A stretch of 64,000 nt of DNA, taken from Sphingomonas donggukensis (GTDB taxonomy: Bacteria; Pseudomonadota; Alphaproteobacteria; Sphingomonadales; Sphingomonadaceae). Of the stretch, positions 1 through 64,000 are shown one piece after another; position 1 is the first letter of the stretch; every line of letters starts with the position of its first letter. The stretch covers positions 2,108,001 to 2,172,000 of the forward strand of contig NZ_CP098401.1 of assembly GCF_023674425.1 (NCBI RefSeq), given 5' to 3'. Under the pieces are notes generated by a model, which saw only the letters and a program-made list of their open reading frames with translations, did no database searches and had not been told where the DNA came from. The translations under genes and the position numbers were made by a program.

Positions 1-13
1 GCGCGCGGTAGCC

Positions 14-41
14 GTTTCTCGACTACGCTCGAAACGAACGG
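14..41. repeat. Single 28-nt arm of the palindromic repeat family
   Basis: This is one arm of the 28-nt repeat that elsewhere forms 77-78 bp inverted pairs; it ends in CTCGAAACGAACGG. No partner arm lies within the 13 bases to the left edge, so it is a solitary half or its partner is outside the window. It ends 7 bp from the stop of the phosphatase gene, which is where such repeats usually sit. Confidence 0.8.
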
Positions 42-48
42 AGGTGGA

Positions 49-1668
49 TCACACCGCGATCCGCCGCGTGCCGCGCGCCACGGTAGCGATCTTCGCCCCC
101 GTCGGCGTGAGCGACCGCGTCGCGACCGAATCCCAGAACAGCCATTCATTGGTCGCGCGCTCGGGCGTCAGCGTCGTCACCATATAGCCGCGGCGCGAGG
201 TATCGCACCACGCCAGCTCACGGTTGCCGGCGACCAGGCTGCGCGCGATCCGCGCCGGATCGACGCCGCGCGTCGCCCCTTCGATCCCGCCCGACGTCAC
301 CGATTGCACCCCGAATTCGACCGCGGCGGCGCGCCCGCCCGTCGCCAGCTGGAAGCTCCACGCATTGTGGCTGTCGCCCGACAGCACGATCGTGTCCGCC
401 GCCAACCCCTGCGCCGCCGCGAGGAAGCGCGCGCGTGCGGCGGGAAAGCCGCCCCAGCTGTCCATGTCCTGCGGCAGGTTCGCGCGGCCCAGCGTCACCC
501 GGTCGGATATGCCGGTGCGCGCCCACTCCGGCGCGGTCGGCGGCAGCCAGTTCAGCGCATCCTCCGGTGTCTGGAGATAGCCCATGTTGGTGCCGAAGCC
601 GACGATCTGCCACCCCCGCCCGGCCCGCGCCGATGCTGCCATCGCCGCGGCCAGCCATGCCTCCTGCGTCGAGCCCATCATCGTGCGCGCGGGATCGCGC
701 CAGGCGCCCTCGCGGAACCGGCGGAGTGCGGCGGGATCGCTGCGCATCGCGGCGGTCACCACCAGCTCCGCCGACCGCGCGGCGAGCCGCGTATCGGTGC
801 GGTAGATCGTCGCGAGCCCGCCGACGTCATAGGACGCGTAGGGAAGGTCGCTGACCGGCATCCATTCGCGCCACGCTTGGATCGCCGCCGCCTTGCGCAG
901 CGACCATGCGCCCTCGGTCGCGCTCTGGTGGTTCTGCGCGCCGCCCTCCCACGAATTATTGGCCGATTCGTGATCGTCCATCGCGACCAGCATCGGCATC
1001 GCCGCGTGCAGCGCCTGCAGATCGGGGTCGGCGCGGTAGCTGGCGTAGCGCAGGCGATAGTCGGCAAGGCTCAGCGCCTCGTGATCGGGCGCCATGTCGC
1101 GCCCGTCGACCATCTCTGCCTTCACCGGGTAGGTGCCCGGCCCATATTCGTAGAAATAGTCGCCGAGATGATAGGCGAGGTCGCAGTCGCCCGCCGCGGC
1201 ATGGCCGTAAGCGCCGAACCAGCCGAATCCGATGTTCGAGCAACTGAACACCGCGATCTTCAGCCGGCGCGCGGTCGTCGGCAGCGTCTTCGTCCGCCCG
1301 ACCGGCGACAGCGTGCCGTCAGGCGCGATGAAGCGATAGTGATAGCGCGTGCCCGGTTTCAGGCCGGTGACGGTCAGCTTGATCGTGTGGTCGCGCCACG
1401 GCCCCGTCGTCATCTCCGCCCCGCCCGCGATCCGCGCGAAATCGGGGGCTTCGGACAGCTCGACCCGGATGGTCGCGACGTCGCCGCTCACCGGTACATA
1501 GCGCGTCCAGAGCAACATCGAGGTCGCCCCCGGCTCGCCGCTCGCGACATTGTGGGTGAAGCCGGTGCGCGTCAGCCCCTGCGCCAGCGCGATGCCGGGG
1601 AAGGAGAGCGCGGCGAGGCCCAGCGTGCCGGTGACGATCAACTGGCGGCGGTCGAGGGTCAGGGTCAT
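49..1668 (-). CDS. phoD: PhoD-like alkaline phosphatase/phosphodiesterase, Tat-type signal
   Basis: A 539-residue exported phosphoesterase of the PhoD family, expected to release phosphate from phosphate esters in the periplasm. Residues 1-30 are a signal peptide with twin arginines at 7-8 followed by a hydrophobic stretch and an ALAQ cleavage region, consistent with Tat export. An Ig-like N-terminal domain spans about 35-130. The metallophosphatase domain starts near FSCSN (141-145) and has HLGDYFYEYG (168-177), MDDHESANN and SGDSHNAW, all expected metal-binding motifs. The frame is open further upstream, but the ATG at 1668 is preceded by AGGAGC at good spacing and begins the signal peptide. 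No Pho box was recognised. It is divergent from the glycosyltransferase at 1741. Confidence 0.93.
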   Translation of the reverse strand: MTLTLDRRQLIVTGTLGLAALSFPGIALAQGLTRTGFTHNVASGEPGATSMLLWTRYVPVSGDVATIRVELSEAPDFARIAGGAEMTTGPWRDHTIKLTVTGLKPGTRYHYRFIAPDGTLSPVGRTKTLPTTARRLKIAVFSCSNIGFGWFGAYGHAAAGDCDLAYHLGDYFYEYGPGTYPVKAEMVDGRDMAPDHEALSLADYRLRYASYRADPDLQALHAAMPMLVAMDDHESANNSWEGGAQNHQSATEGAWSLRKAAAIQAWREWMPVSDLPYASYDVGGLATIYRTDTRLAARSAELVVTAAMRSDPAALRRFREGAWRDPARTMMGSTQEAWLAAAMAASARAGRGWQIVGFGTNMGYLQTPEDALNWLPPTAPEWARTGISDRVTLGRANLPQDMDSWGGFPAARARFLAAAQGLAADTIVLSGDSHNAWSFQLATGGRAAAVEFGVQSVTSGGIEGATRGVDPARIARSLVAGNRELAWCDTSRRGYMVTTLTPERATNEWLFWDSVATRSLTPTGAKIATVARGTRRIAV

Positions 1669-1740
1669 GGGGCAGCTCCTTGCCCCCGCAGCATGGCGGC
1701 TTCGTGACAGCGGGCAAGCCCTGCGATAGCGAGGGTCGCG

Positions 1741-3189
1741 ATGCGCCTGCCCCGCCCCCCCGTCGCGCTCGCGCTGCTGATCGTCATACTGGTCGCGCTC
1801 GCGTGGCTGCGCGGGCTCGATCACGACGAAAGTCAGTATGTCGCCGCCGCGCGGCTGACCGCGGGCGGGCTGCTGCCCTACCGCGACTATGCCTATCTCC
1901 AGACCCCGCTCCAGCCCTTAGCATTCGCGCCGCTGGCGTGGGTGTCCGGCGACTGGGCATGGCCGGCGCTACGGGTCGCCAACGCGCTGCTGGCGGCACT
2001 GGCGGTCGCGGCGACGTGGCGGGCGATCCGGGTCGCCGGAGTAGAAGCGCGCACCGCGACGCTCTGCGCGGCGCTGTTCGCGACGTGCGACATCCTGCTG
2101 TTTTCCGGCGGCACCGCGCGCAACGACGCGCTGCCCGCCGCGCTGCTCGCCTGCGCGATGGTGCCGATGCTGCGGGCCGATCGTGGCGCGGGGTCGCGGG
2201 GCCAGGCGATGCTCGCCGGGCTGCTGCTGGCGGCGGCGGCGGCGGCGAAGATTTCCTACGCGCTGCCCGCCGCGGCCTACGGCATCTACGCGCTCACCGC
2301 GCCGCGCCATCGCCCGGCTTGGGTGCTGGTCGGCGCATTGCCGCCGATCGCTTTGGTGGCATGGCTGGCGGCACTGTCGCCCGCGGGGTTCGTTTTCGGC
2401 ACGCTGGCCTTCCCCGCGCAGGCGCCCGCCGAATTCTACGCCGCGACCGGGCGCGCGTGGAAGCTGTCGCTGGCGGCGAAGGCGGTCGACGTCGCGAAAT
2501 TCCTGGCGCTCGGGCCCGCACTGCTCGCGCTGGCGATGGTCGCGCTGCGCCGACAGCGGCGCCCGACGCTGCTCGGGTGGCTGGCGATGGCGGGGCTGAT
2601 TTCCGCGCTGCTGCCCGCACCGACGTGGCGGCAGTATCTGCTCCCCGCGCTGCCGCCGCTGTTCGTGCTGCTGGCGCTGCGCTGGCAGGCGCTGGCGCCG
2701 GGCCGGGCGTGGCAGGCGGCGCTGGCCGGTTTCGCCGCGATCGGGCTGATCCCCTCGATCGTCGCGGCGGCGAGCGGGAGCGGCATGGCGCGCGCGCATG
2801 AGGAAACCGCGCGGCTGGCGGGGAGCGGTCGGAGCGGCGTGGTCGCGACGTTATCGCCGCAATTCCTGCCAGCGGCGATGACGCCCGATGCGCGCTTCGC
2901 GACCGGCCCTTTCTATTTCCGCAGCACCGGCCTCGTCACCGATGAGGCACCCCTGCACCTCGTCTCGCGCCCGCGCCTTGCCGAAGCCTTCGCCGCGCAA
3001 CCGCCAGCGGCTATCCTGGTCGGGGGTGAAGGGCGCTGGACCAGCGGCGACGGCGCCCTCGACGCAGCACTGGAGGAGTGGGCCGTGTCGCGCGGCTGGC
3101 GGCGCATCGGCGATGGCCGTTTTCGCCTTTACGCCCCGCCTCAGGCGACCGCTGCCACGCCCGCCTTGCCGTCGATCAGCCCGCGGTAA
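1741..3189 (+). CDS. GT39-like integral membrane glycosyltransferase
   Basis: A 482-residue polytopic membrane protein of the GT-C fold (PMT/ArnT-like, GT39-related). Such enzymes move a sugar from a polyprenyl-phosphate donor to a protein or lipid on the periplasmic face. An N-terminal membrane helix is followed by DHDE at 27-30 in a first periplasmic loop, the usual place of the catalytic acidic residues. About ten further hydrophobic segments follow, then a soluble C-terminal region. The ATG follows AGGGTCGCG weakly. The last 49 bp overlap the 3' end of the opposite-strand GT4 gene. Donor and acceptor cannot be told from sequence. The neighbouring glycosyltransferases suggest an envelope glycan or glycolipid role (inference). 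Confidence 0.82.
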   Translation: MRLPRPPVALALLIVILVALAWLRGLDHDESQYVAAARLTAGGLLPYRDYAYLQTPLQPLAFAPLAWVSGDWAWPALRVANALLAALAVAATWRAIRVAGVEARTATLCAALFATCDILLFSGGTARNDALPAALLACAMVPMLRADRGAGSRGQAMLAGLLLAAAAAAKISYALPAAAYGIYALTAPRHRPAWVLVGALPPIALVAWLAALSPAGFVFGTLAFPAQAPAEFYAATGRAWKLSLAAKAVDVAKFLALGPALLALAMVALRRQRRPTLLGWLAMAGLISALLPAPTWRQYLLPALPPLFVLLALRWQALAPGRAWQAALAGFAAIGLIPSIVAAASGSGMARAHEETARLAGSGRSGVVATLSPQFLPAAMTPDARFATGPFYFRSTGLVTDEAPLHLVSRPRLAEAFAAQPPAAILVGGEGRWTSGDGALDAALEEWAVSRGWRRIGDGRFRLYAPPQATAATPALPSISPR

Positions 3190-4325
3190 TAGTCGACCAG
3201 CGCGATCGCATGGTCGCGGTCGCTCAGCACCTTGCCGGCGGCGGTCAGCACGCCGGCGCGCAGGATCGCGGGCTCGCGCGCGAACATCCGCTGGATCGCC
3301 GCCGCCGCCGACGCGGCATCGCGCGCGGCATAGGTTTCGGCGAACTGCGGCTCGGCGATCTCGAACGCGCCGCCCTGGTCGGGCACGATCAACGGCAGGC
3401 CCGACGCCACCGCCTCCAGCGCGACCAGCCCGAACGGCTCGGCGTCGGACCCGTGGATCAGCGCGTCGGCGCTCGCCATGATGCGGGCGAAGCGCGCGCG
3501 GTCGTACACCGGGCGAAACAGGCGGATGTGGGGACTGTCGGCAACGCGCTTCGCGAGCTTCTGGTGGTCGACGCCGTAGCCGAGCAGCATCAGGCCGACC
3601 GGCATGCGCTCGCCCGCGCGCTCGACCGCGTCGATGATCGTGGGCCAGCGTTTCTCGGGGTGGTGCCGCCCGACGCCGAGCAGCAACTTGCCCTCGGGCG
3701 GCAGGTCGCATTGCGCCAGCAGCGCGGTGCGCAACGCCTCGTCACGCAGATCGGGGGAGAAATCGCCGCGGTCGATCCCCAGCGGCATCGCTGCATCGAC
3801 GGTCAGCCCGCGCCGCGCGTGCCGCCGGGCGAGGTCGGCGCCGTTGGTCACGAACGCGTCGAACTTCGCCAGGAAGCGCCCCATGTAGCGCGTGTACCAG
3901 CCGCACCACCGCTCGACCGTGGCGGTGTCGGCGACATCCTCCAGCCAGCGACCGGCGTATGCGCTGACATTGTCGTTGTGCGCGAAGAAGATCTTCAGCG
4001 CCCGCCCCTGCCAGTCGCCGACGATCCATGCCGGGCGCCACGGCGACGACACCTCGACCACGTCGGGATCGATCGTGTCGAGCAGCCGCGTGATCGGCGC
4101 GCCGTCCCAATAGAGTCCGTAGCTGCGGTCGAACGGCAGCCGCGGCGCCTTCACCCAATAGATACGCCCGCCGCCGGGGCGGTCCTCGACTGCATCTTCG
4201 AACCCCGGCGCGATCACAATCAATTCGTGGCCGAGGTCGGCGAGGATGCCCATCTTGCGGTCGAGATAGGTGCGCACGCCCCCGCCGGTCGGCGAGTAAT
4301 ATTCGTTGACGTCGACGATGCGCAT
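3141..4325 (-). CDS. GT4-family glycosyltransferase
   Basis: A 394-residue cytosolic or membrane-associated GT-B glycosyltransferase, family GT4. The N-terminus carries the glycine-rich acceptor-side loop YSPTGGGVRTYL. The C-terminal half has the donor-binding pattern LGVGRHHPEKRW and a late EPFGLVALEAVASG, the E-x7-E signature of GT4 retaining enzymes. It lies directly downstream of the DUF2141 gene (18 bp gap) and of the membrane gene at 4874, so the three probably form one transcript. Its 3' end overlaps the convergent GT-C gene by 49 bp. The sugar transferred is unknown. Confidence 0.88.
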   Translation of the reverse strand: MRIVDVNEYYSPTGGGVRTYLDRKMGILADLGHELIVIAPGFEDAVEDRPGGGRIYWVKAPRLPFDRSYGLYWDGAPITRLLDTIDPDVVEVSSPWRPAWIVGDWQGRALKIFFAHNDNVSAYAGRWLEDVADTATVERWCGWYTRYMGRFLAKFDAFVTNGADLARRHARRGLTVDAAMPLGIDRGDFSPDLRDEALRTALLAQCDLPPEGKLLLGVGRHHPEKRWPTIIDAVERAGERMPVGLMLLGYGVDHQKLAKRVADSPHIRLFRPVYDRARFARIMASADALIHGSDAEPFGLVALEAVASGLPLIVPDQGGAFEIAEPQFAETYAARDAASAAAAIQRMFAREPAILRAGVLTAAGKVLSDRDHAIALVDYYRGLIDGKAGVAAVA

Positions 4326-4343
4326 GGGGGCGTCTTGCCCGCC

Positions 4344-4877
4344 TCAGCCGGTATAGGGCGCGAAGCCCGACAGGCCGCGCAGATACTGCGTGCGGATGGT
4401 GACGCTCGTCACCCCGCGCCCGACGGTCAGCTCGGCCTGCTCCAGCTTCGGGCGGCTGCGCCCAAGCTTCGCGGTCGAGACGAAGCCCGCGCCGTCGCGC
4501 CAGAAATTGAACTTGTTCTTGCCGTCGCGGTCGTGGGTGAACAGCAGCGCGTAGCGCCCCGGCGCCGGCGCCTTGATGCACAACGCGACGTCGCCCGATG
4601 CGGGGGTCTGCGCCCAGATCCGGCGAAAGAACTTGCCCTCCTTCACCAGGTCGCGGTCGTCCTTCAGGAAATCTTCCTCGTTCGCGGGATAGAGCTCCAG
4701 TTTCAGCCGCCCGGTGCGATCCTTCAGCCCGGTGACGTTCACGCGGATCGCGGAGCCGGTGCCCGAGGTGCAGGCGGCGGCGTCGTCCCCGATTGGCGCG
4801 CCTTGGGCAGCGACCGGCGCCGTGGCGGTCGCCAACGCCAGCATCGTCGCCATCAGGGTCGCGGTATCGCGGATCAT
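4344..4877 (-). CDS. DUF2141 domain secreted protein
   Basis: A 177-residue exported protein. Residues 1-25 form a signal peptide ending in APVAAQG. The rest is a DUF2141 domain, seen in a beta-rich pattern with VNVTGLKDRTGRLKLELYP and the closing GRYALLFTHDRDGKNKFN. No biochemical function is established for this family. The start ATG overlaps the stop of the upstream membrane gene in an ATGA junction, which suggests translational coupling. A DUF2141 protein between a GT4 enzyme and an LPG-synthase-like membrane protein suggests a periplasmic role in the same envelope pathway (inference). Confidence 0.82.
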   Translation of the reverse strand: MIRDTATLMATMLALATATAPVAAQGAPIGDDAAACTSGTGSAIRVNVTGLKDRTGRLKLELYPANEEDFLKDDRDLVKEGKFFRRIWAQTPASGDVALCIKAPAPGRYALLFTHDRDGKNKFNFWRDGAGFVSTAKLGRSRPKLEQAELTVGRGVTSVTIRTQYLRGLSGFAPYTG

Positions 4878-5938
4878 GCCGTCTTCCTCTTTACCAGTTC
4901 ATACAGTCCCACACCGGCGATGAACACGACATGTGCCAGGAGCGTCAGCGCCGCGGTGAACGCGACCAGATCGGACAGCGCATCTCCCTGCCCGATCAAC
5001 AGGATCGCGAAATTGGCGAAAAGAAGGTCTTTGTTCGGCACCAGCGGCAGGCGCGACACCAGCAGCCGCCCCGCCGACAGGAACAGCCACATGCCGATCG
5101 AGACGTCGGGCATCGCGAAATGCCACGCGAGCGCGATCATCGTGGATCCGAAGATCAGGCGCGCGCAGTGCACCCAGAACACCCACCACAAGGTCGGCTT
5201 GGGCAAAGAGAACACGCGGCGCGAAAAGATCAGGAACGGCACCGACGTCGCGATCGTCACCGCCGCCGACCCCGCCACCATCTTGAACTGGCCGTCGGTC
5301 AGCAGATCCTTCGCGAAGGGAAACGCGACCAGCAGCATGATGAGCGTGATCGCGTTTCCGGCGATCGCCGACAGGATCGAATTGTCCTTCACCGCCCCGA
5401 ACGGCGCGGTCACCATCTTCATCCGCGCGCGCGCCCAGGCGTAGAAATAGGCCTCGCCCGAATAGCCGAACACGACTTCGTTCGCGACGCGCTTCTTCAT
5501 CAGCGCGATCAACCCTTCGCCGGGGATGCGCCACAAGCGGCGGAAGATGATCCAGTCGAACGTCGGCGGCGACATGTAGAGGAGTGCGAAGGCCACGTAG
5601 AAGGCCGGGCTTTCGGGCACCGTCCGCGACAGCGCTTCCAGTCCCTCGCCGAACAGCTCGCGCGCCAGGAACGCGACCATCAGCAGCGTCAGGCCGCCAG
5701 CCAGCACCTGCGGCCAGCGGCGCTTGATCCGCTCGACCGGCTCCAGCGCGTCGATCTCGCCATCGGGCAGCACGCTCGGGACGAGCGTCGGCCCCGGATC
5801 GATGCCGTGGACGGTCGCCGCTGCAACTTCGGGTGGTTTCAAGTGGACCGCTTCCGTCAAACGCCGCCGGGACAATAGGATCGCGCGGCTCCCGCGACAA
5901 CGCACGGAACCGACGATTCGCACCGGCATCACCGCCAT
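4874..5938 (-). CDS. Lysylphosphatidylglycerol synthase TM-domain (UPF0104) membrane protein
   Basis: A polytopic inner-membrane protein with the LPG_synthase_TM fold, as in YbhN and the flippase half of MprF. After a roughly 70-residue cytosolic N-terminus come several membrane helices and the family pattern LRLPLVPNKDLLFANF-like near the C-terminus (visible as RLPLVPNKDLLF). There is no MprF-type aminoacyl transferase domain, so lipid handling is a family-based guess. The ATG at 5938 is the most upstream ATG before the divergent gene. A second ATG lies at 5929, and the hydrophobic core starts later, so the start is uncertain. The stop overlaps the DUF2141 start (ATGA). Confidence 0.78.
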   Translation of the reverse strand: MAVMPVRIVGSVRCRGSRAILLSRRRLTEAVHLKPPEVAAATVHGIDPGPTLVPSVLPDGEIDALEPVERIKRRWPQVLAGGLTLLMVAFLARELFGEGLEALSRTVPESPAFYVAFALLYMSPPTFDWIIFRRLWRIPGEGLIALMKKRVANEVVFGYSGEAYFYAWARARMKMVTAPFGAVKDNSILSAIAGNAITLIMLLVAFPFAKDLLTDGQFKMVAGSAAVTIATSVPFLIFSRRVFSLPKPTLWWVFWVHCARLIFGSTMIALAWHFAMPDVSIGMWLFLSAGRLLVSRLPLVPNKDLLFANFAILLIGQGDALSDLVAFTAALTLLAHVVFIAGVGLYELVKRKTA

Positions 5939-5982
5939 CGCAATCGAATGCGGTTTAATCGGCGCGCGATTTGGGCTGTAGC

Positions 5983-7083
5983 ATGGCGAATCGCAAGCCC
6001 ATGACCGACCAGCCACCGCCCGCCCGCCACATCCTGACCTTCGCGCAGACGCTGGACGGCGGAGGCGTGGAGCGGGCGATGCTGCGCCTGGCGGGCCTGT
6101 GGATCGCGCGCGGACGGCGGGTAACGATTGTCGTCGGGCAGGGCGGCGGGGCGCTGGCGGGGGAGATGCCGGCGGGCGCCGAGGTGATCGAACTCGGCAC
6201 GGCGCGCTATGCCGCACTCGCCCGCGCGGTGCCGCGATTGGTGCGCGAGCGGCGGCCCGACGCGATCTTCTGCCCCGGCAACCACTATACCGGCGTGGCG
6301 GCGTGGACGCGGTTGCGGTTGGGGCGCGCCTGCCCCCCGATCGTCGGCAAGGTGTCGAACGCGCTCGTCCGCCGCGATCATCGCTGGCAGGCGCTGCCGT
6401 ACCGCGTGTGGCTGCACCGGCATCCCCGCTTCCTCGACGCGGTAGTGGCAATGTCGCCGAACATGGCGGCGGAGGCGGTCGAGGAAATGCGGATCGCGCG
6501 CGACCGCGTCCACGTCATCCCCAATCCGCCGGCTCGCAGCGACCCCGCCGCGCCGCCGCTCGCGCTGCCGCCGCGCTATCTGATCGGGGTCGGGCGGCTC
6601 GCCCCCCAAAAACGCTGGGACCGGGCGCTAACGGCGCTGGCGGGAATCGCCGACCGCACGGTTCCGCTGGTGATCCTGGGCGAGGGATCGCTCCGCGCGG
6701 AGATCATGGCGCACGCGGCGGCGCTCGGCCTCGCCGACCGCGTGCTGCTGCCCGGCCACGCCGCCGATCCGCTGCCCGCGATCGCCGGGGCCGAGCTGCT
6801 GGTGCTGACCTCCGATTTCGAGGGCGTGCCCGGCGTGCTGCGTGAGGCGCTGTCGCTCGGCACGCCAGTCGTCACCACCGATTCGAGCGTCGCGGTGCGC
6901 GAGATCGTCGCCGATCCGGCGCGCGGCAGCGTGGTGGCGGTGGGCGACGCCTCCGCGCTGGTCGCGGAAATCGATGCGTGGCTCTCCGGGCGCGCCCGCC
7001 CGCAGCCGCTAGTCGACAGCGGCGACCCGGCGGCGGATTACCTCAGGCTGTTCGATTCGCTGGTGTCGTCGCCGGCGTCTTGA
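5983..7083 (+). CDS. GT4-family glycosyltransferase
   Basis: A GT-B fold enzyme of about 366 residues. The N-terminus has FAQTLDGGGVERAMLRL, the glycine-rich acceptor loop typical of GT4 glycosyltransferases. The second domain has LIGVGRLAPQKRWD and TSDFEGVPGVLREALSLGTPVV, the donor phosphate-binding and E-x7-E regions. Candidate starts are ATG 5983 and ATG 6001; neither has a strong Shine-Dalgarno. It is divergent from the membrane gene at 5938 with only 44 bp between, so their promoters must overlap. Its last 46 bp overlap the convergent AI-2E family gene. Confidence 0.86.
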   Translation: MANRKPMTDQPPPARHILTFAQTLDGGGVERAMLRLAGLWIARGRRVTIVVGQGGGALAGEMPAGAEVIELGTARYAALARAVPRLVRERRPDAIFCPGNHYTGVAAWTRLRLGRACPPIVGKVSNALVRRDHRWQALPYRVWLHRHPRFLDAVVAMSPNMAAEAVEEMRIARDRVHVIPNPPARSDPAAPPLALPPRYLIGVGRLAPQKRWDRALTALAGIADRTVPLVILGEGSLRAEIMAHAAALGLADRVLLPGHAADPLPAIAGAELLVLTSDFEGVPGVLREALSLGTPVVTTDSSVAVREIVADPARGSVVAVGDASALVAEIDAWLSGRARPQPLVDSGDPAADYLRLFDSLVSSPAS

Positions 7084-8162
7084 GCCGTCCGCTCCGACCG
7101 GCGCTCAAGCGCCGCCTTGACCATCGCGGTAATCGGATCGGCGAGCGCCAGCCCGATGATGCCGAGCAGCGCGCTCGCCAGAATCTGCGTGCCGAGCGTC
7201 AGCGCCGGCGGCATGTCGACCGTCTTCTTCGCCACCAGCGGAAGCAGGACATAGCCATCGAACGTCTGCACGACGACATAGGTGCCGATCGCCCACAGCC
7301 CGGTCTCCGCCCCCGCCGAATAGCCGACCGCGACCATCAGCGCGCCCGAGATGAAGGCGCCGATGTTCGGAATGAAGGCGAGCAGCCCGGTCAGGATGCC
7401 GAGGATCATCGCCATCGGCACCCCGCCGATCATCAGCGCGATCCACGTCAGCACGCCTTCCGCGACCATGCCGAGCAGGCGCCCGGCGAGCAGCCGGCGC
7501 AGCGTGAAGCCCATCCGCCGGACGGTCACCGCGAATTCGTCGCGGTGGGCGACCGGGATCATCCATTGCAGCCCGCGCTCGTACACCCGCGGCTCCATCG
7601 CCACGAACAGGCCGATCACCATGATCATGAACATCGTCGCCAGCGCGCCGATCGCGGTGCCGACCCACGACGTCAGCCGCCCGACCGAGCTCATCGCCTG
7701 GCGTGCGATACCGCTGATGTCCGACGCGCCGGGCATCAGCCCCTGCTGCGTCAGGAACGTCGTCAGCTTGACCGCCTGCGCCTCCAGCGTCGATCGCAGC
7801 TCGGTCACCTGCTGCGTCACCTGCACCCCGGTCAGGTAGAAGGTGCCGACCAGGAACACGACCGTCAGGATACACACGATCAGCAGCCGCCACCCGCGCC
7901 CGATCGGCAGCACCCGCCCGAGCAGCCGCACGCCCCCGTCGAGCATCGAGGCGAAGACGAGCCCCGCCAGGATGATGAGCAACGGCTGGATCAGCAGCAC
8001 GACCAGCGCGATCGCCGACGCCATGCCCAGCCACACCGCGGCGCGCTTGATCTCCTCGCGCACCTGCGGATCGCGGATCTCGTTGGGGCTGGCGTCCTCG
8101 ATCACCGGCACGCGGCGCTTGCCGTCGCCGATCGTCGGATCGTTCGCGGTCGCGTCGGTCAC
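7038..8162 (-). CDS. AI-2E family transporter (PerM/TqsA type)
   Basis: A 374-residue inner-membrane protein of the AI-2 exporter-like/PerM family with about eight membrane helices. The family core is seen in GRLLGMVAEGVLTWIALMIGG, FIPNIGAFISG and the late PLVAKKTVDMPPALTL. Substrates in this family vary and cannot be predicted. The GTG at 8162 overlaps the lepB stop in a GTGA junction, a better start than the upstream ATGs, which would run deep into lepB. The N-terminal 40 residues are hydrophilic. The 3' end overlaps the convergent GT4 gene by 46 bp. Confidence 0.88.
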   Translation of the reverse strand: MTDATANDPTIGDGKRRVPVIEDASPNEIRDPQVREEIKRAAVWLGMASAIALVVLLIQPLLIILAGLVFASMLDGGVRLLGRVLPIGRGWRLLIVCILTVVFLVGTFYLTGVQVTQQVTELRSTLEAQAVKLTTFLTQQGLMPGASDISGIARQAMSSVGRLTSWVGTAIGALATMFMIMVIGLFVAMEPRVYERGLQWMIPVAHRDEFAVTVRRMGFTLRRLLAGRLLGMVAEGVLTWIALMIGGVPMAMILGILTGLLAFIPNIGAFISGALMVAVGYSAGAETGLWAIGTYVVVQTFDGYVLLPLVAKKTVDMPPALTLGTQILASALLGIIGLALADPITAMVKAALERRSERTAQDAGDDTSESNSLR

Positions 8163-9025
8163 TCGGCGGCTTTCTGCGGATGGAGCGAGACGCCGGCGCG
8201 GCCCGAACGGAAGGATTGCGGCCAGGTCAGTGGATTGAGCGTCGCCGATCCGTCGAGCGAGAAGGTGATGAATTCGGCCCGACCGCCGATATTCTCCCAC
8301 GGCACCGCGCCGCCCAGGCCCAACTCGCTCAAGGGGAAGCGGCTGTCGGCGGAATTGTCGCGGTTGTCGCCCATCAGGAAGACGTGGTTTGCGGGCACCG
8401 TGTACGGCCCGAAATTGTCGCCGAACGAATAGCCCTGGTCGATCGTGTCGTAGGAGCGCCCGCCGGGCAGCGTCTCGCGGAAGATCGGATAGCGGCAGTA
8501 ATCGCGCCCGTCGTTCCCCGGCACCTGCACGTCGTTGTCGCCGGCGCAGCGGTTATTCGGGTCGATCGCGATCAGCCGGTCGCCCATCGCGCGGCGCGGC
8601 ACCGCGCGCCCGTTCAGATACACGATGCCGCCCTGCACTTGGATGCGGTCGCCCGGCAGGCCGATGACGCGCTTGATATAGTCGGTGGTGGTACCCGGCG
8701 GGGTGACGATCACGACGTCGCCGCGCGCGGGGAGCGATCCGAACAGCCGCCCGTTCAGGAACGGCAGCAGGTGGAACGTCGGGGTGACGAACGAATAGCC
8801 GTAGGGGAACTTCGTCACCACCAGCCGGTCGCCGACCAGCAGCCCCGGCATCATCGATTCGCTCGGGATATAGAAAGGCTTGGCGACGAAGCTGTGGAAG
8901 CCGAGCACCGCCAGCACCAGCCACACGATCCCCTTCACCTCGGCCCACCAGTTGGTGCGGCGGGCAGGCGGCGTATCGCTGCTGGGGGGAGTGTCGGAGG
9001 GATCGAGCGCCAGATCGTCGGCCAT
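8159..9025 (-). CDS. lepB: Signal peptidase I
   Basis: A 288-residue inner-membrane serine protease that removes signal peptides from Sec-exported proteins. A 30-residue cytosolic Pro/Ser-rich tail precedes one membrane helix (about 31-48). The catalytic serine is Ser57 in the SMMP motif, the general-base lysine lies in YIKRVIGLPGD, and the C-terminal box GDNRDNSADSRF is intact. The ATG directly abuts the acpS stop, and the lepB stop overlaps the AI-2E gene. The pyrE-pdxJ-acpS-lepB order is common in alphaproteobacteria, where rnc often follows. Here an AI-2E transporter takes that position. Confidence 0.97.
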   Translation of the reverse strand: MADDLALDPSDTPPSSDTPPARRTNWWAEVKGIVWLVLAVLGFHSFVAKPFYIPSESMMPGLLVGDRLVVTKFPYGYSFVTPTFHLLPFLNGRLFGSLPARGDVVIVTPPGTTTDYIKRVIGLPGDRIQVQGGIVYLNGRAVPRRAMGDRLIAIDPNNRCAGDNDVQVPGNDGRDYCRYPIFRETLPGGRSYDTIDQGYSFGDNFGPYTVPANHVFLMGDNRDNSADSRFPLSELGLGGAVPWENIGGRAEFITFSLDGSATLNPLTWPQSFRSGRAGVSLHPQKAAE

Positions 9026-9430
9026 TCAGGTGTCCTTGACCGCTTCGATGACCACGAAGGCTTGCGCCCAGGGATGGTCGTCGGTCAGCGTCAGATGTAT
9101 TCTCGCGACGTGGCCCGCCGGGATCATGGCGTCAAGCCGCGCCTTGGCACCGCCGGTCAGTGCGAGCGTCGGCGCACCCGACGCGGCATTGACCACGCCG
9201 ATGTCGCGCATGAAAACGCCGGCGCGAAAACCGGTGCCGACCGCTTTCGAAAATGCTTCCTTGGCGGCAAAGCGTTTGGCGAGCGTGCCCGCCCTGGTGA
9301 AGGGGCGCCGGTCCGCCTTCGCACGCTCGATATCGGTGAAGACCCGCGCCTCGAACCGCGCGCCGAAGCGGTCGAGCGACGCCTGGATACGCTCGATATT
9401 GCAGAGGTCGGAGCCGAGCCCGAGGATCAC
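9026..9430 (-). CDS. acpS: Holo-[acyl-carrier-protein] synthase
   Basis: A 134-residue enzyme that transfers 4'-phosphopantetheine from CoA to apo-ACP. The two magnesium-binding signatures are present: [10 protein letters not shown] with Asp8, and [11 protein letters not shown] with Glu58. Length matches the family. The start codon is GTG at 9430, which gives the canonical MILGLGSD N-terminus. It lies between pdxJ and lepB, and its stop is directly adjacent to the lepB ATG. A 118-bp inverted repeat separates it from pdxJ. Confidence 0.96.
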
Positions 9431-9438
9431 GTCAAAAT

Positions 9439-9556
9439 CCTCCCCGGCACGGGGAGGGGGACCGCGAAGCGGTGGAGGGGGGCTCGCCCGAGCGCAACGC
9501 CTGCGGCCCGCCCCCTCCGTCTGGCTGCGCCAGCCACCTCCCCGTGCCGGGGAGGA
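9439..9556. repeat. 118-bp inverted repeat with CCTCCCCG...CGGGGAGG ends
   Basis: The arms at 9439-9457 and 9537-9555 are near-perfect complements (left CCTCCCCGGCACGGGGAGG, right with one change). Each arm is itself nearly palindromic. A purine/pyrimidine-rich centre carries smaller self-complementary parts (GACCGCGAAGCGGT). It fills the pdxJ-acpS gap and would form a long hairpin in the operon transcript, so it may attenuate or stabilise mRNA. The sequence differs from the CCGTTCG repeat family in this window. Confidence 0.85.
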
Positions 9557-9569
9557 GAACCAAGAAAAC

Positions 9570-10295
9570 TCACCGCACCGCGTCCATCAGGTCGCGCATC
9601 CGCCGCACCACCGGCCCCAGCCCCTCGAAGATCGCCTCCCCGATCAGGAAATGCCCGATGTTCAGCTCCGCCAGCTGCGGGATCGCCGCCACCGGCTGGA
9701 CATTGTCGAAGGTCAGGCCGTGCCCGGCATGGACCTCGATCCCGTTCTTGGCAGCGAGCGCGGCAGCGTCGGCCAGCCGGCGCAGTTCCACTACCTGCGC
9801 CTCGCCCGACAGCTCGGCATAGCGCCCGGTGTGCAGCTCGACGACCGGCGCGCCCAGTCGAATCGCGGCCTCGATCTGCGCCGCGTCGGGCTCGATGAAC
9901 AGCGACACGCGGATGTTGGCGGCGCGGAGTTCGCGCACCATCGGCGCCAGGTGATTGTGCCCGCCGGCGGCATCCAGCCCCCCCTCGGTCGTCCGCTCCT
10001 CGCGCTTTTCCGGCACGATGCACGCGGCATGCGGGCGGTGCCTGAGCGCGATGGCGAGCATCTCGTCGGTCGACGCCATCTCCAGGTTGAGCGGGATCGG
10101 CAATCCTTCGGACAGCCGGGCGATGTCGTCGTCGGTGATATGCCGCCGATCCTCGCGCAGGTGTGCCGTGATCCCGTCCGCCCCGGCCTCCGCCGCCAGA
10201 AACGCCGCGCGCACCGGATCGGGATAGCCGCTGCCCCGCGCATTCCGCACGGTCGCGACATGATCGATGTTGAGGCCGAGGCGCAGGTGGGTCAC
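9570..10295 (-). CDS. pdxJ: Pyridoxine 5'-phosphate synthase
   Basis: A 241-residue TIM-barrel enzyme that condenses 1-deoxyxylulose 5-phosphate with 3-amino-2-oxopropyl phosphate to give pyridoxine 5'-phosphate, the last ring-forming step of DXP-dependent vitamin B6 synthesis. The N-terminal [16 protein letters not shown] and [12 protein letters not shown] motifs are diagnostic, and [13 protein letters not shown] is intact. The GTG start at 10295 overlaps the pyrE stop (GTGA), so translation is likely coupled. serC, which acts in the same B6 route, is at 33162 in this window. Confidence 0.97.
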
Positions 10296-10867
10296 GCCGC
10301 GCGGCTGCCCGGCTTCGTCGCAGGGATCGCGGCGAGGTCTGCCGGCAGCGCGTCGGCGGAATAGCTCGGCACGTCGAGCCGCACGAGCGGGTGGAACGGC
10401 ACGTCGAACGTCGCCGCGCCGCCCGATCGGTCGACCAGCGCCGCCGCCGCGACCACCACGCCGCCCGCCGCCTCGATCGCGCGGATCGCCTCGCGGCTCG
10501 ACAGGCCGGTCGTCACCACGTCCTCCATCATCAGCACGCGGGTGCCGGGATCGAGGCGGAAGCCGCGGCGCAGCTCGAACGTCCCGGTCGGGCGTTCAAG
10601 GAACATCGCCGGTACGCTGAGCGCCCGCGCCATCTCGTGCCCGGCGATCACCCCGCCCATCGCCGGCGACACCACCGCCTGGATGCCGAGCTCTGCGGGC
10701 AGTAGCGCGGCCAGCGCCTCCGCCAGCCGGGCGCCCCGCGCCGGGTCCATCAGAACGCGCGCGCATTGTAGATAGCGCGGCGAGTGCAGGCCCGAAGACA
10801 GCACGAAATGCCCCTCCAGCAGCGCGTCGGCAGCACGGAACTCGGCGAGGATCTCGTCGTCGGTCAT
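10292..10867 (-). CDS. pyrE: Orotate phosphoribosyltransferase
   Basis: A 191-residue cytosolic enzyme that makes orotidine 5'-phosphate from orotate and PRPP in pyrimidine synthesis. The PRPP-binding signature VLMMEDVVTTGLS is intact, and SSGLHSPRYLQC matches the orotate loop region. The open frame extends far upstream through Ala-rich shadow sequence, but the ATG at 10867 begins the recognisable MTDDEILAEF N-terminus. It is the first gene of the coupled pyrE-pdxJ-acpS-lepB set and is divergent from coxB. Confidence 0.96.
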   Translation of the reverse strand: MTDDEILAEFRAADALLEGHFVLSSGLHSPRYLQCARVLMDPARGARLAEALAALLPAELGIQAVVSPAMGGVIAGHEMARALSVPAMFLERPTGTFELRRGFRLDPGTRVLMMEDVVTTGLSSREAIRAIEAAGGVVVAAAALVDRSGGAATFDVPFHPLVRLDVPSYSADALPADLAAIPATKPGSRAA

Positions 10868-10933
10868 GCCCCCGCAATAGGGTCGCCCCGCGGCCCTTTC
10901 AACACGGGCGCAAAAAAGCCGCCACCACGAGCC

Positions 10934-10962
10934 TTGAGGCGCGGGCATCCCCCGCGTATAGG
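10934..10962 (+). promoter_or_regulatory. Putative sigma70-type promoter for the cox operon
   Basis: TTGAGG (10934-10939) and TATAGG (10957-10962) are separated by 17 bp in the 175-bp divergent gap between pyrE and coxB, facing coxB. This would give a leader of about 75 nt. The match was found by eye only, and no operator was recognised. Confidence 0.45.
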
Positions 10963-11042
10963 CCGGCACCAATGGGCTGTTCTGCCCGCGCGGCGCGTGG
11001 CGTTCTACCAGCCGCTTTCGAACAGGGACTTTGCTCGACACG

Positions 11043-12197
11043 ATGCGCATGACGGGATTCAAGACGATCATCGCCGCCGCCGGGCTGGCGCTGGCCAGCA
11101 GCGCCGGCGTCGCCGCCGCGCCGACCGCCGCCCCCGGGGCCGCGACCACCACCACCGCGCCGGAGGCTGCCGCCCCCGCCACCGCAGCGCCCGCCGCTGC
11201 GCCCACTGCTGCGGTCGCCAAACCGGCCGACCCGACGCTGGCCGCCGACGGCAGCCAGCTGGTGAAGCCGGTCGCCCACGTCGGCCAGCCGACCGACGGC
11301 TATTACGGCATCCAGACGCAGGTCACCAAGAATGGCGAGACTGCGCACTGGTTCCACGATTCGATCCTGTTCCCGCTCATCACGATCATCTCGATCTTCG
11401 TGCTGGGCCTGCTGATCTACGTCGTCTTCCGCTTCCGCGAGAAGGCGAACCCGGTGCCGTCGAAGACGTCGCACAACACCTTCATCGAGATCGTCTGGAC
11501 GCTCGTCCCGGTGCTGATCTTGGTCGCGATCGCAGTGCCGTCAATCCGGCTGCTCGCCGCGCAGTACGCGCCGCCGCCCAAGGGCGCGGTGACGCTGAAG
11601 GCGATCGGCAACCAGTGGTACTGGTCGTATGAATATCCCGACCACGGCGGCATCGCGATCACCGCGAACATGCTGAAGGAACAGTCGGAAGTGCCCGCCG
11701 GCACGCGCTATCGCACCGACGCCGACGGCCCGCGCCTGCTTGCCGCCGACAACCGCATCGTCCTGCCGGTCGGCGTGCCGATCCGCCTGCTGACCACTGC
11801 CGCCGACGTGATCCACAGCTGGGCGGTCCCCGCCTTCTGGATCAAGCTCGACGCCGTGCCCGGCCGCATCAACGAGACCAGCTTCACCATCGACAAGCCC
11901 GGCGTGTACTTCGGTCAGTGCTCGGAGTTGTGCGGCGCGCGCCACGGCTACATGCCGATCACGGTCGAGGCGGTCAGCCCGCAGCAGTTCGCGGCCTGGG
12001 TCGCGGCAAAGGGCGGCACGATGCCGGGTGCCGCTGCACCCGCCGCCTCGGGCGCCGATGCCACCGACGATACCGCGACGCCGGCCACCGCCGCCGTTCC
12101 CGGCAACGCCGCGGTCGAGAATGCGACCGTGACCGCCGAAACCACCAATCAGGCCGCCACCGCCAATAACGGCGCCGGCGGCAACCCCGGACGTTAA
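11043..12197 (+). CDS. coxB: Cytochrome c oxidase subunit II (aa3 type)
   Basis: A subunit II of about 384 residues that takes electrons from cytochrome c through its CuA centre. A cleavable signal leads into a long Ala/Pro/Thr-rich spacer, then two membrane helices and the cupredoxin domain. The aromatic stretch NQWYWSYEYPD and the CuA ligands in VIHSWAVP and FGQCSELCGARHGYM are complete. After the CuA domain there is an unusual 55-residue Ala/Thr/Asn-rich tail. ATG 11043 and ATG 11049 are both possible; a TTG at 11031 has a closer AGGGA, so the first residues are uncertain. It is 3 bp upstream of ctaD. Confidence 0.96.
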   Translation: MRMTGFKTIIAAAGLALASSAGVAAAPTAAPGAATTTTAPEAAAPATAAPAAAPTAAVAKPADPTLAADGSQLVKPVAHVGQPTDGYYGIQTQVTKNGETAHWFHDSILFPLITIISIFVLGLLIYVVFRFREKANPVPSKTSHNTFIEIVWTLVPVLILVAIAVPSIRLLAAQYAPPPKGAVTLKAIGNQWYWSYEYPDHGGIAITANMLKEQSEVPAGTRYRTDADGPRLLAADNRIVLPVGVPIRLLTTAADVIHSWAVPAFWIKLDAVPGRINETSFTIDKPGVYFGQCSELCGARHGYMPITVEAVSPQQFAAWVAAKGGTMPGAAAPAASGADATDDTATPATAAVPGNAAVENATVTAETTNQAATANNGAGGNPGR

Positions 12198-12200
12198 GCC

Positions 12201-13868
12201 ATGACCGATACCGCCATCTCAACGCACGCGTTCGACGCGCACGGCCATGACGCGCATCACCACGATGCCGATCACAAGCCGGGGTTCTTCGCCCGCTGGT
12301 TCATGTCCACCAACCACAAGGACATCGGCACGCTGTACCTGATCTTCGCGATCTGCGCGGGGATCATCGGCGGCGGCATTTCCGGCCTGATGCGCATGGA
12401 GCTGGCCGAACCCGGCATCCAGTATCTTCAGGGCTGGGCGCAGTTCATCCACGGCGGCGAACAGTCGTTCGACGAATCGCTCCACTTCTGGAACGTGCTC
12501 GTCACCGCGCACGGCCTCATCATGGTGTTCTTCATGGTGATGCCGGCGATGATCGGCGGCTTCGGCAACTGGTTCGTGCCGATCATGATCGGTGCGCCGG
12601 ACATGGCGTTCCCGCGCATGAACAACGTGTCGTTCTGGCTGCTGGTGCCGAGCTTCACGCTGCTGCTCGCCTCGCCGTTCTTCGGTGGCGCCGGCAACGG
12701 CTGGACGCTCTACGCGCCGCTCTCCACCTATGGTGAGCCCGGGCCGTCGACCGACATGGCGATCCTGTCGCTCCATCTCGCCGGCGCCAGCTCGATCCTG
12801 GGCGCGATCAACTTCATCACCACCATCTTCAACATGCGCGCGCCGGGGATGACCCTGCACAAGATGCCGCTGTTCGTGTGGTCGGTGCTGGTCACCGCCT
12901 TCCTGCTGCTGCTCGCACTGCCGGTGCTGGCCGCTGCCATCACCATGCTGCTGACCGACCGCAATTTCGGCACCACCTTCTTCGATCCAGCCGGCGGCGG
13001 TAATCCGATCCTGTACCAGCATCTGTTCTGGTTCTTCGGCCACCCCGAAGTGTACATCATGATCCTGCCGGGCTTCGGCATCGTCAGCCAGATCATCGCG
13101 ACCTTCTCGAAGAAGCCGGTCTTCGGCTATCTCGGCATGGCGTACGCGATGGTCGCGATCGGCGTGGTCGGGTTCGTCGTGTGGGCGCACCACATGTTCA
13201 CCACCGGCCTGAGCGTGAACACCAAGATGTACTTCACAGCCGCGACCATGGTCATCGCGGTGCCGACCGGCATCAAGATCTTCTCGTGGATCGCGACGAT
13301 GTGGGGCGGTTCGCTCCGTTTCCCGACCCCGATGGTCTGGGCGATCGGCTTCATCTTCATGTTCACGGTCGGTGGCGTCACCGGCGTCGTCCTCGCCAAT
13401 GGCGGCGTCGACGACTACATGCAGGACACCTATTACGTCGTCGCCCACTTCCACTATGTGCTGTCGCTGGGTGCGGTGTTCTCGCTGTTCGCGGGCTTCA
13501 CCTACTGGTTCCCGAAGATGTCGGGGAAGATGCTCAACGAGTTCCTCGGCCAGCTGCACTTCTGGGTGTTCTTCGTCGGCGTGAACCTGCTGTTCTTCCC
13601 GATGCACTTCCTGGGCCTGCAGGGGATGCCGCGCCGCATGCCCGACTATACCGACGGCCTCGCCCACTGGAACCACATCGCCAGCGCCTGGGGCTACAGC
13701 CTGATGGCGCTCGGCATGCTGGTGTTCTTCGTGAACGTCATCTGGTCGCTGATGGCGGGCAAGAAGGCGGGCGACAATCCGTGGGGCGAAGGCGCCACGA
13801 CGCTCGAGTGGACGCTCAGCTCGCCGCCGCCGTACCACCAGTTCGAGACGCTCCCGCAAGTGGATTGA
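12201..13868 (+). CDS. ctaD: Cytochrome c oxidase subunit I
   Basis: A 555-residue catalytic subunit carrying haem a and the haem a3-CuB oxygen-reduction site, with twelve membrane helices. Key motifs are [17 protein letters not shown] (CuB histidine, cross-linked tyrosine, K/D channel region), HHMFTTG and the haem-ligand stretch [10 protein letters not shown]. This places it in the A-type haem-copper oxidases. The N-terminus, before [12 protein letters not shown], has a histidine-rich cytosolic tail (eight His between residues 9 and 25). A strong terminator follows the stop codon. Confidence 0.98.
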
Positions 13869-13941
13869 GCCCGGCGCATGTGCCCGGCCCGCCGGGTGCA
13901 CGCACCGGGCGGGCCGCCCCATCGGGGGCAAGAACCTGAAG

Positions 13942-13971
13942 ACGCCCCGGCAGCGATGCCGGGGCGTTTTT
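13942..13971 (+). terminator. Rho-independent terminator after ctaD
   Basis: An 11-bp perfect stem ACGCCCCGGCA / TGCCGGGGCGT (13942-13952 and 13957-13967) with a 4-nt GCGA loop runs into TTTTT (13967-13971), then CGTTT. It should end or reduce transcription between the structural genes coxB-ctaD and the assembly genes from ctaB onward. Confidence 0.88.
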
Positions 13972-14042
13972 CGTTTGGGGACGCACGCCCGGCGCATGCC
14001 CTTTCGCAATCGTCCGCCAGCGCCTATAGCGCCGCCATTCCC

Positions 14043-14945
14043 ATGCAGACCGCCGACACCCCGATCACCCTGCCCGCCGAATGGCGCGATTTCCTGGCGC
14101 TGACGAAGCCGCGGGTGATGACGCTCGTCGTCTTCACCGGGCTCTGCGGCATGCTGGCGGCGCCGGGATCGGTCGATCCGGTGATCGGCTTCACCGCCAT
14201 CCTCTGCATCGCGCTCGGCGCGGGCGCGGCGGGTGCGCTCAATCAATGGTACGAATCGGACATCGACGCGGTGATGAAGCGCACCGCCAAGCGTCCCCTG
14301 CCCGCGGGCCGGATGGATCGGCAGGCCGCGCTGCATTTCGGGATCGGCCTGTCGGCGTTCTCGGTCATCCTGATGGGGCTGGCGGTCAACTATGCCGCGG
14401 CGGCGATTCTGCTCGTCTCGATCCTGTTCTACGTCCTCATCTATACCGTCTGGCTGAAGCGCCGGACGCCGCAGAACATCGTCATCGGCGGCGCCGCCGG
14501 CGCGTTCCCGCCGCTGATCGGCTGGGCGGCGGCGACGGGGCAGATCGCGCTGCTGCCGTTCCTGCTGTTCCTGGTCGTGTTCCTGTGGACGCCGCCGCAC
14601 TTCTGGGCGCTCGCGCTGTTCGTGAAGACCGACTACGCCAACGCCGGCGTGCCGATGCTGCCCGTCGTCGCGGGCGAGCGGATGACGCGGACCCAGATCG
14701 GGCTCTACACCATCCCGATGGGCATCGCCGCGGTCGCGCCGTGGCCGCTGGGGCTGACCGGCGCGATGTACGGCATCAGCGCGATCGTGCTGACCTCGAT
14801 CTTTGCCGCCCTCGCCGCGCAGGTGACGTTCCGCAACACCGCTGAGAGCGACGCGATGCGGCCCGAGAAACGGCTGTTCAAATTCTCGCTCCTCTATCTC
14901 GCCCTTATTTTCGCCGCGGTCGTGGCGGACAGGTGGACCCAATGA
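14043..14945 (+). CDS. ctaB: Protohaem IX farnesyltransferase (haem O synthase)
   Basis: A 300-residue UbiA-superfamily membrane prenyltransferase that attaches farnesyl to haem B to give haem O, the precursor of haem A for the oxidase. The substrate Asp motif is [15 protein letters not shown], followed by RPLPAGR. The family signature [17 protein letters not shown] is intact, with about nine membrane helices. The frame is open upstream, but the ATG at 14043 gives the natural N-terminus before [14 protein letters not shown]. Its stop overlaps the small coxF start in an ATGA junction. Confidence 0.95.
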
Positions 14946-15079
14946 CCCCGCACGAAGAAAACGAACTCCGCGCCCGCCAGAAATCGCGCGCCCGCGTCAT
15001 GGCGCTGCTGCTCGGCGCGTTCTGCCTGCTGATGTTCTTCATCACGATCTCGAAAATCCGCGCGGGCATGGGGCATTGA
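14942..15079 (+). CDS. coxF: Small CoxF-like single-span membrane protein
   Basis: A 45-residue ORF whose ATG (14942) overlaps the ctaB stop. It has a charged N-terminus ([18 protein letters not shown]) and one membrane helix (about residues 19-37), and ends in RAGMGH. Position and shape match the small CoxF protein found between ctaB and ctaG in alphaproteobacterial cox operons. That gene is often missed because of its size and has no firmly assigned role. The short distance to ctaG (10 bp) supports it being translated. The assignment rests on synteny, length and topology. Confidence 0.72.
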
Positions 15080-15089
15080 GGATCTGGTG

Positions 15090-15644
15090 ATGAAGCGCAT
15101 CCACCGAACCGCCCTCCTCGCAGCGATCGGCGTCTGCGGCATGACCGGGCTCGGCTTCGCCAGCGCCCCGCTCTACCGCATGTTCTGCGAGGCGACCGGG
15201 CTCGACGGCACCACCAACCGGGGCGTCGCCGCCCCGGGCGGCGTCGGCAGCAAGGTGACCGTCGCGTTCGACACCAACGTCGGCAAGGGCCTCGACTGGA
15301 AGTTCGTGCCCGAGCGCGAGCAGGAAACCATCGACATCGGCGCGCGCGACATGGCGTTCTTCACCGCCACCAACCGCTCGGCCAAGCCCGTCACCGGCAC
15401 CGCGACCTTCAACGTGACCCCGGCGCAGGCGGGCAAGTATTTCACGAAGATCGAATGTTTCTGCTTCACCGAACAGACGCTGAAGCCAGGGGAAACGGTG
15501 CGGATGCCGGTGATATTCTTCGTCGATCCCAATATCGTCGACGATCCCGATGCGCGCGGCATCGACACCATCACGCTCAGCTATACCTTCTACCCGGTCG
15601 ATCCGGCGAAGGTCGCGAGCCGGACGCCGCCGCCAGCCTCGTAA
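15090..15644 (+). CDS. ctaG: Cytochrome c oxidase assembly protein CtaG/Cox11
   Basis: A 184-residue membrane-anchored copper chaperone that delivers copper to CuB of subunit I. One N-terminal helix (about 7-27) precedes a periplasmic Ig-like domain. The copper-binding CFCF motif is present in KIECFCFTEQ, and the early YRMFCEATGLDGT box is diagnostic. ATG 15090 follows GAGGATC; a GTG directly before it at 15087 is an alternative. It lies between coxF and ctaE. Confidence 0.95.
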   Translation: MKRIHRTALLAAIGVCGMTGLGFASAPLYRMFCEATGLDGTTNRGVAAPGGVGSKVTVAFDTNVGKGLDWKFVPEREQETIDIGARDMAFFTATNRSAKPVTGTATFNVTPAQAGKYFTKIECFCFTEQTLKPGETVRMPVIFFVDPNIVDDPDARGIDTITLSYTFYPVDPAKVASRTPPPAS

Positions 15645-15727
15645 AGAACGGGCGCGCACAGCGGCTTGCCCTCGCCTCCGCCACCGCTTAGAGCCTGCCC
15701 GCAAACACGCCTAACGGGGACGCCATC

Positions 15728-16597
15728 ATGGCCGGTGCCAAGAACCACGACTATCATATCCTTCCCCCCAGCCCCTGGCCGCTGATGGGCGCCTTCACCG
15801 CCTTCTTCCTGGCGGTCGGCGGCATCATGTGGATGAAGGGCGCGGAATTCGGGCCGTGGGTGTTCGCGTTCGGCTTCGCCGGCGTGCTCGCGACCTTCTA
15901 TTTCTGGTGGGCCGACGTCATCAAGGAAGCGCATGCCGGCGATCACACGCCGGTCGTCGCGCTCCACCTGCGCTACGGCATGATCCTGTTCATCGCCTCC
16001 GAAGTGATGTTTTTCGTCGGCTGGTTCTGGGCGTTCTTCGACTTCTCGCTGTTCCCGGCCATGGTCGGCTATACGCCGGGCGCCCACGGCGAGGCGGGTA
16101 GCGTCGAGCTGCTGACCGAGGGCGTCGCCCAGTGGCCGCCCAAGGGCCTCGAAGTGCTGAACGCCTTCGAACTGCCGCTGCTCAACACCTTCATCCTGCT
16201 GCTTTCGGGCACCACCGTCACCTGGGCGCACCATGCGCTGATCCACGGCGACCGTGACGGCCTGAAGAAGGGCCTGTGGTGCACGATCCTGCTCGGCGTG
16301 CTGTTCAGCAGCATCCAGGCCTACGAGTACATGCACGCTCCCTTCCCCTTCAAGGGGCTGAACTACGGCGCGTCGTTCTTCATGGCGACCGGATTCCACG
16401 GCGTGCACGTGCTGATCGGCACCATCTTCCTCGCGGTCTGCCTGGTCCGCGCCTACCGCGGCGACTTCACGCCGCGCCAGCACTTCGGCTTCGAAGCCGC
16501 GGCCTGGTACTGGCATTTCGTCGACGTGGTGTGGCTGTTCCTGTTCGTCACCATCTACGTCTGGGGCGGCTGGGGCGCGCCCGTCCACGGCGGGTGA
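15728..16597 (+). CDS. ctaE: Cytochrome c oxidase subunit III
   Basis: A 289-residue membrane subunit III with seven predicted helices; it stabilises the catalytic core and proton uptake. The N-terminus AGAKNHDYHILPPSPWPL and the C-terminal WHFVDVVWLFLFVTIYVWG are characteristic, as is GFHGVHVLIGTIFL. GGGGAC upstream of the ATG serves as ribosome binding site. The GTGA at its stop overlaps the DUF983 start. Confidence 0.97.
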   Translation: MAGAKNHDYHILPPSPWPLMGAFTAFFLAVGGIMWMKGAEFGPWVFAFGFAGVLATFYFWWADVIKEAHAGDHTPVVALHLRYGMILFIASEVMFFVGWFWAFFDFSLFPAMVGYTPGAHGEAGSVELLTEGVAQWPPKGLEVLNAFELPLLNTFILLLSGTTVTWAHHALIHGDRDGLKKGLWCTILLGVLFSSIQAYEYMHAPFPFKGLNYGASFFMATGFHGVHVLIGTIFLAVCLVRAYRGDFTPRQHFGFEAAAWYWHFVDVVWLFLFVTIYVWGGWGAPVHGG

Positions 16598-16989
16598 CCG
16601 ACAGCCGGGACGGCGCGGCGGCAACCCCGCCTACCATCACCGAAGCTGGCTTGAAGGGTCTGTGTCCGCGCTGCGGGGCACAGACCCTTTTTGCGAGCAC
16701 GATCCGCTTTGCGCCCAAATGCACCGCCTGCGGCCTCGATTTCGCGAGCTTCAACGTCGGCGACGGACCCGCGGCGTTCCTGACACTCGGCATCGGCACG
16801 CTCATCACCGTGCTCGCGATCGCCAGCGACATGCTGTTTCACCCGCCGATCTGGCTGCACCTGATTGTGTGGCCGGTGCTGACCCTCGCCGCTGTCGTCG
16901 GCGGCCTGCGGGTAGCGAAGGGCGCGCTGATGGCGGCCGAATATCGCAACGCCGCGCGTGAGGGGCGGATCGCGGACCCCGAGCCATGA
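16594..16989 (+). CDS. DUF983 zinc-ribbon membrane protein
   Basis: A 131-residue protein with an N-terminal zinc-ribbon-like pair, CPRCG at about 26-30 and CTACG at about 46-50, followed by two membrane helices. DUF983 genes commonly sit between ctaE and SURF1 in alphaproteobacteria, which suggests an oxidase assembly role that is not established. The GTG start at 16594 overlaps the ctaE stop and the gene ends in an ATGA overlap with SURF1. The codons for the first Cys pair also form a terminator-like hairpin, listed separately. Confidence 0.85.
   Translation: MTDSRDGAAATPPTITEAGLKGLCPRCGAQTLFASTIRFAPKCTACGLDFASFNVGDGPAAFLTLGIGTLITVLAIASDMLFHPPIWLHLIVWPVLTLAAVVGGLRVAKGALMAAEYRNAAREGRIADPEP
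16654..16692 (+). terminator. Terminator-like hairpin inside the DUF983 coding sequence
   Basis: AAGGGTCTGTG (16654-16664) pairs perfectly over 11 bp with CACAGACCCTT (16679-16689), with a 14-nt loop and a T5 run (16688-16692). It lies about 60 nt into the DUF983 gene, over its first CxxC pair. It has the form of an intrinsic terminator and could reduce expression of DUF983-SURF1 relative to ctaE, unless ribosomes keep it open. Function is not shown. Confidence 0.6.
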
Positions 16990-17573
16990 GGCGCGTTCCC
17001 GTCGTCGCAACTATCACCGTCGCACTCGCCGTCGCGACGATGATCGCGCTCGGTTTATGGCAGCTGCTGATCCGCCTGCCCGAAAAGGAGGCTGAACTCG
17101 CGCTGCTGGCGAGCAATCCCGCACGGCCCGTCATCGCCTTCCCGACGCGCGCCGACGATCGTCTGCTCTTTCGCCGCGCGACCCTCGACTGTGCAGCCCC
17201 CGTCACCATCGCCCGCGCCGGTGCCGGCAGCGCTGGCTACCGCCTGATCGCCACCTGCGCCGGCGGGCAGTTCGTCCAGCTCGGTACGATCCGCAGCCCG
17301 ACCGGGACGACCGGCTGGCCCGGCGGCAGCGTGACCGGGCGCATCAGCCACGCCCCCGACGCCCGCCCGCTGATCGCCACGCTGTTCGACCATAGCCCCA
17401 AGCCGCTGCTGCTGGTCGCCGACACACCGGCCCCCGGCCTCGCCCCCAACGCGGTGCCCGACATCTCGTCGGTCCCGAACAACCACCTCGCCTACGCCGT
17501 GCAGTGGTTCGTGTTCGCGACTATAGCGCTGGTGATCTACGCGCTGGCGATGCGCAGGCGCAGACGGGGCTAG
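16986..17573 (+). CDS. SURF1 family cytochrome oxidase biogenesis protein
   Basis: A 195-residue membrane protein of the SURF1/Shy1 family, which helps insert haem A into subunit I. It has the family topology: one N-terminal helix (about 8-25), a periplasmic domain and one C-terminal helix (about 170-188) followed by an Arg-rich tail. The conserved NNHLAYAVQWF box precedes the last helix. It is somewhat shorter than most SURF1 proteins. The start overlaps the DUF983 stop (ATGA), so it is co-translated with it. Confidence 0.87.
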   Translation: MRRVPVVATITVALAVATMIALGLWQLLIRLPEKEAELALLASNPARPVIAFPTRADDRLLFRRATLDCAAPVTIARAGAGSAGYRLIATCAGGQFVQLGTIRSPTGTTGWPGGSVTGRISHAPDARPLIATLFDHSPKPLLLVADTPAPGLAPNAVPDISSVPNNHLAYAVQWFVFATIALVIYALAMRRRRRG

Positions 17574-17621
17574 AGGGAGCGGGGCGGGACGCACTGAAAT
17601 TCGAGCCGCCCCTCCCAAATC

Positions 17622-17740
17622 CCGTTCGCCTCGAGTAGCCGTCGAGCCTGTCGAGACGGCGTATCGAGAGGTCCGTGCCTCAGGAGAGCATCTCTCGATA
17701 CTGGCTCTCGACAACCTCGATCCCTACTCGAGGCGAACGG
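17622..17740. repeat. 119-bp inverted repeat element, copy 1
   Basis: It begins CCGTTCGCCTCGAGTAGCC and ends CTACTCGAGGCGAACGG, so the ends are inverted copies. Inner self-complementary parts include TATCGAGAG / CTCTCGATA. A second copy of the same length lies at 38830-38948. It occupies most of the SURF1-thrC gap and may end transcription. The rest of the gap shows no clear feature. Confidence 0.85.
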
Positions 17741-17839
17741 TTTGGTTTGCGCGCTAGCCTCGACAATGCGCGCCGAAGACGCTGTGCTCCCAAGCCAAGC
17801 TTTCTTGCGAGCCGCCCCCCGCCTCGCTAGGCGCGGGCG

Positions 17840-19240
17840 ATGCGCTACATCAGCACCCGCGGGGCGGCCGAGCCCCTCGATTTCCGCGCGGCGACGCTGG
17901 CGGGCCTTGCGAGCGACGGCGGGCTGTACCTGCCCGAATACTGGCCGACGCTGACGCAGGAAGAAATCTCAGGCCTGCGCGGCCTGTCCTACGCCGAAAC
18001 CGCAGTCCGGATCATGCTGCCGTTCGTCGGCGACACGCTGACCGAGGCCGAACTGCGCGCCATGTGCGAGGCCGCCTATGGCCGCTTCAGCCACGCCGCG
18101 GTCACCCCGCTCGTCCAGCTCGACCAGCGCCACTTCCTGCTCGAGCTGTTCCACGGCCCTACCCTCGCGTTCAAGGACGTCGCGCTCCAGTTCCTGGGAT
18201 TGCTGTTCGAAAAATTTCTGGCCGGAACCGACCAGCATCTGACCATCGTCGGCGCAACCAGCGGCGATACCGGATCGGCGGCGATCGATGCGCTGGCGGG
18301 GCGCGAGCATGTCGATGTGTTCATGTTGCATCCGGTCGGCCGGGTCAGCGACGTCCAGCGCCGCCAGATGACGACGGTGCTCGCCCCCAATATCCACAAC
18401 ATCGCGATCCACGGCGATTTCGATCAGGCGCAGGCGCTGGTGAAGGCGATGTTCAACGACGCCGCCTTTGCCGGACGCTTCACACTGAGCGCGGTCAATT
18501 CGATCAACTGGGCGCGGCTGATGGCGCAGGTGGTCTATTATTTCTACGCGGCCGTGCGCCTCGGCGCACCAGAGCGGGCGGTAGCATTTTCGGTCCCGAC
18601 CGGAAATTTCGGCGACGTGTTCGCGGGCTATGTCGCCGCGCAGATGGGCCTGCCGGTCGCCAAGCTGATCGTCGCCACCAACGTCAACGACATCCTCCAC
18701 CGCGCGCTGTCGGCGGGCGATTATTCCGCCGGCACCGTGACCCCCACCGCGGCGCCGAGCATGGATATCCAGGTCAGCTCGAACTTCGAACGGCTGCTGT
18801 TCGACCTCGGCTGGCGCGACGGTGGGGCGATCGCCGAACAGATGCGCGGGTTCGAGACGACGAAAGCGATGCGCCTGACCAACGCCCAGTCCGAGGGCGC
18901 CGCCGCGCTGTTCGCCAGCGACCGCGTCGAGCCCGGCGACATGGCCGAAGCGATGCGCTGGGCGTGCGCGGAGGCCGGCCAGGTCATCGACCCGCACACC
19001 GCCATCGGCCTCGCCGCCGCGCGCCGCGCCGACCTGCCCGCGGACGTACCCGTCGTGACGCTGGCGACCGCACACGCCGCGAAGTTCGGCGACGCGGTCG
19101 AGCGTGCGACGGGCGTCCGCCCCGCGCTGCCGGGCCGGGTCGGCGACCTCTTCGACCGCGAGGAACGCTACACCACGCTCGACGGCAGCTTCGCCGCGGT
19201 GAGCGGCTTCATCGCCGAACGCGCGATGCCGCGGGGCTGA
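17840..19240 (+). CDS. thrC: Threonine synthase
   Basis: A 466-residue PLP enzyme that converts O-phosphohomoserine to threonine. It has the long class of N-terminus (MRYISTRGAAEPLDF) typical of proteobacterial and fungal enzymes. The PLP lysine is Lys112 in HGPTLAFKD, and the phosphate-binding loop is GATSGDTGSAAIDAL. Length is normal for the class. The ATG begins the expected N-terminus; no strong Shine-Dalgarno is seen. A palindromic repeat follows the stop. Confidence 0.97.
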   Translation: MRYISTRGAAEPLDFRAATLAGLASDGGLYLPEYWPTLTQEEISGLRGLSYAETAVRIMLPFVGDTLTEAELRAMCEAAYGRFSHAAVTPLVQLDQRHFLLELFHGPTLAFKDVALQFLGLLFEKFLAGTDQHLTIVGATSGDTGSAAIDALAGREHVDVFMLHPVGRVSDVQRRQMTTVLAPNIHNIAIHGDFDQAQALVKAMFNDAAFAGRFTLSAVNSINWARLMAQVVYYFYAAVRLGAPERAVAFSVPTGNFGDVFAGYVAAQMGLPVAKLIVATNVNDILHRALSAGDYSAGTVTPTAAPSMDIQVSSNFERLLFDLGWRDGGAIAEQMRGFETTKAMRLTNAQSEGAAALFASDRVEPGDMAEAMRWACAEAGQVIDPHTAIGLAAARRADLPADVPVVTLATAHAAKFGDAVERATGVRPALPGRVGDLFDREERYTTLDGSFAAVSGFIAERAMPRG

Positions 19241-19252
19241 TCGCACGAAAAT

Positions 19253-19330
19253 GCTTCTCGACTTCGCTCGAAGCGAACGGGCAGAGAGGCGTTTCCCACC
19301 CACCGTTCGTTTCGAGCGAAGTCGAGAAAC
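19253..19330. repeat. 78-bp palindromic repeat pair, arms in reversed order
   Basis: Two 28-nt arms (19253-19280 and 19303-19330) are inverted complements with a 22-nt spacer. The CGAACGG ends point inward, the opposite order to the copies at 48715 and 51904. The right arm ends 6 nt before the ATG of the methyltransferase gene and takes the place of its ribosome binding site. Confidence 0.88.
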
Positions 19331-19336
19331 GGTTTT

Positions 19337-20218
19337 ATGACCCCGATTACCCTCATCGGCGAACCCTGGGCCGACTATGGCCTGCTCGACTCGGGTTATG
19401 GCCGCAAGCTCGAGCGCTACGGCCGTTTCCGCTTCATCCGCCCCGAACCGCAGGCGATGTGGGCACCCGCGCACGACGATTGGGATGCCGACGCCGAGTT
19501 CATCCCCGGCGCGGACGAGGATGGGGGTGGACGCTGGCATTTCGACCGCCCTGTGCCCGCCGACGGCTGGCCGTTGGCGTGGCGCGAGGTCCGCTTTACG
19601 GCCCAGAACACCCCTTTCCGCCACCTCGGCTTCTTTCCCGACATGGCGCCGGTGTGGGACTGGATGCGCGGCACGCTGGCCGATACTGGCAACGCCGCGG
19701 AGAGCCCCGAGTGCCTCAACCTGTTCGGCTACACCGGCGTCGGCACGCTGGCGCTGTCGGCGGCGGGGGCGCGGATGGTGCATGTCGACGCATCGAAGAA
19801 GTCGGTCGATGCCGCCCGCGTCAACGCGCAGCTGTCGGGCATGAACGACAGGCCGGTGCGCTGGCTGGTCGAGGATGCGGGAAAGTTTGTCGCGCGCGAG
19901 GTCCGGCGCGAACGCCGCTACGACGGCATCATCCTCGATCCGCCGAAATGGGGCCGCGGCCCGAACGGCGAGGTGTGGAAGCTGGAGGAAAGCCTGCCGC
20001 GCATGATCGCCGATTGCCGCAAGCTGCTCGACGCCGAATCGCGGTTCCTGTTCCTGACGGTGTACGCGGTGCGCCTGTCGGCACTCGCGATCGGTGAGCT
20101 CGTCCGCCAGCAGTTCGCCGACCTGCCCGGTACCGTCGAATGCGGCGAGCTGGGCGTGCGCGAGGAAGCCCGCGGCCTTACCCTGCCGACCGCGATCTTC
20201 GCGCGGTGGAGCCGGTAG
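19337..20218 (+). CDS. Class I SAM-dependent methyltransferase (RlmI/RlmK-like)
   Basis: A 293-residue methyltransferase related to the catalytic half of 23S rRNA m5C/m7G methyltransferases RlmI and RlmK, without a PUA domain. The SAM-binding motif I is LNLFGYTGVGTLALS, the acidic motif is VHVDASKKSVDAAR, and the catalytic motif IV is LDPPKWGRG. The target could be rRNA or another nucleic acid; sequence does not decide. The ATG at 19337 follows a palindromic repeat by 6 nt with no purine-rich site upstream, so the true start or translation mode is uncertain. Confidence 0.85.
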   Translation: MTPITLIGEPWADYGLLDSGYGRKLERYGRFRFIRPEPQAMWAPAHDDWDADAEFIPGADEDGGGRWHFDRPVPADGWPLAWREVRFTAQNTPFRHLGFFPDMAPVWDWMRGTLADTGNAAESPECLNLFGYTGVGTLALSAAGARMVHVDASKKSVDAARVNAQLSGMNDRPVRWLVEDAGKFVAREVRRERRYDGIILDPPKWGRGPNGEVWKLEESLPRMIADCRKLLDAESRFLFLTVYAVRLSALAIGELVRQQFADLPGTVECGELGVREEARGLTLPTAIFARWSR

Positions 20219-20222
20219 GGCG

Positions 20223-20864
20223 CTAATCCCGCCCCATCCGGATCGCCGCGCCGGCCACGAACGGCCCGCCGGCGACCAGCAGCAAACTTACCGCCCCCAG
20301 CAGTTTCAGCGCGCCGACCCCGCCCTCCAGCGAGCCCGCGCCGAAGATCAGCAGCGGCACCGCCACCGGCAGCATGACGAGGCCCGCAAGCGCCCCTGCC
20401 CCGCGCAAACCGCCGACCAGCGCCGCCGTCGCCACACCCAGCGCCGCCAGTCCCGGCGTGCCGATGAGCAACCCCAGCTCGACCCGCGCCAGCACCTCCC
20501 CCGACAGCCCCAGCAGCCCCGCCACCAGCACGCTCGCCAGCATCAGCGGCGGCGCGAAGCCCACCCAGTGGCCGATCATCTTGCCCGCCGCGACCAGCGC
20601 CATCGGCACCTCGCGCACCGCCAGCTGGTCGAGCACGCCGCTCTCCACATCGGGCGCGACCAGTCGCTCGACCGGCAGCAGCGCGGCGAGCAATGCCGCC
20701 GCCCACACCACCCCCCCGCCGACCCGCGCGAGCAGGCGCGCATCGGGACCGATCGCAAACGGGAACAGGATGCTGACGAGCAGGAAGAACGCGATCGGCA
20801 GCAGCATGCCGCCGCTGGTCCAACCGCGCCGCACCTCGCGCCAGGCGATCGCCCACACGATCAC
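20223..20864 (-). CDS. ccmB: Haem exporter protein CcmB
   Basis: A 213-residue membrane subunit of the CcmAB complex, which drives release of holo-CcmE during cytochrome c maturation. It has about six membrane helices, starts VIVWAIAWREVRRGW and carries the charged DVESGVLDQLAVREVP loop typical of CcmB. The GTG start overlaps the ccmA stop (GTGA). Only ccmA and ccmB are here, so the other ccm genes must lie elsewhere. Confidence 0.94.
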   Translation of the reverse strand: MIVWAIAWREVRRGWTSGGMLLPIAFFLLVSILFPFAIGPDARLLARVGGGVVWAAALLAALLPVERLVAPDVESGVLDQLAVREVPMALVAAGKMIGHWVGFAPPLMLASVLVAGLLGLSGEVLARVELGLLIGTPGLAALGVATAALVGGLRGAGALAGLVMLPVAVPLLIFGAGSLEGGVGALKLLGAVSLLLVAGGPFVAGAAIRMGRD

Positions 20865-21427
20865 AGCGCCACCTCGACCGCGCCGGGCAGGTCGATCGGC
20901 AGGTGCGTCGCCACCAGCGCGACGCCGCCGCCGGTGCGGTGGCGCGCGACGATCCCCTCCAGCACCGCGACCGATGCCGTGTCGAGGCCGTTGGCGGGCT
21001 CATCGAGCAGCCAGATGTCGGCACAGCTGGCGATGACGCGGGCGAGCGCGGCACGCTTTCGCTGTCCGGTCGACAGCCACCGCACCGGCACGTCGCCGGC
21101 GCTGCCCAGCCCGACCGCGTCGAGCGCGCCCGCGACCGCATCGCCACGCCCGTCCAATCCCGCCCACCAGCCGATCGCCGCCGCCAGCGGACGCTCCCCG
21201 TCCAGCGCGGCATGTTCGGTCATCAATGCGATGCGACCCTCCCGCGCCACCCGCCCCTCACTCGGCGCAAGCAGCCCGGCGGCGATGCGGATCAGACTCG
21301 ACTTGCCGACGCCATTGGGACCGGTGACGACCGCGGCTTCCCCAGCCGACAGCGCCACATCGACGCCCGCGAACAGGTCGCGCCCGCCGCGCACGCATGC
21401 CACCCCCTCCAGCCGCAGCGCCGTCAC
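20861..21427 (-). CDS. ccmA: Cytochrome c biogenesis ATP-binding protein CcmA
   Basis: A 188-residue ABC ATPase partner of CcmB. Walker A is GPNGVGKSS (36-44), the signature is LSTGQRKRAALARV and Walker B is IWLLDEP with a following NGLD D-loop. It is short, as usual for CcmA. The GTG at 21427 overlaps the stop of the upstream metallopeptidase gene. The longer open frame upstream is that gene's shadow. Confidence 0.94.
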   Translation of the reverse strand: MTALRLEGVACVRGGRDLFAGVDVALSAGEAAVVTGPNGVGKSSLIRIAAGLLAPSEGRVAREGRIALMTEHAALDGERPLAAAIGWWAGLDGRGDAVAGALDAVGLGSAGDVPVRWLSTGQRKRAALARVIASCADIWLLDEPANGLDTASVAVLEGIVARHRTGGGVALVATHLPIDLPGAVEVAL

Positions 21428-21825
21428 CCCGCAAAATCCTCCAGCGCGTGCATGGCTTCGTCGCTCAGCCCGAAATGATGCCCGACCTCGTGGATGACGA
21501 TGTGGTGGACCAGCGTGACCAAATCCTCGCCGTTCGCCACCCATTCATCGAGGATCGCGCGGCGATAGAGGTGGATGCGATCGGGCAGCGCGCCGCTCTC
21601 CATCGACGATTTCTCGCCGATCGGGCGCCCGGCATAGATGCCGGTCAGGTCGTACGGATCCTCGATCTCCAGCGCGTCGAGAGTCTCGTCGTCGGCCCAT
21701 TCCTCGACGATCAGCACGACGTCGCCCAAATGATCTGCAAACGGCGCCGGAATGCGCGCCAAGGCGGCACGTGCCAATTCCTCGATTGCGGCCGCGGTCG
21801 GCGCGGTGCGGTCTTGCCCGGTCAT
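21424..21825 (-). CDS. Zincin-like metallopeptidase family protein
   Basis: A protein of about 133 residues with the minigluzincin pattern HEVGHHFGLSD near the C-terminus: the HExxH zinc site plus a downstream acidic residue. Matching proteins are small, soluble and uncharacterised. DDETLDALEIEDPYDLTGIY is a conserved stretch of the family. Starts at 21843, 21837 or 21825 are all possible; the last gives the most typical length. It is the first gene of a coupled set with ccmA and ccmB and is divergent from phhB. Confidence 0.83.
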   Translation of the reverse strand: MTGQDRTAPTAAAIEELARAALARIPAPFADHLGDVVLIVEEWADDETLDALEIEDPYDLTGIYAGRPIGEKSSMESGALPDRIHLYRRAILDEWVANGEDLVTLVHHIVIHEVGHHFGLSDEAMHALEDFAG

Positions 21826-21875
21826 CGCCGCCGACATAGGCATGCACCGACACGCGCGGCAAGGACGGGACGGTA

Positions 21876-22166
21876 ATGATCGAGGCTCTGAACGAACAGG
21901 AACGCGCCGACGCGCTCGATGGCCTGCCCGACTGGGATTACGACGACGCCCGCGACGCGATCACGCGCAGCTTCACCTTCGAGAATTTTTCCGAAGCCTT
22001 CGCGTTCATGACTCAGGTCGCGCTGATGGCGGAAAAGGCCGATCACCACCCCGAATGGTCGAACGTGTACAACCGCGTCGACGTGCTGCTGACCACCCAC
22101 GACGCCGGCGGCCTGTCGGCGCGCGACGTCGAGATGGCGGGGCAGATCGACACGCTGGTGGACTGA
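21876..22166 (+). CDS. phhB: 4a-hydroxytetrahydrobiopterin dehydratase
   Basis: A 96-residue pterin-4a-carbinolamine dehydratase (DCoH family). It recycles the 4a-hydroxy pterin formed by aromatic amino acid hydroxylases. The active-site stretch [18 protein letters not shown], with its histidine pair, followed by [10 protein letters not shown], is diagnostic. No phenylalanine hydroxylase lies in the window, so partner or alternative roles (molybdopterin-related dehydratase) cannot be judged. Confidence 0.94.
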
Positions 22167-22179
22167 ACTCGACCCCTCA

Positions 22180-22247
22180 CCGTTCGTCCTGAGCTTGTCG
22201 AAGGACGTGTTCCGGGGCATGTGCTCCGACAAGCTCAGCACGAACGG
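22180..22247. repeat. 68-bp palindromic repeat, TGAGC-type
   Basis: Inverted arms begin CCGTTCGTCCTGAGCTTGTCG and end with its near complement CGACAAGCTCAGCACGAACGG. It fills the phhB-SDR convergent gap. Related forms are at 31353, 43359 and 53334. It may serve as a bidirectional transcription barrier. Confidence 0.85.
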
Positions 22248-22262
22248 TGGTAATTTACGCGC

Positions 22263-23045
22263 TCATTTTTCGCTCGCCACCCCCCGCCGCATCATCTTGC
22301 GCATCCGCCCGGGCATCCAGCGCGCGGCGAAGCGCATGCGATCGGCGGTCTTGCCGACATAGGTGAACAGCGCATCGCCGTGGACCGCACGCCACGCTGC
22401 ATCGGCCACGTCCTCGGCACGCGACAACTCCAGCCCCGCGGCGGTCACCGTCTCGCGGATCGATTGGTTCGACCCGTGGCTGGGGTGTTGCAACAGCGGC
22501 GTGTCGATGAACGCGGGGATCAGCCCGCGGACCTTGATCCCGTCGCCATACCATTCGCCGTCCAGCGCCTCGGTCAGCGCGCGCACCCCGAACTTCGTCG
22601 CCGAATAGGTCGCCAGGCCCGACGAGCCGTAGATCGCCGAGGCCGACGCGGTGTTGAGCAGGCACGACCCCTGCGTCCGCTTCAGATAGGCATGGCCGAT
22701 CCGCGCGCCGTAGATCGCAGCCGTCAGGTTGATCGCGACGGTCCGCTCGATCTCGTCGAACGGCGCCTCGGCGATCGGCCCGCCCATCGGCACCCCGGCA
22801 TTGTTGGCGAGCACGTCGAGCCGCCCCGCCTTGGCGGTGAAATCGTCGAGCGCAGCGGTCCACGCGTCGGGCTCGCGCACGTCCATCCGGTAGGTGTCGG
22901 CCCCGCTCGGAAGCAACGCGGCGGTTTCGGCGAGCCCGGTCGCATTCACGTCGGCGATCCCGACGCGCCAGCCCTCGCGCGCAAACCGCTCGGCGATCGC
23001 GCGTCCGATGCCCGACGCCCCGCCCGTGATGAAGATCGCCTGCAC
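22263..23045 (-). CDS. Short-chain dehydrogenase/reductase
   Basis: A 260-residue classical SDR oxidoreductase. The nucleotide-binding motif is TGGASGIG (about 7-14), the structural motif is NNAGVP, and the catalytic Ser...Tyr-x3-Lys is complete in TASASAIYGSSGLATYSATK. An Asp near the end of the second strand (IADVN) suggests NAD(H) preference. The C-terminal tail is basic and hydrophobic. The GTG at 23045 is chosen because GGAGAGG lies just upstream and MQAIFITGG is a natural N-terminus. It is divergent from the ABC transporter ATPase by 48 bp. The substrate is unknown. Confidence 0.88.
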   Translation of the reverse strand: MQAIFITGGASGIGRAIAERFAREGWRVGIADVNATGLAETAALLPSGADTYRMDVREPDAWTAALDDFTAKAGRLDVLANNAGVPMGGPIAEAPFDEIERTVAINLTAAIYGARIGHAYLKRTQGSCLLNTASASAIYGSSGLATYSATKFGVRALTEALDGEWYGDGIKVRGLIPAFIDTPLLQHPSHGSNQSIRETVTAAGLELSRAEDVADAAWRAVHGDALFTYVGKTADRMRFAARWMPGRMRKMMRRGVASEK

Positions 23046-23093
23046 GTACCTCTCCCTTTGACCCCGCCGCCACCCTCGCCCACAGTCGCGGCG

Positions 23094-23852
23094 ATGGAAA
23101 GCCCCGCGCTCGCATTCGACCAGGTCGGCGTCACCTATCCGGGCGGCGCGGTGGCGGTAGCGGGCGTATCGGTGCGCGTCGCGCCCGGCAGCTTCGTCGC
23201 CCTGGTCGGGCAATCGGGCTCGGGCAAGTCGACGCTGCTGAAGACCGCCAACCGCCTCGTCGCCGCCACCACCGGCCGCGTGACGATCGACGGGCAGGAC
23301 GTGACCGCGGAGGCGCCCCACGCCTTGCGCCGCCGCATCGGCTATGTCTTCCAGGGCGTCGGCCTGTTCCCGCACATGACGGTCGCCGAGAACATTGCGG
23401 TGCCGCTGCGGCTGGAGGGGCGGCGCGACGACGCGCGGGTGGCCGAACTCCTCGACCTCGTCGACCTGCCCCGCGACCTCGGCACCCGCCGCCCCGCCGC
23501 CCTGTCGGGCGGTCAGCGCCAGCGCGTCGGCGTCGCCCGCGCGCTGGCGAACGGGGCGCGGCTGCTGCTGATGGACGAACCGTTCGGCGCGCTCGATCCG
23601 GTCACCCGCGACACGCTCGGACGGCGCGTGCGCGAGCTGCACGACCGGCTCGGCCTGACCACGATCATGGTGACGCACGACATGGCCGAGGCGCTGCTGC
23701 TCGCAGACCGCGTGCTGGTGATGGCGGAGGGACGTTTCGTCGCCGACGAGACGCCCGCGGCGCTGCTCGGCGGCGCCGGCGGCGCGGTCGCGCAGGGGCT
23801 GGTCGCGGTGCCGAAGGCGCAGATGCAGGCGCTGGCGGAGCTCACCGCATGA
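23094..23852 (+). CDS. Quaternary-amine/osmoprotectant ABC transporter ATPase
   Basis: A 252-residue ATP-binding subunit of the OpuC/ProV type. Walker A is GQSGSGKST (39-47), the signature is LSGGQRQRVGVARAL, and Walker B is LLLMDEPFGALDP. It lacks the C-terminal CBS pair that many OpuCA and ProV proteins use to sense ionic strength. The stop overlaps the start of the fused permease/binding protein gene (ATGA). Glycine betaine, choline or carnitine are likely family substrates, but the binding pocket was not resolved. Confidence 0.9.
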   Translation: MESPALAFDQVGVTYPGGAVAVAGVSVRVAPGSFVALVGQSGSGKSTLLKTANRLVAATTGRVTIDGQDVTAEAPHALRRRIGYVFQGVGLFPHMTVAENIAVPLRLEGRRDDARVAELLDLVDLPRDLGTRRPAALSGGQRQRVGVARALANGARLLLMDEPFGALDPVTRDTLGRRVRELHDRLGLTTIMVTHDMAEALLLADRVLVMAEGRFVADETPAALLGGAGGAVAQGLVAVPKAQMQALAELTA

Positions 23853-25354
23853 CCGCGGCCTGGGGCCGCGTGCCCGACCTGCTCGCCGCGCACCTCCTGC
23901 TGTCGTTCGCCGCGCTCGCGCTCGGCCTCGCGGTCGCACTGCCGCTGATCGTGCTGGCCAGCCGCAACGCCGCGGTCGCGCGCATCGCACTGGGGTTCGC
24001 CAGCCTCGTCCAGACGATCCCGGCCCTCGCGCTGCTCGCGCTGTTCTTCCCGATCCTGTTCTGGCTCGGCCTGCCGCCGCTCGGCTTCCTGCCTGCGCTC
24101 CTTGCGTTGTCGCTCTATGCGCTGCTGCCGATCCTCCGGAACGGGGTCACCGGCCTCGCCGGGCTCGATCCCGCGGTGATCGAGGCGGCGGATGGCATCG
24201 GCATGACGCCGGCGCAAAAGCTGCGTCTGGTCGAGGCGCCGCTGGTGCTGCCCGTGCTGATGGCCGGCATCCGCACCGCCGCGGTGTGGACGATCGGCGC
24301 GGCGACGCTGGCGACGACGGTGGGGCAGCCGAGTCTGGGCGACCTGATCTTCGCTGGGCTCCAGACGCAGGCTTGGCCGCTGGTACTGGCGGGCTGCATC
24401 GCGTCTGCCGGGCTTGCCATCGCGGTCGATGCACTGCTTGGGCTGGCGGAGCGAGGTATCGCCACCGGGCGGCGCTGGCTGTGGGGCGCCAGCCTCGCGG
24501 TGCTGGCGATCGCCGCGGGCATCGCCATCGCCCCGCGCTTCGCCGCAAAGCCCGACAGCGTCGTCGTCGGCGCCAAGAATTTCGCCGAACAGTTCATCCT
24601 TGCCCGCCTGATCGGCCAGCGGCTGGAGGCGGCGGGCTATGCCGTCACCTACCGCGAGGGGCTCGGCTCGGCGGTGGCCTATGGCGCGCTGAAGACCGGC
24701 GCGATCGACGTGTACGTCGACTATGCCGGCACGATCTGGACCGGCGAAATGAAGCGCAGCGACACGCCCCCCGCGGCGCGGATGCTGCCCGCGATCGACG
24801 CCTGGGCACGCGCGACCAGTGGCGTGCGGCTGGTCGGCCCGCTCGGGTTCGAGAACGCCTATGCCTTTGCGATGAAGGGTGCGGATGCGAAGCGCCGCGG
24901 CATCGCCACGCTCGCCGATCTCGCCGCGCAATCGGGACAGTTGCGGCTCGGCGCCGACCTCGAATTTCTCGACCGCCCCGAATGGGCCGCGGTCCAGCGC
25001 GCCTATCCGATGCGCTTCGCCACCGCGCGCGCATACAGCCCCAGCTTCATGTACGCCTCGCTCGGCAGCGGGACGTCGGACGTCATCTCCGCCTTCTCCT
25101 CCGATGGCCGCATCGCCGCCGACGGCCTCGTCACGCTCACCGATCCGAAGGGCGCGATCCCCCGCTACGACGCGATCCTGCTGGTCGCGCCGCGGCGAGC
25201 CGGCGACGCGCGGTTCGCCGCAGCGTTGCGCCCGCTGCTGAATGCGATTCCGGTCGGCGTGATGCGCAAGGCCAATTATCTGGTCGATCGCGACACCGAC
25301 AAACGCACGCCCGACGAGGCCGCGCGGTGGCTGGCAAAGGCGATTTCGCGCTAG
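23849..25354 (+). CDS. Fused ABC permease and substrate-binding protein (OpuC type)
   Basis: A 501-residue fusion. Residues 1-210 are a binding-protein-dependent permease domain with about six helices and an EAA-like loop (VIEAADGIGMTPAQKL). Residues 235-500 are an OpuAC-type substrate-binding domain, seen in VVVGAKNFAEQFILARLIGQ and DVYVDYAGTIWTGE. Fusion tethers the receptor to the transporter. With the coupled ATPase upstream it forms a complete two-gene importer for quaternary amines. It ends 1 bp from the convergent uxaC stop. Confidence 0.9.
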   Translation: MTAAWGRVPDLLAAHLLLSFAALALGLAVALPLIVLASRNAAVARIALGFASLVQTIPALALLALFFPILFWLGLPPLGFLPALLALSLYALLPILRNGVTGLAGLDPAVIEAADGIGMTPAQKLRLVEAPLVLPVLMAGIRTAAVWTIGAATLATTVGQPSLGDLIFAGLQTQAWPLVLAGCIASAGLAIAVDALLGLAERGIATGRRWLWGASLAVLAIAAGIAIAPRFAAKPDSVVVGAKNFAEQFILARLIGQRLEAAGYAVTYREGLGSAVAYGALKTGAIDVYVDYAGTIWTGEMKRSDTPPAARMLPAIDAWARATSGVRLVGPLGFENAYAFAMKGADAKRRGIATLADLAAQSGQLRLGADLEFLDRPEWAAVQRAYPMRFATARAYSPSFMYASLGSGTSDVISAFSSDGRIAADGLVTLTDPKGAIPRYDAILLVAPRRAGDARFAAALRPLLNAIPVGVMRKANYLVDRDTDKRTPDEAARWLAKAISR

Positions 25355-25355
25355 A

Positions 25356-26765
25356 TCAAATCCGGTACGCCCTCCGCACCAGTCCGCTGGTCAGCTCGTG
25401 CGCCAGCTCGGCGGCTTCCCAATCCTCCAGCCGGTGCTCCGCCACCAGCCGCGCGAGGAACCCGCAGTCCACCCGCCGCGCCACATCATGCCGCGCCGGG
25501 ATCGACAGGAACGCGCGGGTGTCGTCGTTGAAACCGACCGTGTTGTAGAAGCCTGCCGTCTCCGTCGTCATCTCGCGGAAGCGGCGCATGCCCTCGGGTG
25601 AGTCATGGAACCACCACGCCGGCCCTAGCTTCAGGCACGGATAATGCCCGGCAAGCGGCGCCAGCTCGCGCGCATAGGTCGATTCATCCAGCGTGAAGAG
25701 GATGATCGACAGTTCGGTCGACGTCCCGAACCGGTCGAGCAACGGCTTCAGCGCGGTGACGTAATCGGTGCGGGTCGGGATGTCGGCGCCCTTGTCGCGC
25801 CCGTGGCTCGCGAACAGCCCGCCATTGTGGTTGCGGAAACTGCCGGGATGGATCTGCATGACCATCCCGTCCTCGACGCTCATCGCCGCCATTTCGGTCA
25901 GCATCTGCGCGCGGAACAGTTCGGCGTCGGCGGGGGTCCAGTCGCCCCCGGTAATCTTGCGGAACAGCGCCTCGGCTTCGGCGGGCGACAGGTTCGCGGT
26001 CGCAGCGGTCGGGTGGCCGTGGTCGGTAGCGGTGGCGCCCGCCGCGCGGAAATCGGCGCGGCGCTTGCGGTGCGCGGCAAGGTAGCCGGGCCAGCTCCAC
26101 ACATCCTCGCTGGTCAACTCGGCAAAGCGCGCCATCGCACGGGGAAACACCTCGTGCTCGACATCGATCACGCCATCGGGGCGATAGGTCGTGACTACCC
26201 GGCCACCCCAGCCCGATGCGCGGATCGCGGCGTGGTGGTCCAGGCTGTCGTGCGCACCCTCGGTCGTTGCCAGGAACTCGATCCCGAACCGGTCGAACAG
26301 CGCGCGCGGGCGAAACGCGTCGCTCGCCAGCTTCTCTCCGATCGTGTCGAAATACCGGTCGGCGGTGGCCGGCTCCAGCGCGATTTCGAACCCGAACACC
26401 TCGGCAAAAACATGGTCGAGCCACAGCCGCGATGGCGTCCCGCGGAACAGGTGATAGTGTTCGGCGAACAGCCGCCAGCTCTCCCGCGGATCGGTCGCCG
26501 GGGCCACTCCCTGCGCCGGCACGCCCAGCGCCTCCAGCGGCACCCCATGCGAATAGAGCATCCGGTAGAGGTAATGGTCCGGCGCCAGCAGCAGCTCGCT
26601 CGCATTCGACCAATTGGCGTCGGTCGCGAACCACGCCGGGTCGGTGTGGCCGTGCGGGCTGACGATCGGCAGGAGCGCGACCTCAGCATAGAGCGCGCGG
26701 GCGATGTCGCGGGTGCGCGGGTCGGCGGGGAACAGGCGGTCGGGGTGCAGGATCAGCGGGCGCAA
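25356..26765 (-). CDS. uxaC: Glucuronate (uronate) isomerase
   Basis: A 469-residue amidohydrolase-superfamily enzyme that converts D-glucuronate to D-fructuronate and D-galacturonate to D-tagaturonate. It has LPIVSPHGHTDPAWFA with the early HxH metal site, and QIHPGSFRNHN in the later barrel. Length fits the family. A TTG start at 26765 is chosen because GGAGAGG precedes it by 5 nt and it gives the normal LILHPDRLFP N-terminus. No other uronate-pathway gene is adjacent, which is unusual. Confidence 0.93.
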   Translation of the reverse strand: MRPLILHPDRLFPADPRTRDIARALYAEVALLPIVSPHGHTDPAWFATDANWSNASELLLAPDHYLYRMLYSHGVPLEALGVPAQGVAPATDPRESWRLFAEHYHLFRGTPSRLWLDHVFAEVFGFEIALEPATADRYFDTIGEKLASDAFRPRALFDRFGIEFLATTEGAHDSLDHHAAIRASGWGGRVVTTYRPDGVIDVEHEVFPRAMARFAELTSEDVWSWPGYLAAHRKRRADFRAAGATATDHGHPTAATANLSPAEAEALFRKITGGDWTPADAELFRAQMLTEMAAMSVEDGMVMQIHPGSFRNHNGGLFASHGRDKGADIPTRTDYVTALKPLLDRFGTSTELSIILFTLDESTYARELAPLAGHYPCLKLGPAWWFHDSPEGMRRFREMTTETAGFYNTVGFNDDTRAFLSIPARHDVARRVDCGFLARLVAEHRLEDWEAAELAHELTSGLVRRAYRI

Positions 26766-26819
26766 TCGACCTCTCCGATGGGTTTGACACCGGTTACCGC
26801 GCGCGACCGCGCTTGGCAA

Positions 26820-27710
26820 TCACTCGCCCAGCGGCTCGACGTCCACCGACACGCTCAATTTCTGCGCCCCAGATCCCAGCACCACGCCGTCGATCGGCGC
26901 GATGTCGGCATAATCGCGCCCGATCGCCATGATGATATGGTCGCGCGCCATCCAGATGCCGTTGGTCGGATCGACCCCGACCCAGCCCAGCGTCTCGCCA
27001 CACCACAGCAGCACCCACGCATGCGTCGCATCCGCCCCCACCAGCCGCGACTGGCCCGGCGGCGGCAACGTGCGCAGGTAACCCGAGGCATAGGCCGCGG
27101 GCAGCCCGGCGGCGCGCAGGCCGGAGATCATGATCTGCGCGAAATCCTGACACACGCCGCGCTTCGCATCGAACGCCTCGCGCGGCGGGGTGTCGACCAG
27201 GGTCGCGGCGGAGTCGAAGTCGAATTCGGTCTGGATCCGCCGGGCGAGCGCGAACGCCGCCTCCAGGCACCCGCGCGCCGGATCGAGTTCCTGCGCGCAC
27301 CACGCGGCGATAACGGGATCGAGTGCGATGCGCGGGCTGGGGAACAGATATGCCGCCGGGCTCGCCGGCCCCATGTCGCGGCTCGCGCGAGCGAGACGCG
27401 CGATCTCGGCCAGCGTCGGGTCGCCGGGCGACGGCACCGGGATCGGGCGGTCGACGGTCATGCGCGCGGTGCTGGTGATGACCAGGCTTTTGGCAGGGCT
27501 GTCGATCACCAGCCGCGTGACGTTGGCCAGCCCAGCCTGCGCCCGCGCCGGCCACGTCGCACCCGCCGGCGTGATGGTCAGGTCGTAGCTTTCCAGCGTC
27601 TGCCCCGACCACAGAATAGGTTTCAGCCGCAGATTGCACCGCGCGAACGACACCTGCTTGGCATAGTCGAACCGCGTGATGTGCCGGATGGCATAGTGCA
27701 TCGCGCTCAC
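26820..27710 (-). CDS. Transglutaminase-like cysteine peptidase family protein
   Basis: A protein of 293-296 residues with a bacterial transglutaminase-like N-terminal beta domain and a transglutaminase/protease core. Numbered from the ATG at 27701, the triad is Cys184 in RGVCQDFAQ, His227 in THAWV and Asp244 in VDPTNG. No signal peptide is seen, so it is probably cytosolic. A GTG at 27710 overlaps the stop of the ATP-grasp/Alpha-E gene (GTGA) and is taken as start; ATG 27701 is the alternative. This family co-occurs with circularly permuted ATP-grasp and Alpha-E proteins and is predicted to act on isopeptide or peptide bonds. Its substrate is unknown. Confidence 0.88.
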   Translation of the reverse strand: MSAMHYAIRHITRFDYAKQVSFARCNLRLKPILWSGQTLESYDLTITPAGATWPARAQAGLANVTRLVIDSPAKSLVITSTARMTVDRPIPVPSPGDPTLAEIARLARASRDMGPASPAAYLFPSPRIALDPVIAAWCAQELDPARGCLEAAFALARRIQTEFDFDSAATLVDTPPREAFDAKRGVCQDFAQIMISGLRAAGLPAAYASGYLRTLPPPGQSRLVGADATHAWVLLWCGETLGWVGVDPTNGIWMARDHIIMAIGRDYADIAPIDGVVLGSGAQKLSVSVDVEPLGE

Positions 27711-30196
27711 GCCAGTGTCAGCCCGGCGGCGCGTAAAGGCTCGGCCCCTTGCAGGAAGTAGCGGCGCGACACGGCATTCGACACCAGCGCCAGCCGCGCC
27801 TCGACGTCGCGCAGCACGGTGTCGTCGATCTCGACCGCGCGGGTGGTGGCGATGACGGCGGCAAGTGCGGTCGCCTGCGCCTGCTGCGCCTCGGCGATGC
27901 CGTCGTCGCCCAGCACCGGAAGTGCTGCCAGATGCTCGCCGATCGCCGCGACCTGGAAGGCGAGGCCGCGCGGGTTGCCCGGATCGAGCGCCACCAGGTC
28001 GATCACCGGCACCCGCGCGATCCCGGTCAGATAGCGCTGACGATAGCTGATCTGGCTGTTGGCGAGGTCGAGCAACGTCGACAGGTCGTCCGCGCTCGCA
28101 CTCTCGCCACCCAGCGCCCGGATCGCCGCGGCCAGCGTCGTCGCCCGCTCGACCCGCCGCCCCATGTCGTGGAACCGCCAGCCGTCGGTGCGGCCCATAT
28201 GCTCCGCCGACAGCCCGGCGAGCGCCGCGTACCGCCGCTGGAGCGAGCCTGCGCGTTCCAGCATGTGCCCCCGCGTCGGGAACGGCGCGTCGAGCAATTT
28301 TATCATATCGGCGGCCAGCCGGTCGCGCGATACGCCGCCGATCTCCCGCGCGCGGCGATTGAGCATCCGCACGCTCTGCCCGCTCTCGGCCTCGAGCGCG
28401 GTGCGCGCGAACGCGGTCAGTTCGGCGCGCCTCGTCGACTGCGGCGCCGGCGCCGCGCCTGCCGCCACGATCAGCCCGATCAGCCGCCACAATGTCTCGG
28501 GCGACAGCGCCGCGCCCGTGTCCGCGCCGATCGAATGGCCCAGCAGCACACGCACCGCGCTCAACAACGCTTCGCCGCGCTCCAGATAGCGGCCCAGCCA
28601 GAACAGATTGTCGGCCACCCGGCTCGGCAACGTCCCCGGATTGCGGCGCAGGTGGACGCTGTCGGTCGGCGGCAGCAGCGACACCGGCGCCACCGCCTCG
28701 GCCCCGTGGATGCACACGTCGGCGGACCACATGCCCGTACCCATCACCGCGGCACGCACGTCGGCATGTTCGCCGATCCGCGCGAAGCCGCCCGGCAGCA
28801 CGGTCCACTTGCCCTCCGCATCGCGCGCCGCGAACACCCGCACGGTAAAGGGGCGCGGCGTCAGTCGGTCCTCGGCGATCACCGGCATCGTCGACAGGCG
28901 CACCACTTCCTGCCCGACATAATCCTGCGGACGCCGCTCGATATCGGCGAGCAGGATGCCGCGCTCCTCGGGCGTCAGGTCGCTGCCCAGCACCGGCTTG
29001 CCCCCCGGCAGCCCCAGCGGCGCGTCGTCGAACGCCGGCGCGATCACCATGCGGTCGAGGTTCTCGCGCACGTAATCGCACTGCGTCTCACCCCCGCACC
29101 ACCATGTCGCGACGTTGGGCAGGCGCAGCGTCTCGCCGGTCAGCCGCGTGGCGAGCCCCGGCAGGAACGCGTTGATCGCGGCATTCTCGACCACGCCCGC
29201 CCCCGGCGACGACGACAGCACGACATTGCCCGCCGCCATCGCATCGACGAGGCCCGCGACCCCGATCTGCGAGGTCGAATCGAACGCCAGCGGGTCGAGG
29301 TAGCGGGGGTCGACCCGCCGCCACAGCGCGTCGATCCGCTTCAGGCCGGCGATCGTCCGCACGTACAGCCGATCCTCGAGCACGGTCAGGTCGGCGCCCT
29401 CGACCAGCAGGAAGCCCAGGTAGCGCGCCAGATGCGCCTGCTCGGCATAGCTCGCGTTCCACTTGCCCGGCGTAAGCAGGCCGATGCGCGGCTCGGCGCG
29501 GCGGCACACTGCGGCCAGCCCCTCGCGGAACGCCGCGAAGAACGGCGCGTGCCGCTCGATATTCAGCCGCGATTGCAAGCCGCCCAAGGTCCGTGCCACC
29601 GAGAGCCGGTTCTCCAGCGCATAGCCCGCCCCGACCGGCGCGCGCACGCCGTCGCCCAGCACGCGCCAGTCCCCCGCCGGCCCGCGGCACAAATCGACCG
29701 AATAGAAATGCAGGTGATAGCCACCCGGCGGCGCCAGCCCGACCATCGGCCGCAGGAACTGCGCGCTGCCGGTGACGAGCGTCGCGGGCAGATACCCGTT
29801 CGCGACCAGCCGTCCGGGGCCATAGACGTCGGCGACGATCGTCTCCAGCAGCTCGGCACGCTGCGCCACGCCCGTCTCGATATGCCGCCATTCGTCGGCG
29901 CCGATCAGCAGCGGCACCGGGGACAGCGGCCACGGGCGCTCGGCATGTTCGCCCGCCACGCGGAAACCGGTGCCGATGTCGCCGGCATGGCGTTGCGCCC
30001 GTTCGCGGGTGTCGTCCAGCGCCTCGCCGCCGACCGCGGCCAGCTCCTCCAGCACGATCCGCCACGCATCGCGGTCGACCCCGCGCGCCGTACACAGCAC
30101 GTCGGCATGCGCGCGCGTGCCGCAATAGTCGGACAGCCACCGCTCGGCGATGGTCGCCGCGTCGAACAGCCCTGTCGGTTGCGCTATGCTCGCCAC
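27707..30196 (-). CDS. Circularly permuted ATP-grasp fused to Alpha-E (DUF403) domain
   Basis: About 829 residues. The N-terminal 480 or so match the circularly permuted ATP-grasp type 1/2 region (DUF404/DUF407): GYHLHFYSVDLCRGPAGDW, LLTPGKWNASYAEQAHLARYLG, and ETQCDYVRENL. The C-terminal 310 or so match the all-helical Alpha-E domain, beginning near RVADNLFWLGRYLERGE. In many bacteria these are separate genes. ATP-grasp enzymes of this class are predicted amide ligases, and the coupled transglutaminase is a likely partner. The start is unclear: GTG at 30196 or 30232; no ATG lies in the first 100 codons. It lies downstream of hisZ. Confidence 0.88.
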   Translation of the reverse strand: MASIAQPTGLFDAATIAERWLSDYCGTRAHADVLCTARGVDRDAWRIVLEELAAVGGEALDDTRERAQRHAGDIGTGFRVAGEHAERPWPLSPVPLLIGADEWRHIETGVAQRAELLETIVADVYGPGRLVANGYLPATLVTGSAQFLRPMVGLAPPGGYHLHFYSVDLCRGPAGDWRVLGDGVRAPVGAGYALENRLSVARTLGGLQSRLNIERHAPFFAAFREGLAAVCRRAEPRIGLLTPGKWNASYAEQAHLARYLGFLLVEGADLTVLEDRLYVRTIAGLKRIDALWRRVDPRYLDPLAFDSTSQIGVAGLVDAMAAGNVVLSSSPGAGVVENAAINAFLPGLATRLTGETLRLPNVATWWCGGETQCDYVRENLDRMVIAPAFDDAPLGLPGGKPVLGSDLTPEERGILLADIERRPQDYVGQEVVRLSTMPVIAEDRLTPRPFTVRVFAARDAEGKWTVLPGGFARIGEHADVRAAVMGTGMWSADVCIHGAEAVAPVSLLPPTDSVHLRRNPGTLPSRVADNLFWLGRYLERGEALLSAVRVLLGHSIGADTGAALSPETLWRLIGLIVAAGAAPAPQSTRRAELTAFARTALEAESGQSVRMLNRRAREIGGVSRDRLAADMIKLLDAPFPTRGHMLERAGSLQRRYAALAGLSAEHMGRTDGWRFHDMGRRVERATTLAAAIRALGGESASADDLSTLLDLANSQISYRQRYLTGIARVPVIDLVALDPGNPRGLAFQVAAIGEHLAALPVLGDDGIAEAQQAQATALAAVIATTRAVEIDDTVLRDVEARLALVSNAVSRRYFLQGAEPLRAAGLTLA

Positions 30197-30258
30197 GTCC
30201 GCCCCAATCGCCAGCGCCTCCGTCTCGACCACAGTTGCCGCCGCGGCGCAACCGATGG

Positions 30259-31341
30259 TTACGCCTCGTGCACCTCGCCCTTCAGCAGGACGTGGGTGCA
30301 CAGCTGCGCCGCGGGCGTGTCCTGCGCCTCCAGCGCGGCCACCGTCACCCAGCCCTCGCCGCGCATCCGCGCGCCGTCGTCCGCCGACGTGCCGAACGGC
30401 AGGAACAGCCGCCGCCGCTCGACCGCGCGACCCGCGGCGTCGAGGATCGGATCGACGTACAGCGACACGCCGACCGCGGGTTCCTCCTTGCCGCCGTCTT
30501 CCGCGATCGGATCGTGCAGCACCTTGTACGTGCCCCCGCGCCCGATTTCGCCGAGCGTGCCGGCGGCGAAGATCGAGAAGCCGAGCCAGCTCTGATATTC
30601 GAACCCGTGCCGCTCGGTCGGGTCGAGCGTCAGCCCCACGCCCGCCGGCAGCGACGCCACGATCGATTCCAGCGCGTCGAGCCGACTGCCGAGCGCCGCG
30701 TGCCCCCGCAGCCGCGCGATCGCCGCGGCAAACGGCCCCGCCGCCTCGATCAGCGGCAGATAGCTCGCATCGATCGCCGCGACCGCACCCGCGTCCTTGG
30801 CGTCCAGCGCCGCCGCCAGCGCCGCGTCGCCGCCCAGCGTCGCGACCAGATCGGGCAGGGTGAAGTCGATCGACAAGCCGGTCAGTCCCGCCGCCGTCAG
30901 CGCCTCGACCGCGACGCTCACCACCTCGCGCGCGGCGGCGACGCTGTCGAGCCCGATCAGCTCGATCCCGATCTGCCGCATCGCCCGCGCCGGGCGCAGC
31001 TCCGACGCGCGCAGCTTCAGCACCGGCCCGGCGTAGGAGAGGCGCAAGGGGCGCGGATGATGGCCCATCCGCGTCGCCGCGATCCGCCCGACCTGCGCGG
31101 TGATGTCGGGCCGGATCGCCAGCGTCTTCTGCGACACCGGATCGGTAAACCGCACCGCATCGCGCGCACCCCCCGCCTTCAACCGCCGCGCCAGCCCATC
31201 CTCGAACTCGGCGAGCGGCGGGTCGACCTGCTCATAGCCATAGGACCGCGCCGCATCGAGCACCCCCCGCTCCAACCGCGCCGCGGCATCGGCAAACGGC
31301 GGCAGGCGATCGTGAAACCCCTCGGGAAGCAGCCCGGTCAT
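30259..31341 (-). CDS. hisZ: ATP phosphoribosyltransferase regulatory subunit
   Basis: A 360-residue paralogue of histidyl-tRNA synthetase catalytic domains that pairs with short HisG in histidine biosynthesis. It has the class II core (SQKTLAIRPDITAQVGRIA, RLSYAGPVLK, RQIGIELIGLD) but no anticodon-binding domain, and the C-terminal HisRS motif 3 is degenerate. The ATG at 31341 (MTGLLPEGF) is chosen over an upstream ATG that lies inside a palindromic repeat. hisG is not in the window. It is separated from serA by that repeat and an IR hairpin. Confidence 0.93.
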   Translation of the reverse strand: MTGLLPEGFHDRLPPFADAAARLERGVLDAARSYGYEQVDPPLAEFEDGLARRLKAGGARDAVRFTDPVSQKTLAIRPDITAQVGRIAATRMGHHPRPLRLSYAGPVLKLRASELRPARAMRQIGIELIGLDSVAAAREVVSVAVEALTAAGLTGLSIDFTLPDLVATLGGDAALAAALDAKDAGAVAAIDASYLPLIEAAGPFAAAIARLRGHAALGSRLDALESIVASLPAGVGLTLDPTERHGFEYQSWLGFSIFAAGTLGEIGRGGTYKVLHDPIAEDGGKEEPAVGVSLYVDPILDAAGRAVERRRLFLPFGTSADDGARMRGEGWVTVAALEAQDTPAAQLCTHVLLKGEVHEA

Positions 31342-31352
31342 ATCGAATCTAC

Positions 31353-31442
31353 CCGTTCGGGCTGAGCCTGTCGAAGCCCTGCCCTTCCTTTCATCCATCG
31401 GCTAGAAGAAGGGCAGGGCTTCGACAAGCTCAGCCCGAACGG
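31353..31442. repeat. 90-bp palindromic repeat with 34-nt arms
   Basis: The arms 31353-31386 and 31409-31442 are inverted complements with a single mismatch region; they begin CCGTTCGGGCTGAGCCTGTC. The spacer is 22 nt. It is an extended form of the TGAGC-type repeat and lies in the serA-hisZ gap, 11 bp before the hisZ start codon, so it would be in a shared transcript's leader. Confidence 0.87.
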
Positions 31443-31454
31443 TGGCACGGTCAG

Positions 31455-31479
31455 TGGGCGAAAGTACCACTTTCGCCCA
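31455..31479. terminator. Hairpin after serA without U-tract
   Basis: TGGGCGAAAGT (31455-31465) pairs over 11 bp with ACTTTCGCCCA (31469-31479) around a 3-nt loop. It begins 5 bp beyond the serA stop codon. No T-run follows on either strand, so it is either an atypical terminator or a 3'-end stabilising hairpin. Confidence 0.5.
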
Positions 31480-31484
31480 GACCA

Positions 31485-33062
31485 TCAGAACGCCAGCGCC
31501 ATCGCGGTCTTCACCCCCGGCAGCGCCTTCACCTTCGTCAGCAGGTCCGACGTCACCGCGTCGTCGACGCTCAGCAGCAGCACCGCCTCGCCGCCGGCAT
31601 CACGCCGCCCAAGGTGGAACGTGCCGATGTTGACCCCGCTCTCCCCCAGCAGCGAGCCCAGCCGCCCGATGAAGCCCGGCGCGTCCTCGTTCACCACATA
31701 CAGCATGTGTCCGGCCAGATCGGCCTCGACCTTGATCCCGAACAGCTCGACCAGCCGCGGCGCCTGGTTGCCGAACAGCGTGCCCGCGACCGATCGGTCG
31801 CCGGCCTGCGTGCGCACCGTCACGCGCAGCAGCGTATGGTAATCGCCCTCGCGGTCGTGGCGCACTTCGCGCACGTCCAGCCCGCGCTCCTTCGCCAGGA
31901 ACGGCGCGTTGACCATGTTCACGGTGTCGGAATGCACCCGCATCAGCCCCGCGAGCACCGCGCCGGTGATCGGCTTCTGATTCAGCGCCGCCGCTGCGCC
32001 CTCGACCTCGACCGAAATGCCGCTCAGCGCACCGTGCGACAGCTGGCCGACCAGCGAGCCGAGCTTTTCGGCCAGCGCCATATACGGCTTCAGCTTCGGC
32101 GCTTCCTCGGCGCTCAGGCTCGGCATGTTCAGCGCGTTGGTGACACCGCCCGAGACAAGGAAATCGGCCATCTGCTCGGCGACCTGGATGGCGACATTGA
32201 CCTGCGCCTCGCTGGTCGATGCGCCCAGATGCGGGGTCGAGACGAAATTGGGCGTGCCGAACAATGGCGACGCCTTGGCCGGCTCCTCGACAAACACGTC
32301 GAGCGCGGCGCCGCCGATGTGGCCCGAATCGAGCCCCGCCTTCAACGCCGCCTCGTCGATCAGTCCGCCGCGCGCGCAGTTGATGATGCGCACGCCGGCC
32401 TTGGTCTTGGCGAGATTATCCGCCGACAGGATGTTGCGGGTCTGGTCGGTCAGCGGCGTGTGCAGCGTGATGAAGTCGGCGCGCGCCAGCAGCTCGTCGA
32501 GCGTCACCTTCTCGACGCCCATCTCGACCGCGCGCTCCGGCGTGAGGAACGGGTCGAACGCGACGACCTTCATCTTCAGCCCCTGCGCGCGATCGGCGAC
32601 GATCGAACCGATGTTGCCCGCGCCGATCAGCCCCAGCGTCTTGGACGTCAGCTCGACGCCCATGAAGCGGTTCTTCTCCCACTTGCCGGCCTGCGTGCTC
32701 GCATCCGCCTCCGGCAATTGCCGGGCGAGCGCGAACATCAGCGCGATGGCGTGTTCGGCGGTGGTGATCGAGTTGCCGAACGGGGTGTTCATCACCACCA
32801 CCCCCTTGGCCGAGGCGGCGGGGATATCGACATTGTCGACGCCGATGCCGGCGCGCCCGACGACCTTCAGGTTGGTCGCCGCGTCGAGAATCGCCTTCGT
32901 CACCTTGGTCGAGCTGCGGATGGCAAGGCCGTCATAGTCGCCGATCATCGCGGCGAGTTCGTCCGGGGTCTTCCCCGTAATCTCGTCCACCTCGACCCCG
33001 CGCTGGCGGAAGATCTCGGCGGCTTTGGGGTCCATTTTGTCGGAAATCAGGACTTTGGGCAT
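31485..33062 (-). CDS. serA: D-3-phosphoglycerate dehydrogenase
   Basis: A 525-residue long-type PGDH that starts serine synthesis by oxidising 3-phosphoglycerate. Order: catalytic domain, NAD-binding Rossmann domain (LGLIGAGNIGSIVADRA), the rest of the catalytic domain with HLGAST, an intervening ASB domain, and a C-terminal ACT domain (about 455-525, VNEDAPGFIGRLGSLLGE). The catalytic Arg, Glu and His positions of the 2-hydroxyacid dehydrogenase family are present. The ATG at 33062 gives MPKVLISDKMDP; an in-frame ATG 27 nt upstream is less likely. It lies downstream of serC with a palindrome between them. Confidence 0.97.
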   Translation of the reverse strand: MPKVLISDKMDPKAAEIFRQRGVEVDEITGKTPDELAAMIGDYDGLAIRSSTKVTKAILDAATNLKVVGRAGIGVDNVDIPAASAKGVVVMNTPFGNSITTAEHAIALMFALARQLPEADASTQAGKWEKNRFMGVELTSKTLGLIGAGNIGSIVADRAQGLKMKVVAFDPFLTPERAVEMGVEKVTLDELLARADFITLHTPLTDQTRNILSADNLAKTKAGVRIINCARGGLIDEAALKAGLDSGHIGGAALDVFVEEPAKASPLFGTPNFVSTPHLGASTSEAQVNVAIQVAEQMADFLVSGGVTNALNMPSLSAEEAPKLKPYMALAEKLGSLVGQLSHGALSGISVEVEGAAAALNQKPITGAVLAGLMRVHSDTVNMVNAPFLAKERGLDVREVRHDREGDYHTLLRVTVRTQAGDRSVAGTLFGNQAPRLVELFGIKVEADLAGHMLYVVNEDAPGFIGRLGSLLGESGVNIGTFHLGRRDAGGEAVLLLSVDDAVTSDLLTKVKALPGVKTAMALAF

Positions 33063-33084
33063 GACGTTTGTCTTTCTTGCAAAC

Positions 33085-33156
33085 GTCATCCTGACGAAAG
33101 TCAGGATCTCAGGCGGCGTACACGCGGCTTGAGATCCCAGCTTTCGCTGGGATGAC
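33085..33156. repeat. 72-bp inverted repeat, GTCATCC-type
   Basis: Left part GTCATCCTGACGAAAGTCAGG is mirrored at the right by CCCAGCTTTCGCTGGGATGAC, each arm containing its own small hairpin. The type differs from the CCGTTCG families. It lies between serC and serA, 5 bp after the serC stop, and would fold in a serC-serA transcript. Confidence 0.82.
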
Positions 33157-33161
33157 GGTAA

Positions 33162-34298
33162 TTAGTTGGAAGCCTTCGTCGTCGCGTAGGCCCAATCGAG
33201 CCAGGGCCCGAGCGCCTCGATATCGGCGACATCGACGGTCGCGCCGCACCAGATGCGCAGGCCCGGCGGCGCGTCGCGGTAGCCGGCGACGTCGTACGCC
33301 GCGCCGGCTTTCTCCAGTGCCCCGGCCATCGCCTTGATGAACGCCTCGTCCGCGCCTGCGACCGTCAGGCACACGCTGGTCCGCGACCGCGTGTCCTCGT
33401 CCTCGGCCAGATGCCCCAGCCAGTCGCGCTCGGCGACGATCTTGTCGAGCGCGGCGGCATTGGCGTTCGACCGTGCGATCAGGCCATCGGCGCCGCCCAC
33501 CGTCTTCGCCCATTCGAGTGCAGCGATGCAGTCCTCGACCGCCAGCATCGACGGCGTATTGATCGTCTCGCCCTTGAAGATGCCCTCGGTCAGCTTGCCC
33601 TTGGACACGAGGCGGAATATTTTGGGCAACGGCCACGCCGGGGTGTAGCTCTCCAGCCGCTCGACCGCGCGCGGCCCCAGGATCAGCACGCCGTGCCCGC
33701 CCTCGCCGCCCAGCACCTTCTGCCAGCTGAACGTCGCGACATCGACCTTCGCCCAGTCGATCGGATAGGCGAAGACTGCGCTCGTCGCGTCGGCGAACGA
33801 CAGCCCTTCGCGGTCCGCCGGGATCCAGTCGGCATCGGGAACGCGCACGCCGCTCGTCGTGCCGTTCCAGGTGAACAGCACGTCATGGCTCCAGTCCACC
33901 GCGGCCAGATCGGGCAGCTGCCCGTAATCGGCGCGCAGCACGACGGGGTCGATCTTCAGCTGCTTGACCGCATCGGTCACCCAGCCCTCGCCGAAGCTTT
34001 CCCACGCCAGCGTGGTGACGGGGCGCGCTCCCAGCATCGTCCACATCGCCATTTCGAACGCGCCGGTGTCGCTGCCGGGCACGATGCCGATGCGGTGCGT
34101 ATCGGGCAGGCGGAGCAGTTCGCGCATCAGGTCGATGCAAAGCTGCAGCCGCGCCTTGCCGATTTTCGACCGGTGCGATCGGCCCAGCGATTCGGTGGCG
34201 AGCTTTTCGGGAGCCCATCCGGGCGGCTTGGCGCACGGGCCCGACGAAAAATACGGGCGTGCAGGCGTCTGCGCCGGGGGCGCGGGTAACTCGGTCAT
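33162..34298 (-). CDS. serC: Phosphoserine aminotransferase
   Basis: A 378-residue PLP aminotransferase that makes 3-phosphoserine from 3-phosphohydroxypyruvate and also serves in B6 synthesis on the erythronate-derived intermediate. The N-terminal FSSGPCAKPPGW and substrate region LGRSHRSKIGK fit the alphaproteobacterial SerC type. The PLP lysine is in FSWQKVLGGEGG. The ATG follows GGAGAGACTGAC, whose GGAGAG is held in a hairpin described separately. serA follows. Confidence 0.96.
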   Translation of the reverse strand: MTELPAPPAQTPARPYFSSGPCAKPPGWAPEKLATESLGRSHRSKIGKARLQLCIDLMRELLRLPDTHRIGIVPGSDTGAFEMAMWTMLGARPVTTLAWESFGEGWVTDAVKQLKIDPVVLRADYGQLPDLAAVDWSHDVLFTWNGTTSGVRVPDADWIPADREGLSFADATSAVFAYPIDWAKVDVATFSWQKVLGGEGGHGVLILGPRAVERLESYTPAWPLPKIFRLVSKGKLTEGIFKGETINTPSMLAVEDCIAALEWAKTVGGADGLIARSNANAAALDKIVAERDWLGHLAEDEDTRSRTSVCLTVAGADEAFIKAMAGALEKAGAAYDVAGYRDAPPGLRIWCGATVDVADIEALGPWLDWAYATTKASN

Positions 34299-34349
34299 GT
34301 CAGTCTCTCCTTGCAGAGAGCACGCGCGGCGTTGGGACCGCGTGGCCCG
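34299..34349 (-). ncRNA. serC leader RNA, two hairpins with the ribosome site in the second
   Basis: On the serC mRNA, CGCGG...CCGCG (34325-34342) forms one hairpin with an 8-nt loop. CTCTCTGCAAGGAGAG (34305-34320) forms a second whose 3' strand contains the ribosome binding site GGAGAG, 7 nt before the ATG. Two close hairpins with the ribosome site in the second match my recollection of the serC RNA motif described upstream of serC in alphaproteobacteria. The ligand or signal of that motif is not known to me. Boundaries depend on the predicted promoter. Confidence 0.6.
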
Positions 34350-34355
34350 TCGGCG

Positions 34356-34383
34356 GCCCTACAGCCATTGTGCAGCGCGTCAA
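34356..34383 (-). promoter_or_regulatory. Putative serC promoter
   Basis: Read on the minus strand, TTGACG (34383-34378) is followed after 16 bp by TAGGGC (34361-34356). The predicted start near 34349 would place the two leader hairpins at the 5' end of the mRNA. The -10 match is weak. Confidence 0.4.
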
Positions 34384-34510
34384 GCCCGGCGCATGTCGCT
34401 TTCGACGTTTTCGGTCGCAAGTCCTCGGATCGACGCAGTTTTATTACCGATCGGCGCAGCTCATCGCACAGTGTCTTGTCGCGGGCACCACCCTGCCGCA
34501 CCACGCGGCG

Positions 34511-35191
34511 ATGCGGTGGGGAACATGGGCGCGGACCGGGGCCGCAATCGGCATCGCGCTGTCGCTCGCCGCCTGCGGTAGTGGGCCGACCCGCACCGAT
34601 CTTCCGACGCGCCCGCGCAACTCTCCCCCCATCGTGCTGACCCAGCCCCCCAGCCGCGCGACGCAGGCGTGCTACGCCGACCTGCTTCAACAGAGTGTCC
34701 GCTATTCCGCCCTGCCCGACCGCGACTATGGCGGCGGGTGCCTGCTGACCGGCACGCTCCAGCTGATCGACTACGGCGTCCCGACCACCAACCTGCGCGC
34801 GATGGCCTGCCCGCTCGCGCGCACGTTCGTCGCCTGGGTCCGCTACGGCGTGGTGCCATCAGGCCGCGAGATCCTGGGCAGCCCGGTCGTGCGGGTCGAA
34901 AGCATGGGTACCTATGCCTGCCGCAACACCGTGGGGACGCGCACCATCAACCGCCTGAGCGAACATGCGGTCGGCAACGCCGTCGACGTGTCGGCGTTCG
35001 TGCTGGAGGACGGGCGACGCATCACCATCGAGCGCGACTGGCGCAACCCCGACCCGGCGGTGCAGGATTTCCTCCAGACCGTCCGCCGCTCGGCCTGCAA
35101 GCGGTTCGGCACCGTGCTGTCACCCGATTACAACGCGGCCCACTACAACCACCTCCACCTCGATCTCGGGCGCGGTGGATTGTGTCGGTAG
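34511..35191 (+). CDS. Extensin-like C-terminal domain lipoprotein
   Basis: A 226-residue protein with a lipoprotein signal (LSLAAC, lipid cysteine at 22) and an extensin-like C-terminal domain. This domain belongs to the LAS/M15-like peptidase fold. Candidate zinc ligands are SEHAVGNAVDVSAF (His and Asp) and the final HYNHLHLD. It is therefore probably a periplasmic peptidoglycan peptidase, though activity is unproven for most members. The ATG at 34511 starts the signal; the open frame upstream lies in the serC leader region. It is divergent from serC. Confidence 0.87.
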   Translation: MRWGTWARTGAAIGIALSLAACGSGPTRTDLPTRPRNSPPIVLTQPPSRATQACYADLLQQSVRYSALPDRDYGGGCLLTGTLQLIDYGVPTTNLRAMACPLARTFVAWVRYGVVPSGREILGSPVVRVESMGTYACRNTVGTRTINRLSEHAVGNAVDVSAFVLEDGRRITIERDWRNPDPAVQDFLQTVRRSACKRFGTVLSPDYNAAHYNHLHLDLGRGGLCR

Positions 35192-35216
35192 CGATTCGCG
35201 GTTAGTCCTCCCGCCA

Positions 35217-36089
35217 ATGACAGACACCAAAGTACCGGACCGCGTCTTTCCGCGGGCCAAGCAGGACGCCGAAACCGCAGCCCACGGCGTCACCACTCCC
35301 CAGACCGCGCATCCGGCCTACCGCCTCGCCTTCCAGGACATGGACTTCCTGCTGCGGGAGGATCTGCGGCCCGTGCGCTTCCAGCTCGAACTGCTGAAGC
35401 CCGAGCTGATCCTCGAGGAAGCGAAGATCGCGTCGACCTTCGTTTTCTACGGATCGGCGCGCATCCCCGAGCCGGTGAAGGCGCAGGCGATGCTCGACGC
35501 CGCCCCCGCCGACGGCCCGCAGCGCAAGATCGCCGAACGGCTGGTCGAAAAGTCGCGCTATTACGACGTCGCGCGCGAGTTGGCGCAGATGGTCAGCAAT
35601 TTCCCCCTCGATGAAGCCGGGATGCGCCACTTCGTCGTCACCTCGGGCGGTGGCCCCTCGATCATGGAGGCGGCGAACCGCGGCGCACTGGACGTCGGTG
35701 CCGAATCGATCGCGCTCAACATCGTCCTGCCGCACGAACAGGCGCCGAACCCATATGTGACGCCGGCGCTGAGCATGCAGTTCCACTATTTCGCGCTCAG
35801 GAAGATGCACTTCCTGCTCCACGCGCGCGCGCTCGCCGCCTTCCCGGGCGGGTTCGGCACATTCGACGAACTGTTCGAGCTGCTGACGCTGATCCAGACC
35901 GGCAAGATCAAGCCGATCCCGATCCTGCTCTACGGCCGCGCCTTCTGGGAGCGCGTCGTCGATTTCCCCGCGCTGGTCGAGGAAGGCGTGATCTCGGAGC
36001 GCGACCTGTCGCTCTTCACCTTCTGCGAAACCGCGCAGGAAGGCTGGGACATCGTCCGCAAGTATTATGAGGGCGCCGGCACCGTTTGA
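35217..36089 (+). CDS. LOG family (TIGR00730-like) Rossmann-fold protein
   Basis: A 290-residue protein with the LOG/lysine-decarboxylase-like fold. Motifs are FYGSARIPEP, TSGGGPSIMEAANRGA and the signature PGGFGTFDELFELLT. LOG enzymes cleave nucleoside 5'-monophosphates between base and ribose phosphate, releasing cytokinins or free bases. This longer bacterial type has about 70 extra N-terminal residues (KVPDRVFPRAKQDAE onward), and its substrate is not known. The ATG at 35217 follows the extensin-like gene by 25 bp. Confidence 0.87.
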   Translation: MTDTKVPDRVFPRAKQDAETAAHGVTTPQTAHPAYRLAFQDMDFLLREDLRPVRFQLELLKPELILEEAKIASTFVFYGSARIPEPVKAQAMLDAAPADGPQRKIAERLVEKSRYYDVARELAQMVSNFPLDEAGMRHFVVTSGGGPSIMEAANRGALDVGAESIALNIVLPHEQAPNPYVTPALSMQFHYFALRKMHFLLHARALAAFPGGFGTFDELFELLTLIQTGKIKPIPILLYGRAFWERVVDFPALVEEGVISERDLSLFTFCETAQEGWDIVRKYYEGAGTV

Positions 36090-36179
36090 GGGGTGTCGGC
36101 GGGGTGGCGCGCAGACGTTCCGTGACGGAGCGCCTGCGGGTCGGGCCTAGCTCTTGATCAGCCACGACGTGGCGATTCC

Positions 36180-36201
36180 GCGGATTGCTTGCGCAATCCG
36201 C
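36180..36201. terminator. Perfect 9-bp hairpin between LOG and cytochrome c genes
   Basis: GCGGATTGC (36180-36188) and GCAATCCGC (36193-36201) flank a 4-nt loop in the 126-bp convergent gap. There is no T-run; it could end transcription from either side with Rho or act as a 3' stabiliser. The rest of the gap shows nothing recognisable. Confidence 0.45.
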
Positions 36202-36215
36202 TGGCCGCCCACACC

Positions 36216-36914
36216 TTACTTCGGTGCACGTTCCTTCGCCGCCGGATCGACCGACGGGGCGCCGGCTGCCGGAGTCGCGCTTTCGACGACATTCGCGGTC
36301 GCGCCAGTCGTAGCATTGCCCTCGACCGCGGCGGCGGCGTTCGAGCCTTCGCCGGCAGCAGCCGCTGCGTCGGGCGCGCCCGCTGCCGGAGCGGCGGGGA
36401 GCGGCAGGTTGGAGCCTTGCGCGTTCAGATACGCGATCACGTTCGCGCGTTCCTCGGCATTACCCAGGCCAGCGAAGGTCATCTTGGTGCCGTCGGCGAA
36501 CTTGCGCGGGCTCTTCAGCCACGCGTCCATCGTGTCGAAGTCCCACTTGCCGCCCTTGGCCTTCAGCGCCTCGGAAAAGGCGAAGCCGGCCTTGCCCTGC
36601 GCGATCGCTTCGCCGAGCGTCGCGTACAGGTTCGGGCCGACGCCGTTCGCGCCGCCCTGCGTGATGGTGTGGCACGCCGCGCACTTGGCGAAGCTCGCCT
36701 GGCCCTTGGCGGCGTCGGCGGTGGCGAGGCGGGTCGCAATCGGGGCTTCGGCAGCGCCGCCGCCGGCGCCGGATTCCTCGACGCCCTCGATCGGATAGCC
36801 CATCTTCTCCGGGCGCCCGCCGTGGAACGCCATGCCGCTGGCGATCGAGAGACCCAGTGCCGCGACGCAGCCAGCGAGCACCCAGCCCGCGATCGTGTTG
36901 CCTCGATTGTCCAT
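36216..36914 (-). CDS. Membrane-anchored cytochrome c (class I, CycM-like)
   Basis: A 232-residue cytochrome c. An uncleaved N-terminal helix (about 9-30) anchors it in the membrane, and the haem is bound at CAACH (78-82) with a distal Met in KMTFAGL. It resembles CycM/c552 proteins that pass electrons from bc1 to the aa3 oxidase encoded at 11043-17573 (inference). After the haem domain there is a 60-residue Ala/Gly-rich tail of low complexity, an unusual addition. It is divergent from pheA. Confidence 0.92.
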   Translation of the reverse strand: MDNRGNTIAGWVLAGCVAALGLSIASGMAFHGGRPEKMGYPIEGVEESGAGGGAAEAPIATRLATADAAKGQASFAKCAACHTITQGGANGVGPNLYATLGEAIAQGKAGFAFSEALKAKGGKWDFDTMDAWLKSPRKFADGTKMTFAGLGNAEERANVIAYLNAQGSNLPLPAAPAAGAPDAAAAAGEGSNAAAAVEGNATTGATANVVESATPAAGAPSVDPAAKERAPK

Positions 36915-37004
36915 TGCCCGCCGTTTTTATGAAAAAGTGGAAAGTCGGCCCCCTTTAGGGTGCGGCTTGCGCCATCGCAAGCGGGCGCTTACCCGCCGCC
37001 GCAC

Positions 37005-37895
37005 ATGGAAAACTTCGCCGCCCCCGCCCGCCCGATCGTCGCGCGCATGACCGATGCCGCCGCCGCCGAGCCCAACCGCGCGGTCGCGTTCCAGGGCGCG
37101 CCCGGCGCCAACAGCCATGTCGCTGCGATGGAGGCGTTCCCGACCGGCCTGCCGCTGCCCTGCTTCGACTTCGCCGATGCGATCGAGGCGGTGCAGACCG
37201 GCGCCGCCGACTGCGCGATCATCCCGATCGAGAATTCGCTCCACGGCCGCGTCGCCGACATCCATTTCCTGCTGCCCGAATCGGGGCTGGTCATCACCGG
37301 CGAGCATTTCCTGTCGATCCGCCACGCGCTGCTCTCGGTCGGGCCGCAGGATGCGGTGCGTGAGGCGATGAGCCATCCGCAGGCGCTCGGCCAGTGCCGC
37401 CACTGGTTGCGCAAGAACGGCATCGCCGCGATCGCCTATCCCGACACCGCCGGCGCCGCCGCGGTGGTGGCGGAACGCGCCGACCCCGCCATCGCCGCAC
37501 TCGCGCCCCCCGCCGCCGCCGCGCTCTACGGGTTGCAGGTGCTGGCAGAGGACGTGTCGGACGCCGCGCACAACGTCACCCGCTTCGTGACGCTCGCCCG
37601 CCAAGCGCCCCCGCTCACCGGCGCCGGCCCGTTCATGACCACGCTGATCTTCGAGGTAAAGAACGTGCCCGCCGCGCTCTACAAGGCAATGGGCGGCTTC
37701 GCGACCAACGGCGTCAACATGACGAAGCTCGAAAGCTATCAGCGCGGGGCGAGCTTCGCCGCGACCGAATTCTACGCCGACATCGTCGGCCAGCCCGGCG
37801 ACCCCGCGGTCGATCGCGCACTCGACGAACTGGGCTATCATTCGAAATGGGTGAGGCTGCTGGGAACGTACCGCCAAGCCCGCACGCGCCCCTAA
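37005..37895 (+). CDS. pheA: Prephenate dehydratase
   Basis: A 296-residue monofunctional prephenate dehydratase that makes phenylpyruvate. The PDT domain has FQGAPGANSHVA, DCAIIPIENSLHGRV and the catalytic TRF within NVTRFV. A C-terminal ACT domain (about 210-290) carries KLESYQRG, the allosteric phenylalanine-binding region. No chorismate mutase domain is fused; a separate AroQ mutase is at 47293. ATG 37005 is preferred; ATG 37047 is also possible. The stop overlaps the convergent nudC stop by 4 bp. Confidence 0.95.
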   Translation: MENFAAPARPIVARMTDAAAAEPNRAVAFQGAPGANSHVAAMEAFPTGLPLPCFDFADAIEAVQTGAADCAIIPIENSLHGRVADIHFLLPESGLVITGEHFLSIRHALLSVGPQDAVREAMSHPQALGQCRHWLRKNGIAAIAYPDTAGAAAVVAERADPAIAALAPPAAAALYGLQVLAEDVSDAAHNVTRFVTLARQAPPLTGAGPFMTTLIFEVKNVPAALYKAMGGFATNGVNMTKLESYQRGASFAATEFYADIVGQPGDPAVDRALDELGYHSKWVRLLGTYRQARTRP

Positions 37896-38761
37896 CCCGC
37901 CACCCAAACTTCCAGCAACGTCCGCGCGATCGCATAGCGCGGCGGCGGCAGGAACGGCGCCTCCTCCCCGGCAAGCGCCGCGCGGACCTCGTCCCGCGTC
38001 ACCCACATCGCATCCTCGATCTCCGCGGTATCGATTGCCAGCACATCGCTGTCCGCGGTCGCGAAGGCACCGATCATCAACTGCCCCGGAAACGGCCACG
38101 GCTGGCTCGCGACATAGCGCACGTCGCGCACCCGCACCCCGGCTTCCTCATACACTTCGCGCGCGACGGCCTCTTCCATCGACTCGCCCGGCTCGACGAA
38201 GCCGGCCAGCGCCGAATAGCGCCGCGGCGGCCACGGATGCCCGCGCCCGAGCAGCGCCCGCCCCTCGAACTCGGCGAGCATGATGACGACGGGGTCGGTG
38301 CGCGGGAAATGCTCGGCGGCGCACGCCGGGCATTTGCGCGCCCAGCCGCCGCGGATCACCTCGGTCGCCGTGCCGCAATTCGCGCAGAACCGGTGCCGCG
38401 CGTGCCACCCGGTCAGGCTGCGCACCGTGCCGAAGATCGCCGCCTCGTCCGCCGGCATCGTCTCGAGCATGCGGTACAGCGCCGGCGACCGCGCCGGTCC
38501 GCTCGCGTCGCCGGGGCGGCTCTCGGCGAAATGCGGGCGTCCACCGTCATCCAGCCCCAGGAACAGCAGCGCGCCGTCCTCCGCGGCATCGGCCAGCGTC
38601 GTCCACGCGATCCGCCCGTCCTCACCGATAGCCGGATCGCCGCGATCCAGCCGCAGCAACCGCGCCCGCCAGTCCCCCGCCGCCGCCGCCAGCGCCTCCG
38701 CATCGCCGCGGATATGATCGGCCCGGTCGAGCCAGCTGCCGGTGAAGCCGATGTCGGTCAT
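37892..38761 (-). CDS. nudC: NAD(H) diphosphatase
   Basis: A 289-residue Nudix enzyme that hydrolyses NADH to NMNH and AMP and, in the NudC family, can remove NAD caps from RNA. A zinc ribbon (CANC...CPAC) precedes the Nudix box GFVEPGESMEEAVAREVYEEAG. The NADH-specific array SQPWPFPGQLM follows the box. ATG 38761 (MTDIGFTGSW) is chosen over the ATG 12 nt upstream. It is convergent with pheA. Confidence 0.95.
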   Translation of the reverse strand: MTDIGFTGSWLDRADHIRGDAEALAAAAGDWRARLLRLDRGDPAIGEDGRIAWTTLADAAEDGALLFLGLDDGGRPHFAESRPGDASGPARSPALYRMLETMPADEAAIFGTVRSLTGWHARHRFCANCGTATEVIRGGWARKCPACAAEHFPRTDPVVIMLAEFEGRALLGRGHPWPPRRYSALAGFVEPGESMEEAVAREVYEEAGVRVRDVRYVASQPWPFPGQLMIGAFATADSDVLAIDTAEIEDAMWVTRDEVRAALAGEEAPFLPPPRYAIARTLLEVWVAG

Positions 38762-38829
38762 GCTAGCCACCAAACCCGATACTCACCCCAAACCCGACGC
38801 TCACCTCAAACCCAAGGCTCACCCCAACA

Positions 38830-38948
38830 CCGCTCGTCTCGAGTAGCGATCGAGCTTGTCGAGAGCGCGTATCGAGAGATACCCTCTTGTGGCACCCACC
38901 TCTCGATACATCGTCTCGACAGGCTCGACGATTACTCGAGGCGAACGG
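38830..38948. repeat. 119-bp inverted repeat element, copy 2
   Basis: It has the same length and layout as the element at 17622-17740. It starts CCGCTCGTCTCGAGTAGCG, contains TATCGAGAG / CTCTCGATA inner arms, and ends ATTACTCGAGGCGAACGG. The central loop sequence differs. It lies between nudC and the serine hydrolase gene, both on the minus strand. Confidence 0.85.
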
Positions 38949-38974
38949 AAGAATATCGGGCGTTACCAACAATC

Positions 38975-40297
38975 CTACCGCCGCCCATCGGCATACAGCG
39001 CCTTCACCACATCCGCGCGCAGCGGCCATTTGTCGGCGGGGAAGTAGTTGACCATCACCGTCCCGCGAATCTTCCGCACCGGATCGACCCACGCGATCGT
39101 GCCCGCGGCGCCGCCCCAGCCATAGGTGCCCTTGCTCGCGCCGCCGGGCACGTCGCGCAGATACACCGATCCGCCCGCGCCATAGCCCATCGCGCCCGCG
39201 CTCTGCCCGCCGGTGTTGCCGTCGACCCCGCCGAACACGACGCCTGTCGGCAGCAGGTTCGACATGGCGAGCCTGACCGTCGCCGGCTTCATCACGCGCA
39301 CGCCGTCCAGCGTCCCCTCGTTCGCCAGCATGTGCAGGAACCGGTCGTAATCGCGCGCCGACATGACCAGACCTGCGCCACCATAGGGGAAGCTCGGCGG
39401 TTGCAGATAGACCGACGTCTTCGCCGGATCGAACGGGAACATGTTGGCGCCCGCGAAGGCATAATTATCGGCCAGCCGCCCGACCTCGCTCGCCGGCACC
39501 GTCCAGTAGCTCGAGCGCATCTTGAGCGGATCGAACAGCCGCGTCTGCACGAAGCGTTCGAACGGCACGCCCGACGCCTTCTCGACCACCGCGGCCATCA
39601 CGTCGAGGCCGATCGAATAGCTCCACTTGGTCCCCGGCTCGGCGATCAGCGGCAGCGTCGCGACGCGGCCGGCGAATTCCTGCAAGGACTTCGGGCGCGC
39701 GGCGCGGGCCTGCGCCTCGACCGCGGCATTGACCGCCGCCGGCAGGATCCCCAGCCGCTCGCTTTCCTTCAGCAACGGCCCCTTGGCGGAGATGCTGTAG
39801 CTCAGGCCGGCGGTGTGGGTCAGCAGCATCCTGACCGTGATCGGCGTCTTCGCGGGCACGCTGTCGAGCGAGGTGTCGGGGCTGGACAGCACCTTCATCG
39901 CCTTGAAGCCCGGATAGAAATCGCTGACCGACTGGTCGAGGCGCAGCTTGCCCTCCTCGATCAGGATCATCGCGGCCATCGCCGTGATCGGCTTGGTCAT
40001 CGAATAGACCCGCCACAGCGTGTCCGGCCCGGCCTTCGCCGCGCCCGGATCGGTCGAGATCGCGCCGGCTTGCGGAAATGCCGGGGGAGCGTCGCCCTGG
40101 CCGATCGCGGCGACGATGCCGGGCATCTTGCCGTCGCGGACATAGCCGTCGAACAGCGCCTGGACGGCGGGATAGGCCGGCGTCTCGCGCACCGCGATCG
40201 GTGCGGTCATGCGCGGCGCGGGCTGCACCTGCCACGCGTGGGCGGCAAACGCGCTGCCGCTCATCAGGATCACCGCGCTCACCAGTTTCAACCGCAT
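38975..40297 (-). CDS. Serine hydrolase, beta-lactamase class C/esterase family
   Basis: A 440-residue exported protein with a signal peptide (residues 1-21, ending FAAHA) and a penicillin-binding-protein-like serine hydrolase domain. The nucleophile is in YSMTK (SxxK), the second motif is YSIG, and the third region is GWGGAAGT in place of KTG, a pattern common in EstB-like esterases. It is therefore more likely an esterase or D-peptidase than a beta-lactamase. The ATG has a strong GAGGAGAG upstream. It overlaps the mutY end by 10 bp. Confidence 0.88.
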   Translation of the reverse strand: MRLKLVSAVILMSGSAFAAHAWQVQPAPRMTAPIAVRETPAYPAVQALFDGYVRDGKMPGIVAAIGQGDAPPAFPQAGAISTDPGAAKAGPDTLWRVYSMTKPITAMAAMILIEEGKLRLDQSVSDFYPGFKAMKVLSSPDTSLDSVPAKTPITVRMLLTHTAGLSYSISAKGPLLKESERLGILPAAVNAAVEAQARAARPKSLQEFAGRVATLPLIAEPGTKWSYSIGLDVMAAVVEKASGVPFERFVQTRLFDPLKMRSSYWTVPASEVGRLADNYAFAGANMFPFDPAKTSVYLQPPSFPYGGAGLVMSARDYDRFLHMLANEGTLDGVRVMKPATVRLAMSNLLPTGVVFGGVDGNTGGQSAGAMGYGAGGSVYLRDVPGGASKGTYGWGGAAGTIAWVDPVRKIRGTVMVNYFPADKWPLRADVVKALYADGRR

Positions 40298-41319
40298 CGC
40301 ACTCTCCTCATCGCATCCGCCGCCTTGGCGAAGACCGTCGGCAGTCCCGCCGAATCGAGCGCGTCGACCGGCCACCATTCGCCGCCCGCTTCCTGCGCCG
40401 CCGCCGTGGCGCTCGCAAGGCGAAGTTCGAGGCGGAAGTGGGTGAAGACATGGGTGATCGTCTCCGGGTGCCAGCCCCACGCCGCGTCCGCCGGTGCTTC
40501 CGCAAGGCCCGGTGGCTCCGCGACCCACGGCCCGGTCGGCAGCGCGCGCATGCCGCCCAGCAACCCCTTCGCCGGACGCCGCACCAGCAGCACGCAGGGC
40601 CCCGCCTCCAGCCAGAAGATCGTGCCGTGACGCACCGGCTTCGCGGCCTTGGCCTTGCGCGGCGGATAGGCCTCGGGATCGCCGCTCGCATATCCCGCGC
40701 AGTGGTCGCGGAGCGGGCACAGAAGACATTTGGGCGCGCGCGATGTGCAGATGCCCGAGCCCAGATCCATCATCGCCTGCGCGAAATCGCCCGCCCGCGC
40801 GTCGGGCGTGATCGCGTCGGCCAGCGCCCGCGCCTGTCCCCCGTCGTCGGCGAACAGCCGCGCGACGACCCGCTTCACGTTCGCATCGACCACCACCGCC
40901 CGCCTGCCGAACGCGATCGCGCTGATCGCCGCGGCGGTGTAATCGCCGAGCCCCGGCATCCGCCGCAAAGCCGCCTCGTCCTCCGGGAAGCGCCCGCCAT
41001 GCTCGGAGGCGACGACGCGCGCGCACGCCACCAGGTTGCGGGCGCGGGCATAGTATCCCAGCCCCGCCCACGCCGACATCACATCGGCCTCGTCCGCCGC
41101 CGCAAGCGCAGCGAAATCGGGCCAGCGCGCCACCCACGCCTCGAACCGCGGGCGCACCGCCGCGACCGTCGTCTGCTGGAGCATCACCTCCGACAGCCAC
41201 ACCCGGTACGGGTCGGTCGCGTTCGCCCCCGGCGGCGCCCGCCACGGCAGCACGCGGGCGTTGGCATCGTACCAGGCGAGCAACTTGGGCGCGATATCGT
41301 CGGGACGCTTGGCGGACAC
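40288..41319 (-). CDS. mutY: A/G-specific adenine DNA glycosylase
   Basis: A 343-residue base-excision repair enzyme that removes adenine opposite 8-oxoguanine. The catalytic Glu44 is in WLSEVMLQQT, and the helix-hairpin-helix with catalytic Asp is in PGLGDYTAAAISAIAFG...VDANVKRV. The 4Fe-4S cluster cysteines are CTSRAPKCLLCPLRDHC. A C-terminal MutT-like domain recognises 8-oxoG. GTG 41319 is taken as start. It is divergent from the DUF721 gene by 27 bp. Confidence 0.96.
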   Translation of the reverse strand: MSAKRPDDIAPKLLAWYDANARVLPWRAPPGANATDPYRVWLSEVMLQQTTVAAVRPRFEAWVARWPDFAALAAADEADVMSAWAGLGYYARARNLVACARVVASEHGGRFPEDEAALRRMPGLGDYTAAAISAIAFGRRAVVVDANVKRVVARLFADDGGQARALADAITPDARAGDFAQAMMDLGSGICTSRAPKCLLCPLRDHCAGYASGDPEAYPPRKAKAAKPVRHGTIFWLEAGPCVLLVRRPAKGLLGGMRALPTGPWVAEPPGLAEAPADAAWGWHPETITHVFTHFRLELRLASATAAAQEAGGEWWPVDALDSAGLPTVFAKAADAMRRVRCG

Positions 41320-41346
41320 GCCCGCGCTATGGCATGAGGGGCGCCG

Positions 41347-41892
41347 ATGCCGAAGCCCTCCGCCCCGAAATCGCCACGCAGCGCCGCAGGCGCCAAGGCC
41401 GAGCCGGTGCGGTCGAATCGCCCGCGCCCGGTCGCCGAGCTGCTGCCCGACGTGGGCCGCGCAGCGTTTCGCAAGTTCGGCTTCGTCCAGTCCTCGGTCG
41501 TCAGCCGCTGGGCGGACATCGTCGGCCCGAAATACGCCCGCGTCTCCGCCCCCGAATCGATCCGCTTCCCGATGGGCGAGCGGTCGCAGGGCACGCTGAC
41601 GCTGACCGTCGCCGGCGCCCACGCCACGATGATGCAGCACATCGCGCCCGAGATCGTCGACCGGGTCAACCGCTTCTTCGGCTATGGCGCAGTCGCGAAA
41701 CTCGTCATCCGGCAGGGCGACGTGCAGCGCGCGCCGGCCCGCGTCGCCCCGCCCGCGGTCCGCCCGGTCAGCCACGAACTCGGCGAATCGCTCCGCACCA
41801 TCGCCGACCCCGAACTGAAGGCGGTGCTCGCCTCGCTCGCCGCGGGGGTAGAGGCGGTTCGCGACATTCCAGTCATCGGCAAGGTTTCCTGA
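41347..41892 (+). CDS. DUF721 (DciA-like) protein
   Basis: A 181-residue protein with a basic disordered N-terminus (residues 1-28, Lys/Arg/Pro/Ala) and a DUF721 domain, as in DciA, the replicative helicase loader/operator in bacteria without DnaC. Conserved parts are SRWADIVGPKYA and RSQGTLTLTVAGAHA. The C-terminal 60 residues are extra to the core domain. Synteny with mutY and DsbA-like genes is common in alphaproteobacteria. Whether this copy serves DnaB loading is unproven. Confidence 0.8.
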   Translation: MPKPSAPKSPRSAAGAKAEPVRSNRPRPVAELLPDVGRAAFRKFGFVQSSVVSRWADIVGPKYARVSAPESIRFPMGERSQGTLTLTVAGAHATMMQHIAPEIVDRVNRFFGYGAVAKLVIRQGDVQRAPARVAPPAVRPVSHELGESLRTIADPELKAVLASLAAGVEAVRDIPVIGKVS

Positions 41893-41893
41893 T

Positions 41894-42559
41894 TTGCGTA
41901 TCCTGTTCGTGCTCGCCGCCCTGTTCACGCTCGCCGCCGCGCCGCCGGCCAGGGACTGGCGCACCACCGCCGTCACCACGCCGTCGGGGTCGTTCGCGAT
42001 CGGCAACCCGGCGGCGCCGGTGAAGCTCGTCGAATATCTCAGCTTCACCTGCCCGCACTGCGGCCATTTCGTCGCCGAATCGAAGACCGCCCTCCACGAC
42101 GGCTGGGTTCGCAATGGTTCGGTGCGGGTAGAGACGCGCGCGGCGATGCGCGACGCCTATGACGTCGCCGCATGGACGGTGGCACGCTGTGCCGGCCCGG
42201 CGCGCTTCGACCGCCTGTCGCGCGCGATCTTCGCGCAGCAGGACGTGTGGACGACGCGCGGCAGCACCTGGGCGCAGGCCAATCTCGCGAAGCTGAAAGC
42301 CATGCCCGAGCGCGCGCAGGTCCGCGCCATCGCCGACAATTCGGGGCTCTCCGCGATCGCCGCGCGCACCGGGCTGACCCCCGCGGCACTCACCGCCTGC
42401 CTCGCCACCGACGTCCAGCGGAAGCAGCTGATGGCGATGACCGACGCTGCCTTCGCGAAGATTCCGGGCACCCCCGGCTTCGAAATCAACGGCGCGCTGG
42501 TCGAGGGTTTCGACTGGGCGACGCTTGAACCGCAACTCCGCGCCGCCGGCGCCCGCTAA
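41894..42559 (+). CDS. DsbA-family thioredoxin-fold protein
   Basis: A 221-residue exported thiol-disulphide protein. Residues 1-16 form a signal peptide; the active site is CPHC (53-56) in YLSFTCPHCGHF, and the cis-Pro loop is GTPGFEINGALV. Between them lies the helical insertion typical of DsbA. It starts with TTG at 41894, 1 nt after the DUF721 stop. It is followed by a second DsbA-like gene. Redox partners and substrates are unknown. Confidence 0.87.
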   Translation: MRILFVLAALFTLAAAPPARDWRTTAVTTPSGSFAIGNPAAPVKLVEYLSFTCPHCGHFVAESKTALHDGWVRNGSVRVETRAAMRDAYDVAAWTVARCAGPARFDRLSRAIFAQQDVWTTRGSTWAQANLAKLKAMPERAQVRAIADNSGLSAIAARTGLTPAALTACLATDVQRKQLMAMTDAAFAKIPGTPGFEINGALVEGFDWATLEPQLRAAGAR

Positions 42560-42578
42560 CCCAACGGAGCATCCCTAC

Positions 42579-43322
42579 ATGCGTATCCTGACCGCCCTTG
42601 CCGCCGCGACCGCCCTCACCGCATGCGGCGGCAACGGCAGCAACACGACGACCGTCGACAACGTCACTGCCGCCGCGCCGGTCGCCGCCAAGGCCGCGCC
42701 CGCGGGCACCAACTGGGTCGAGACGGTCACGCGCACGCCCGAGGGCGGCTGGCTGATGGGCAACCCCGATGCCCCGATCAAGCTGGTCGAATTCGGCAGC
42801 CGCACCTGCCACGTGTGCCGCGAGTTCGACGAGGTCGGCTACACCCCGCTGACGACCAAATATGTCGCGACCGGCAAGGTCTCTTACGAATTCCGCGACT
42901 TCCTGCGCAACGGCGCCGATGTGGCGGCGGCGCTGGTCGGCGGCTGCGGCGGGACGGGTCCGTTCTTCCCGATCCTCAACCAGATGTACGCCGACCAGCC
43001 GCGCGTGCTCGATGTGTTGCAGAAGCTGCCGCAGAGCTATTACGACGAGCTCGGCAAGCTCAACCAGGGCCAGCAGGCGACGAAGTTCGCGGAAGGGGCC
43101 GGCTACATCGACTTCGCCAAGCAGCGCGGCATTCCCGAGGCGCAGGCACGCACCTGCCTCGCCGATGCCAAGGCCGCCGAGCAGCTCATCAAGATGAACG
43201 AGAAGGCGAACGCCGACTATCCGATCCCCGGCACGCCGACGTTCCTGCTGAACGGCAAGATGCTGGAGAACACCGTCAGCTGGCCGCAGGTCGAAACCGC
43301 GCTGAAATCCGCGGGGGCGTAA
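42579..43322 (+). CDS. DsbA-family lipoprotein
   Basis: A 247-residue protein with a lipobox (LTAC, lipid cysteine 16), a Thr/Ala linker and a DsbA-type thioredoxin fold. The active site is CHVC (77-80), different from the CPHC of its neighbour, so the redox potential probably differs. The cis-Pro loop is GTPTFLLNGKM. The ATG at 42579 has GGAG upstream; a longer frame is open but lacks the signal. The tandem pair suggests division of oxidase and isomerase-like roles (inference). Confidence 0.88.
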   Translation: MRILTALAAATALTACGGNGSNTTTVDNVTAAAPVAAKAAPAGTNWVETVTRTPEGGWLMGNPDAPIKLVEFGSRTCHVCREFDEVGYTPLTTKYVATGKVSYEFRDFLRNGADVAAALVGGCGGTGPFFPILNQMYADQPRVLDVLQKLPQSYYDELGKLNQGQQATKFAEGAGYIDFAKQRGIPEAQARTCLADAKAAEQLIKMNEKANADYPIPGTPTFLLNGKMLENTVSWPQVETALKSAGA

Positions 43323-43358
43323 ACCCGATCGATGGGCCGGGGGGCGACATCAACCAAA

Positions 43359-43427
43359 CCGTTCGTGCTGAGCGAAGTCGAAGCACCTGGGTCGAGCCGG
43401 CCTTTCGACTTCGCTCAGGGCGAACGG
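43359..43427. repeat. 69-bp palindromic repeat, TGAGC-type
   Basis: It begins CCGTTCGTGCTGAGCGAAGT and ends ACTTCGCTCAGGGCGAACGG, inverted to each other. It lies 20 bp before the smc start, so any hairpin would be in the smc leader or the end of the DsbA transcript. Confidence 0.86.
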
Positions 43428-43446
43428 ATGTTCTCCAGGCGCTGAG

Positions 43447-46400
43447 ATGCGCATAAAGCGCCTCCGCCTCACCGGCTTCAAGAGCTTCGTCGACCCCGCC
43501 GACCTCCGCATCGAGGCGGGGCTCACCGGCGTCGTCGGCCCCAACGGCTGCGGCAAGTCGAACCTGCTCGAGGCGCTGCGCTGGGTGATGGGCGAAACCA
43601 GCGCGCGGTCGATGCGCGGCGCCGGCATGGACGACGTCATCTTCGCCGGCACCGCGACGCGCCCCGCGCGTGATTTCGCCGAGGTGTCGATCCTCGCCGA
43701 CGACGTCACCGATGTCGGCACCGGCGAGGGCGGGGAGCTGGAGGTCGTCCGCCGCATCGAACGCGGCGCCGGTTCCGCCTATCGCATCAACGGGCGCGAC
43801 GTGCGCGCGAAGGACGTCGCCCTCGCCTTCGCCGACGCCGCGACCGGCGCGCACTCCCCCGCGCTCGTCAGCCAGGGCCGCATCGGCGCGATCATCGCCG
43901 CCCGCCCCGCCGAGCGCCGCGCGATGCTGGAGGAAGCCGCCGGCATCGCTGGCCTCCACGTCCGCCGCAAGGACGCCGAGCAGAAACTGCGCGCGACCGA
44001 GGCCAACCTCACTCGCCTCGACGAGGTCATCACCGATCAGGAGGCCCGCGCCGCCCAGCTGAAGCGCCAGGCCCGCCAGGCCGAACGCTACCGGCTGGTG
44101 TCTGCCCAGATTCGCGTCGCCGAGGGGCGGATGATCTTTGCCCGCTGGCGCGACGCCGCCACCGCCGCCGACGCCGCCAAGGCTGAGGCGACCGCTGCCG
44201 ACGCCCTTGTCGCCACCCTTGCCGAGGCCCAGCGCGCCGCCGCCGCCCACCAGACGCAAGCGACCGAGCGTCTCGGCGACGCCCGCGCCGCCGCGCTCGC
44301 CGCCCGCGACCGCGCGAGCGAGGCCGGCCACGCACTCGCCGCCTTGCGCGCCGATCACGCCGCCGCGGTCCGCCGCCTGGCCGAAGTCGCCGACCAGACC
44401 CGCCGCCTGACCGACGACCGCGCCCGCGAAGGCGCGCTCGCGCATGACGCCGCGGAGGCGCTCGACCGGTTGGCGGCAGAGGGCACGGCGCTCGACACCC
44501 GCATCGCCGACGCCGCCCAGCGCCTGCCGAGCCTCGACGCGCTGCTCGCCGATGCCGAGCGCACCGCCCGCGATGCCGAAGTCGCGCTGGCGCAGGCACT
44601 TGGCGCGCAAGCCAGCGAAGCCGCCGACGCCCGCGTCGCCGCCGCCGCGCGCGACACCGCCCGCGCCCGCGTCGACCGCGCCGCCCGCGATAGCGCCGCG
44701 CTCGACCGCGAGGCGGCGCAGGTCGCCGACCCCGCCCCGATCGCCGCCGAGCGCGACGCCGCCGCCACCGCCCAGACCCGGGCCGCCACCGACGCCGCCG
44801 CCGCCCGCCGCGCGCTCGACACCGCGACCGCCGCCGAAGCCGCGGCGCGCGACCGCCGCGATGCCGCCCAGTCCGTCCGCGCCGCCGCCCACGCCGATCT
44901 CGCCGCGATCGACAGCGAGGCGCGCGCGCTGGCGAAGGCGACAGCGCCATCGGGCAAGGACCGGCTGCTCGACCGCGTCCGCCCCGCCGCCGGCTACGAG
45001 CGCGCGCTGGCCGCTGCGCTTGGCGACGATCTCGACGCCGGGCTCGACGCCGCCGCCGATCGCCATTGGGCGGGCGCCGCACCACTGCCCGGCGACCCGC
45101 CCGCCCCCGCCGGCACGGCCCCGCTCGCCGCGCATGTCGCTGCGCCCGACCAGCTCGCCCGCCGCCTTTCGCAAGTCTTCGTCGCCGACGCCGACACCGG
45201 CCAGCCGCTCGCGGTCGGCCAGCGCCTCGTCAGCCGCGACGGGCGCCTGCGCCGCTGGGACGGCTATGTCGCGGTCGGGAGCGGGGCCGCCGCCGCCGCG
45301 CGGCTCGAACGCGTCAACCGCATCGCCGCGCTGGAGGCGGCACGCGCCCCCGCCGCCGACGCGGTCGCCGACGCCGATGCCGCGCTGGCCGCGATCGACA
45401 CCGCCGCCGCCGACGCCCGCATACAGGCCATCGCCGCCCGCACCGCGCTGTCCGCCGCCGACCAGGCCGAGCGCGACGCCGCCCGCGCCGAGGATCGCGC
45501 CACCGCCCAGCTCGAACGCCTCGCCAGCCAGCGCGGCGATCTCGACGCCCGCCGCGCCCGCCTTGCCGCCGACGCCGACGAAGCGAGCGCCGACCTGACC
45601 CGCGCCGAAGCCGCGCTCGCCGCACTCCCCGACGGCGCCGCCACCCGCGCCCGCGTCGCGACCCTCTCCGCCGCCGCCGACGCCGCCCGCGCCACCGTCG
45701 CCACCGCCCGCGCCGATCGCTCGGGACTCGACCGCGAGCGTGCCGCCGCCCGCGAACGCGCCGCCGCCGCAAGCGCCGAGGCGAAGGGCTGGAAGGCCCG
45801 CGCCGGCGAAGCCGCGCGCCGCATCGCCGACATGGCCCGCCGCGAAGCCGATCTTGCTGCCGAAGCCCAATCCCTCGCCGCCCGCCCCGACGCCCTCGCC
45901 ACCGCGATCGCCGCCGCCGAAGCCTCTGCGCTCACCGCACGCGCCGATGCCGACACCGCCGCCACCGCGGAGCGCGCTGCCGAGACGACGCTGCGCGACA
46001 CCGAAGCCACCGCCGCCCGCGCGGCCGAGGCGCTCGCCGAAGCCCGTGAGGCCCGCGCCGGCGCCACCGCCCGCGCCGAGAACCAGGAACTGCGCCGGGT
46101 GGAGATGGGGCGCCTCTCGGGCGAACGCTTCGAATGCCCGCCCCCTCTCCTCCCCGAGCGTGCGGGCTTCGTGGCCGATGACGTCCGCTCCCCCCAGGAC
46201 GAATCCGCCGCCCACGAACGCCTGAGCGCCGAGCGCGAGCGCATCGGCCCGGTCAACCTCGTCGCCGAAACCGAACTCGCCGAACTCGAAACCTCAGCGA
46301 GCGACTCCGCGCGCGAACGCGACGAGCTCGCCCAGGCGATCAACCGCCTGCGCGGCTCGATCGGCACCCTCAATCGTGAGGGGCGCGAACGCCTGCGCAC

Positions 46401-46869
46401 CGCGTTCGAGTCGGTCGACGGCCATTTCCGCCGCCTGTTCACCACGCTGTTCAGCGGCGGCCAGGCGCATCTGGCGCTGATCGATTCGGACGACCCACTC
46501 GAAGCGGGGCTCGAGATCATGGCCCAGCCGCCCGGCAAGCGCCTCCAGTCGCTGACGCTCTTGTCGGGCGGCGAACAGGCGCTGACCGCGGTCGCGCTGA
46601 TCTTCGCGCTGTTCCTGACCAACCCGGCCCCGATCTGCGTGCTGGACGAAGTCGACGCGCCGCTGGACGACGCCAACATCGAGCGCTTCTGCGACCTGCT
46701 CGACGCGATGACGCGCGAGACGGACACCCGCTATCTGATCGTCACCCACAACGCCGCGACCATGGGTCGTATGCACCGCCTGTTCGGCGTGACGATGATC
46801 GAAAAGGGCATCAGTCGCCTAGTGTCGGTCGACCTCGGCGGCGCGGCGAGTTTGCTGGCAGCGGAGTAG
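43447..46869 (+). CDS. smc: Chromosome segregation/condensation protein SMC
   Basis: An 1140-residue SMC ATPase. The N-terminal head has Walker A GPNGCGKSN (31-39) and the SMC-typical VMGETSARSMRG. Two long Ala/Arg/Asp-rich coiled coils flank a hinge at about 490-640. The C-terminal head has the ABC signature LLSGGEQALTAVALIFA and Walker B CVLDEVDAPLDD. Coding sequence in the coils is extremely GC-rich and alanine-dense, producing many long shadow frames. scpA/scpB partners are not in the window. The ATG lies just after a palindromic repeat. Confidence 0.96.
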   Translation: MRIKRLRLTGFKSFVDPADLRIEAGLTGVVGPNGCGKSNLLEALRWVMGETSARSMRGAGMDDVIFAGTATRPARDFAEVSILADDVTDVGTGEGGELEVVRRIERGAGSAYRINGRDVRAKDVALAFADAATGAHSPALVSQGRIGAIIAARPAERRAMLEEAAGIAGLHVRRKDAEQKLRATEANLTRLDEVITDQEARAAQLKRQARQAERYRLVSAQIRVAEGRMIFARWRDAATAADAAKAEATAADALVATLAEAQRAAAAHQTQATERLGDARAAALAARDRASEAGHALAALRADHAAAVRRLAEVADQTRRLTDDRAREGALAHDAAEALDRLAAEGTALDTRIADAAQRLPSLDALLADAERTARDAEVALAQALGAQASEAADARVAAAARDTARARVDRAARDSAALDREAAQVADPAPIAAERDAAATAQTRAATDAAAARRALDTATAAEAAARDRRDAAQSVRAAAHADLAAIDSEARALAKATAPSGKDRLLDRVRPAAGYERALAAALGDDLDAGLDAAADRHWAGAAPLPGDPPAPAGTAPLAAHVAAPDQLARRLSQVFVADADTGQPLAVGQRLVSRDGRLRRWDGYVAVGSGAAAAARLERVNRIAALEAARAPAADAVADADAALAAIDTAAADARIQAIAARTALSAADQAERDAARAEDRATAQLERLASQRGDLDARRARLAADADEASADLTRAEAALAALPDGAATRARVATLSAAADAARATVATARADRSGLDRERAAARERAAAASAEAKGWKARAGEAARRIADMARREADLAAEAQSLAARPDALATAIAAAEASALTARADADTAATAERAAETTLRDTEATAARAAEALAEAREARAGATARAENQELRRVEMGRLSGERFECPPPLLPERAGFVADDVRSPQDESAAHERLSAERERIGPVNLVAETELAELETSASDSARERDELAQAINRLRGSIGTLNREGRERLRTAFESVDGHFRRLFTTLFSGGQAHLALIDSDDPLEAGLEIMAQPPGKRLQSLTLLSGGEQALTAVALIFALFLTNPAPICVLDEVDAPLDDANIERFCDLLDAMTRETDTRYLIVTHNAATMGRMHRLFGVTMIEKGISRLVSVDLGGAASLLAAE

Positions 46870-46873
46870 AGAC

Positions 46874-47287
46874 ATGTCTTTTCGATCGGCGCGCATGGTG
46901 CGCATCTTTTGCCCGGTGTCCGACCAGGCGCTTGCCGCCTTGCTCTCGGGTCGCTGCCACGATGCGGAAGCCGATCGCGCTTTGTCGGCGATCCTAGCCC
47001 TTATTCGCGGCGCCGGTCCGCTCGGTGACTTTGAAATCTACACCGGCGTCGTCGAGCTATCACCCGTCTGGGAAAGCTTTCGTCCCACGGCATTGGCACA
47101 GCCGGTTGCGGGCGCGGCGGGGACGATTGCCTGGTCGCCCACGATCGCGGTGACGACTTGGGTACGCGGCGACGTCTCCGAATCCGTTTTCTCGGACGCG
47201 ATCGACGCCTTGCTGGCCGCCCACCCTTGGGAAGTGCCCGTTATCGAAATTAGCCACGTACGGCTGGCGACGCGTTCCGCGAAATAG
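46874..47287 (+). CDS. Small NIF3/CutA-like domain protein (tentative)
   Basis: A 137-residue protein, 4 nt after smc and likely co-transcribed with it. I do not recognise it firmly. Its shape resembles the PII/CutA-like insert domain of NIF3/YqfO proteins: an N-terminal RIFCPVSDQALAALL strand-helix, a central GVVELSPVWESFRPT where the family has its GxFRP region, and a C-terminal DALLAAHPWEVPVIEI similar to the AHPYEEPAY motif. No signal peptide or membrane span is seen. Function is unknown. Confidence 0.65.
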   Translation: MSFRSARMVRIFCPVSDQALAALLSGRCHDAEADRALSAILALIRGAGPLGDFEIYTGVVELSPVWESFRPTALAQPVAGAAGTIAWSPTIAVTTWVRGDVSESVFSDAIDALLAAHPWEVPVIEISHVRLATRSAK

Positions 47288-47292
47288 GCGGC

Positions 47293-47577
47293 TCAGCCAT
47301 CGCCCCGCGCCTTTTCGTGGTGCCGGATCACTTCGTCGATAATGAAGCGGAGAAATTTCTCCGAGAACTCCGGGTCCAGATTCGCTTCCGCCGCCAGCCC
47401 CCTCAATCGCGCGATCTGCGCATCCTCGCGCCCCGGATCGGCGGGCGGCAGCTTCGCGCTCGCCTTGTAGCGCCCCACCGCCTGCGTCACCTTGAACCGC
47501 TCGGCCAGCATGAAGACCAGGGCGGCATCGATATTGTCGATGCTCTGGCGATAGCGCTCCAGCGTCGGGTCGGTCAT
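47293..47577 (-). CDS. Chorismate mutase, AroQ type
   Basis: A 94-residue all-helical chorismate mutase converting chorismate to prephenate. The core has RYRQSIDNIDAALVFMLAERF, VGRYKASAKLPPADPGRED and the C-terminal FLRFIIDEVIRHHE, matching AroQ active-site Arg, Lys and Glu positions. The ATG at 47577 (MTDPTLERY) is used instead of the longer frame. It supplies the activity not fused to pheA. It is convergent with the NIF3-like gene (5 bp gap) and divergent from the prenyl synthase. Confidence 0.92.
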   Translation of the reverse strand: MTDPTLERYRQSIDNIDAALVFMLAERFKVTQAVGRYKASAKLPPADPGREDAQIARLRGLAAEANLDPEFSEKFLRFIIDEVIRHHEKARGDG

Positions 47578-47675
47578 GCACCTCTTCTGAAGCGCCGGTG
47601 GCACGCGCGCAAGGCCCGCGAACCCGTGCGAAAGGCTTGCCTTTCACGCCCCGCGCCGCCATTTGCACCCGCAGC

Positions 47676-48689
47676 ATGAGCGCCTCGATCCACCGCCTGG
47701 GCGACCGCCGCCCGCCGTCGCTCGATCCGATGCTGGCGCTGGTCGCGCACGACATGAACCTCGTCAATCGCGAGATCCTCGACCGGATGCAGTCGGACAT
47801 CCCGCTGATTCCCGAACTCGCCGGCCATCTGATCGCGGGCGGGGGCAAGCGCATGCGCCCGATGCTGACGCTGGCAAGCGCGAAGCTGCTCGGCTACCCC
47901 GGCAACCGCCACCACCGCCTCGCCGCCGCGGTCGAATTCATCCACACCGCGACCCTGCTCCACGACGACGTCGTCGATTCGTCGGATCTGCGCCGCGGGC
48001 GCCGCACCGCCAACATCATCTGGGGCAATCCGGCGAGCGTCCTCGTCGGCGACTTCCTGTTCAGCCGCAGCTTCGAACTGATGGTCGAGGACGGCTCGCT
48101 AAAGGTGCTGAAAATCCTCTCCAACGCCTCCGCCGTCATCGCGGAGGGCGAGGTCAATCAGCTGACCGCAGTGCGCCGCATCGATCTCGGCGAGGAACGC
48201 TATCTCGACATCATCGGCGCGAAGACCGCGGCGCTGTTCGCCGCCGCCTGCCGCATCGCCGCGGTGGTCGCCGAACGGTCGGAGGGCGACGAGGCCGCGC
48301 TCGACGCCTACGGTCGCAACCTCGGCATCGCGTTCCAGCTGGTCGACGACGCGCTCGACTACACCTCCGACGCCGGCACGATGGGCAAGGACGCCGGCGA
48401 CGATTTCCGGGAGGGCAAGATGACCCTGCCGATTATCCTCGCCTATGCCCGCGCCGATGCCGAGGGCCGCGATTTCTGGCAGGACGCGGTGCTCGGGCGG
48501 CGCAATTCGGACGAGGATTTCGCCGAAGCCGTCCGCCGCATCCAGGCGACACGCGCCGTCGACGACACGCTCGCGCGTGCGCGCCACTACGGTCAGCGCG
48601 CGATCGACGCGCTCGGCCGCTTCGAAAGCGGCGCCGCGAAGGACGCGATGATCGAAGCGGTAGAATTCGCCGTCGCCCGCGCGTTCTAA
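47676..48689 (+). CDS. ispB: Long-chain polyprenyl diphosphate synthase
   Basis: A 337-residue trans-prenyltransferase that makes the ubiquinone side chain (probably decaprenyl in sphingomonads, though chain length was not determined). The first aspartate-rich motif is LLHDDVVDSSD (around 95-104) and the second is FQLVDDALDYTSD. GGGKRMRPML and the GEVNQLTA region are conserved. The ATG at 47676 starts MSASIHRLGD. A 77-bp palindrome follows. Confidence 0.93.
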   Translation: MSASIHRLGDRRPPSLDPMLALVAHDMNLVNREILDRMQSDIPLIPELAGHLIAGGGKRMRPMLTLASAKLLGYPGNRHHRLAAAVEFIHTATLLHDDVVDSSDLRRGRRTANIIWGNPASVLVGDFLFSRSFELMVEDGSLKVLKILSNASAVIAEGEVNQLTAVRRIDLGEERYLDIIGAKTAALFAAACRIAAVVAERSEGDEAALDAYGRNLGIAFQLVDDALDYTSDAGTMGKDAGDDFREGKMTLPIILAYARADAEGRDFWQDAVLGRRNSDEDFAEAVRRIQATRAVDDTLARARHYGQRAIDALGRFESGAAKDAMIEAVEFAVARAF

Positions 48690-48714
48690 GACCCTCCGAC
48701 AGTGCCAACCCAAT

Positions 48715-48791
48715 CCGTTCGTTTCGAGCGCAGTCGAGAAACATGCCCCGGGCGATCGCTTATGTTTCTCGACTGCGCTCGAAACGAACGG
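48715..48791. repeat. 77-bp palindromic repeat pair
   Basis: The 28-nt arms 48715-48742 and 48764-48791 are perfect inverted complements with a 21-nt spacer; the left begins CCGTTCGTTTCGAGCGCAGT. It has the same length and spacer size as the copy inside hrpB (51904-51980). It lies in the ispB-HerA-like gene gap. Confidence 0.9.
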
Positions 48792-48817
48792 GGGGCTGGT
48801 AACGGCCTCCTGACCCC

Positions 48818-50263
48818 ATGACCTTCGCCGTCGACATGGGGCTCGACCCCGCCGGGCGCCCGATCGCGATCGATCTCGAGGAACTGCTCGCCACCCGTCT
48901 GCTCGTCCAGGGCAATTCGGGATCGGGCAAGTCGCACCTCCTGCGCCGCCTGCTCGAACGTTCGGCGGGGCAGGTTCAGCAGATCATCGTCGATCCGGAG
49001 GGCGATTTCGTCACCCTGTCCGACGCCTACGGCCATGTCGCGATCGAGGCGGTCGAGTATTCGCTGCCCGAGATCGCCAAATTCGCCGCCCGCGCGCGTG
49101 AACACCGCACCTCGATCGTCCTCAGCCTCGAGGGGCTGGAGATGGAGGGCCAGATGCGCTGCGCCACCGCGTTCCTGATGGGGCTGTTCGATGCGCCGCG
49201 CGAACACTGGTTCCCCGCGTTGGTGGTGGTCGACGAGGCGCAGATCTTCGCGCCCTCGGGCGGGGCCGAAGTCGCCGAGGAAGTGCGCCGCACCACCCTG
49301 TCGGCGATGGCGAACCTGATGTCGCGCGGGCGCAAGCGGGGTCTCGCCGGCATCATCGCCACCCAGCGGCTGGCGAAGCTCAGCAAGAACGTCGCGGCGG
49401 AGGCGTCCAATTTCCTGATGGGCCGCACCTTCCTCGACATCGACATGGCCCGCGCCGCAGACCTGCTCGGCATGGAGCGCCGCCAGGCCGAGAGCATCCG
49501 CGACCTCCAGCGCGGCACCTTCCTCGGCCTTGGCCCCGCCATCGCGCGGCGCCCGGTCACGGTGAAGATCGGCGCGGTCGACACCTCGGCACGCAGCTCC
49601 AGCCCGAAGCTCGTGCCGCTCCCGACCCAGCCCGTCGCGAACGGCGAGCAATGGCTGCTCGACGGCCTGATCGCGCCGCTGCCCCCTGCGCCGCCGCCGC
49701 CCCCCCCGCCGCTGCCGGTCGATGCGGTGCTGCGCGAAATGGCGCCGGTGCCGCCCACCGAATTCGAATTCCCCGCCCCCGACGCACCCGATCCGGACGT
49801 GGTCGTGTCCGACGCCTTGCGCGCCATCGTCGAGGATCCCGAATCGGCGACCCGCCCCGCGGCGGTGCTCCACCAAGATTTCGCCGTCCGCTGCCGCATG
49901 GCCGGCATCCGCCGCGCGCCGCTCGATCCCACCGCCTTCGCCCGCCGCCTCGCCGCCGCCCGCGCCGGCATCTTCGGCAAGCTCGAGGGCGAATGGGCCG
50001 AGGCGATGGCCGCCGCACAGGGGCTGCCCGACGACATGATCGGCGCCTTCCTGCTGATCGCCCGCGCCGCGCGCGAGGGGGAGGCCGCCCCCAGCGACGA
50101 GGCGATCGCCCGCACCTACGGCACTAGCTCGCTCGGCCGCGCCCGCCGCATGATCGGCTACATGGAAACCCGCGACATTATCGTCACCCGCATCGACCTG
50201 TCCGGCCGCCGCTCGATCACTATCCCGCGCCTCGGGTGGAGCACGGCATCGGCGGAGGCGTGA
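48818..50263 (+). CDS. HerA-like DUF87 ATPase with proline-rich linker
   Basis: A 481-residue P-loop ATPase of the HerA/FtsK-like DUF87 group. Walker A is GNSGSGKSH (32-40), Walker B and the acidic catalytic pair are ALVVVDEAQIFAP, and a sensor Gln lies in IIATQRLAKLSKN. The ATPase spans about 1-260. A Pro-rich linker near residues 285-305 (eleven Pro in a short stretch) leads to a C-terminal domain with a winged-helix-like end (DEAIARTYGTSSLGRARRMIG). No NurA-type nuclease is adjacent. The function is unknown; DNA translocation is a family-level guess. Confidence 0.85.
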   Translation: MTFAVDMGLDPAGRPIAIDLEELLATRLLVQGNSGSGKSHLLRRLLERSAGQVQQIIVDPEGDFVTLSDAYGHVAIEAVEYSLPEIAKFAARAREHRTSIVLSLEGLEMEGQMRCATAFLMGLFDAPREHWFPALVVVDEAQIFAPSGGAEVAEEVRRTTLSAMANLMSRGRKRGLAGIIATQRLAKLSKNVAAEASNFLMGRTFLDIDMARAADLLGMERRQAESIRDLQRGTFLGLGPAIARRPVTVKIGAVDTSARSSSPKLVPLPTQPVANGEQWLLDGLIAPLPPAPPPPPPPLPVDAVLREMAPVPPTEFEFPAPDAPDPDVVVSDALRAIVEDPESATRPAAVLHQDFAVRCRMAGIRRAPLDPTAFARRLAAARAGIFGKLEGEWAEAMAAAQGLPDDMIGAFLLIARAAREGEAAPSDEAIARTYGTSSLGRARRMIGYMETRDIIVTRIDLSGRRSITIPRLGWSTASAEA

Positions 50264-50373
50264 GGCTGTCCTACAGGGGGCAGAATGTGCTTGGGTAGGG
50301 CCGTGCCGACGCGCTCATCATCTCGCCTGATCGCGTCCCGTCCGGGTAGCCGTGCGGGCCGTTCCGAACCGTA

Positions 50374-50428
50374 TCAACATTCGCGCCCCCCCCCCCCAAT
50401 CGGGCGTCAACTTTGTCAACATTCGCGC
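50374..50428. repeat. 13-bp direct repeats around a C12 tract
   Basis: TCAACATTCGCGC occurs at 50374-50386 and 50416-50428, 42 bp apart, and a run of 12 C lies at 50386-50397 between them. The 188-bp gap before hrpB holds little else. The C-run could slip in replication and alter promoter spacing, but no clear promoter is seen. Confidence 0.6.
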
Positions 50429-50451
50429 GGTGGCGACGGGCCGTCCACGCC

Positions 50452-52941
50452 ATGAATCTCCCCATCCACGCCGTCCTGCCCGACCTCCTCGCCGCCTTGC
50501 GCGCAGGGTCGAACGCGGTCCTCGTCGCCCCACCCGGCGCCGGCAAGACCACCGCGGTCGCCCCCGCCTTGCTCGCCGAGCCGTGGTGCACCGGCGAGAT
50601 CCTGCTGCTCTCCCCTCGCCGCCTCGCCGCCCGCGCCGCTGCCGAACGGATGGCGGCGCTCGCCGGCGACAGCGTCGGGCAAGTGTTCGGCTACGCCACC
50701 CGCATGGACAGCAAGCGATCGACGGCCACGCGCGTCACGGTCGTGACCGAGGGTATCTTCGTCAACCGCATCCAGGCCGATCCCGAACTCGCCGGCGTGT
50801 CCGCCGTGCTGTTCGACGAGGTTCACGAACGCAGCCTCGATTCCGATTTCGGCTTGGCTCTCGCGCTCGACGCGCAGGCGGCGCTGCGCCCCGACCTGCG
50901 GCTGGTGGCGATGTCGGCGACGCTCGACGGCGCGCGCTTCTCGACCCTCATGGGGGATGCACCCGTCATCGAAAGCGAAGGCCGCAGCTATCCGCTGACC
51001 CTGCGCCACATCGGCCGCGCCGCCGACGCGCGGATCGAGGACGCGGTGGCGAGCGCCGTCCGCACCGCGCTGGCGCAGGAAACCGGGGGCATCCTCGCCT
51101 TCCTGCCCGGCGTGCGAGAGATCGAGCGCGTGGCCGAACGGCTCGGCGATCCGCCCGGCGCAACGCTCCACCGCCTCCACGGCCAGATGGACCCCGCCGT
51201 GCAACGCGCCGCGATTCAGCCCGCCGACACGCGCAAGGTCGTGCTCGCCACGTCGATCGCCGAAACGTCGCTGACCCTCGACGGCATTCGCATCGTCATC
51301 GACAGCGGCCTCGCCCGCCGCCCGCGCTACGATCGCGCCGCGGGGATGACCCGCCTCGTCACCGAACGCGCCAGCCAAGCCGCGGTCGTGCAGCGCGCCG
51401 GGCGCGCCGCGCGACAGGGTCCGGGCGTCGCCTACCGCTTGTGGGAGGAAGCGGCGACCGCCGGCCTGCCGCGTTTCGACCCACCCGAAATCCTCGAGGC
51501 CGACCTGTCGGCGCTGTTCCTCGCCTGCGCGATCTGGGGCGTCGCCGACCCACGCGACCTGCGCTGGCTCGACCCACCGAGCGACGCCGCGGTGGCGGAG
51601 GCACGGCGACGCCTCGAGACACTGGAGGCGATCACCACCGATGGCCGCCCCACCCCCCACGGCCGCGCCATCGCCACCCTCCCGCTCCCCCCGAGGCTTG
51701 CGCACATGCTGGTGCGTGCCGGGGAGATGGGATTCGCGCGCGAGGCCGCGCAGGTCGCCGTCCTGCTCGGCGAACGGGGTTTGGGTGGTAACGACACCGA
51801 TCTCGAGCTCCGCCTGCGGAGATGGCGAGCCGAGCGCGGCCAACGGGCGGAGGGAGGGCGGAAACTGGCCGAGCGGTGGGCGCGGCTGGTGCGGGAAAAA
51901 TCACCGTTCGTTTCGAGCGAAGTCGAGAAACAAGCCCCCCGCGCAAACGCCGGTTTCTCGACTTCGCTCGAAACGAACGGCAACGCTATCGCCATCGCCC
52001 TCGCCTTCCCCGATCGCATCGCCCGCCGCCGCGACGCATCCGGCGAAACCTGGGCCTCGGTCGGCGGACGCGGGTTCCGGCTCGATCCGGCCTCCAGCCT
52101 CGCGCGCGCCGAGTGGCTCGCGGTCGCGGAAACCGCAGGCATGGCGTCGGGCGCGCGCATCCTGTCGGCGGTGGAGATCGACCGCGCGACCATCGACGCA
52201 CTGTTCGGCGACCGCATCGTCACCCGGCGCTTCGTCACGTTCGATCCCGCGACCGGCGGCGTATCCGCGACGCGCGAAACGCGGCTCGGCGCGATCCGCC
52301 TCGCGACCGGCCCGGACGCCGCCGCCGATAAGGACGAAATCGCCGCCGCGTTGCTCGACGGCGTCCGCACCCACGGCATCACGCTGCTGCCGTGGTCGGC
52401 GAACGCCACCGCGCTGCGCACCCGCGCCGCCTATGCCGGCATCGACACGCTGAGCGATGCGGCGCTCGTCGCCCGGCTCGACGACTGGCTGCCCCCGCTG
52501 CTCGCGGGCAAGCGCCGGCTCGACGCGATCGAGGGGCTGACGGCGGCACTGGAGGGGCTGCTCGGCTGGGACGCGCTACAAGCGATCAACCGCCTCGCGC
52601 CCCCGCGCTTCGAATCGCCGGCCGGGTCCAGCCACGCGATCGATTATGCCGCCGACGCCGGCCCGACCGTCGAGTTGCGCCCGCAGGCGCTGTTCGGCCT
52701 CGCCGAGCATCCGTGCGTCGGCGCAGACCGCACGCCGCTCGTCCTCAGCCTCACCTCGCCCGCCGGTCGCCCGATCCAGACGACGCGCGACCTGCCCGGC
52801 TTCTGGGCGGGCAGCTGGCACGCAGTGGCAAAGGAAATGCGCGGTCGCTACCCCCGCCATCCCTGGCCCGACGACCCCGCCGCCGCATCGGCGACGCTGC
52901 GCACCAAAAATGCTGATGCGCGCGCCCGCGGATCGCGATAA
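50452..52941 (+). CDS. hrpB: ATP-dependent RNA helicase HrpB
   Basis: An 829-residue DEAH-type helicase. Motif I is PPGAGKTT (27-34), motif II is DEVHER, motif III is SATL and motif VI is QRAGRAARQGPG. A helicase-associated HA2 region and the HrpB-specific C-terminal domain follow. Residues about 485-510 are encoded by a 77-bp palindromic repeat inserted in frame (PFVSSEVEK...FSTSLETNG), in the region linking HA2 to the C-terminal domain. No frame is lost. ATG 50452 (MNLPIHAVLPDLL) is chosen over an upstream ATG at 50413. The role of HrpB in bacteria is poorly defined. Confidence 0.93.
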   Translation: MNLPIHAVLPDLLAALRAGSNAVLVAPPGAGKTTAVAPALLAEPWCTGEILLLSPRRLAARAAAERMAALAGDSVGQVFGYATRMDSKRSTATRVTVVTEGIFVNRIQADPELAGVSAVLFDEVHERSLDSDFGLALALDAQAALRPDLRLVAMSATLDGARFSTLMGDAPVIESEGRSYPLTLRHIGRAADARIEDAVASAVRTALAQETGGILAFLPGVREIERVAERLGDPPGATLHRLHGQMDPAVQRAAIQPADTRKVVLATSIAETSLTLDGIRIVIDSGLARRPRYDRAAGMTRLVTERASQAAVVQRAGRAARQGPGVAYRLWEEAATAGLPRFDPPEILEADLSALFLACAIWGVADPRDLRWLDPPSDAAVAEARRRLETLEAITTDGRPTPHGRAIATLPLPPRLAHMLVRAGEMGFAREAAQVAVLLGERGLGGNDTDLELRLRRWRAERGQRAEGGRKLAERWARLVREKSPFVSSEVEKQAPRANAGFSTSLETNGNAIAIALAFPDRIARRRDASGETWASVGGRGFRLDPASSLARAEWLAVAETAGMASGARILSAVEIDRATIDALFGDRIVTRRFVTFDPATGGVSATRETRLGAIRLATGPDAAADKDEIAAALLDGVRTHGITLLPWSANATALRTRAAYAGIDTLSDAALVARLDDWLPPLLAGKRRLDAIEGLTAALEGLLGWDALQAINRLAPPRFESPAGSSHAIDYAADAGPTVELRPQALFGLAEHPCVGADRTPLVLSLTSPAGRPIQTTRDLPGFWAGSWHAVAKEMRGRYPRHPWPDDPAAASATLRTKNADARARGSR
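51904..51980. repeat. 77-bp palindromic repeat translated within hrpB
   Basis: Perfect 28-nt inverted arms at 51904-51931 and 51953-51980 with a 21-nt spacer. It is the same family as the copies at 14, 19253, 48715 and 58362. It is read through in frame, adding about 26 residues to HrpB. Its arms encode PFVSSEVEK and FSTSLETNG. Confidence 0.92.
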
Positions 52942-52951
52942 GGAACCGCGC

Positions 52952-53233
52952 ATGTCCCAGGCCCGCATCTATCAGCGCCCCAAGAACGCCATGCAGTCGG
53001 GCCGCGCCCGCACCGACCGCTGGGTGCTCGAATTCGAACCCGCCGAAGCGCAGCAGCCCGACCCGCTGACCGGCTGGGCCGGCTCCGGCGACACCCGCAA
53101 CCAGCTGCGCCTCGGCTTCCCGACGCTGGAGGCCGCGCAGGCCTATGCGGCGAAGGAAGGCATCCCTCACCACGTCGTCCCCGCGCCTGCGCGCACGCTG
53201 AAGCTACAGGCCTACGCCGACAATTTCCGGTAG
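52952..53233 (+). CDS. NDUFS4-type Complex I accessory subunit
   Basis: A 93-residue protein of the ETC complex I subunit family (NDUFS4/18-kDa), an accessory subunit shared by alphaproteobacteria and mitochondria. It begins SQARIYQRPKNAMQSGRA and has WVLEFEP, DPLTGWAGSGDTRNQ and FPTLEAAQAYAAKEGI, typical of the family. AAGGA lies upstream of the ATG. It is 10 nt downstream of hrpB and probably co-transcribed, although the main nuo genes are not nearby. Confidence 0.93.
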   Translation: MSQARIYQRPKNAMQSGRARTDRWVLEFEPAEAQQPDPLTGWAGSGDTRNQLRLGFPTLEAAQAYAAKEGIPHHVVPAPARTLKLQAYADNFR

Positions 53234-53280
53234 ATTGGCGGGCGAAATCGCTGTCCTACATCGTCGCGATCTGGTTGATC

Positions 53281-53302
53281 GGCGCTGCTCTTTGACAGCG
53301 CC
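53281..53302. other. Perfect 7-bp hairpin after the NDUFS4-type gene
   Basis: GGCGCTG and CAGCGCC flank an 8-nt loop (CTCTTTGA). It lies about 48 bp after the stop of the preceding gene in a 160-bp convergent gap. No T-run follows, so terminator function is only possible. Apart from a half-repeat at 53334 the gap holds nothing else I can see. Confidence 0.4.
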
Positions 53303-53333
53303 AAGCCATGACGAAGGGGCAACGCCCTCAGAT

Positions 53334-53360
53334 CCGTTCGTGCTGAGCGAAGTCGAAGCA
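53334..53360. repeat. Solitary arm of the TGAGC-type repeat
   Basis: It begins CCGTTCGTGCTGAGCGAAGT, the same as the left arm at 43359. No inverted partner follows before the Nudix gene stop, so it is a single half. Confidence 0.8.
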
Positions 53361-53393
53361 CGTGCCACGGAAAATGCACTCTGACGCTCGGCG

Positions 53394-53924
53394 TCAGCCC
53401 AGCATCCCGCCGCCCAGCAGCATCAGCAGCTTGACGTCGATCCCGAACCCCTCCGCCCGCCGCGCCGCGACATAGTCGGCGACCGCGTCCAGCTTCACGC
53501 GGTGGACGGTAATTCCCTCGCCATCGACGCCGCCGCCGTCCGACACGCGCGTCAGCCCTTCGGCACGGACCAGGCTGAACGATTCGCTGACCATGCCGGG
53601 CGAGGAGTAGAAATCGCCCAGATCGACGATCCGCTCGGCGCGGTAGCCGGTTTCCTCCTCCAGCTCGCGCGCGGCCGCTACTGCCACGCCCTCGCCCGCG
53701 TCCTCGTCGCCGACCAGCCCCGCGGGCAGTTCCAGGCAGCGGCGACCCAGCGGCACGCGGTACTGGTCGACCAGCACGATGTGCCCGTCGTCGATCGCGA
53801 CGATCACCGCCGCCTTCACCCCGCCGACCCGCGACACATATTCCCACCGCCCGCGCGTCTTCGCGGTCAGGAATTTGCCGGCCCACACGATCCGTTCGAC
53901 CGCATCGGCGTCGGGCACGCTCAC
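53394..53924 (-). CDS. Nudix hydrolase, ADP-ribose pyrophosphatase-like
   Basis: A 176-residue Nudix enzyme. The Nudix box is GLVGDEDAGEGVAVAAARELEEETGY, with the required REx2EE core. The preceding QYRVPLGRRCLELPAG is typical of ADP-sugar pyrophosphatases (NudF group), which hydrolyse ADP-ribose to AMP and ribose 5-phosphate. The GTG start overlaps the stop of the upstream TPM-domain gene (GTGA), so it ends the lemA operon. Confidence 0.9.
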   Translation of the reverse strand: MSVPDADAVERIVWAGKFLTAKTRGRWEYVSRVGGVKAAVIVAIDDGHIVLVDQYRVPLGRRCLELPAGLVGDEDAGEGVAVAAARELEEETGYRAERIVDLGDFYSSPGMVSESFSLVRAEGLTRVSDGGGVDGEGITVHRVKLDAVADYVAARRAEGFGIDVKLLMLLGGGMLG

Positions 53925-54595
53925 AATTCGATCAGCCGGTCGGGCAGCTCGTTGGTGTCGCCCTCACTGCGCGGGAAATGCTCGGCCAGCACCACGCCGA
54001 TCTCCGCGACCGCCGCGGCCATGCCGTCGCCGGGGCGCCCGTCCTTCACCGCCGCGATCAGCGCCGCCATGGCGTGGCCCCACACGTCCTCGCTTACCCG
54101 ATCGTGGATCGCGGCGTCGGCGATCAGCTCGGCACGGTGTTCGTCGAGGCTCAGGTACAGCAGAACGCCCGTCGCGGCGATCGTGCGTTTCTCGGCACCG
54201 GTGCGGAACAGCTCCAGCGCCTTCGCCCGCACCCGCCGCGTCTTGGTCGCGCCCGGCGTCAGTGCGAGGCGAAGCGGTCGCCACGCCAGCAACAGCCGCG
54301 CGACGAGGAACGTCACCGCCAGCAAGACCAGCGCGATCGTGTAGTATGCGCTACCCGGCACCCGGTCCGCCCAGCCATCGACCAGCGCCAGGTGGATATC
54401 CTCGGCCACGCCGGGGAACACCGCCAGCAGAGCCAGCACGAAGAGCATCGCCAGCACCGTCCAGTGCAGCGCGACGTCGTGGTACCGGTCGGACGATCCC
54501 GCCACGACCGTCACGATCTCACCGTCGGTATGCGCCTCCGCCGCGGTTACCGCCGCGGTGACGGTCGCGTGATCCGCCTCGCTCAGCCGCGCCAT
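53921..54595 (-). CDS. TPM-domain membrane protein
   Basis: A 224-residue protein with a TPM domain split by two membrane helices (about 44-62 and 84-104). The N-terminal EADHATVTAAVTAAEAHTDGEIVTVV and the later TGVLLYLSLDEHRAELIAD match the second TPM protein of LemA operons. It lacks a signal peptide. The ATG overlaps the stop of the upstream TPM gene in a TAATG junction. Function of the family is unclear; thylakoid and envelope maintenance roles are known in plants. Confidence 0.86.
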   Translation of the reverse strand: MARLSEADHATVTAAVTAAEAHTDGEIVTVVAGSSDRYHDVALHWTVLAMLFVLALLAVFPGVAEDIHLALVDGWADRVPGSAYYTIALVLLAVTFLVARLLLAWRPLRLALTPGATKTRRVRAKALELFRTGAEKRTIAATGVLLYLSLDEHRAELIADAAIHDRVSEDVWGHAMAALIAAVKDGRPGDGMAAAVAEIGVVLAEHFPRSEGDTNELPDRLIEL

Positions 54596-55473
54596 TACCA
54601 GCTCCCCGAGGCGCCACCGCCCCCGAACGATCCGCCGCCGCCGCCGGAAAAGCCGCCGCCGCCCCAGCCGCCGCCGCCACCACCGCCGCCGCCACCGGAC
54701 CAGCCGCCGAAGCCGCCGCCGCCACCGCCGCGGCTCGCCTCGCGCCCGATCTCGTTGGCGATCGACCACAGGATCACCGGCAGGACGCCGCTATCGCCGT
54801 CGCCGCGATACTTGCGGCCCCGACCGCGCCGCCCGAACGACAGCAGGACAAAGAACAGGATCATCCCGAAGAAGACCAGCGACACCGGGAAGCCGCCGCC
54901 GCCACGTCGCGCCGACGTGCGGTGCGTCCGGTCGAACTGCTTAACCGCGGCATCGACCTTGGCCTGCTGCTCCTCGGGGCTGGCGCGCAGCTGGGCGATG
55001 ACGGCATCGGCACCCGCCTCCATCCCCTGCGGCACCTCGCCCGCGCGCAGGCGGGGCATCATCTGCTGGTTGATGATGACGCTCGACAAGGCGTCGGTCA
55101 GGATCGGCTCCAGCCCATAGCCGACTTCCAGTCGCGGGCCCCGCTGCCCGGCGGGATTGTTCGGCGCCACGAACAGTATCGCGCCGTTGTTGGCATCCTT
55201 CAGCCCGACACCCCACGCCCGCCCGAGCTTGTAGCCGTATTCGTCGAGCGGATAGCCCTGCATGTCGCCGATCGTCGCGATGATCAGCTGGCGCTTGGTA
55301 TCCTTCTGCAACGCATCGAGCTTCGCGGTCAGCGACGCCTCGACCTCGGGCGGGAGGACGTTGGCATCATCGACGACGAAACCGGTCAGCTTCGGGAACG
55401 TCTGCGCCGCCGCCGGCACTGCCGTTCCAAAGAGCAGCATCGCGAGCGACAGGGCGATGTGGCGAACGATCAT
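54595..55473 (-). CDS. YgcG-like TPM-domain protein with Gly-rich tail
   Basis: A 292-residue exported membrane protein. A signal peptide (1-23, AAAQ) is followed by a TPM domain (about 30-160; GFVVDDANVLPPEVEASL, IATIGDMQGYPLDEYGYKLGRAWGVG), a membrane helix at about 198-215 and a C-terminal tail of about 45 residues that is mainly glycine with scattered Phe, Trp and Ser. The tail is usual for the family. It lies 23 bp after lemA. Confidence 0.9.
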   Translation of the reverse strand: MIVRHIALSLAMLLFGTAVPAAAQTFPKLTGFVVDDANVLPPEVEASLTAKLDALQKDTKRQLIIATIGDMQGYPLDEYGYKLGRAWGVGLKDANNGAILFVAPNNPAGQRGPRLEVGYGLEPILTDALSSVIINQQMMPRLRAGEVPQGMEAGADAVIAQLRASPEEQQAKVDAAVKQFDRTHRTSARRGGGGFPVSLVFFGMILFFVLLSFGRRGRGRKYRGDGDSGVLPVILWSIANEIGREASRGGGGGGFGGWSGGGGGGGGGGWGGGGFSGGGGGSFGGGGASGSW

Positions 55474-55496
55474 GCGACCGCCTCCAAAGTGGCGGG

Positions 55497-56087
55497 TCAG
55501 CTCGCGTTGCCGAACGCGGCGCCGACCGACGGCGCCGTCTCTGCGCCGGGCGTCGTCGCCTGGAACGGCGTCAGCGGCTTCGCGCCGTAGAAGATCTTCG
55601 CCCCCACCGCGTCGGGGAAGGTGCGGATGCGCGTGTTATACGCCTGCACCGCGGTGTTGTAGTCGTTCCGCGCAATGGTGATGCGGTTCTCGGTCCCCTC
55701 GAGCTGGCTCATCAGGGTGGTATAATTGCCCTGGCTCTTCAGCTCGGGATACGCCTCCTGCAACCGCTGCAGCGACAGCGTGACGCCGGCCTGCGCGCGC
55801 TGGTACGCCGCCATCTTGTTGGGGTCGGTCAGGTCGTCGCCCGATACCTGCACCTGGTTGGCCGATGCGCGCGCCTGGGTCACTTCGGTCAGGATCGCCT
55901 TCTCCTGCGCGCCTGCGGCCTTCACCGTCGCGACCAGGTTGGGAATCAGGTCGGCGCGGCGCTGATACTGGTTCTGCACATCGGCCCAGCGCGCCTTGGC
56001 GTTTTCCTCGGCCGTCGGCACACTGTTCAATCCACACGCCGACAGGGTCAGGGCGGCGACACCGACGAAAGTTGCACGAAGCTTCAT
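55497..56087 (-). CDS. lemA: LemA family lipoprotein
   Basis: A 196-residue LemA protein with a lipobox LSAC (lipid cysteine 18). The core is helical, with RWADVQNQYQRRADLIPNLV, TEVTQARA, and the conserved YPELKSQGNYTTLMSQLEGTENRI. The C-terminal 25 residues are Ala/Thr/Pro-rich. GGAGGA precedes the ATG at 56087; the longer upstream frame is antisense to the mscL leader. It is the first gene of lemA-TPM-TPM-Nudix. Confidence 0.92.
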   Translation of the reverse strand: MKLRATFVGVAALTLSACGLNSVPTAEENAKARWADVQNQYQRRADLIPNLVATVKAAGAQEKAILTEVTQARASANQVQVSGDDLTDPNKMAAYQRAQAGVTLSLQRLQEAYPELKSQGNYTTLMSQLEGTENRITIARNDYNTAVQAYNTRIRTFPDAVGAKIFYGAKPLTPFQATTPGAETAPSVGAAFGNAS

Positions 56088-56181
56088 GTGGCTTGTCCTC
56101 CAAGGCGCGAACGCGCAACATTTAGGCGCGCCCACGATCCGCACAATGGGAAATCGGATCAGGCGAAGTGGAGGGCAGGCA

Positions 56182-56610
56182 ATGTTCAACGAATTCAAGA
56201 CGTTCATCATGCGCGGCAACGTGCTCGACCTCGCGATCGCGGTCATCATCGGGGCTGCGTTCGGCAAGATCGTGACGTCGCTGACCGAAGACATCCTCAT
56301 GCCGGTGATCGGAAAGATCTTCGGCGGGCTCGATTTCTCGAGCTACTTTCTGGTACTGGGTGCCGTCCCGCCCGAGCTTACCGGATCGACCGACTATGCC
56401 GCGTTGAAGAAGGCTGGCGTGCCGTTGCTCGGCTATGGCGAGTTCGTGACGCAGGCGGTCAATTTCGTGATCGTCGCCTTCATCATCTTCCTGCTGGTGC
56501 GCGCCGTAAACCGCCTGATGCCGAAGCCGGTCGAGGCGCCTGCCGCCGAAGCCGCGGACATCGCGCTGCTGCGCGAGATCCGCGACGAACTGCGCACGCG
56601 GCGCGTCTAG
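56182..56610 (+). CDS. mscL: Large-conductance mechanosensitive channel
   Basis: A 142-residue pentameric channel subunit that opens under hypo-osmotic shock. The N-terminus MFNEFKTFIMRGNVLDLAIAVIIGAAFGKIV contains the pore-lining first helix, and the second helix is FVIVAFIIFLLVRAVNRL. The C-terminal helix bundle (ALLREIRDELRTRR) is intact. Its TAG overlaps the convergent Rrf2 regulator stop by 4 bp. Confidence 0.96.
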   Translation: MFNEFKTFIMRGNVLDLAIAVIIGAAFGKIVTSLTEDILMPVIGKIFGGLDFSSYFLVLGAVPPELTGSTDYAALKKAGVPLLGYGEFVTQAVNFVIVAFIIFLLVRAVNRLMPKPVEAPAAEAADIALLREIRDELRTRRV

Positions 56611-57038
56611 GCCGCGGCCAGATCCTCGGCGGTGGCATCCGCCAGGCTGGTGCCGTCGAGGATCCGCGCGGTTTCATCGCGCACCCGCGCCATCGCGTGG
56701 CGGATTGCGCACGTCGCCTCGTCGGCGCAGTCGGCGCAGGGGCGGTAGGCGGTGCGGCTGACGCAGGGGACCAGCGCCAGCGGCCCCTCGATCACGCGGA
56801 TGATCTCGCCCAGCGAAATCATGTGCGGGGGGCGCGACAGGCAATAACCGCCGGCCTTGCCGCGGTGCGAATGCAGGAAGCCCGCCTCTCGCAGGTCGGC
56901 CAGGATCAGCTCCAGGAACTTGCGCGGCACGTTCGCGACGGCGGCGATGCGGTTCATCGGCACCGGCGGGCCCCCGGCCTTCATCGTGGCCAGGTACAGC
57001 ATCGCGCGAAGCGCGTAGCGGGAACGCTGCGTCAACAT
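56607..57038 (-). CDS. Rrf2 family transcriptional regulator with Cys cluster
   Basis: A 143-residue winged-helix regulator. The N-terminal MLTQRSRYALRAMLYLA begins the wing helix typical of Rrf2 proteins. Cysteines at 92, 101, 104 and 110 (CVSRTAYRPCADCADEATC) suggest an Fe-S cluster as in IscR, RirA or NsrR; the spacing does not let me choose. No obvious target gene (isc/suf, nitric oxide) is adjacent. It is divergent from ssrA. The ATG is followed directly by the conserved start. Confidence 0.9.
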   Translation of the reverse strand: MLTQRSRYALRAMLYLATMKAGGPPVPMNRIAAVANVPRKFLELILADLREAGFLHSHRGKAGGYCLSRPPHMISLGEIIRVIEGPLALVPCVSRTAYRPCADCADEATCAIRHAMARVRDETARILDGTSLADATAEDLAAA

Positions 57039-57102
57039 GATACGCTATCCCATGCGCCGATATTGTGGCCGTGTGAAGGCGTTCCCCGTCGTCCGGCGCC
57101 CC

Positions 57103-57131
57103 TTTTCACGAGCCGCCCGAGCGCCTATATC
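57103..57131 (+). promoter_or_regulatory. Putative ssrA promoter
   Basis: TTTTCA (57103-57108) and TATATC (57126-57131) are separated by 17 bp and would start transcription near 57138, at the expected 5' end of the acceptor piece of tmRNA. The -35 match is modest. Confidence 0.4.
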
Positions 57132-57137
57132 GGTTGT

Positions 57138-57415
57138 GCCGGAGGGGTTCGCCCCTTGGCTATGGCGATAAAGGATTGCGCATCATAGGCGCAGCGGACC
57201 CGGGGGCAGTACCCGGCGGCTCCACCACCACCTGCTCCCTCAAGGGCGGATGATGACGGGGCCGAACCAGGATCGACGTGTGCTGAACAACGCAGTCTTT
57301 TGCTCGGAATGGGACCACCGTGACGGCCCATACACAAGTGCCAACGATAACGAAGCACTCGCGATTGCCGCGTAACTGACGGCCTAACGGCCTGACGTTA
57401 TTCGTACAAAAGCGC
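57138..57415 (+). ncRNA. ssrA: Permuted two-piece tmRNA (alphaproteobacterial type)
   Basis: tmRNA rescues stalled ribosomes by acting as tRNA-Ala and template for a degradation tag. Here the gene is circularly permuted: the acceptor piece comes first and ends with CGGCTCC-ACCA (57217-57227). A T-arm-like hairpin precedes it (CCGGG, loop GGCAGTA, CCCGG). After about 30 nt of spacer the coding piece starts with GGGGCCG (57258-57264), which pairs over 7 bp with CGGCTCC to rebuild the acceptor stem. The tag frame runs from GCC (57340) to TAA (57373-57375) and encodes ANDNEALAIAA. The outer ends are estimates. smpB is not in the window. Confidence 0.93.
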
Positions 57416-57454
57416 GGTCGGGCGCACCGGGCAACAGAAGCGATTCCGGCGGTT

Positions 57455-57484
57455 TGGGGAGCACCGAGCAACAGAAGCTCCCCA
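57455..57484 (+). terminator. Hairpin downstream of ssrA
   Basis: TGGGGAGC (57455-57462) and GCTCCCCA (57477-57484) form a perfect 8-bp stem with a 14-nt loop, followed by CTTTCCT. It is a plausible but T-poor terminator for ssrA. The loop contains one copy of a direct repeat: GCACCGAGCAACAGAAGC at 57461-57478, matching 57423-57440 with one change. Confidence 0.55.
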
Positions 57485-57545
57485 CTTTCCTGAAGTCTAG
57501 AAAATGCGGTATGCTTCCTCCAGACAGGATCTGGAGAGAGAGCCG

Positions 57546-58316
57546 ATGGCCACGCTTGCCGAAGACCGCCCGCAGACGATGGCCCCCGGCGAACGCGAGG
57601 CGCGGGTCGATCTTGCCGCCGCCTACCGCCTGGTCGCGCTGTATGGCTGGGACGACCTGATCTTCACCCATTTGTCCGCGCGGGTGCCGGGGCCGGAGCA
57701 TCATTTCCTCATCAACCCCTACGACATGATGTTCGAGGAGATCACTGCCTCCAGCCTGGTCAAGATCGACGTCGCCGGCAATCCGGTCGGGCCGACGACC
57801 CACCCCGTCAACCCGGCGGGCTTCACCATCCATTCGGCGATCCACATGGCGCGCGAGGATGCCGCCGCGGTCATGCACCTGCACACGCCGAACGGCCAGG
57901 CGGTGTCGGCGATGGAATTCGGACTGCTGCCCCACACCCAGACGGCGATGATCGCCGGCGGCGACGTCGCCTATCACGACTATGAAGGCATCGCGACCGA
58001 CCTTGAGGAGCGCGAACGCCTCGTCGCCGATATCGGCGCGAAGAACGCGATGATCCTGCGCAACCACGGCACGCTGGCCGTCGGCAACAGCGTCGCGGCG
58101 TGTTTCCTGCGCCTCTATTTCCTGGAACGCGCGTGCGAGGCGCAGGTGAAGATGCTGTCGGCAGGCCGCGAGAACCTCAACACTCCGCCGCAGGGCACGC
58201 CCGAAAAAGTCGCCGGCCAGTCCGCCCCCGCCGGCATGGGCATGCTCGCCGAGCGGCTGGCATGGCCGGCGCTGCTCAGGAAGCTCGACCGGATCGACCC
58301 GAGCTATCGCGATTGA
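57546..58316 (+). CDS. Class II aldolase/adducin family protein
   Basis: A 256-residue protein with the class II aldolase head domain. HLHTPNGQAVSAMEF has the HxH metal pair, the later zinc histidine is in LRNHGTLAVG, and AAAYRLVALYGWDDLIFTHLSARVPG is the typical N-terminal stretch. Bacterial members include fuculose-phosphate aldolase, but most adducin-like members of this length have no known substrate. ATG 57546 has GGAGAG upstream. A 78-bp palindrome follows. Confidence 0.88.
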   Translation: MATLAEDRPQTMAPGEREARVDLAAAYRLVALYGWDDLIFTHLSARVPGPEHHFLINPYDMMFEEITASSLVKIDVAGNPVGPTTHPVNPAGFTIHSAIHMAREDAAAVMHLHTPNGQAVSAMEFGLLPHTQTAMIAGGDVAYHDYEGIATDLEERERLVADIGAKNAMILRNHGTLAVGNSVAACFLRLYFLERACEAQVKMLSAGRENLNTPPQGTPEKVAGQSAPAGMGMLAERLAWPALLRKLDRIDPSYRD

Positions 58317-58361
58317 GGGGGCGGGCCGTGCTCACCCGGTAGTGGCGGCCATGAACCTATC

Positions 58362-58439
58362 CCGTTCGTGTCGAGCACAATCGAGAAACCGCGCCGGGCG
58401 AGTCTGTGGCCGTTTCTCGACTGTGCTCGAAACGAACGG
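58362..58439. repeat. 78-bp palindromic repeat pair
   Basis: The 28-nt arms 58362-58389 and 58412-58439 are inverted complements with two mismatches and a 22-nt spacer; the left starts CCGTTCGTGTCGAGCACAAT. It lies in the convergent gap between the aldolase-like gene and the small secreted protein gene. Confidence 0.88.
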
Positions 58440-58467
58440 GCAGGGGCTGACGTGACCTCGGTCGCGC

Positions 58468-58860
58468 CTATGATTTCGGCCTGCCCCCCGCCACCGGACA
58501 CGGAAACCGCTTCGCGACGATTCCGTAGAACGCCTGCTTCAGGCTCATGCCACGCTGTGCTGCGGGGATCGCCTCGAACGCGGCCATGAATTCGGCTTGC
58601 CGGATTTTCGCTCCCTCGGGCGCGCAGGATATGGGCTTGCCGGCCTGCGCCGATGCCTGCTTGTCGGCGGCATAGGCGCGGGTGACGGCGGCCATTTCGG
58701 CCTTCAGCGCCGTCATGTCGTCGGACAAGAGCCCCGCCGGGCCCAGCGCCTTCACTGCGGCAACGCGGTCGAGGAATTGCTGGACGGTCATCGTCTGCGC
58801 CGCGGCCGGCGTTGCGATCGTCGTCAGCGCCACGGCGCCCAAAACTGCCCACCGCGCCAT
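58468..58860 (-). CDS. Small secreted protein, Rap1a/Tai-like (tentative)
   Basis: A 130-residue exported protein with a signal peptide (about 1-22, PAAAQ). The mature part begins MTVQQFLDRVAAV and has two cysteines, in KPISCAPEG and the C-terminal KRFPCP, likely disulphide-linked. The pattern FLxR...C.P...F...L..A...FPCP resembles the Rap1a/Tai immunity-protein domain, but no T6SS effector or other immunity gene lies nearby. The recognition is weak. ATG 58860 is chosen because it begins the signal peptide. Confidence 0.68.
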   Translation of the reverse strand: MARWAVLGAVALTTIATPAAAQTMTVQQFLDRVAAVKALGPAGLLSDDMTALKAEMAAVTRAYAADKQASAQAGKPISCAPEGAKIRQAEFMAAFEAIPAAQRGMSLKQAFYGIVAKRFPCPVAGGRPKS

Positions 58861-58933
58861 CAAAAAGCCCCCCGCGCATCTCTCGACACACGGAGGGCTA
58901 ATTTGACCGGCGCCGAGCGTCAACGGCGCGGAA

Positions 58934-60898
58934 TCAGGCGCCTTGCGGTGCCGGCGATCCGAACGGTCCCTTGGGGCGCCGGGTCTTCGGGATCGACGTG
59001 CCGCTGACCGGCACCGTCGTCGCCGCGGCGCCCGGCGCGTCGCGGTCGATATCCTCGCCCGCCACCAGCCGCTTGATCTCGTCGCCGGTCAGCGTTTCGA
59101 ATTCCAGCAACGCCTTGGCGACGCGGTGGAGGTGCTCGATGTTGTCCGACAGCACCTGCTTGGCCTTGTCGTACCCGCCATCGACCAGCGCGCGAATCTC
59201 GCTGTCGATCGCGAGCGCGGTTTCGTTCGAGATATTGTGCCGCTGCGTCTGCGAATAGCCCAGGAACGTCTCGCCCTGCTGCTCCTCGTACATCAGCATA
59301 CCGAGCTTCTCGGACATGCCCCACTGCGTCACCATCGCGCGGGCGAGCTTCGTCGCCTGCTTGATGTCGCCGCTGGCGCCGCTCGACACCTTCTCGTGAC
59401 CGAAGATCAGCTCCTCCGCCACACGCCCGCCCATGACGGTCGCGAGATCGGCGAACATCTTGTCGCGGTGGTACGAGTAGTTGTCGCGCTCGGGCATCGA
59501 CACGACCATGCCGAGCGCGCCGCCACGCGGGATGATCGTCGCCTTGTGGATCGGGTCCGACGCAGGCGTGTGGACGCGCACCACGGCGTGGCCGGCCTCG
59601 TGATAGGCGGTCATCCGCTTCTCGTCGTCGGTCATCACCAGCGATTTCCACTCGGTGCCCATGATGACGCGGTCCTTGGCGAGTTCGAACTGCGCCATCG
59701 ACACCAGCCGCTTGCCCAGCCGCGCCGCCATCAGCGCGGCTTCGTTGACCAGATTGGCGAGGTCCGCACCCGCCATGCCCGGCGTGCCGCGCGCAATCGT
59801 GCGGGCATCGACATCGGGCGCCACCGGCACCTTCTTCATATGGACTTCGAGGATCTTCAAACGCCCCTCGATATCAGGGAGCGGCACCGTCACGCGGCGA
59901 TCAAACCGGCCCGGACGCAGCAGCGCGGGGTCGAGCACGTCGGGGCGGTTGGTCGCCGCGATGATGATGATGCCCTCGTTCGCGTCGAAGCCGTCCATCT
60001 CGACCAGCAGCTGGTTCAGCGTCTGCTCGCGCTCGTCGTTGCCGTTGCCGAGGCCCGCGCCGCGATGACGGCCGACGGCGTCGATCTCGTCGATGAAGAC
60101 GATGCACGGCGCCGACTTCTTGGCCTGTTCGAACATGTCGCGCACACGTGACGCACCAACGCCGACGAACATCTCGACGAAGTCCGAGCCCGAAATGGTG
60201 AAGAACGGCACGCCCGCTTCACCCGCAATCGCGCGCGCCAGCAGCGTCTTGCCGGTGCCGGGCGACCCGACCAGCAATGCGCCCTTAGGGATCTTGCCGC
60301 CCAGCCGCGCGAATTTCGTCGGATCCTTCAGGAAGTCGACGATTTCCTCCAGCTCCTCGCGCGCCTCGTCGATGCCGGCGACGTCGGCGAAGGTCACGCG
60401 ACCTTCCTTCTGCGTCAGCATCTTCGCGCGGCTCTTGCCGAAGCCCATCGCGCCCGAGCCCGAATTCTTCTGCATCTGGCGGATCACGAAGAACGCGATG
60501 CCCAGGAACAGCAACAGCGGCAGCGACTGGTACAGCAGCGCGACCCAGATCGACCCGCCCTCCGCCGGCTGCGCGGCGATGGTCACGCCCTTCTCACGCA
60601 GCGTCGGCACCAGCGTCGGGTCGGCGATCGGCACGGTGCGGAACTTCTCGCCCGACGAAAGCGTGCCGGCGATCTGCTCGCGGCTGATCGTCACGTCCTT
60701 GACGGTGCCCTCGTTCACCTTGTCGAGGAAGGTCGAATAGGGAACCGTATTGCCGGTAGCGGTCGCCGAAGGCCCGCCGAGCACGGTCACGAACAGCGCC
60801 AGTCCCAGCAGGATGCAGACCCACACCAGCAGGCTTTTCATCCACGGATTGCCGCCGGGGCCACCGGAGCCGTCGGGTTGCTTGTCGTTCTCGTTCAT
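58934..60898 (-). CDS. ftsH: ATP-dependent zinc metalloprotease FtsH
   Basis: A 654-residue membrane AAA+ protease that degrades membrane and regulatory proteins. Two membrane helices (about 22-40 and 120-140) flank a periplasmic domain. The AAA domain has Walker [10 protein letters not shown] (Ser in place of the usual Pro), Walker [13 protein letters not shown] and the SRH region [20 protein letters not shown]. The zinc site is HEAGH. A Pro/Thr/Ala-rich C-terminal tail follows. It is downstream of tilS in the common order cpoB-tilS-ftsH. Confidence 0.97.
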
Positions 60899-60975
60899 TC
60901 GGGCACCTTTCGCGTGCGCCCAATGTAGGCAAGCGCACCTTAATGACAATGGAAGGGCGCACCGTCGGGCGACGA

Positions 60976-62025
60976 TCAGGTCGCGCGGCGCGGCGGGGCC
61001 TTTCGGAAGTGCCATAGCGCACCCTTCGCCGACGCCAGCACCCCGGCCAGCGTCGCCTGCCCGCCCGCCTCCAGCGCGTCGAGCAGCGGTTCGACATTGT
61101 TGGCGTCGGACCAGCGCCCCTCGGTGATGCCCTGGACATCGCGGACGTAGCCGATCGCGTCGCGCGCCAGCCGCCGGCACAGCTCGCGCGGCAGGCCGGC
61201 GATATCGTAGGTGCATTCGTACACATCCGAGTCGCGCGCCCGCTCGCCTCGCAGCACGTCCATCATTGCCGAGATCGCGGCGTCCGCCTCGGCACAGGCG
61301 GCGGCGGAGCGGGCGAGCGCGCGCGCGTCGAGATCGGGCTGCGTCGCCAGCCAGCGCCGTGCGCGCACGCGGTCGAACCGGTCGTCGGCGTTGCTCGGAT
61401 CCCGAACGCTCGGCATGCCCGCCGCCGCACACACCACCGCCAGCTCCTCCCGTCGCCAATCGAGCAGAGGGCGCACGACCGGCAGCGCGTCCACATCCGC
61501 CACCGCGACCACGCCACCCTCCGGATAGCCGCGATGCCAGCGGTGCCGTTCCCACAACCAGCGGGGACGGATACCGGCGAGACCCGCGACCCCCGATCCG
61601 CGCGCGGCGCGCATCAGGAACGTCTCGGCCTGATCGTCGGCGTGATGCGCCGTCGCGAGCGCCAGCGCGCCGGCGGCAAGCGCCCAGTCGGCCAGCAGGG
61701 CGTATCGGACGTGCCGGGCGTCGGCCTGCACGGTGCGCGGCGACCATTCCGCGGCGGGACGCAGGACGGCGTGGGGAACGTCGGCACCCGCGCACCAGCC
61801 TGCGACCATCGCCGCCTCGTCCGCCGACCCTGCCCGCAGGCCGTGGTCGATCGTCGCGGCGACGACGCAGCCGGGGAATGCGGCCACCGCCAGCGCGAGC
61901 ATCGCCATGCTGTCGGGTCCGCCCGACACCGCGAGCGCCAGCGGACGGTCGATGGCGGGCGTCGCGCCGGCCACCCACGCCACGTCCTCGCGAAAGCGAT
62001 CGGTCGCGGCGGGATCGATCCCCAT
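60976..62025 (-). CDS. tilS: tRNA(Ile)-lysidine synthase
   Basis: A 349-residue enzyme that converts C34 of the CAU anticodon of tRNA-Ile to lysidine. The PP-loop is [10 protein letters not shown] with SGGPDS at 34-39; [14 protein letters not shown] and [22 protein letters not shown] are the other conserved parts. The C-terminal tRNA-binding domain is shorter than in E. coli TilS. ATG 62025 ([11 protein letters not shown]) is chosen over an upstream ATG that overlaps cpoB. Confidence 0.95.
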
Positions 62026-62044
62026 GCCTAACCCGGACGCGCCG

Positions 62045-63016
62045 TCACTTGCACTTCTGCGCGGCGCGGCCCTTCTCGACATCGGCCTTCATGCTCGCGC
62101 CGATCTTGTCGCCATAGACTTCGGTCAGCTCGGAATAGACCTTGCAGACGTCGGTCGCCGGCTTCTTCAGCTTCACCAGCGCCTGGGCGAGGTAGAATAG
62201 GCTGTCGGGCGCACGCTCGCCCTCGGGCCATTTCTTGTAGCTGTCGTAGAAGGCCAGGCTGGCGAGGCTCGGCTTGCCTTCGTCCAGATACGCGCGGCCC
62301 AGCAGGTTCTGCGCGAAGCTGGCGCGGCGGTGGCGCGGATATTTGTCGGCGACGGTCTTCAGCGCGGCCTCGGCCTCCGGATACAGCTTCGCGCTCCACA
62401 GGCGGAAGCCATAGGTATAGCCGTCCTCTGCCGGGTCGCTGGTCGATGGCTTCTCGATCGCGGCGACGGCATCGACGCGTTCGGGATCGGCGGCAGCCGC
62501 AGGCGCGGGGCGGGTCGCGACAGGCGTGGTCGCGGGCCGGGTCTGGCGCGCGGGTGCCGGTGCGGTGTTGCCGCTGGCCGCGACCGCCGCGGGCGATACT
62601 GCGCCCGCCACCGGCGCGGTGGCCGCGCTCGCCGCGCCATCCTCGATCGCCTTGAACCGGGCATCGGTCGCGCGCTTGTAGGCGGCGAAGGATTCCTCGA
62701 GCTGGCGGACGCGGAAATTGGCCTGTTCGACTTCGCCGGTCACGCTGCGGACACTCGATTCCAGCGCGCTGACGCGGGCGGTCAGATCGGCGACGGCGCT
62801 GCCCGCGGGCGTGCCGGGCGAGTCGATCGGGGTGCGCGCGGCGGTGATCTCGGGCTCGACGATGCCACCGGCGCCGCCGGGAAACACCTTGCGCTGTACC
62901 GCGCGCATCTCGCGCTCCAGTCGGTCGACGCGGCCCTCGACCGCGATCTGCGCCGTCGCGGGCGCCGCCGAAACCATCGTCAGGGCAGTCAGAGCCGCCA
63001 GCATCATCGTACGCAT
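62045..63016 (-). CDS. cpoB: Cell division coordinator CpoB/YbgF
   Basis: A 323-residue periplasmic protein of the Tol-Pal associated CpoB family. A signal peptide (1-22, PATAQ) is followed by a coiled coil at about 25-125 (VDRLEREMRAVQRKVF, TARVSALESSVRSV), an Ala/Pro/Thr-rich linker, and TPR repeats (DGYTYGFRLWSAKLYPEAEAAL, YPRHRRASFAQNLLGRAYL). The fold coordinates outer-membrane constriction with peptidoglycan synthesis in E. coli. tol-pal genes are presumably beyond the right side. ATG 63016 starts the signal. Confidence 0.93.
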   Translation of the reverse strand: MRTMMLAALTALTMVSAAPATAQIAVEGRVDRLEREMRAVQRKVFPGGAGGIVEPEITAARTPIDSPGTPAGSAVADLTARVSALESSVRSVTGEVEQANFRVRQLEESFAAYKRATDARFKAIEDGAASAATAPVAGAVSPAAVAASGNTAPAPARQTRPATTPVATRPAPAAAADPERVDAVAAIEKPSTSDPAEDGYTYGFRLWSAKLYPEAEAALKTVADKYPRHRRASFAQNLLGRAYLDEGKPSLASLAFYDSYKKWPEGERAPDSLFYLAQALVKLKKPATDVCKVYSELTEVYGDKIGASMKADVEKGRAAQKCK

Positions 63017-63079
63017 GTCACACCCCCCGGTGTCTAACCGGTTTACCATATCGCAGTTTCAGGACCGCTCCGCCAGCCG

Positions 63080-64000
63080 TCACGGTTCGTAGATGCCGTT
63101 GCCAATTACCGGCGGCGGCACGGCGACCTCGGTCGCGCGTGCGGTGGGACGCGGCGTCGGGCGCGCGCGCGGCGTGGCGCGCGCCGTCGGGCTGGCGCGC
63201 GGCGTCGGCGTCGCAGCCGGAGTCGGGGCCGATGCCACCGTCGGCGCGGCTGTCGGCGCGGCGGCGGGCGCAGGCGTCGCCGGCGCAGGCGTCGCGGGCG
63301 CTGTCGTCCCCGCCCCAGCCGGCGCGCCGCGCGCCAGCAGCGCCTGTGCATCGACCGGTACGTCCTTGATCGCACGCTTGCCGTCGCCCAGCGGCGCGAC
63401 CGCGGCGCCGTTCACCATGATCGACAGCTTGTCGGGGCGCCCGACGTTGATCATCGGCCGGTTGGCATCGGACGGCACGTCATAGCGTTCGCCCGGCGCC
63501 ATCGTCTTCATCAAGAGCGTGGTGTCGGCGGCGTCGTAGATGCGCACCCACACCTCGTCGTTGGCGGTGATCGTCACCTGCGGCGGCGCGGCGGGTGAGG
63601 TGGTGCCGGGCGCCGGCACCGGCATCGCGACCTCGGCGACCGGCGCGGACGCCGTGCCGGATGGGGTGCCGCCGCGGAACAGGTTGGTGCCGTACCACAG
63701 GAAGACGCCCGCCAGCACCAGCAGCGCGACGACGATGCCGCCGACGACGAGGCCGCGCGACGGCACGCGGCTGTTGTCCTCGACCTCGTACACCGGCGCC
63801 GCCGTCGCCGGGCGATCCCAGTCGCTCGCGATCTCGCCGCGGATTTCGTTGGCGATGGCGACCTCGTCCAGCCCGACCGCGCGGGCATAGGCCTTGCCGA
63901 ATCCGACCGCATAGGTGGTCGAGGGCAGGCTGGCGTAATTGCCCGCCTCGATCGCCTCCAGGTGGCGCTGCGGGATGCGGGTGCGCTGCGCGATATCGGA
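63080..64000 (-). CDS. RodZ-like HTH membrane protein, 5' end cut by the window
   Basis: An open frame of 307 codons reaching the right edge without a start. The first visible residues (SDIAQRTRIPQRHLEAIEAG, then YAVGFGKAYARAVGLD) are the HTH_25/Xre-like domain of RodZ proteins. A membrane helix follows (LVVGGIVVALLVLAGVFLWYG), then a periplasmic DUF4115-type beta domain (VWVRIYDAADTTLLMKTMAPG...). The C-terminus is a long Pro/Thr/Ala/Arg tail of low complexity. RodZ anchors MreB in rod cells; here only the domain order supports the call. The visible ATG-less internal start at 63793 is not the true start. Confidence 0.87.
   Translation of the reverse strand, partial: SDIAQRTRIPQRHLEAIEAGNYASLPSTTYAVGFGKAYARAVGLDEVAIANEIRGEIASDWDRPATAAPVYEVEDNSRVPSRGLVVGGIVVALLVLAGVFLWYGTNLFRGGTPSGTASAPVAEVAMPVPAPGTTSPAAPPQVTITANDEVWVRIYDAADTTLLMKTMAPGERYDVPSDANRPMINVGRPDKLSIMVNGAAVAPLGDGKRAIKDVPVDAQALLARGAPAGAGTTAPATPAPATPAPAAAPTAAPTVASAPTPAATPTPRASPTARATPRARPTPRPTARATEVAVPPPVIGNGIYEP

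Follow-up and report, generated by a model that had tools for sequence, protein, structure and literature searches.

Within the hrpB gene of Sphingomonas donggukensis lies a 77-bp palindromic repeat that is read in frame with the helicase, and a closely similar repeat lies between two open reading frames nearby. Is this DNA an old part of the gene that happens to look like the repeat, or was a repeat inserted into a working gene, and if it was inserted, why at this place? All coordinates given below without further qualification are those of the 64,000-nucleotide stretch that was analyzed (the window).

The hrpB element and its host protein

The open reading frame at 50413–52941 is open throughout. 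Its listed start is a TTG, and counted from the first ATG at 50452 the gene (50452–52941, + strand) encodes an 829 amino acid ATP-dependent RNA helicase of the DEAH box type. The protein scores 858.8 bits against the NCBIfam HrpB model TIGR01970 (cut-off 546.15) over residues 3–820; the Pfam models DEAD, Helicase_C, and HrpB_C are above their cut-offs and CON_HrpB alone is below (19.6 vs. 27). Its best matches among solved structures are E. coli HrpB (6heg and 6eud; E 2.4e-161), and 6heg is also the top structural match of the predicted protein (Z 49.7, rmsd 16.8 over 755 residues). In the phmmer alignment, residues 460–513 (54 residues) stand opposite only residues 463–490 (28 residues) of the E. 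coli HrpB chain.

The element occupies 51904–51980. The initial annotation described it as a perfect inverted repeat that is in frame in hrpB, and both statements hold: the left 28-nt arm (51904–51931, + strand) and the right arm (51953–51980, − strand) are exact reverse complements separated by a 21-nt spacer (51932–51952), and the element encodes PFVSSEVEKQAPRANAGFSTSLETNG, residues 485–510 from the ATG at 50452. On the + strand the left arm, which has no mismatches to the arm pattern found elsewhere in the genome, reads PFVSSEVEK and the right arm FSTSLETNG. The best ungapped arm-pairing score of this hrpB linker is 28, whereas shuffled sequences average 7.0 and never exceed 12 (single-base shuffles, with each linker of at least 85 nt shuffled 20 times). 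The 77-bp element contains no stop codon in any of its six frames, and its predicted RNA fold has a free energy of −53.5 kcal/mol. An Rfam search of 51400–52500 gave no credible match; four microRNA-hairpin models scored far below their gathering scores and were judged to be chance hits. The 77-nt copy at 48715–48791, between the open reading frames 47598–48689 and 48818–50263, had been called nearly identical. This is true of its arms, each of which differs at one position, but not of its spacer, which is different.

The AlphaFold2 model of HrpB (41 sequences) has a mean pLDDT of 86.1, and residues 485–506 are its sole internal segment with a pLDDT below 50. They lie between helices at residues 464–481 and 510–518, so the element peptide is predicted to fall in a disordered loop. 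The codons beyond the loop are under purifying selection: dN/dS downstream of the insert is 0.20 in comparison with the relative G147, and among nine pairs it is 0.06–0.20 in eight and 0.38 in the ninth, which is the most distant. The low downstream values indicate that HrpB continues to function. The initial annotation had suggested that the repeat may have no cost to the helicase; selection on the codons after the element is consistent with a protein to which the insert may be of little cost.

Alignment of orthologs supports an insertion, one of the two possibilities given in the initial annotation. With the conserved Trp codon and the Phe codon of ALAF(PDR) as its limits, the loop is 132 nt long here (51877–52008, + strand), whereas 86 of the 88 orthologous loops in which no element was recognized are 63–102 nt (median of the 88, 75 nt). 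Of the nearest relatives in the two genome sets compared, G147 (protein identity 84%) has a loop of 84 nt and Sphingomonas sp. Leaf33 (L318; 83–85%) one of 75 nt. The net gain is 48 nt relative to G147 and 57 nt relative to the median of the element-free loops; as both are less than 77, the original loop probably also lost some bases. An exact empty site was not seen among the orthologous hrpB loops, which counts against the insertion scenario favored below.

A dispersed family of palindromic doublets

The arm pattern of the hrpB element, whose family is called A here, has 129 matches with no more than two mismatches (63 forward and 66 reverse) in the 2.9-Mb Sphingomonas genome, and the reversed pattern, which served as a control, has none. 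Among the matches listed, paired arms occur at 67 places, 63 of the 66 two-unit places are arranged head to head, and the spacer is 13–23 nt long in 56 head-to-head pairs. Each arm contains a five-pair stem of its own, Watson-Crick in 149–154 of 156 half-sites, a total in which one half-site appears twice. Four of the five stem positions show at least two types of Watson-Crick pair, and changes on one side of the stem are matched on the other (TTTC/GAAA, TGTC/GACA, TGCT/AGCA, and others). Besides the hrpB element and the copy at 48715, the window contains a family A copy with its arms in reverse order (19253–19330), a diverged copy (58362–58439), and a GTGCT..AGCAC variant in which stem bases have changed in concert (43359–43427). 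It also contains a second, longer (∼127 nt) imperfect palindromic repeat at 17614–17740 and 38822–38948 (87% complementary over 120 nt), and at 31353–31442 a palindrome with 35-nt arms (97%) that starts CCGTTCGGGCTGAGCCTGTCGAAGCCC and looks like a variant of the family A arm design.

This architecture is similar to that of REPINs, which are described as inverted doublets of hairpin-forming units, predicted to form a single hairpin, dispersed, and mostly extragenic (PMC3116915). Family A is likewise a head-to-head doublet with a spacer that folds into one hairpin, and each of its units is an imperfect palindrome. It differs in that some copies lie inside genes and in that no Y1/RAYT transposase match (PF01797, E 0.001) was found in this genome, where the E. 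coli control was positive; across the genus, 16 of 151 genomes have a PF01797 match, 15 of them over the cut-off. No target duplication of 4 nt or more is present at any of the 56 family A pairs, which, like the lack of a PF01797 match in this genome, counts against the explanation favored below. The left flanks of these 56 dispersed copies are C-rich and their right flanks G-rich, which the hrpB flanks are not, and left and right flanks pair no better than shuffled partners (mean 3.54 vs. 3.51).

The initial annotation stated that genes seldom tolerate such elements, a view that needs refinement. Among the matches listed, at least six of the 67 paired-arm places are in conserved genes, where the elements are in frame: those for isoleucyl-tRNA synthetase, biotin synthase (in its N-terminal tail), a biotin carboxylase subunit that resembles that of propionyl-CoA carboxylase, an RNase E/G-like protein, HrpB, and RibD. 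The RNase E/G-like gene is the weakest assignment of the six (Pfam 26.0 vs. 25.5 bits, and below the NCBIfam cut-offs). For ten of the 12 arms in these genes the reading frame yields peptides like PFVSSEVEK or FSTSLETNG; the alternative frames are rich in arginine. The six were accepted on open reading frame and family evidence, and since the “diff” class of a codon-usage screen was left out, six of 67 may be too low. That screen, a crude model trained on long open reading frames and used for picking candidates only, found the same best frame on both sides at nine of 87 places (86 distinct), none of which passed the strict test, and by it the remaining paired-arm places look intergenic or unresolved. 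Three further candidates were set aside. The open reading frames over the elements at 989810 and 991911 of the genome are probably antisense, as long opposite-strand open reading frames end or begin near these elements, and the candidate at 1515365 has a stop codon.

Recurrent occupation of the hrpB loop in Sphingomonas

A search of 151 genomes of the genus gave 137 usable hrpB entries, and after removal of four with unmapped linker anchors 133 remained. Half-elements of five families are present in the loop of 45 of these 133. Family A, that of the hrpB element described above, occupies three loops, family B (CCCTCTCCCC..) seven, family C (CCCCTCCCGC..) 24, family D (CGTCATCCCCGCGAAAGCGGGG..) four, and family E (TCCCCTCCCTT..) seven; 34 of the 45 occupied loops have at least two half-elements. 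The similarity among families B, C, and E leaves their independence in doubt, so the five are counted as at least three unrelated kinds. Two loops scored as having none, in G104 and G073, do contain an inverted repeat. The initial annotation had reasoned that if all orthologs carry unrelated DNA at this place, the likeness to a repeat would be convergent. Half of that is true: 45 of the 133 do, mostly of other families, but that DNA is itself palindromic repeat, which argues for repeated insertion at one site and not for convergence. The reading frame is kept in 42 of the 45 occupied loops (the exceptions are G083, G024, and G124) and in all 88 loops without a recognized element.

On a FastTree phylogeny of HrpB with the loop removed, in which 43 of 134 forks are open, the loop labels require 27 changes of state when the five families are distinguished, 22 when B, C, and E are merged, and 19 for presence or absence, with gains and losses counted together. 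Sister genomes can have different families. G010 carries family A and G113 family C, and the two are 97.2% and 96.5% identical in nucleotide sequence before and after the loop, respectively; other such pairs are G031 (C) with G138 (B) and G112 (B) with G101 (E).

Within the gene, the elements are confined to the loop. In 139 loci (eight of 147 lacked one gene part and were left out), 83 half-elements lie in 10,266 nt of loop and none in the 327,871 nt of hrpB outside it. Among the named loci (62 of 65), a set that overlaps the first in some genomes, the numbers are 43 in 5,371 nt of loop and one doubtful match in the remaining 146,849 nt. Off-loop matches in the genes of L299, L259, and L267 have four or five mismatches and may be due to chance. 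The 5′ border is also narrowly placed. Measured from the first base of the Trp codon, the first half-element begins at 13–20 nt in 38 of the 45 loops: at 14–15 nt in all seven family B loops, at 15–16 nt in 22 of 24 family C loops, and at 17 nt in all four family D loops.

The family found in a loop tends to be one that is abundant in the same genome. Median numbers of genomic copies in loop carriers and non-carriers are 119 and 0 for family A, 25 and 4 for B, 70 and 1 for C, and 39.5 and 3 for D (rank tests, p = 6e-4, 0.010, 5e-11, and 0.004, respectively, values that are optimistic since the genomes are related and not independent). Abundance also occurs without occupation, as in G079, which has 120 family A matches and no recognized element in its hrpB loop, and some carriers are poor in copies (down to four for family B and six for C).

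The single hairpins in the loops of G102, G104, and G051 look like remnants, and in G054 (L061) the loop is 267 nt long and a family C element apparently encloses another palindrome, a nested insertion. In L331, L333, L334, and L343, hrpB goes out of frame at a lone family C-like hairpin in a loop of 65–67 nt; one of the four has an N at the hairpin, and assembly collapse between hairpins is as likely there as a real deletion. The contigs of L063, L064, and L067 (G123, G096, and G136) stop no more than ∼200 bases from where the aligned part before the loop ends, and that of L071 (G075) stops earlier, a pattern that a repeat at this place would give by disrupting assembly. One in-frame stop each was seen in the hrpB genes of G067:C2 and G105:C81. 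Repeat-like peptides were also noticed by eye in the HrpB loops of L304, L310, and L315 (STSLGTNE, DSRFRGNDE, and SRAKSRD); these are two Allosphingosinicella and an unclassified alphaproteobacterium, so the habit may extend beyond Sphingomonas.

Other loops and the origin of the inserts

Two of the other genes with an element in this genome show a similar pattern in relatives. In ileS the loop between FIPMD and NGATLRE contains elements in 13 of 30 loci, with 24 half-elements in 3,546 nt and three weak matches in the 80,952 nt of ileS outside the loop; the biotin carboxylase loop contains them in 11 of 30 loci, with 20 half-elements in 2,526 nt and none in the remaining 58,653 nt. These rates are not free of bias: both genes were picked for their element in S. 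donggukensis, the element was wholly or partly included in the queries, and the 30 loci in each case came from the top scorers among 41 genomes. The inserts include families A, B, C, and D or close variants of them and at least one further kind (G020). As judged by eye, family D is read there in other frames than in HrpB, and the entry point moves by several codons in both loops.

Taken together, these observations are very probably explained by non-autonomous palindromes, similar to REP doublets, that are dispersed through the genome and whose in-frame copies survive in disordered loops, with the HrpB loop colonized repeatedly. Each element consists of two 28-nt units, each containing a small hairpin with covarying bases, which are placed head to head, and the whole is able to form one long hairpin; a mobiliser would have spread copies through the genome in the manner of REP doublets. 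Selection would remove most insertions into genes, and the survivors would be those that entered in frame and fell in disordered loops. In HrpB the landing loop begins at the end of a helix, just after a conserved WxxL, and it has been recolonized within Sphingomonas, usually by a family abundant in the genome concerned. The insert would each time be translated as a tolerated, probably functionless peptide, and would later erode or be replaced. The very sharp 5′ border in hrpB is not expected from tolerance alone; it counts against this explanation and leaves room for a target preference.

Such a preference could in principle be the whole cause, if the mobiliser favored the DNA of the loop, or a single-stranded structure formed by it, whatever the protein tolerates. 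The near coincidence of the 5′ borders of the unrelated families B, C, and D speaks for this, as does the complete lack of matches elsewhere in 139 hrpB genes, in which other surface loops presumably exist. On the other hand, the entry point shifts by several codons in the biotin carboxylase and ileS loops (by eye), hrpB does not share the C-rich and G-rich flanks of the dispersed family A copies, and all the unrelated families would need the same preference, so we regard it as rather unlikely. We give an equally low rating to a broader scheme in which the HrpB, IleS, and biotin carboxylase loops would be standing docking sites, to which a shared mobiliser other than RAYT preferentially delivers unrelated palindromes that turn over between sister species. 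The loops would then be mostly translated selfish DNA, and the family present would record the one active in that lineage.

A single insertion in the ancestor of the genus, since diverged or converted from other copies and lost in many lineages, is less probable still. Families B, C, and E are similar in design, the element borders nearly coincide, and a clade of 14 genomes that all carry family C is best read as having one inherited insertion. Against this, families A and D have no visible sequence likeness to C, A and C alternate between sisters with ∼97% identical hrpB genes, the loop family tends to be one abundant in that genome, and 88 of 133 loops are in frame without a recognized element. 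It is very doubtful that the peptide encoded by the insert has acquired a function, for example in tuning the flexibility or RNA binding of HrpB; the frame persists, and the frame shared by ten of the 12 arms in six genes implies that the peptide is not a matter of indifference, but relatives have unrelated peptides or, in many cases, none at this place, the segment is predicted to be disordered, and the frame preference can be explained by avoidance of the arginine-rich frames. Finally, some relatives do have a frameshift or contig end at or near the element, but that the S. donggukensis hrpB is itself a pseudogene or an assembly artifact is scarcely credible for an open 829-codon gene with DEAD, Helicase_C, and HrpB_C above their cut-offs, a C-terminal part under purifying selection, and an assembly of one contig.

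Protein-coding palindromes are already known, both as the Rickettsia palindromic elements (RPEs) and as intragenic REPs. RPEs lie in frame in conserved genes at solvent-exposed places (Ogata et al. 2000, 2002, via PMC10969869 and PMC3767692); different RPE groups can sit near the same site in orthologs, either because the site is a hotspot or because one insert has diverged, and a common origin was favored for RPE-4, -6, and -7 (PMC3767692). The hrpB element is likewise an in-frame insert in a conserved gene, absent from orthologs and in a part predicted to be disordered. It differs from RPEs as they are described there in length (77 bp, compared with 100–150 bp), in being from another order of Alphaproteobacteria, and in the alternation of unrelated families between close sister species.

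E. litoralis and S. alaskensis are members of the order Sphingomonadales. Dimers of GTAG and CGTC REPs have been reported inside genes of several bacteria, including tRNA synthetase genes of these two species, and two Xanthomonas have different REPs at nearly the same position of recB; the tolerance of intragenic REPs was proposed to depend on flexible linkers or loops (PMC3733652). Neither tag is present in family A, and recurrence is seen here over 133 genomes and not two. A CGTC-tagged REP has a CGTC (or TGTC or CCTC) tag, an 8–9 bp stem, a 4–5 nt loop, and a CCA tail (PMC3733652). Family A does not agree with this description, as CCGTTC precedes its five-pair stem and 12-nt loop; family D does, since in other genomes it reads CGTCATCCCCGCGAAAGCGGGGACCCA, with the CGTC tag and CCA tail. 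The main text of PMC3733652, whose supplement lists intragenic REPs, does not name hrpB. Apart from that paper, the open-licence literature searched had no apparent treatment of palindromes in sphingomonad genes or hrpB, and alternation of unrelated families at a single codon throughout a genus was not found in it.

For the clustered Rickettsia palindromes, the choice between a hotspot and one diverged old insertion was left open, with a leaning to the latter (PMC3767692). Since many closely related Sphingomonas genomes carry unrelated elements in the same loops, the question is directly testable in this genus, down to a pair with ∼97% identical genes. Selfish DNA seems to settle time and again in a small number of flexible protein loops. 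The occupants of these loops show, as a map made by nature, where housekeeping enzymes permit insertions, and they suggest that loops of this kind can disrupt assemblies and lead annotation astray.
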